Part shown: positions 1 to 23,522 of the stretch, piece after piece
Position numbering within the stretch: position 1 is the stretch's first letter
Layout of the letters: each line of letters begins with the position of its first letter
Assembly: GCA_009602725.1 (NCBI GenBank)
Contig: WELB01000266.1
Location: forward strand, 33,525-57,046
Length of the DNA: 23,522 nt
Reading direction: 5' to 3'
DNA from: Spirogloea muscicola
Lineage: Eukaryota; Streptophyta; Zygnematophyceae; Spirogloeales; Spirogloeaceae
Made by a program: the position numbers and the translations under genes
The notes under the pieces: model-generated
What the model was told of the DNA's origin: nothing
Databases searched by the model: none
What the model saw: the letters and a program-made list of their open reading frames with translations, nothing else

Positions 1-210
1 CCGCTGCGGCTGCTGCGGCGACGGTGGCGGCGGCGGCGGCGGCGGCGGCGACGCTACCAGCTGGCGCTCCCGCACCTGGCCCCGTTCCAGAGCCAGCGGC
101 CTCTGCTCCGCCACCGGCAGGCCCGCAAGCGCAGCTGCAGCCGGCGGTGGAGGCGCTGCCAGCCATCGTGCAATCGGCAGCGGTCGCAGAGGCCCTGTCC
201 TCGGGCGCCG

Positions 211-246
<36 letters not shown>

Positions 247-1743
247 GGGCTGCCGTCGAGGTCCCAGCGGCAGTTGCAGCCGCCGCAAGTACCACTGTTG
301 GACCGCTGGTGATGGAGTTCTGGGACGACTGGGCGGCCCCGCCGGACATGAGCGCCCTGTGGCGCAACCCTGGCGTGGCAGCCGAGTGGGCGGCGCGCGG
401 TAGCGGCAGCGGCAAGAAGGTCCCGATGGCCCGTCTCCCTGGAGGCCGGCCGGTGGTGACCACCACGGAAATGCGCGTGAGCAGCAGGCCGCCGACTCCC
501 AGGCCGTCATATGGTCCCAGGAGATGATTTGGAATATAGTCAATTACGTGATTGGAAACAGATAATCGAGTTCTGCGGTCGAGCGAGTCAGCCAGTCTCC
601 TTTGTACTCGGGAGGTACTGCCAGTCGTATCTCGCAGCAGCTGCCGCGCTGATGCTGCTGTCGTCTTGTGCACTGATGCAGGCTGTTGCCGACATCATCA
701 TCAGCCGCCACTTTGCCGGCCGTGTGGACCCCGTGAGTGTCCCCAACCTCAGCACATGGTTGTGGCAGCATCAATGTAAGCACGAGTTCTACATCTAGCC
801 CCACTGTAATTATGTGGTGAGCCATTCTGATGGGCTGGTTGTCGACCCCTAGACGCCACAGCCTGATTCTAGTACCAAGCGCTCGAGTCCAGGCTTCAGT
901 TGGATCGCTGGATGCCCTCAGTTTAGGCCAACCGCTTGTGGCCAGGTGTCTGTCTGCGCGATTGCGGAGGTGGAGAGCGGCAGGCAGCCGCTGGCATACC
1001 GCTTTGAGCCGCATCTGGGGGAGGCGTCCACGGGCATCATGCAGGTCCTGCAGTCCACTGCCGAGTGGCTATCAAGGTGCGCTGCCTCGCATGAGTTGTA
1101 TACCTTCAGGACGCGCATCATTCTGACCTCCACTTCTTCATCTGTACTACTTACTGCTGTACCGCTAGCTGAAGCTTGAGCACTCTTGGCAGAGGGAGCC
1201 ATGAGCTAGCCGTTACCCCGATCCAGGTCAATGAAGGCTTTGTACCTCTGGGCCAATTGCTGCTGCAGAGATCATCAGAACTGGAAGTCGTTCTGCTTGT
1301 GCTCCTGCTTGATGGCACTGCTCGGTGTGACTGGCCTTCTCAGGGACATGGGTTACCGGGCATATACCGTTGACTGGGCCAACAAAATGCTGTACCAGCC
1401 ATTTGTGGCCGTATACGTTGGCGCGGCGTATCTCAACTGGCTCTCCACTTATGCTGGCAAGTCGGTGCTCACTGCCTGCCCGTCTAGGAAGCATGGCTCG
1501 ATGGGCATGTTCCAGTTGGTCACGTGAGATTGTGGTTTCCTGGCTGGCTCAACTTGATGCAAGCTGATGCTTGTTCAAGGACAAGTGCCTCGCTCGTGGC
1601 GAGTGGTTGGCAGAGACCGGAGTGAGGAGTTTGTCGTAAGGGGCTACAATGGCGGCCCACGGGGTATTGAGAAGGCGTCAACCCAGCGATACTGGACCAA
1701 GTATCTGCTCGCCAAGGAAGCCCTGCTTCTGAAGGCGAGGTGA
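1..1743 (+). CDS. Plant-type SLT/lysozyme-like transglycosylase domain protein, copy 1 (5' partial)
   Basis: Five exons can be placed: <1-476, 682-732, 946-1076, 1344-1460 and 1614-1743, with GT-AG introns and matching phases (0, 0, 2, 2). The reading frame is open to the left edge, so the true start may lie outside; the in-frame ATG at 312 is a possible alternative. The N-terminal part is a long Ala/Pro-rich stretch. It is followed by the segment EFWDDWAAPPDMSALW, then AVADIII, then the lysozyme-like core: a Glu-Ser pair in AIAEVESG (expected catalytic Glu), STGIMQVLQSTAEWL, RDMGYRAY, VGAAYLNWLS and the late motif RGYNGGP with YWTKYL. This order is that of SLT lytic transglycosylases, which cleave glycan strands such as peptidoglycan or chitin-like polymers. 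Land-plant and algal homologues exist, but I know of no settled substrate. A tandem paralogue follows on the same strand. The fold is secure; the activity is inferred. Confidence 0.85.
205..245 (+). repeat. GCC triplet run coding poly-alanine
   Basis: A nearly pure GCC run lies in the first exon of the SLT copy 1 gene and encodes a run of alanines. A second GGC-rich run lies at about 25-52 in the same exon. Both sit in the low-complexity N-terminal region ahead of the folded domain, where length change would be tolerated. Confidence 0.8.
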
Positions 1744-1969
1744 CTTGCGCGGGGCTTCTGCTGCATGTAGCAAGGCAGCTCAATCTGATGTTAACAGCCT
1801 GTTAATGCTGACATGGCATGAATGCTGCTGCGCTGCGATATTGTCAATTTTTTGTTGTTAGGTTGTGCTGATGAGCCCTTGATTGAAGTCATCACATTTC
1901 ATCAAGTCTGCACAATGTCTTGGCAGGGCCGAAGTGGATAAGGCAGTCGCATCAGCAGTGGCAATTGCT
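1744..1969. other. Intergenic spacer between tandem SLT-like genes
   Basis: Short spacer between the stop codon of copy 1 and the proposed ATG of copy 2. It is AT-richer than the flanking exons and must hold the 3' end of copy 1 and the promoter of copy 2. I see no conserved element that can be named. Confidence 0.4.
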
Positions 1970-3531
1970 ATGGCTGGTGCATCGCTGCCCACGTCGTCTC
2001 TCACGGCCAGGGCTGGCACGGCTGCTGTGAAGGCCGGAGGCCCCCTCCCTGCCGCCCCAGCTCCATACCTGGTGCCCACTGGTATTTCACACCCAAGGCT
2101 TGCCTCAATCTGCACAAGGAACCTGAGCTTGTCTGATGCTTGATGCGGTTGCTTGGCACCTGGTAGTCTTTATGCACTGCAGCAAAGTTCATTGAGACCA
2201 TTATGCATATGATGGAGTGCAGTGCACTATGTGCAATACTGGTAATCTGCTTGTAAATGCTGGCTCGACAACCTTCTTGTGCCAGTCAAAGGGTTGCAAG
2301 TGAGGAGTAGATGAAAATCAATGCAAGAGCTTATGGACGACCGTCTGCAAGACCCCTTTGACCTCATCAGGCACGTGGATATATTGGGAAGAGCGAGCAT
2401 CCACCAGGGACCTAGCGGAGCTCCACAAGGACCCCCGCGTAGCTGAGGAGTGGCGCAAAGCTGGGGAAACAGGCCGTGGTCGCATTCGGTTCTGCAGAGA
2501 CCAGCTGTCCCAGCCGTACCTTACGAAGAATGAGTTGCAGGTTAGCAGTCCGCTTATGGCCTAGTACAAAGAGGGTGGCACTAACAACTGTATACCTTGT
2601 TGGAGAGTGTGGTAAGAAGCTCCTTATTAACAATATAGGTTCATTTGATTGATAGCTGAAAATGTTTGATGGTGCACATAGGTACCCTTTGTGCTGACAA
2701 AGCCTGCTTTTGTCAAGTGCAGGCTGTTGTGGACATTGTGCTGCGGACCCACTTTTCGCAAAAGAGGGGACTTAGTGCTGCGATGCTCTGCACCTTGGCG
2801 GAGATTCGGAGCAAGCGGTACCTATGTGGCTCTGGCACGGTTCACAACGGCCTCATGCAGGTCGACCTGGCAACTGCTCGCTGGCTTTCAAGGTTGCAGC
2901 TATACTACGTCTCCTCAGTCATCTTCAAGCACCTAGACAGCATTAGCATCTCAACTCCCTACTTGTAATATGCATCCATGTCCAGAATGTACTTCTTGCA
3001 GTTTATGTTAGAGTGCCACATACAGTGATGAGAGCTTGTTGGTTGGTAGTACAGTTTGCTTTGGTGACTGCATCAGTGTACTAACCTTCACATGTGCATT
3101 ACATGAGTTGGTCTCAAATGACGGTGTTCGAGCTTCAGGGTGCACTGTGATACTGAGTCGTTTGTCCTTGTCAACCAGGGACTTGGGTTATGGAGCCTAC
3201 CCTGCTTCCTCTCAAGAGGATCTTTGGAGGCCTTTTGCCTCCTGCTACTATGGTGCTGCATACTTGCACTGGTTATGTAACCTTGACGGCAGGTGTGCTG
3301 CCCGCTGACAAGCTTCAGAACATAGCTCCAGCATGCAACGTATCCACAGAATTCAGTTAAGCTTTGGCAGAGCTTTGTTGGAGGACATCTTGCTGAATGG
3401 TGTCACTGTGCAGACCAAGGAGCGAGGAGTTTGCAGTGAGGAGTTTCCTAAGCGGCCATGCTTTAGCAGACTCTTCGCAATCATTACCCTTCTGGAAAGA
3501 GTACCTGAAGGCCAGGGTGCTTTACCAGTGA
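1970..3531 (+). CDS. SLT/lysozyme-like paralogue, copy 2, probable pseudoenzyme
   Basis: Proposed exons are 1970-2081, 2371-2540, 2723-2892, 3179-3292 and 3414-3531, which join in frame to about 227 codons. Exon 1 (Ala/Pro-rich, ATG at 1970) is the least certain: it was chosen because its phase-1 donor fits the phase of exon 2 and because copy 1 also starts with an Ala/Pro-rich region. Later exons follow copy 1 block by block: WIYWEERASTRDLAELH, LTKNELQ, AVVDIVLRTHF, NGLMQVDLATARWLSR, DLGYGAY, YYGAAYLHWL, RSEEFAVR and FWKEYLKA. Two functional motifs are gone: the Glu-Ser pair of copy 1 is replaced by Arg-Ser (LAEIRSK), and GYNGGP is replaced by SFLSGH. No stop or frameshift breaks the frame, so it may be expressed as a catalytically inactive protein; a young pseudogene is the alternative. 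Confidence 0.7.
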
Positions 3532-4573
3532 GGCTCTTTCTCAGCTCTCCACCAATGCAGTTGCCACAAATGAATGACCATGTAGTCGTGGAGATGCAAG
3601 CCTGACGAGCTGATGCATGTGTGACAGGAATAAGCCAAAGCAAGGCATGTGTACTCTCCTCTGAAGTGGCTTGTCGGCAAGGAGACCATCAACAGCTCAG
3701 CTTTACCAGATCATCCGTTCATCAGCCCTTCTTACTGGGCTGGCGTTTGCATAAATGACTAGGTAGAGGGGTTTGCGTTGCGTTCCTAGCCATTAGAAAC
3801 TAGTACTTGAAAGCAACACTCTATGTCAGAGGCTTGCAAAGCAGCTGACTATCCTTCCAAGCTTCATGAGTACGATGCAGCGAGACTTACAAGCGAAGTA
3901 CACCAGCTCTTTACATGCCATGACCGCACCCCAACAGCAAAACACTTCGGAAGTTGAAGTTTAAAAGGCTGAAGGCCTTGCCTCTACAAAGAGGTTACCT
4001 GCCTGATGCCGTTCGCTCTGACTGTGTTGATTGTCCTCACGGACAGCATGACATGACCAACTCCTCGACCAAAGTATAAGATGTGCACTGCAGACTGATA
4101 CTACAGTCCAGAGTAGGCTCTCTTTTTATCGCGGCTTTTGAGATCAATGTACCAAGCACTCATTGAATATTATATCTTGGCTGAAATCAAAGCTCAAGAC
4201 TACAGCGTGGTCAGAACGCTTGCGCGCTTCAGGTGGATAGGGGGGCATGTATGATCTTTTGTGAGTGACTGCAGAAACACTAGCCATTCTGGATGAGCTA
4301 CATCAGGACTAAGAAGATGCAAAACCAGAGCTCAGATCAGCTCAAGAAGGTCATCTAATGTGTCACTCTACCCAATTAGAAAACACAGCAACCACAGCAG
4401 AAGAACGTGCAAACTTTTGGATAGTTTGCAACTTCAGGAAAGAGGTCCTCCACTTAAACTCTGTCCATTCTGTTGTCCTGTCTTGAGCAACATGGTCAGA
4501 TAAGACTACAATAACTGCAAGATCTCGCTCTGATTAGATATCCATTTATAGTACATTGACTGACATGTTGAAT
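3532..4573. other. Convergent intergenic region, no gene seen
   Basis: About 1 kb between the 3' end of the plus-strand SLT copy 2 and the 3' end of the minus-strand bilin reductase. It must contain both 3' untranslated regions. Open frames here are short and without family motifs, and I found no tRNA-like A/B box pair and no tandem repeat. Confidence 0.5.
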
Positions 4574-7149
4574 TTACTTTGAAGTCTGCAAAAGCAGGCG
4601 ACCGTGGTAGTCCCAAGGCCTTGTGCTATAGCGCTTTCCTGCAACACTGCGCCTCTTTGTGATACTCCCGTCAGCTTCTTGATAATCTGGGAAGTAGTCA
4701 AGAAATGACTTTGTGCCCATGGATTGGAGCCCATCAAACAGAAAGTTATGAATGTAGCCCTGCATGCCAATCAAGACATTGAACTAAGCTTCAGACGTAG
4801 CTCCTTCCTCAGCTTCTCATCTCTTATCTTATACAGCGATGTCTCATCTTCTCGATCCTCTGGGCACGCCGTGACCAGTCCCATCCTAAGTACAACCACA
4901 ACTATGCCCTATGGTGCACGTTATAAGTGGCATCCTTGATTGCTTGAGTGCGACCAAAGGTGTTGAGCCTCCAGGGCAGAGGTTCAGGTTGCTGTGCTTC
5001 TTACCTCACACCGTTCTACCCCAAACAGGCGTGTGAGCAATGGCCTGCCTGGATCCTGAATGGATGATACATAGGAGTCACTTTGTGAAACATGGCGACC
5101 ACCAATTTGCAGCAGGCACCTCGTTTTCATCCTTCTTGACCTTCTCCTTGCCCTGCAATCTACGAAGCTTCACAATACAGGACTAAGACAAAGATAACAA
5201 CAGCCCTGCACCACTTGTGACATGCTAACTGCACATGGGTACCTTCTCTGCTCGCCAGCTCAAGTAGCGATGCTGGGCTTCTTGATTCTTAACAACAATG
5301 CTTGAATCCATCTCGGGCTGAGCTTTGTCAAGCATTGCAAGCCATGCCTGAGCAGTCATACAGATGACAGCATCTCAGGAATCTTCAAAAGCAATCAAAC
5401 TGCTCTTACGCTCTACAATTGTTCATTCCCACAACACATGAGGCCATTTGGCAGCCAATGCCACATTGAAGGGGTTATCTTGCAGATGTCTTCCTGTAGG
5501 CCTTAGGTCAAGCAAAGAGAGAGTGTGGCACGTACTTCCAGGTAAGCTTTGTAAGCTTCGAAGACAATGAGATGCACGTCAGCTTCAAGAGGGAGGCGAG
5601 CCCACAGTAAAGCGGGGGAGAAGAACTGGAGGGACTCTGCCGTGAATTCGCCACCCCAAGTCAGAGACTGCAACTCAATTTGCATGCAGCATCTATGAGT
5701 GACAACATGCTTTCACAACGTTTGCATGCCGATCATGTCTGGGATGATACCTCCAAACACTTAGATATACGAACCCTTGAAACATACATATCAGAGTGAG
5801 AAGACACCTGTGAATAATGCTCACACACAGGCAAGATCGGGAAGATGTACTTCTTGTGGTACTCTTCTGTGTTGTACAAGGGGTTTAAGTCGCTGCAAGC
5901 ACAGGATATTGATTTTCAGTGCTTGCTCTGTGAAGTACATGGTAAGGTCCTTGGCTGGGATGGCTGCTCGGCACTAGCAAGGCAAATCAAGTACTCAGTT
6001 AACACCTCAATAAAGAGATCATAACTATCTGAAGTACTGCTGACAACATATGAGCAGGTACATATGGCAAGGAGTGGTGACACAGCGCGAGCTCCACAAT
6101 TACGATGACTAAGAAGAGTGCGTACATGACAACGAGGTGGCCTTTACCGAAAGTGACCAGGTCCGCACAGAAGTAGGGTAGATCGTACTCTGGCCTCGGG
6201 AAGATGATGAGGTTCAGCACCTGAGCGAAGGGCAACTGAGAAGCTCTGGCAAAGCTCACATTGTGCTGTGATAACCCAAAAGAAGATGAGGGTGACAATG
6301 ACAGTGGGGGGGTTTGGGGGGCCTTGGAGTTTTGGGTTGTTGGGGGGAGCTCTGACCTGCAGCATGGGGCCGGCGCTAATGTCCGCCGCCCGAAACTGGC
6401 GAACCTTCTCCGCCTGCAGCGACGTGCTGCGGGCCACCGCCGGCCCGCCTTTGGGGTCTGTTCCCTGCAGCTCCACGTACTCGTCCTGCACAGCTGAGGC
6501 ATCCCATCAGCGAAGCCATCTTCAGCAACTCACAAGAGTGAAGCAAGCGGGACGACTGCCTGCCGATGAGGTTTTCGCGTGCTTGTGGGCTACCCAGGTG
6601 GAGCCTTGCTGCGAGGCAATTGGGTGCCGAGCTCGAGCTGAAGCTCGCATGGAAGTGCGGCCGAGCAGGCAGCGGCGGCGGCGGTGAAGGGCCGCTTGAC
6701 GCAGCTGTAGCTGCTGTGACAACACCAGTGGGCTCGACCAAGCCAAGGAGGGTGATAGGAGGGCCTCCTCGCGGGCGTGCCTGGATGGGGAAGGGCCAGA
6801 GGCGCGTACGGGCGCCCAGCGCCGCCACCGTGTGCTCGACAAACGGCGTGTACAGGCCGGCACCACCGAATGGCGCAGCGGCAATGGCGGAGGAAGATGC
6901 AGAAGCCTCGGCTCCGGCGCCGTCGGAGGACGCCGCCGGCGGCTCGGCGAGCGAGCTCCCCGCACAGGCCTCGGGCCGCCGCCGCCGCCGCCGCCGTCGC
7001 CGCCGCCGCCGCTGCCAGGACGGCGGAGCGGCGGCGGCAACGTGGCCGCCGAGGCCACTGACACGAGAGCCAATGTGGGTCTCTTTGCCGCAGGCACGCC
7101 GCGACTGGGGAAGCGCCCACAGACGCAGCTCTCGGCAATGCGCTTGCGG

Positions 7150-7180
<31 letters not shown>

Positions 7181-7197
7181 GCTGTTTCCAGCCCCAT
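4574..7197 (-). CDS. Ferredoxin-dependent bilin reductase, HY2/PebB type
   Basis: Exons on the minus strand: 7197-6781, 6485-6357, 6220-6126, 5892-~5827, 5667-5536, 5347-5243, 5055-5005 and 4759-4574. The presequence (Ala, Arg, Ser-rich, about 110 residues) looks like a chloroplast transit peptide. Family blocks appear in the right order: LYTPFVEHTVAAL and WPFPIQ; KVRQFRAADIS; VLNLIIFPRPEYDLPYFCAD (the FCAD Asp is the likely catalytic acid); LVVIDLNPLY, spanning an intron; LTWGGEFTAESLQFFSP; NQEAQHRYLSWRAEK; DPGRPLLTRL; FLFDGL, YFPDY and STRPWD near the C-terminus. These enzymes reduce biliverdin with ferredoxin electrons in the plastid to make phytochrome or phycobiliprotein chromophores. 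The DLNPL and WGG(E/K)xTAES wording points to the HY2/PebB side, not to PcyA. The exact product cannot be read. The exon 4/5 junction is ambiguous, and intron 1 appears to use a GC donor. Confidence 0.9.
6779..6785 (-). other. Probable GC 5' splice site of bilin reductase intron 1
   Basis: The first exon reads WPFPIQ and should join DEYVEL at 6485 to satisfy the family alignment. The only donor at that point is CAG followed by GCACGC, that is GC instead of GT. The acceptor is a normal CAG at 6488-6486 and the phase (0) fits. No GT follows for more than 40 bases. Confidence 0.55.
6979..7012 (-). repeat. CCG/CGC triplet tract coding poly-arginine in the presequence
   Basis: An imperfect run of CGC/CGG codons gives about 12 consecutive arginines in the predicted transit peptide of the bilin reductase. 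A second GCC-type run at about 7158-7183 gives poly-alanine right after the start. Other frames across these tracts are also open and generate several spurious long frames on both strands. Confidence 0.75.
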
Positions 7198-7350
7198 TGC
7201 TCAGGTCCTTGGTGGAATCAAGTTAAGTCTGCCAGCAATTTTACTAGGCAATATACCTTCGAAGAAAAAGTTCTTGCAAAGAACTTCTCTCCAGAAAAGT
7301 GAGCTCTTTCCTTTCTGGCTTCCTCTGGCCCCCTTCTCGTTCTTTGTTCA
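7198..7350 (-). promoter_or_regulatory. Short upstream region of the bilin reductase with a perfect palindrome
   Basis: Only about 150 bases separate the reductase ATG from the 3' end of a LINE. Within this space, 7268-7286 reads AAGTTCTTGCAAAGAACTT, a perfect 8-base inverted repeat around a 3-base spacer. It is flanked by TTCGAAGAA on one side and TTCTC on the other. Alternating GAA/TTC blocks resemble a heat-shock-element-like site, though the spacing is not canonical. It could instead be a hairpin in the 5' leader. Confidence 0.4.
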
Positions 7351-7706
7351 TTCTTTTTTGGGCTGGCTTGTCCAGCCCCTATCCTCAATGGGCGAGCCCT
7401 TTCTTTCAAACTGAGCGAGGCCTTTGAGAGGCGAGCCGAAAATGGAAATTAAGAAGCGCGGCCAGATTGACTGGTGGCTGGGAAAGGCCAGCCCAAAGGA
7501 ATTGAAAGTGCTCGCCTCTTGGAAAAGACTAGACAATGTCCAAATGGGCCAGACAGTGTTGACAGACACAGCTATGCAAGTACCACGAGGAATGGTCATT
7601 TAGTTACCCCTAGTGCCACTGACTGGATCACCTCTCCCCCCGTCGCCAGCGCCTTCAGCATCAGCTCCGAGGCCTTTCGGACAGAAACAAAGCAGCTACG
7701 AGACAC

Positions 7707-10437
7707 TCAGTAACCCCTGCTAAGCAGCCGCAGATCAGAGATGCTGGGCTCCTGGAAGTGGGTCCCCTGGCCAGAGCCAGAGGCAGCAGCGAGGGCTCTG
7801 CCGGCACGAAGGTGCAGCGCCCGGGCCATGGACCTCTGCAGCGAGACGGCCAGGCGCATTCAATACATTTGCGCCAGCGACCCGGCTGCAGGGAAGTCTA
7901 CCGGCTCTCCATGGAAGCGCCGGGCGATGGTGTGGCGGGCGAGCTGGGTGAGCAGCTCGAGCCACCGAGCGCCCAGCGCCCCATGTGTGTCGATGGCCAA
8001 CGGGAAGAACTGGTCTTCCCGCGGATGATCCGCGTACTTCAGCTCTTTGGCCCGAGCAGCGCAGGCGACCGCATACCCAGCCGTGGTGGCACAGTTAGCT
8101 GGGTGTGAGCGGTCATAGGCATCAGTAGTCACCACGTCCAGGAGAAGACGTGGCCCGCCGGCCTGTCGGGTGGCCACCAGGTCTACACGCCTGGCGTGGA
8201 GACCGTCGGCCCTGTGCTGGATTGGCATGATTCCGGAGTGCTCCGCTGCCACGGAGAGACCAGCCTCCAACAGGATGCCATGCATTACGTCGCGGAGGCG
8301 GTCGTGGGCCGCTGTCCGCTCTCCGCCGTGGGAACAGCGCAGAACATGAGCAGCCAGCGCTCCAGGCTCGGTCCCGCGCTCGCCACACTCACATTGACGC
8401 ACACCCTGGAGACATGGCGGCAGTAGGCCTAGGAGCCGGTGGACGGCACTGCGGAATACCTCGTCCGGGAGGGTGAGGGCGTCGTTGAGGGGGAGGGCCT
8501 GGAGCCACGCCGCAGCCCCCGGGGAAGAGGCCGAGTGGAGTCTCGCGCGCCCGCGCAAGTCGGCCTCGGGGAGCTGCAGCACGGCTGTGGTGTAGGCGGC
8601 CTTGTCGACCACTGCCGCGATGCGCGCTTGGACGCGCAAGTCGGCGGTGTGCGCGAGGTGCGCAAAGGATACAGGTGCGCAAAGGATACCGCCTGGCCGG
8701 CCAGGTCCGGGTGCGCCGCGAGCAGCTCCTGGTGGGCGGAGCGAAGCGACACCTGGAACGGCAGCGGCCCATGTCGACCTCCGCCACCGCCTGCTCCAGT
8801 GCCCGCCGGCCGTGGACCAAGAAGCGCTGGGCCACGGAGGCGGCAGTCTGCGCCCAGCTGCCGAGGTATGCCGCCCGGCAAGAACGAGCGAGCGGGCGCA
8901 GGCCGAGACCACCGTGGCTAAGGGGTAGCGCCGCCTGCTGGATAGCTGCTGGCGACTGGAGGAAGCCCTGGTGGCGGACCAGGGCCGCCAAGCTCGCCAC
9001 CATGCCTGCATCGAAATCTGCATACGCTGCCAACGCCCCAGGGGACGGCGGAGTGGCCCGCGTCAGTTACTGGGGCCGCTGCCCAATGGCCCTGGTCAAC
9101 ATGGCCAGCGATAGTTGCATGTCGTCCAGCTCGGGAAGCCGGGCCGCAGGCTGAAGGTACTCCGCCAGGCGGGCTTGCAGCTGCCCCTCCACGAAGGACG
9201 GCACGCCGATGGGGACCCCCAGCAGGGTGAAGCCATCTGCTGGAGTTTGGCAGCCGGTGGGCAGCGTCAGGTGGGGTGGGAGGCCGCTGGGAGACCAGGC
9301 CGCGCACTTTGACGCCCGGGTGGACAGGCCGAGGGTGGCCAGCTGCAGCTCAAGGGTGATGAAGGCTGCCGCCACGTCTTCCGGAGGGCCGACGATGGTG
9401 GTGTCGTCTGCGATATAGGGGAGTAGGACTCCTGGGTGTGCCGCGGCGGTTGCCTGCAGGGCCCGGTGGTGAGCGAGCGCAAAGTGATAGCCGGCGAGGG
9501 GGTCTCCTTGCCGCGTGCCCGCTTGGGACTGCAGGACCTCCACTTGATCTCCCCCTGTCCGCCAGAGGAGGTCGCTGGGCTGACCGTACCCCAAGCGGAA
9601 AAAGGGTACCAGGGAGGGGAAGGATGCCCGGAGCTCCTCCGCGATGCTGGCGCGCTCCACAGTGTTGAAGGCATTCTTCACGTCAACGGCCAGCACCAGC
9701 CACCCCGGGTGCTGGTCCAAGGTTGCACGAACCCCATGGACGACGGCCTCGCCCCCACTCCGCAGCCCCGCACCGTACTGGTGTGGCGCCATGTGCACCT
9801 GCGCCGGCCCCGCATGCTGCTGCCAGAGTACGCGGCTCACCAAGCGGTACAGGACCACCCCAATGGCAATGGGCCTGACTCCCCCGCTCGGCTTGTCGAG
9901 GGCGAGCAGCGTGCTGGTGCACAGTACGCCGCGGATGCTGGCCGGCACATTGTCGTCACGGGCCATATGCTGGCAGATCTGCAGCAGCGCGTTGAAGTCT
10001 GTTGCCTCACCCTCGAGGAAGATCTCCCGCAGGTGCTCAGTTAGCATGCGGGAGGGGCCGCCGGCGGCTGCGCGACGGCTGGTCTGGAGAGCCTTCTTGA
10101 GGGCGTCGGCGTCCAAGATCACCTCCTCCGGCGGGGCGAACGCGGCCAACCACGGTGGCAGGGGGGAGCTGGACGGGGGGTGGAGGGAGTCCAGAGCCGC
10201 CCGGGTTGCCGCATTGGTCGGCGCCAGCATCGCATCGTCCAGGGCCTGCACAGCCCGGGAGAGCTCGCCCGCGTGGCCGTAGCGAAGAGCCCTGCGGACG
10301 CTGGCGGCCCGGTCGTGTGTTGCCCCTCGACCACCACGGTTGGCTTCGGATGCCGCCACGGCTGCGTCGTGCCTCGCCAGGAGCTCCTCCCAGTGCCCCG
10401 CTCTCGAACAACTGGACGCGTTCCAAGAGGGACATCG
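7707..10437 (-). pseudogene. Disabled LINE polyprotein: reverse transcriptase + CCHC + RLE endonuclease
   Basis: The reverse transcriptase occupies roughly 10100-9070: motif A in AVDVKNAFN, motif B in QAGTRQGDPL and motif C as YIADD at 9417-9403. A thumb-like region continues in the same frame after an in-frame TAA at 9069-9067. The frame is then lost by a one-base deletion near 8766-8771 and by a 17-base tandem duplication at 8656-8689. Past these comes the C-terminal domain: CxC...H...C in QCECGERG...HVLRC (about 8400-8335), then RVDLVA and LLLDVVTTDAYD (about 8200-8110), the spacing of a restriction-like endonuclease. A TGA at 7862-7860 precedes a further 50-codon tail (motif ALHxxAGRALAA, ending LLSRGY and TGA at 7709-7707) that is conserved in the sibling copies. 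That stop is therefore probably a mutation of CGA. The product cannot be made as one protein. Confidence 0.85.
8656..8689. repeat. 17-bp perfect tandem duplication in LINE coding region
   Basis: Two adjacent identical units, 8656-8672 and 8673-8689 (unit begins AGGTGCGCAAAGG). The 17-base gain shifts the reading frame. Reading the frame on either side (AVSFAHL before, AHTADLR after) shows that a single unit would restore continuity, so the duplication arose after the element was intact. Confidence 0.9.
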
Positions 10438-11082
10438 CTTCAACTCTTCCTCGGCCTCCCACCTAACTGCCTGATTGGGGTGCGCCAGTGCGAGTGCGGC
10501 TTCCGTGCAGAGGGTGCTGTGCTCGCCACTCACATGCTGAGATGCCCCACTGGACCAGAAGTGGTGGGCAACCTCCTTCGCGATGCCCTGGCGGGCTTGA
10601 TGCGCGACGCCGGCTACCGAGCGGTCGTGGAAGTCAACAATATCATGCCTATCACCACGGACGCCCAGGGACGTCATCATCGCCGCACACTTGACATTGT
10701 GGGCGTGCAACTTGGTGGTAGACTACGGGCCCTGGTCGACGTTGTTGTTACGGAGGCATATAAGGGCCCAGCATCGACACACATCGCTAGGCATGCAGTG
10801 GGCGGTGCAGAACAAAGAAAACTGCGGCACTTCTCCGATCACCCCCAATGCGATCAGCTCCTGCCAGCGGCAATCGACATCTATGGCTGTCTGGGTACTC
10901 GTTTCCACACTGCTTTCAAACATTGCCAATCTAGGCTACACTCGACGTGCAGATGTGTTTCCGGCTGAGATGGGCTTGCCAGGCATATCTGTCGCTCTTG
11001 CGACGACGAGTTTCGGCCTGTTTGCAGCGTGCTCAGGCTAGTGCCTTGCACCAGAAAGCTGGGCGAGCTCGAGTTGGTGGCA
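10437..11082 (+). mobile_element. LINE fragment P, part 1: CCHC + endonuclease domain, plus strand
   Basis: The frame from about 10441 to 10968 encodes a homologue of the C-terminal half of the neighbouring minus-strand LINE. It has CLIGVRQCECG with a CxC...H...C knuckle (10491-10547), NNIMPIT, TLDIVGVQL and LVDVVVTEAYKG (10687-10767), then HFSDHPQCDQ. Identity to the neighbour is moderate, so it is a different subfamily. The frame closes at 10966-10968, but homology continues in another frame (LLRRRVSACLQRAQ, ALHQKAGRA) to about 11080, so it is also frameshifted. No reverse transcriptase is present: the element is 5'-truncated, exactly at its junction with the inverted neighbour. Confidence 0.82.
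11078..11082. repeat. Candidate target-site duplication, left (TGGCA)
   Basis: TGGCA here and again at 11396-11400 flank the nested minus-strand LINE tail. Joining the plus-strand sequence across one copy gives a continuous LINE P tail. Five bases is short, so chance identity cannot be excluded. Confidence 0.45.
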
Positions 11083-11395
11083 GAAAAATGCGTGTATATT
11101 AAGAGATGGGGAGGCCATGTGTGGCCAAGTACAAAGGCAAGCACATTGGACAAATGTACGTCACCTGCTGCTAAGCTGACCCGCTCAATAACCACGAGTC
11201 AGCACATAGAGGTCGCTAGCTGACGCTCGAATACCGGACGGCAATTGACTAGCTCTTGTGCCAGCAGCTAAGGCTCGACCAGCTTTCTGATGCAGAGCAT
11301 ACGCCTGAGCTCGTTGCAGACAGGTTGACACTCGACGTCGCAGAAATGACAGATAGGCTGCCGGCATACCCATCTGGGCAGAAGGGCTCCGTTTC
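11083..11395 (-). mobile_element. LINE fragment N: short truncated copy nested in fragment P
   Basis: Minus-strand tail of a close relative of fragment P. It encodes AAYLSFLRRRVSTCLQRAQ, then ALHQKAGRALAAG and SDLYVLTRGY with a stop at about 11203, then a 3' UTR of about 120 bases that includes TGTGCTTGCCTTTGTACTTG. The same C-terminal peptide and UTR occur in the interrupted plus-strand copy on both sides, forming a diverged inverted repeat. It is an extreme 5'-truncated insertion, about 310 bases long. Confidence 0.75.
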
Positions 11396-11548
11396 TGGCA
11401 TCTAATATTCATGATCGATTAGTGACCTTTATGTTTTGACCCGTGGTTATTGAGCGGGTCAATCTGCTGTAGGTTATGTAGATCTTTAGATGTGCTTGCC
11501 TTTGTACTTGGCCATTTGGCCTACATTTGTTTCTTATATACGAAATTT
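11396..11548 (+). mobile_element. LINE fragment P, part 2: C-terminal codons and 3' UTR
   Basis: Resumes the plus-strand copy after the nested insertion: SDLYVLTRGY and stop at about 11452-11454, then TGAGCGGGTCAATCTGC and a 3' UTR parallel to that of fragment N (TGTGCTTGCCTTTGTACTTG shared), ending near TATACGAAATTTAACC. This subfamily lacks the GGGCTGG hairpin at its 3' end. Confidence 0.72.
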
Positions 11549-11549
11549 A

Positions 11550-11755
11550 ACCTAGTGCCAGCCCTCTTCTCTATCCATGGGCGAGCACTGCTCTAGTAAG
11601 CAGCCGCAAATCAGAAAGGCTATCAGGAGGGAAGCAGCTCAGTTCTTCAAAGGGTTTAGGGTTTCCCAGCCCCTATTCTCTCTGAGGCGAGCAATTCCTC
11701 AGAGGGGGCGAGGGTAGTGAGAGGCCAGCCCGAGAAAAAGTGGACAAGGTATACA
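11550..11755 (-). mobile_element. Two short LINE 3' tail fragments
   Basis: On the minus strand, 11745-11655 resembles the LINE 3' UTR (CGGGCTGGCC, then CTCGCC, then AGGGGCTGG before AAACCC). Next, 11625-11594 matches the last codons of the LINE tail (SDLRLLTR), joined to CTCGCCCATGG and GAGGGCTGGC at 11590-11560. These are heavily decayed remnants of the same family as the element at 7351-10437, probably two separate or rearranged insertions. Confidence 0.6.
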
Positions 11756-12241
11756 TACATATAAACAGCTTGAGAATTAAAAACTCCTTTCAAATGGCAA
11801 CTGTGGCGGAACTGTCAAGCATAGTGAGATCCCTTCGACTTTTCCACCTAGCTTGAAGATACAGTTAACCAACGCCAGCCTTGGCTTTTCACGACAAGCT
11901 GCCTGGCTGCAAAGGTTACAGACTAAGGTGGAATAAGGCCCAGGGTCTTGCCAGCTCAGCGGCCTGCCTAAGTAGTGCAACATTTGGGTAGACTCCCCAA
12001 GACACAGGAGTCGTACAAGCACACAGATGATGGCCTATCTCAGACATGCCAGCTTATCAACAAGAGACTTACAGTTCTGCCAACACAATACACCTAAGAG
12101 AGACAATGAAGAACGAGGAGTGCAAGTGCAGGCCATTGCTTCATGAACAGGTAAATGGCGAACTATTAAGCAGTTTAACAAGAAGCCACATAGTACACGT
12201 TCAATGTGCACGTCCTGCTCAAGAGGGCTATTTCAAGGTGC
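11756..12241. other. Region between LINE debris and the RPT1 3' end
   Basis: Contains the 3' untranslated region of the minus-strand RPT1 gene and unassigned DNA. Open frames are short and show no recognisable family. A small TATATACATACATATAA-like simple stretch lies at about 11749-11764. Confidence 0.4.
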
Positions 12242-15200
12242 CTAATTGTACACCATATACTTGGGGGTTGCGCTGAACTTTTGATAGCCTTTGATGACTT
12301 TATTCACTGCTTCCAAGAAGTCCTTCTCGGTGACTGTTTTCCTTCTTGCTCTAATGGCATACATCCCAGCCTCTGTGCAGACGCTCCTGATGTCAGCACC
12401 TACCGAGATGAGAAGGTCTGAGGTCAGGCTCTAATGTCAGGAAGGCTCAATGCATTCCTTAGGTATGTCAACAGTCTTCAAGAACACGTGGACTTTACCA
12501 CGGACCACGATCAAGCTGGCAGGCTCGCAGAAGCATGCAGCATATGTTTTACATAGTATGAAGACTACCAAGTTGAGAAGAAGCTACACAAAAAGCATGA
12601 CACGACCTATGTCTTGCTAATCTGGTGTTCACCTGTGGAGTTTGGGCATAGTCGAGCAAGGAGCTCAAAGCGGATGTCCCGATCACAATTCATTGTCCGC
12701 GTGTGTATACGGAAAATCTGAGCTCTACTCTCCAGGTCTGGGAGCCCAAATTCCACTTTCCGGTCCAGCCTTCCTGGTCTCAGCAGTGCAGGGTCTAGCG
12801 TGTCCGGCCTGTGTGATGAGCACCTTACAAGTCAGAAGCAACAGAGTTGACCAGCAGAACAGCTCTATCACCCCTATTTAGGTGGACATGAGGTCAACTT
12901 CTCAGATGTACTGGGCCACAATATGTACATGCTTCAATCTGACTGAAGAACTCAGATGCTGATAGGTGAAAAGACAATATGTACTGTACTTCGGCCTTTG
13001 CCTTGACAAACATCTCTGCACAAACTGCTCCAGCTCCGAGGTGACAATACTGCAGAGTAGCACATTTACAACTTGCTATCCCCACGCTCAAACAAAGAAA
13101 TCGAGCAGGACCTTCGACCTTGCAAAATTGGGCTCTGGACAACCAGCATGTGGGGTTTTCTTATTACCTGTTTGTCGCCATGAGGACCTTGATGTTACCC
13201 CTAGCATCAAATCCATCAAGTTGGTTGACAATCTCAAGCATTGTGCGTTGGACTTCATTGTCACCTCCAGCACCATCGTCAAAGCGAGCACCACCAATGG
13301 CATCCACTTCGTCGAAAAAGATGATGCACGCCTTCTTCGATCTTGCCATCTGAAAAGGACGGGAGTACAACAGCAATTAACCTCTTATCTGGCAACAGAA
13401 ACAAGCACTTCTCTCAACCTCACCTGAATTGTAGATCTTGCTAAAAACTATCTGAGAGGCACAAAGGAACACATCTTGCTCCTGCTTTGCTCACACCTTC
13501 CATTGCTGGCACGCAGATGGACTTGAAATTTACCTGAAACAACTCACGGACCATGCGCGCACCCTCTCCAACGTATTTTTGCACCAGTTCACTTCCAATA
13601 ACCCTGATGAAGCAGGCATCTGTCCTATTCGCCACGGCTCTGGCTAGCAATGTCTTGCCCGTGCCCGGAGGACCATAGCATAGAACTCCTTTTGGAGGAT
13701 CAATTCCCAGCTTCACGAACTTTTCAGGATGCAACATGGGCAGCTCCACAACCTGAATACAGGTGAACGAAGATGACACTGGCGCACTGTGACGAAGGCA
13801 CCAGCTTTTACCATGCATGGAGCATAGTGCCTGCTTCACCTTATGCAAGGGCGTTATTGGCTGTGACGTTGTGTAATGCCACCAAACTTTTCAAAGGTTT
13901 GCTCTGTCAAGTACCTCTCGCATGCGCTCAATCTGCTCCTTGCAGCCACCAACATCGCTGTAGGTAACGTCTGGCTTCTCCTCTACAGTCATCATGGTGA
14001 CACTCGGATCAATTTTGGGTGGCAGGGGAATCTGTATTTGATACTTGTTGCGATCAACCCTGTTAGGGAATCCAAACACAGAGAGCAAATTGTAAATTAC
14101 TATGATGAAGGTCTCTGGGGAAGACTGCGAGCACATCTGAAGGGGACTTTCGGACCCAACAAACGAGCCAGTGATAAAGAGTCGACTGTCAGTGCCATGA
14201 CTTTGCAGTTCATGTTATCACACGAGACAATCCATGTGCACAGTACACAAATTCCCTGTCAGCTTCTTAATGTGAAACGTCACTTCAATGTGCAAGGGCT
14301 GCAAGCTGGTCGTCTTGGAACATACCCGACACGCATGCCCTCCTCAATATCCGTCGGCGAGACCTTATCTCCAAGTCCCACCACAAACTGCAAAGAGCAG
14401 TAAGAGTTGCATACATCAATGACTTACTGCCAGCGACAGCACAGACAACAAAGTGAGTGGCACTTCTGAAATGTCGGGCAGACTCTGCAAGATGTACCTT
14501 GGCAATCTGCTTGACATTGATGACGTACTTGGCATCCTCTGTGTTGGCGTTGATGATCTTTGTGCAGCGAGCGACCTTTGTATCATCAGACAGCAATGTG
14601 CAGCTTCAGAGCAGACAGTTGCTCAACAAGGACCGGAAACTAAAATGCATGAGCAGCAGAGACTGGAATCTGACTGGCCTCTATTAAGCGTGAGACCTTG
14701 CATATCAACCTCCCGTATGTTTGACAGACCTGCAAGGGCTGTTCCTCCTGCATCATCTGCTTGTCGGATACCAGGTCCCATTGGCTAGGCGCAGCCAGGC
14801 CGGTGTCCAACTCCTTGATGCCTGCCGCCAAGGCCACCTTCTCGCTAATTAAGAGAAGGCATCCTGTCGAGATGAATGCATAAGTCCAAGGTTTCAAGCT
14901 TCCAGTCCCGACATGGCACTATCAAGTGCCGTTTAAGGCCCTTCTAAGTGGCAGTGACGGCCCGCAGCGATTATCGCAAAAGGTACTGGGCAGGCTGTCA
15001 CCGCAGAGATCATTGACCACCTTGGCCATCTCCTTGATATCCGCCTCCGCGTCCTTGATGGCGGTCGCATACGGCCCGAGCCCCTGCCGAGAGACAGCGG
15101 AAGGCAAGCGGTCATCGTCCGCGCGTCTACTTGGTCTGTGAGCTACCATTATTTTAGCCATCATCTTCTCCCAGTCCGCAGAGGCATGAACGGCCACAGC

Positions 15201-15451
15201 TGCGCTCAACAATAAGCGCCTGGTGGCTGCCATCCGGCCTTGTCCGCGACGACCGGAGGGGCCTAGTGCCATGGCGGCGGCGGCGACGCCAAAGCCTCTA
15301 GAGGCCGCTCCGCGTCCGCGCAAGGCCTGGCCCGCCGTCAGCCAGTGGCCGCAGCGGAGCTCACGTAGGTCTTGAGGAGGGCGATGTCGTCCTCGTCCAA
15401 CGGCGGCGGGTCCTTCGACTCCTTGGAGGAGTCGAAGTCCGCGTCCGCCAT
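12242..15451 (-). CDS. RPT1: 26S proteasome regulatory AAA-ATPase subunit RPT1
   Basis: Ten minus-strand exons: 15451-15365, 15083-15002, 14821-14730, 14575-14498, 14387-14326, 14059-13915, 13752-13534, 13349-13168, 12808-12633 and 12399-12242. All have GT-AG introns and join in frame to 426 codons plus stop, the usual plant RPT1 length. RPT1 is one of six ATPases in the base of the 19S particle, which unfold ubiquitinated substrates and feed them to the 20S core. Visible landmarks are the N-terminal acidic start [25 protein letters not shown], the OB-domain strand VINVKQIAK, Walker A GPPGTGKT (exon 7), Walker B FFDEVDA (exon 8), the SRH region [19 protein letters not shown] and the C-terminus YMVYN. 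All catalytic motifs are intact and the gene looks functional. Identification over the other RPT subunits rests on the N-terminus and the YN end. Confidence 0.97.
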
Positions 15452-15659
15452 GGCGACCGCGCGCGAGCAGGGCGCGCTCTCTGCGCTCTCCGCGAGCTGC
15501 GCCCGGCGCCGCCGCCGCCGCCGCCGCGAGGGCCGCCGGGGGTTGCGGCGCGGCGGGCGTGGAGGCTAGGTTACGGCGAGAAGGCTACGTTAGGGCTTTC
15601 GAGCCCCTTCTGGTGACGTAGTCCTTTTCCGGCTCCTATTTCTTTGGCTTTGGACATTG
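15452..15659 (-). promoter_or_regulatory. RPT1 upstream region
   Basis: Only about 210 bases lie between the RPT1 ATG and the 3' hairpin of a LINE tail. The first 110 bases are very GC-rich with a CGC/GCC run at about 15507-15530, probably the 5' leader. At about 15613-15620 lies GTGACGTA, a bZIP/CRE-like core. No TATA box is evident. Confidence 0.35.
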
Positions 15660-16185
15660 CCCATCTTTTTGGGCTGGCTTTGCCAGCCCCTCCTCTCCAT
15701 GGGTGAGGACTTTCTTCTTCGCTTCCGTGACTAAGACGGAGAAGCTCTTAGACTTGATCGATAAGTAGAAAGGGAAAAGTGGAGAATGACTCTTCCAGTA
15801 GAGGGCGGTGGCTGTGATTGGCCAGCCCAGAGTGAAAGCTAGAACAATGTTCGAAGGGGCCAGAAAAGCACTAAACCATTCAGCACCTCAAGTGGCTACT
15901 GGGTGCTCAGTATCTCCTCTTGAGCAGCCGCGGGTCAGAGAAACTAGTGTCCGGGTAGCGATCACCTGTCCATAGCCAGAGGCTGCAGCCAAAGCGCGAC
16001 CGGCATGCAGATGCAAAGCGTGTGCCCATGGACAGCTGCAGCGATACCGATGGGCGCATTCGATATACCTGGGCGAGAGAGCCTGCCGCATTGAGATCGG
16101 CCTGCTCCCCTTGGTAATGTCAAGACAGCGCTGCACACTAGCCAGTGCAGGAGCCTCAAGCCATCGATCACATTTCCAGATACAT
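15660..16185 (-). mobile_element. 5'-truncated LINE 3' end, copy B
   Basis: A minus-strand tail of the same family as the 7351-10437 element. From high to low coordinate: decayed C-terminal codons (RWLEA...; then the ALHLHAGRALAAASG motif at about 16030-15980 in one frame), the final codons FSDPRLLKRRY with TGA at about 15913, a 3' UTR with GGGCTGGCC and CAGCCACC blocks, and the terminal hairpin GGGGCTGGCAAAGCCAGCCC followed by A5 at about 15690-15664. At the position of the TGA at 7860 in the larger copy, this copy has CGA. The coding part is frameshifted. Confidence 0.8.
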
Positions 16186-16666
16186 CTGCAGCAGCTGGAA
16201 CAGGGTCTTTATATTCTCTAGGCTACATCAAGATTACTGGTAGCAGCCTACCTTCTCTTATGATGCCAATAAGTTGGGGATGCAACGCGCGCTGCTGCTG
16301 TCGTCATGCTGTGTGTGTAGATATGCAATAGCACCTATTTCACTTAAGACGAGCATTGAGCCCATACAACCCTTTCGAGCTCTGGGCTATGCGCATGATA
16401 ACTTCATGCACTAAGGCATTCGCACTTAGCATTCTGCAAACTGTATGTCCCCCTGTTTTTGCAACTTATTTCGAACTTTTCACCCAGATTAGGTGTGACA
16501 TTCTGCTCCACTGCTATCTCCAGCGGGCATACATATTGCTAATCAGACCATTGAAATAAGCTCACCTCGTCAACCAATGAAAGAATCCTTTAACAGTCGA
16601 GGCAACGAGGCATTGGGGCAATTAGAGGCACCCAGGTTACTAATGTACCTGCATAAGATGCAGAAG
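16186..16666. other. Spacer downstream of the SAC3A-like gene, no gene seen
   Basis: AT-richer DNA holding the 3' untranslated region of the SAC3-family gene. I see no conserved coding segment, tRNA or tandem repeat. Confidence 0.4.
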
Positions 16667-19600
16667 CTAGACTGCTGCTAGTGTCTTTGCAAAAAAGTCT
16701 TCCAGATTCAGATTGGCATCACCATGCGCAATAACAGCTTCAGGTTCTGGCATGAACAGCGTTGACATGCTTGCCTGCATAGACAAGTGAATTGATTGGA
16801 TATATAGGCCTAACATTGCACCTCAAGTCTGCCAACAAAACGTATGACTCTAAGCAATAAAAGCTAGGACATATGGTCAACGCAATCAAGTCTACCTTGT
16901 TATGCTGACGGCATCAAATGATGTCCAGATTTGCCAACTACACTCTTCCTGGGGCCCTGGGGTAGGTGGGATAGGTCATACCTTCGTGTCCAATGAAACG
17001 ACAGGCGTATCAACGAGCGTGCAACCATGAACCTTCAGCCACTCAGAACACTCTTCCTCTGCCTCGCTGGCCGGCAGTCCATCTGAACCTTCTCTTGAAG
17101 TTGCCTCAATGTCACCAAAGGCCAACGTTCTGGCAATGAAGGCAATTGGTAGAGATGGCCTATATGCTCGTGTCATGCAATGAACAGCAGCGTATCTCAT
17201 CTTGTCTGCATGGAGATCTGCACATTGGTCCCAGACATTATCGTCTTGCTTCAGTACTTTGAGGGTCGTTCCCAGTAGCACGGCAAGCAGACAGCTTGTA
17301 CCAACTCAGAGGTTGGATATCAAATATATCACAAACTTGGTTCAGACATCTCACCCATAAGTTGTTGCCCAAGATTTGGAGCTCTTTTGTACAGGGCAAA
17401 GAATTTGTAATAATTTTCAGATGCCACAGCATGCCTGACATCCAGTGCATGCTTGACAGCTGGATCTTCCCTGGCTCCAGAGGTAAGCCTGGACAACGGT
17501 ATTTTAACAGAGAAATTGTCTTTTTAGCACCATACAAACACCGGCTTGGTCCAGATCGCACAATCGATTTTGATATCGGAGCATGTAAGTCAGGATCCAG
17601 ACTCATACGCTGCCATGGAAGCAAGTAGGTCGTTGCTGCTGCTGCCATGCTGAAACACTGTGTACAGCAGGCCGTAAGCTGCACGTGCAATACGAAGGCA
17701 CAATAAGTGCTGCTCAGCAATGTAGAGCTGCTGCAGGTTTTGTTTCAGTAAATAATTTGCCTTTCTATCAGCAAATTGACTTCAGGATGTTGCACATTTC
17801 CGGGCCGCTTGTTTCTGTATGCCATTACTTAGGAGGAAGATGCGAGCAACGTAGTGTTAAATGAGGCAGACAAGCTTACCAGCGAATTCGCACTTGCAAC
17901 CAGAGATCCCTTCGTTGTACAGGCCCTTCAGCTGCGCTTGGCACTGGCAAGATGACAAAGAAAAGTGTAGTATTGCCATGTGAGGCTTGGCCCGCATAAA
18001 CAAGGTGAAGGCAAGAATAGTTCATATGATTTCAGCATGTACAAGTGCAGGCTAAGGTGGTAACCTGATTATATTCACCAAGGTCGCCAGCCTCGAGAGC
18101 TAATCTCCCGTGTGTTTCATAAACCTGACAAGCAATAGTCTCAAGACCAGGTCAGGATTCAACCATTATAGGTTGTGACAGCGCAGTGAGGTCAATGACG
18201 AAGGCAAAGAAGCTAGCCGCAAGTGAAATTGGGTCATATCCATTATGTGCCCTGAAGATTGATATGAGCCCTGAGCTGTTCATAAAATTTACTCACCTCT
18301 GCCGTAAAATCATCTCTTATTCTTTGCACAGTCAAATCCTGGCGTATACTTTTGAGCTGATCACATTTATAGAGGTACGACTTTTCCTGGCGTATACTCT
18401 TGAGCTGATCACATTTATAGAGGTACGACTTTGTGCTGTCCTTGACCATTGTAAGAGCTTTCTTCAGGACTTCTTCGGGCCTCACCTGCAGAAAAGTTTC
18501 ATGCATTTACTGGTTTGCATAACTTTCACAAAGCAGAGTAGCTATATATGTGCGATTGCAAGTAGACATGGCAGATACACAGTCTTGTGTCCTCTCAAGG
18601 AATGCCAGACCAGTCAGCAGACAATGAGACAATCAAGGTGCTGTGTTGCAATCTGCAACAAACTCACTGTGCTGGGGTCTGGAGCTGAGGTCAGCCTTAG
18701 GTATTTCTTGGGGATCTCCTGACAAGTGCCCCTCACAGTGAGCTGGTCCCAGTCCATGTCTTCCACAGATGCCTCGCCGCCATTCGCATTCGCGCTGGCC
18801 TGCAGGGCATGGTGGGCCCATGCCATCTGCACAGAGGTAGCACCAGCAGGGACACAGGAGCTCAGCTCTGACTTGCTTCTGATTTGCAGAGAATGCCAGC
18901 CCATAATTAACACAATAGCGCCAATCATAGCTACTAAGAAAATCAAACTGATACAAAAAAGAAGAAATAACTAAGTTGTATAGACTGTTTGCTTGATTCA
19001 GACTAGACTACCGGGCAGAAGGACCCGCTAGATGTACAGCGTGTTCAAGAACTTCACCAACCTCTACAACAGCATTTGTATAGTTCACAAAGGTCAGACA
19101 ATTTGGTTCGGCCAAAGTTGCAGACCTTGTAGGCAGTAGCCCTCCGCTCTCCAGCAGAGCCCCCAACTCCACCACCACGTGACCGCGCGTGATCGAACCT
19201 CTTCGCCCTCTTCAATCGCCTGTCTCTCTCCTCAACAGTCTCCTCACGGCTGCGCCCGGCGCCGGCTGCGTCGTCCTCTCCTTCGTCCTCCTCGCTGTCA
19301 CTGCCACCATGCCTCCTCCACATTTTCTTCCGCTTTTTGCCAGACTGGGGCTCCTGCCGCCTCCACAGACCTTCCTGCTTTACAGGGAGCTGACAGAGCC
19401 CCAGTCCTTGATGCAGTGTCAGCAGAATCCAGCAAAGCCAGGCGGTGGTTGTTACACAAAAACAATGATATCAGCTCTGCAAGGTGACTTCCGATGAAAC
19501 AGAAAACCATTTGGGAATACACATGATTACAGCAAGCAAGTAAGGAACAAATTAAAATGCCGCATGGTGGTCACAATCACTTACAGAGGTACTCAAAGAA

Positions 19601-22600
19601 CCATTGGTCCTTGGGGGCGAGTTTGCCTGCTCAGAAAGAGCTTGCCACCGACTTGTGCTTGAAGCCTTTGCCTGCTCACTTTTCTCAACCTTCACAGCCT
19701 CAGCTTGGCTGCACATATGGGAAGCAATTTCATGAACAAGACGTGCTCAGATAATGTAAGAGGATACTCATACATGTCTTCTTTGATTGAGAAGGTGCAC
19801 TAGCCTCAATGATGAGTAATAGTAGCAGCTGCATAGGAAGTGTAAAGCTAAATCATGACTGCAGTGTAGTAGCATAACTTCGTGGGCTGCAATGCTGTAT
19901 ATGATGGCAGCTACTGCGGACCTGGATGGTGGAGGCAATGGGAAGAGAGGCTCTGTGTCCCAGTTTTTGCTGAAGAGCGTCCCATTCCTAGCTGCAGTGC
20001 TGATCATCTGTGGAAGGTGTGCAGTCATGGTTACAAGTCATGTGCTTGAGAAATTGTACAGTTGTGCACAGTGAGTATATGGAGATATATCTATCATATA
20101 TCCTCTTACTCACTACCAGATGTGCCTTTCTCACTTGCACTCAATGGATCCCAAAGTTTGAAAAGTGCGAATGTGAAAGAGAACTGGAGGCGGCTTTTAA
20201 TCACTGTATGAGAAGGCCAGCTAAAACGTGGCACAAGGCAGCCTCACCTCCCGCATGATGGCTTGACAGGCAGCCTTTTGGCTTTCCTCGCACCGCAAAA
20301 GATTCCTCTCCACAAACGATCTCAAGCTTGGAGGGAAAGCCCCCGGCTGCGAGCAGGAATGCTTGGCAAAACGATCAAATGTCCACTTTCGTAAGCTACT
20401 AAGCTGATAGATTTGAACGTCCTTCCTGCTTGAACAATGACCTTAGCAAGCATTCCATTTCTATAAGCAACACCAATCAGAGCAAGAGGATGGAGGCACA
20501 AAGCTTGCACAATTGCACATCGGGCAGCAACGTGCTTCCACCTGCAATGCCTTGTCGGCAGTGGCCTCTGCACCAGCTAGCTTGGGGCTAGTGGTCACCG
20601 TCGGCAACTTCACGGCTATGTAAGCGGGCTTAGCTGAGCCGACAATGCGAGGATTAGTGTGAATCTGGAACTTGGTGGTAGGACTTCGCCAAAGTGGCAC
20701 ACTGCTTCCGACCCCAAGGCCTGTAGTCACTTTCTCGTTCACAGCACTGGTGGTGGTTACTGGTGCGGCAGGCACAGCAAGCTCCTTTGTGACAGCGTCA
20801 GATGCTTTGGGGGCCTGCCAAGGCGGCGGGGCAGCCTCTGCTTGGACCTGCTCTGAAGCAGAGGGCAGGCCCCCGACGTCGCTGCTAGCGACAGGCTGCG
20901 GTGCTGGAGGAGAGTCCGGCGGAGGTGGCGGTGGCGGCGAAGGAGGTGCCTCCTGCAGGAGAAAGGCAATTGCTAGCCACTCAAATACCATGTCAAATTC
21001 TAATCACGTCAATCAAGGAAGAGCTTGCATACTTTACAGGTCCTTCTAAGTACTTAGCGACAATCCTTGGGGATGCCCGGGTATGCACCTCCTGATACTG
21101 TGGCAAAGAAGCAGAAGCGTAGCCATTAGCCAGGCTGTAGCCTTCGGCCGCGCCGTAGCTGCTAGGCGTAGTGTAAGTACTGGCTGCGTGATATGTGCTG
21201 GCAGGTGCATAAGCACTAGCGGCAGCGGTGTAGTTACTAGCAGGAACATAGCTGCTGGCTGCGCTGTAGCTGTTGGCTGCAGAGTAGCCGCTGGCAGGCA
21301 CGTAAGTGCTGTTGGCCGAAGCGTAGCCCCCGCTTGGGCTGTAGGCGGTGGTGGTGGCAGTGTAGTTGGTGGCAGAGCCATGGCTACTAGGCTGAGTGTA
21401 AGTGCTGCCTACTGCAATCGCATTGGCTCCGGTGAGTGGGGGGCTGCAGGACGACCAGCAGCGAGGCTCTGTGAGAAGTAAAACCCCAAACCCACTCCCT
21501 CACACTGTGCAGCAAAGCATATGAAGCTGATGTGAGCAGAAGGCACGGGGGTTGAATGCACTGGGCTCGAGATCAAACGAATGTTCTAAAAGAGGAAGAG
21601 GCGCACCCATAGTGGCGGGCAGGCGGGAGGCGTGGCTGAGCTTGGAACTGCGCTTGCGAGTGACCGTAGCCATACCCATAGCCTCGGGCCTGGTTATAGG
21701 CGCCCTGCTGTGAAGGGCCGCCTGAGGATGGGTAGCTAGAGTACCCTTGATAAGCCTGATTGTACTGGCCGTAGGTGTCGTACGCACTTGCATTCTGCTG
21801 GTAGTCAGTCGAGTAGCTCGTGCTGGCCTGCGCAGCCAACGTGCCGTAGTTGTAGGTTGCTTGCTGCTGCTGCTGCTGCGACTGCTGGTAGTATTGCCCT
21901 TGGCCATAAGCCGCCTGCTCGGCTTGCGGCTGCTGAGTCGGGTAATACTGCGAAGCGGAGTAGCCCTGGCCTGAGCCGTAGTAGTCCGCGTAGCCCTCGT
22001 AGCCAGCGTAGTAGTCTTGCTGACCAGCCTCAGTAGCTTGCTGCACATAGCCTCCCGACGTGGGATCATATGCAGCATCGCTTGCTGTCGCTGGAGTTGC
22101 ATAGTAGGAGGTCGCATCAGCGGAATTCGGTGCTGCCATCTCCACCGCAGCTGTCTCGCTGGCGTGAGCAGCGCCATCCGTCCCTCCTGATGGCGGCGGC
22201 AGGGGGGCGGCAGCGTCCTCTACTCGGGGCTCTGTGACAGGAGCAGGAGGCGGCAGGGGAGGAGGTAAGGCTGACGGCTCCAGCACCGCGAGCTGCGCCA
22301 CAGCCGGGGCCGAGCTGCCAGCTGCCACTGTGGCAGGAGGGGGCGCCGTCCTGGCCTCTGCAGGCTCGCCGGCATCGTAGTCCTGGGACCCACTTGCCGC
22401 TTCGCCACCTGGGACGGCACTGGCGCCGACAACCTCAAGGAGCTGCAAGTGCTCATTACCAAACCACCGGGGAGTATCAGCATAATTGCATCTCACGTAT
22501 CTTCTTAAGGTAAGCTGACGTTGGCTTGAAGCGAAACCTTCTCAGAAATACACTAAGTAATCTCTTTCTGATGATGAAGACACCTTCAAGTGAATCTGGC

Positions 22601-23454
22601 TTGCCAAGAGGTCATGACACTGACATTCTGAAGGAAAGCAGCAAAGACGACATCTTGCAACAATGAGGGCAGTCAAGGTACAAGCATGCAGCGCGCCATA
22701 GCGACAGTCTTACTTGGCTTCCATGCGGAGTCTGCAAGTAAGGTGCATCCAGGTTGCCTCCACGATCGATCGCTGCAGCAGGCGGTTGTGCGTCAGGGGC
22801 CACGGGTGCAGCCGACTGTGAAGAACTTGGCTGGGCAGCTTCTGGAGTGGGTGCAGCAGGGGGCTGCGCAGCAGTAGCACCTTCACCGGCCGTCGCAGAC
22901 GGCACAGCAGAAACGACGTCGCCATCCGCTGGCAAAGGCTGCACAAGAGGCTCCGCCGGCCCCGTCGCCAGGAGAAGGGTTTTAGATGACCAGTGCAGAA
23001 ACAGCAATTTGAGCGACTGTGGCGACGCGAGGTCGGGCCTCGACGACCGAGAGAAAGCACAAGGAAGCCATGAGAAGGCCGTGGGATGTTGAGACGTCTC
23101 GTGGGCATGCTCAGGCCGGCGTCCGCAGTGGCCACTCACCGGTGGTGGAGGAGGAGGAGGGGTCCCAGCAGCTTCGCCGGCTCCGGCGACAGCGGCTGGC
23201 GCCGCATACCAATGGTGCTGCTGCTGCTGCTGCTGGTGGTAGGCGTCGTAGTCGGCGCCGTAGGTGGCATAGCCGTAGCTCCCGTACTGAGGCGCAGACG
23301 CGGCAGCGCCGCCGTACGCGGCGTAGTGAGCGTTCCAGGACCCGAGGATGCCGTCAACCCCGCCGTAGTGGTACCCGGCGGCGGTGCCGGCAGCGGCGCC
23401 ACCGCCGCCAAGGCTGGCAGCGGGGTCCGCCGCGTCGTCCCGCGCGGCGGACAT
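16667..23454 (-). CDS. SAC3/GANP-family protein (plant SAC3A / LENG8 / Thp3-like)
   Basis: Modelled exons: 23454-23140, 23016-22714, 22442-21607, 21443-21089, 20952-20542, 20346-20248, 20007-19922, 19708-19585, 19374-19126, 18799-18668, 18485-18297, 18124-18065, 17943-17880, 17678-17609, 17470-17355, 17217-16982 and 16774-16667, about 1250 codons. The first half is low complexity (Tyr/Gln/Ala/Ser and Pro-rich). Conserved pieces follow: SLRSFVERNLLRC, NWDTEPLFPLP, a basic nuclear-type KKRKK/RLKRAKRF region, DWDQLTVRGTCQEI with YLRLTSAPDPST, the SAC3 core DQLKSIRQDLTVQRIRDDF, YETHGRLALEAGDLGEYNQC, KHALDVRHAV, then a PCI-like end KMRYAAVHCMTRAYRPSLPI and EWLKVHG. Family members act in nuclear mRNA processing and export (TREX-2-like, Thp3-Csn12-like complexes). 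Internal exon edges at 21607/21443 and 19374 are estimates. A short piece may be missing between exons 14 and 15. Confidence 0.9.
18337..18432 (-). repeat. 48-bp tandem duplication inside the SAC3 core exon
   Basis: Units 18337-18384 and 18385-18432 differ at one base. On the coding strand each encodes 16 residues (KSYLYKCDQLKSIRQ plus E or D), so the protein carries two copies of a segment that is single in the family. The reading frame is kept. The second unit on the coding strand leads into the normal DLTVQRI continuation. Confidence 0.95.
21089..21443 (-). repeat. Tyr-periodic Ala/Ser low-complexity repeat in SAC3A-like exon 4
   Basis: The exon encodes short degenerate units of the type SYxAAS / GYSAAN / TYxPAS, with one tyrosine every 6-8 residues. 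The underlying DNA repeats GCAGCCAGCAGCTA-like blocks. Together with the Tyr/Gln-rich exon 3 (QYYQQSQQQQQQ, GYGYGYG) it resembles prion-like domains of RNA-binding proteins. Confidence 0.8.
21863..21880 (-). repeat. CTG/CAG run coding poly-glutamine
   Basis: A short run of TGC/CTG triplets, read as CAG on the minus strand, gives six glutamines in exon 3 of the SAC3A-like gene. A similar run at about 23217-23236 gives Gln residues in exon 1. Both are candidates for length polymorphism. Confidence 0.75.
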
Positions 23455-23522
23455 CGCGGCGGCCTGCCAGGCTTACGGCTCCGGCATCCAGCGCCCCACC
23501 GCCGGACTGGTCGCGGGCCGGG

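Follow-up and report, generated by a model that had tools for sequence, protein, structure and literature searches.

In the sections of the Neisseria LtgA study drawn on here (PMC7083599), catalysis by lytic transglycosylases is said to depend on one Glu or Asp, and helix 30 of LtgA is described as a clamp on the glycan; its deletion severely reduced peptidoglycan binding compared with the wild type or the E481A variant. For MltD, the relevant section of a further report states that the E125A and E125K variants, in which the catalytic Glu is replaced, are inactive (PMC10931528). SLT-domain annotations also exist for plant genes, including soybean Glyma.08G165100 (PMC5895683) and rice LOC_Os02g07480 (PMC9276952), and the excerpts that list them give no function for either. 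Among the matches listed in literature searches on plant and algal SLT proteins and on SLT pseudoenzymes, no title dealt with a pair like the one described below; journal coverage was partial, so that the absence of such a report is unproven. The portions of the plastid peptidoglycan literature retrieved with the terms searched contained nothing on SLT proteins.

The analysed DNA, referred to as the window, is a stretch of 23,522 nucleotides from Spirogloea muscicola. At its left end it carries two SLT-like domains in tandem, the first (D1) intact in its motifs and the second (D2) degenerate. Both were placed in a single gene model on the + strand, which spans the left-hand end of the window as far as position 3531, with ten exons and nine GT-AG introns. 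The predicted product has 541 residues followed by a stop codon, and the phases are compatible at every junction, giving a single frame. The 5' end of the gene lies outside the window; the candidate start codons in exon 1 include an ATG at position 313, and the true start may lie beyond the window. The region 3-310 (+) is GC-rich and Ala-rich, and all three forward frames are open at the window edge, so that it may be coding only in part. The exons of the model are as follows.

Exon 1, 3..476, + strand: long stretch rich in Ala and Pro, followed by the N-terminal piece of D1 (LVMEFWDDW...TTTEMR); open frame, donor GTGAGC
Exon 2, 682..732, + strand: D1 (AVADIIISRHFAGRVDP); GT-AG introns, phase 0/0
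Exon 3, 946..1076, + strand: D1, motif I AEVESG and motif II GIMQV..TAEWLSR (1033-1076)
Exon 4, 1344..1460, + strand: D1 (DMGYRAY...GAAYLNWLSTYAGK), from the gene model
Exon 5, 1614..1739, + strand: D1, motif III GYNGGP (1642-1659); ends in LLLKAR
Exon 6, 1927..2081, + strand: linker (AEVDKAVASAVAIAMAGASL...PYLVPT); phase 2 in and phase 1 out, matching its neighbours
Exon 7, 2371..2540, + strand: N-terminal piece of D2 (WIYWEERASTRDL...TKNELQ); matches D1
Exon 8, 2723..2892, + strand: D2; motif I has degenerated to AEIRSK, motif II persists as GLMQVDLATARWLSR (2849-2892)
Exon 9, 3179..3292, + strand: D2 (DLGYGAY...YYGAAYLHWLCNLDGR), from the gene model and the D1-D2 alignment
Exon 10, 3414..3531, + strand: D2, degenerate motif III SFLSGH (3442-3459); stop TGA 3529-3531

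D1 matched the Pfam SLT family (PF01464) with 57.3 bits, above the gathering cut-off of 21.3. When aligned with Slt70, EmtA, MltC and an enzyme of Marinomonas phage YY, it displayed E-S, GIMQV..TA and YNGG, and this alignment placed its Glu (codon 973-975 in exon 3, inside CAIAEVESGRQ at 955-987) in the column of EmtA E64 and Escherichia coli Slt70 E478 (which we take to be mature numbering, assuming a 27-residue signal). By sequence D1 bears the hallmarks of an active enzyme that cleaves glycan, and it is predicted to be one. In searches with E up to 10, SLT was the sole Pfam family found for either D1 or D2, and no match to Destabilase was obtained, the HMMER filters removing most matches above E of about 0.1. 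The N-terminal piece shared by both domains (W..D..L..P.VA.EW) had no Pfam match. Against NCBIfam, D1 gave three matches, all far below the cut-offs, and against PHROGs it matched an endolysin family (E 8e-6), with a second match at E 0.23.

The segment at 1642-1700 (+), containing NGGPRG..K.ST..YW, is closer to lysozyme 3ab6 than to bacterial SLT motif III.

The first PDB match of a combined D1+D2 profile was EmtA (E 0.004). For D1 alone, the best PDB sequence matches were the lysozymes 3ab6 and 4pj2 (E 6e-4), with ESG and NGGPRG..K.ST..YW in common. Both entries are titled 'Lysozyme' and we take them to be i-type (invertebrate) enzymes; lysozyme-type hydrolysis is thus left possible, and the match may be a hint that D1 acts as a hydrolase rather than by transglycosylase chemistry.

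D2 is clearly a relative of D1, the two sharing 65 identities in 189 aligned columns (34%; 121 bits), far beyond chance. Its score against PF01464 was 20.5 bits (E 3.8e-4), just below the cut-off. It had no match in NCBIfam or PHROGs, and only three chance-level matches in PDB (E 1.3-1.4). The initial annotation had described the change of AEVESG to AEIRSK and of GYNGGP to SFLSGH, with the frame left open, and all three observations held. Motif I of D2 reads CTLAEIRSKRY, with an Arg codon (CGG, 2807-2809) in the column where D1, Slt70, EmtA, MltC and the phage enzyme have Glu. Since GAG and CGG differ at two bases, a single miscalled base does not explain the replacement. The loop after the Glu is six residues shorter in D2; MAFFT places this gap over a further acidic residue of D1, and BLAST a few residues earlier. 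In motif III, D2 has F-L-S-G instead of Y-N/A-x-G. Once the GT-AG introns are removed, its four exons contain neither an internal stop codon nor a frameshift before the terminal TGA. The initial annotation passed over the motif lying between these two (GLMQV...TA.WLSRD.GY), which D2 retains.

The proposal that the second copy is catalytically dead is well supported by the loss of the Glu column, in line with the inactivity of the catalytic Glu mutants of MltD. A splice form restoring the Glu was sought in introns 6-8: Glu-Ser pairs were absent from intron 6 and occurred once in intron 7 and twice in intron 8, none of them resembling motif I, so no obvious candidate emerged from the three introns scanned (intron 9 lay outside the scan). 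Enzymatic activity of D2 by way of another acidic residue or a different chemistry is very improbable. An Asp directly after MQV (MQVD) and a Glu two positions before the lost one, the latter present in both copies, could be cited in its favour; against it stand the dependence of lytic transglycosylases on a single Glu or Asp, the effect of replacing that residue in MltD, and the alteration of motif III as well.

The exon structure bears on the origin of D2. The three introns inside D2 all lie at D1 intron positions and in the same phase (3/3), an agreement with a probability of about 1e-7 at random. The copy was therefore made from genomic (nuclear) DNA that already carried introns. The earlier statement that the second copy follows the first exon by exon was close to correct, with two exceptions: a fourth D1 intron (733-945) is absent from D2, and the N-terminal piece of D2, which aligns with that of exon 1, has an exon of its own (2371-2540), while in D1 it shares an exon with the Ala-rich stretch.

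Divergence between the copies, estimated by the NG86 method, was dN 0.68 and dS 1.48, the latter near saturation. The resulting dN/dS of 0.46 is an average over the branches of both copies with dS close to its limit. In a neutral simulation with 0.5 substitutions per site, one of 300 frames stayed free of stops at a mean identity of 37.5%; the actual copies agree at a similar 35.7% across 185 aligned codons. At 0.3 substitutions per site (54% identity) the number was 4/300, and at 0.7, 0.9 and 1.1 it was 1, 1 and 0 of 300; the simulation loads all change on one branch, and the lower rates apply if D1 took part. The simulation and the shared splice sites support the view that D2 has been retained rather than being left to decay. 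That D2 is a functionless relic in the course of decay is accordingly a reading we hold to be highly unlikely: its lower Pfam score and its GC3 of 0.63, below the 0.76 of D1 (introns, 0.42-0.57 GC), would fit decay, but the frame is open across four exons at 34-36% identity with intact GT-AG sites, stop-free frames were rare in the simulations at both 37.5% and 54% identity, and the loss across conserved columns is uneven.

This unevenness was assessed at the 29 columns where four or all five of the sequences compared (D1, Slt70, EmtA, MltC and the phage enzyme) carry a common residue. This majority residue is present in D1 at 23 of them, with six departures, and in D2 at 16. Over the stretch from the glycine of motif II (GLMQ) through the GAAYL helix, 13 of 14 majority residues survive in D2, compared with 3 of 15 in motif I and in the motif III/C-terminal parts (two-sided Fisher P 1e-4, for a partition picked after viewing the columns). 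When only the 23 columns in which D1 agrees are counted, the figures are 12/12 and 3/11. Such a pattern is not expected from uniform decay, and the loss in D2 looks selective. D2 seems to have kept much of the fold and part of the sugar-gripping surface.

What the retained part does is less easily read. The sequence of helix 30 of LtgA, as printed, begins just after GLMQ when set by eye against Slt70. The results with this helix and with the MltD mutants suggest that D2, although probably inactive, may still touch glycan, and it may have the glycan-binding or regulatory role that had been suggested for it. Two ligand contacts named for LtgA, Met501 and Glu507, are by eye conserved in neither D1 nor D2. 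D2 has a changed groove on the side of motif III, and glycan binding may therefore be lost too. D2 could then be purely structural or protein-binding, packing on D1 or on another protein with all contact to glycan gone, which we regard as a real possibility while leaning against it. The columns kept between motifs II and III (G, L, P, G, A, Y, L, L) look like fold positions, and the groove is altered on its motif I side as well as on its motif III side, as this explanation would have it. It accounts less well for the retention of motif II itself (G, L, M, Q, T). Motif II lines the groove in the bacterial enzymes, which fits the account of LtgA and counts against a purely structural D2.

The initial annotation treated the second copy as a separate gene, a partner of the first, starting at 1970. 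This is probably wrong, since a linker exon (1927-2081) can connect the copies in frame; D2 would then more probably form the C-terminal part of one protein with D1. In the model, the GT-AG introns on either side of the linker match in phase, although a phase match by itself has a one-in-three chance. The ATG at 1971 sits inside a frame that is open upstream to a candidate splice acceptor at 1926, and is thus probably not a gene start. An acceptor at 2010 outscores the one at 1926 and leaves the frame unchanged; exon 6 may then begin at 2011, with a linker 28 residues shorter and ATG 1971 dropped.

Splice sites were scored with matrices built from the other eight introns of the gene model, each left out in turn. 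The linker intron scored 4.55 (donor) and 4.19 (acceptor), within the leave-one-out ranges of the other eight (donors -1.46 to 8.21, acceptors -0.31 to 6.06). Among 234 GT sites its donor ranked 26th, and among 262 AG sites its acceptor ranked 34th; higher-scoring sites exist nearby. A scan for TGTAA poly(A) signals came up empty both in the interval separating the copies and downstream of D2 as far as position 5200, and is therefore uninformative on this point.

Two adjacent genes would require D1 to stop at the TGA at 1741-1743, with a pseudoenzyme gene for D2 beginning at ATG 1971. The in-frame TGA directly after D1 and the ATG within the linker exon both suit this arrangement, and the Ala/Ser/Thr/Arg-rich start of D2 could be a plastid targeting peptide, the residues after ATG 1971 being presumably of the kind found in transit peptides. 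The TGA overlaps the donor of exon 5 (AG|GTGACT), however, and any phase-2 AG|GTGA donor creates a TGA, so that one is expected here under splicing; the gap from TGA to ATG is only 227 bases, and the upstream frame is open to an acceptor of the right phase. We consider two genes unlikely. From the phases and scores, D1 and D2 probably form one two-domain protein, and the reading of the locus shifts from two tandem genes to that. Retention of the linker intron would yield a D1-only protein.

Our preferred reading is that of one nuclear gene encoding D1 together with a non-cutting D2 that holds or positions glycan or packs on D1; we regard its chances as evenly balanced. D2 would derive from an old genomic duplication, with its introns already in place. 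Arg would have replaced its general-acid Glu, and part of the adjoining loop would have gone along with the Y-N of motif III, while most of the fold-defining residues and motif II were kept. It would thereby have become a non-cutting module in the same chain as D1, holding or positioning the glycan or packing against its sister domain. The sequence itself shows the two domains, the substitutions, the introns in common, the open frame and the uneven loss; splicing into one protein, the activity of D1, the inactivity of D2, the holding of glycan and the biological substrate are inferred.

A bolder version, which we find doubtful, is that an active SLT muramidase or transglycosylase is permanently tethered to its dead twin in a green-lineage protein, and that the twin, with its glycan-clamping motif kept, holds the substrate from within the protein and so determines chain length or processivity; the peptidoglycan of plastids or of bacteria is a possible target. 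Many green algae are without peptidoglycan synthesis genes, according to the part of a survey considered here (PMC8227023), and the substrate may thus be bacterial, plastid or chitin-like.

Relatives of the two domains were sought in several collections. In tblastn searches of phages, D1 matched three records, the best (E 2e-5) in Marinomonas phage YY, and D2 matched two records of the same phage (E 8e-3). Among plasmids, D1 had no match and D2 one at chance level (E 0.6). Pattern scans of prokaryote genomes confirmed no close relative among 65 stretches (D1+D2 alignment) or 57 (D1 pieces); in IMG/VR, none was confirmed among 7 and 18 stretches found with D1 pieces, 21 found with the D1+D2 alignment and 7 found with D2. 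These scans require near-exact short peptides, and thus exclude only close relatives. Weak phage matches aside, the prokaryotic, plasmid and viral collections yielded no close relative of D1 or, outside the window, of D2, for which the two weak matches fell in one phage. PF01464 itself was present in 8 of 14 control genomes. A search for further copies within the window gave just two chance-level matches (E 0.36 and 0.93).

The neighbouring sequence contains several other features. A long open frame at 9067-10710 (-) carries an RVT_1 reverse transcriptase domain (54.3 bits), placing a retroelement near the gene. At about 12240-14140 (-), possibly extending further, lies an intron-bearing gene for 26S proteasome subunit 7 (RPT1); its joined exons matched PDB chain 8amz_H best, with 535 bits compared to 480 for the next chain, and we take 8amz to be from spinach. 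This match supports a eukaryotic nuclear genome of the green lineage; an algal source had been assumed in the initial annotation. A weak match to SAC3/GANP (22.2 bits against a cut-off of 27) was found at 18243-18506 (-), in an open frame that contains the 15-residue repeat KSYLYKCDQLKSIRQ twice. Rfam (at the gathering threshold) and tRNA searches of the window yielded nothing.

Compared with the SLT lytic transglycosylases (PF01464; Slt70, EmtA/MltE, MltC, LtgA), D1 shares E-S of motif I, G-I-M-Q..T-A, GAAYL and Y-N-G-G. D2 shares motif II and the GAAYL helix and differs in lacking the catalytic Glu and the Y-N of motif III, which goes with its score just below the family cut-off. Both domains are set apart from this family by the additional N-terminal W..D..L..P.VA.EW piece and by their location in an intron-bearing nuclear gene. 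With the lysozymes 3ab6 and 4pj2, D1 has ESG and NGGPRG..K.ST..YW in common, which D2 lacks; it differs from them in its SLT-type GIMQV..TA and GAAYL and in having no Destabilase match in Pfam. The soybean and rice proteins cited above are likewise annotated as products of nuclear SLT-domain genes.

A two-half arrangement may also occur in plant SLT proteins. A gene that pairs an intact SLT domain with a dead, selectively conserved copy would open a direct way to the role of these enzymes in plants; its dead half could be used as a glycan probe, and the pair could be tested as a processive or self-regulated enzyme. Dead lysozyme-fold domains are an already known kind. Alpha-lactalbumin is a lysozyme-fold pseudoenzyme that has kept the fold without lysozyme activity; it differs from D2 in belonging to another lysozyme class and in being a separate protein, whereas D2 is probably fused to its active sister.
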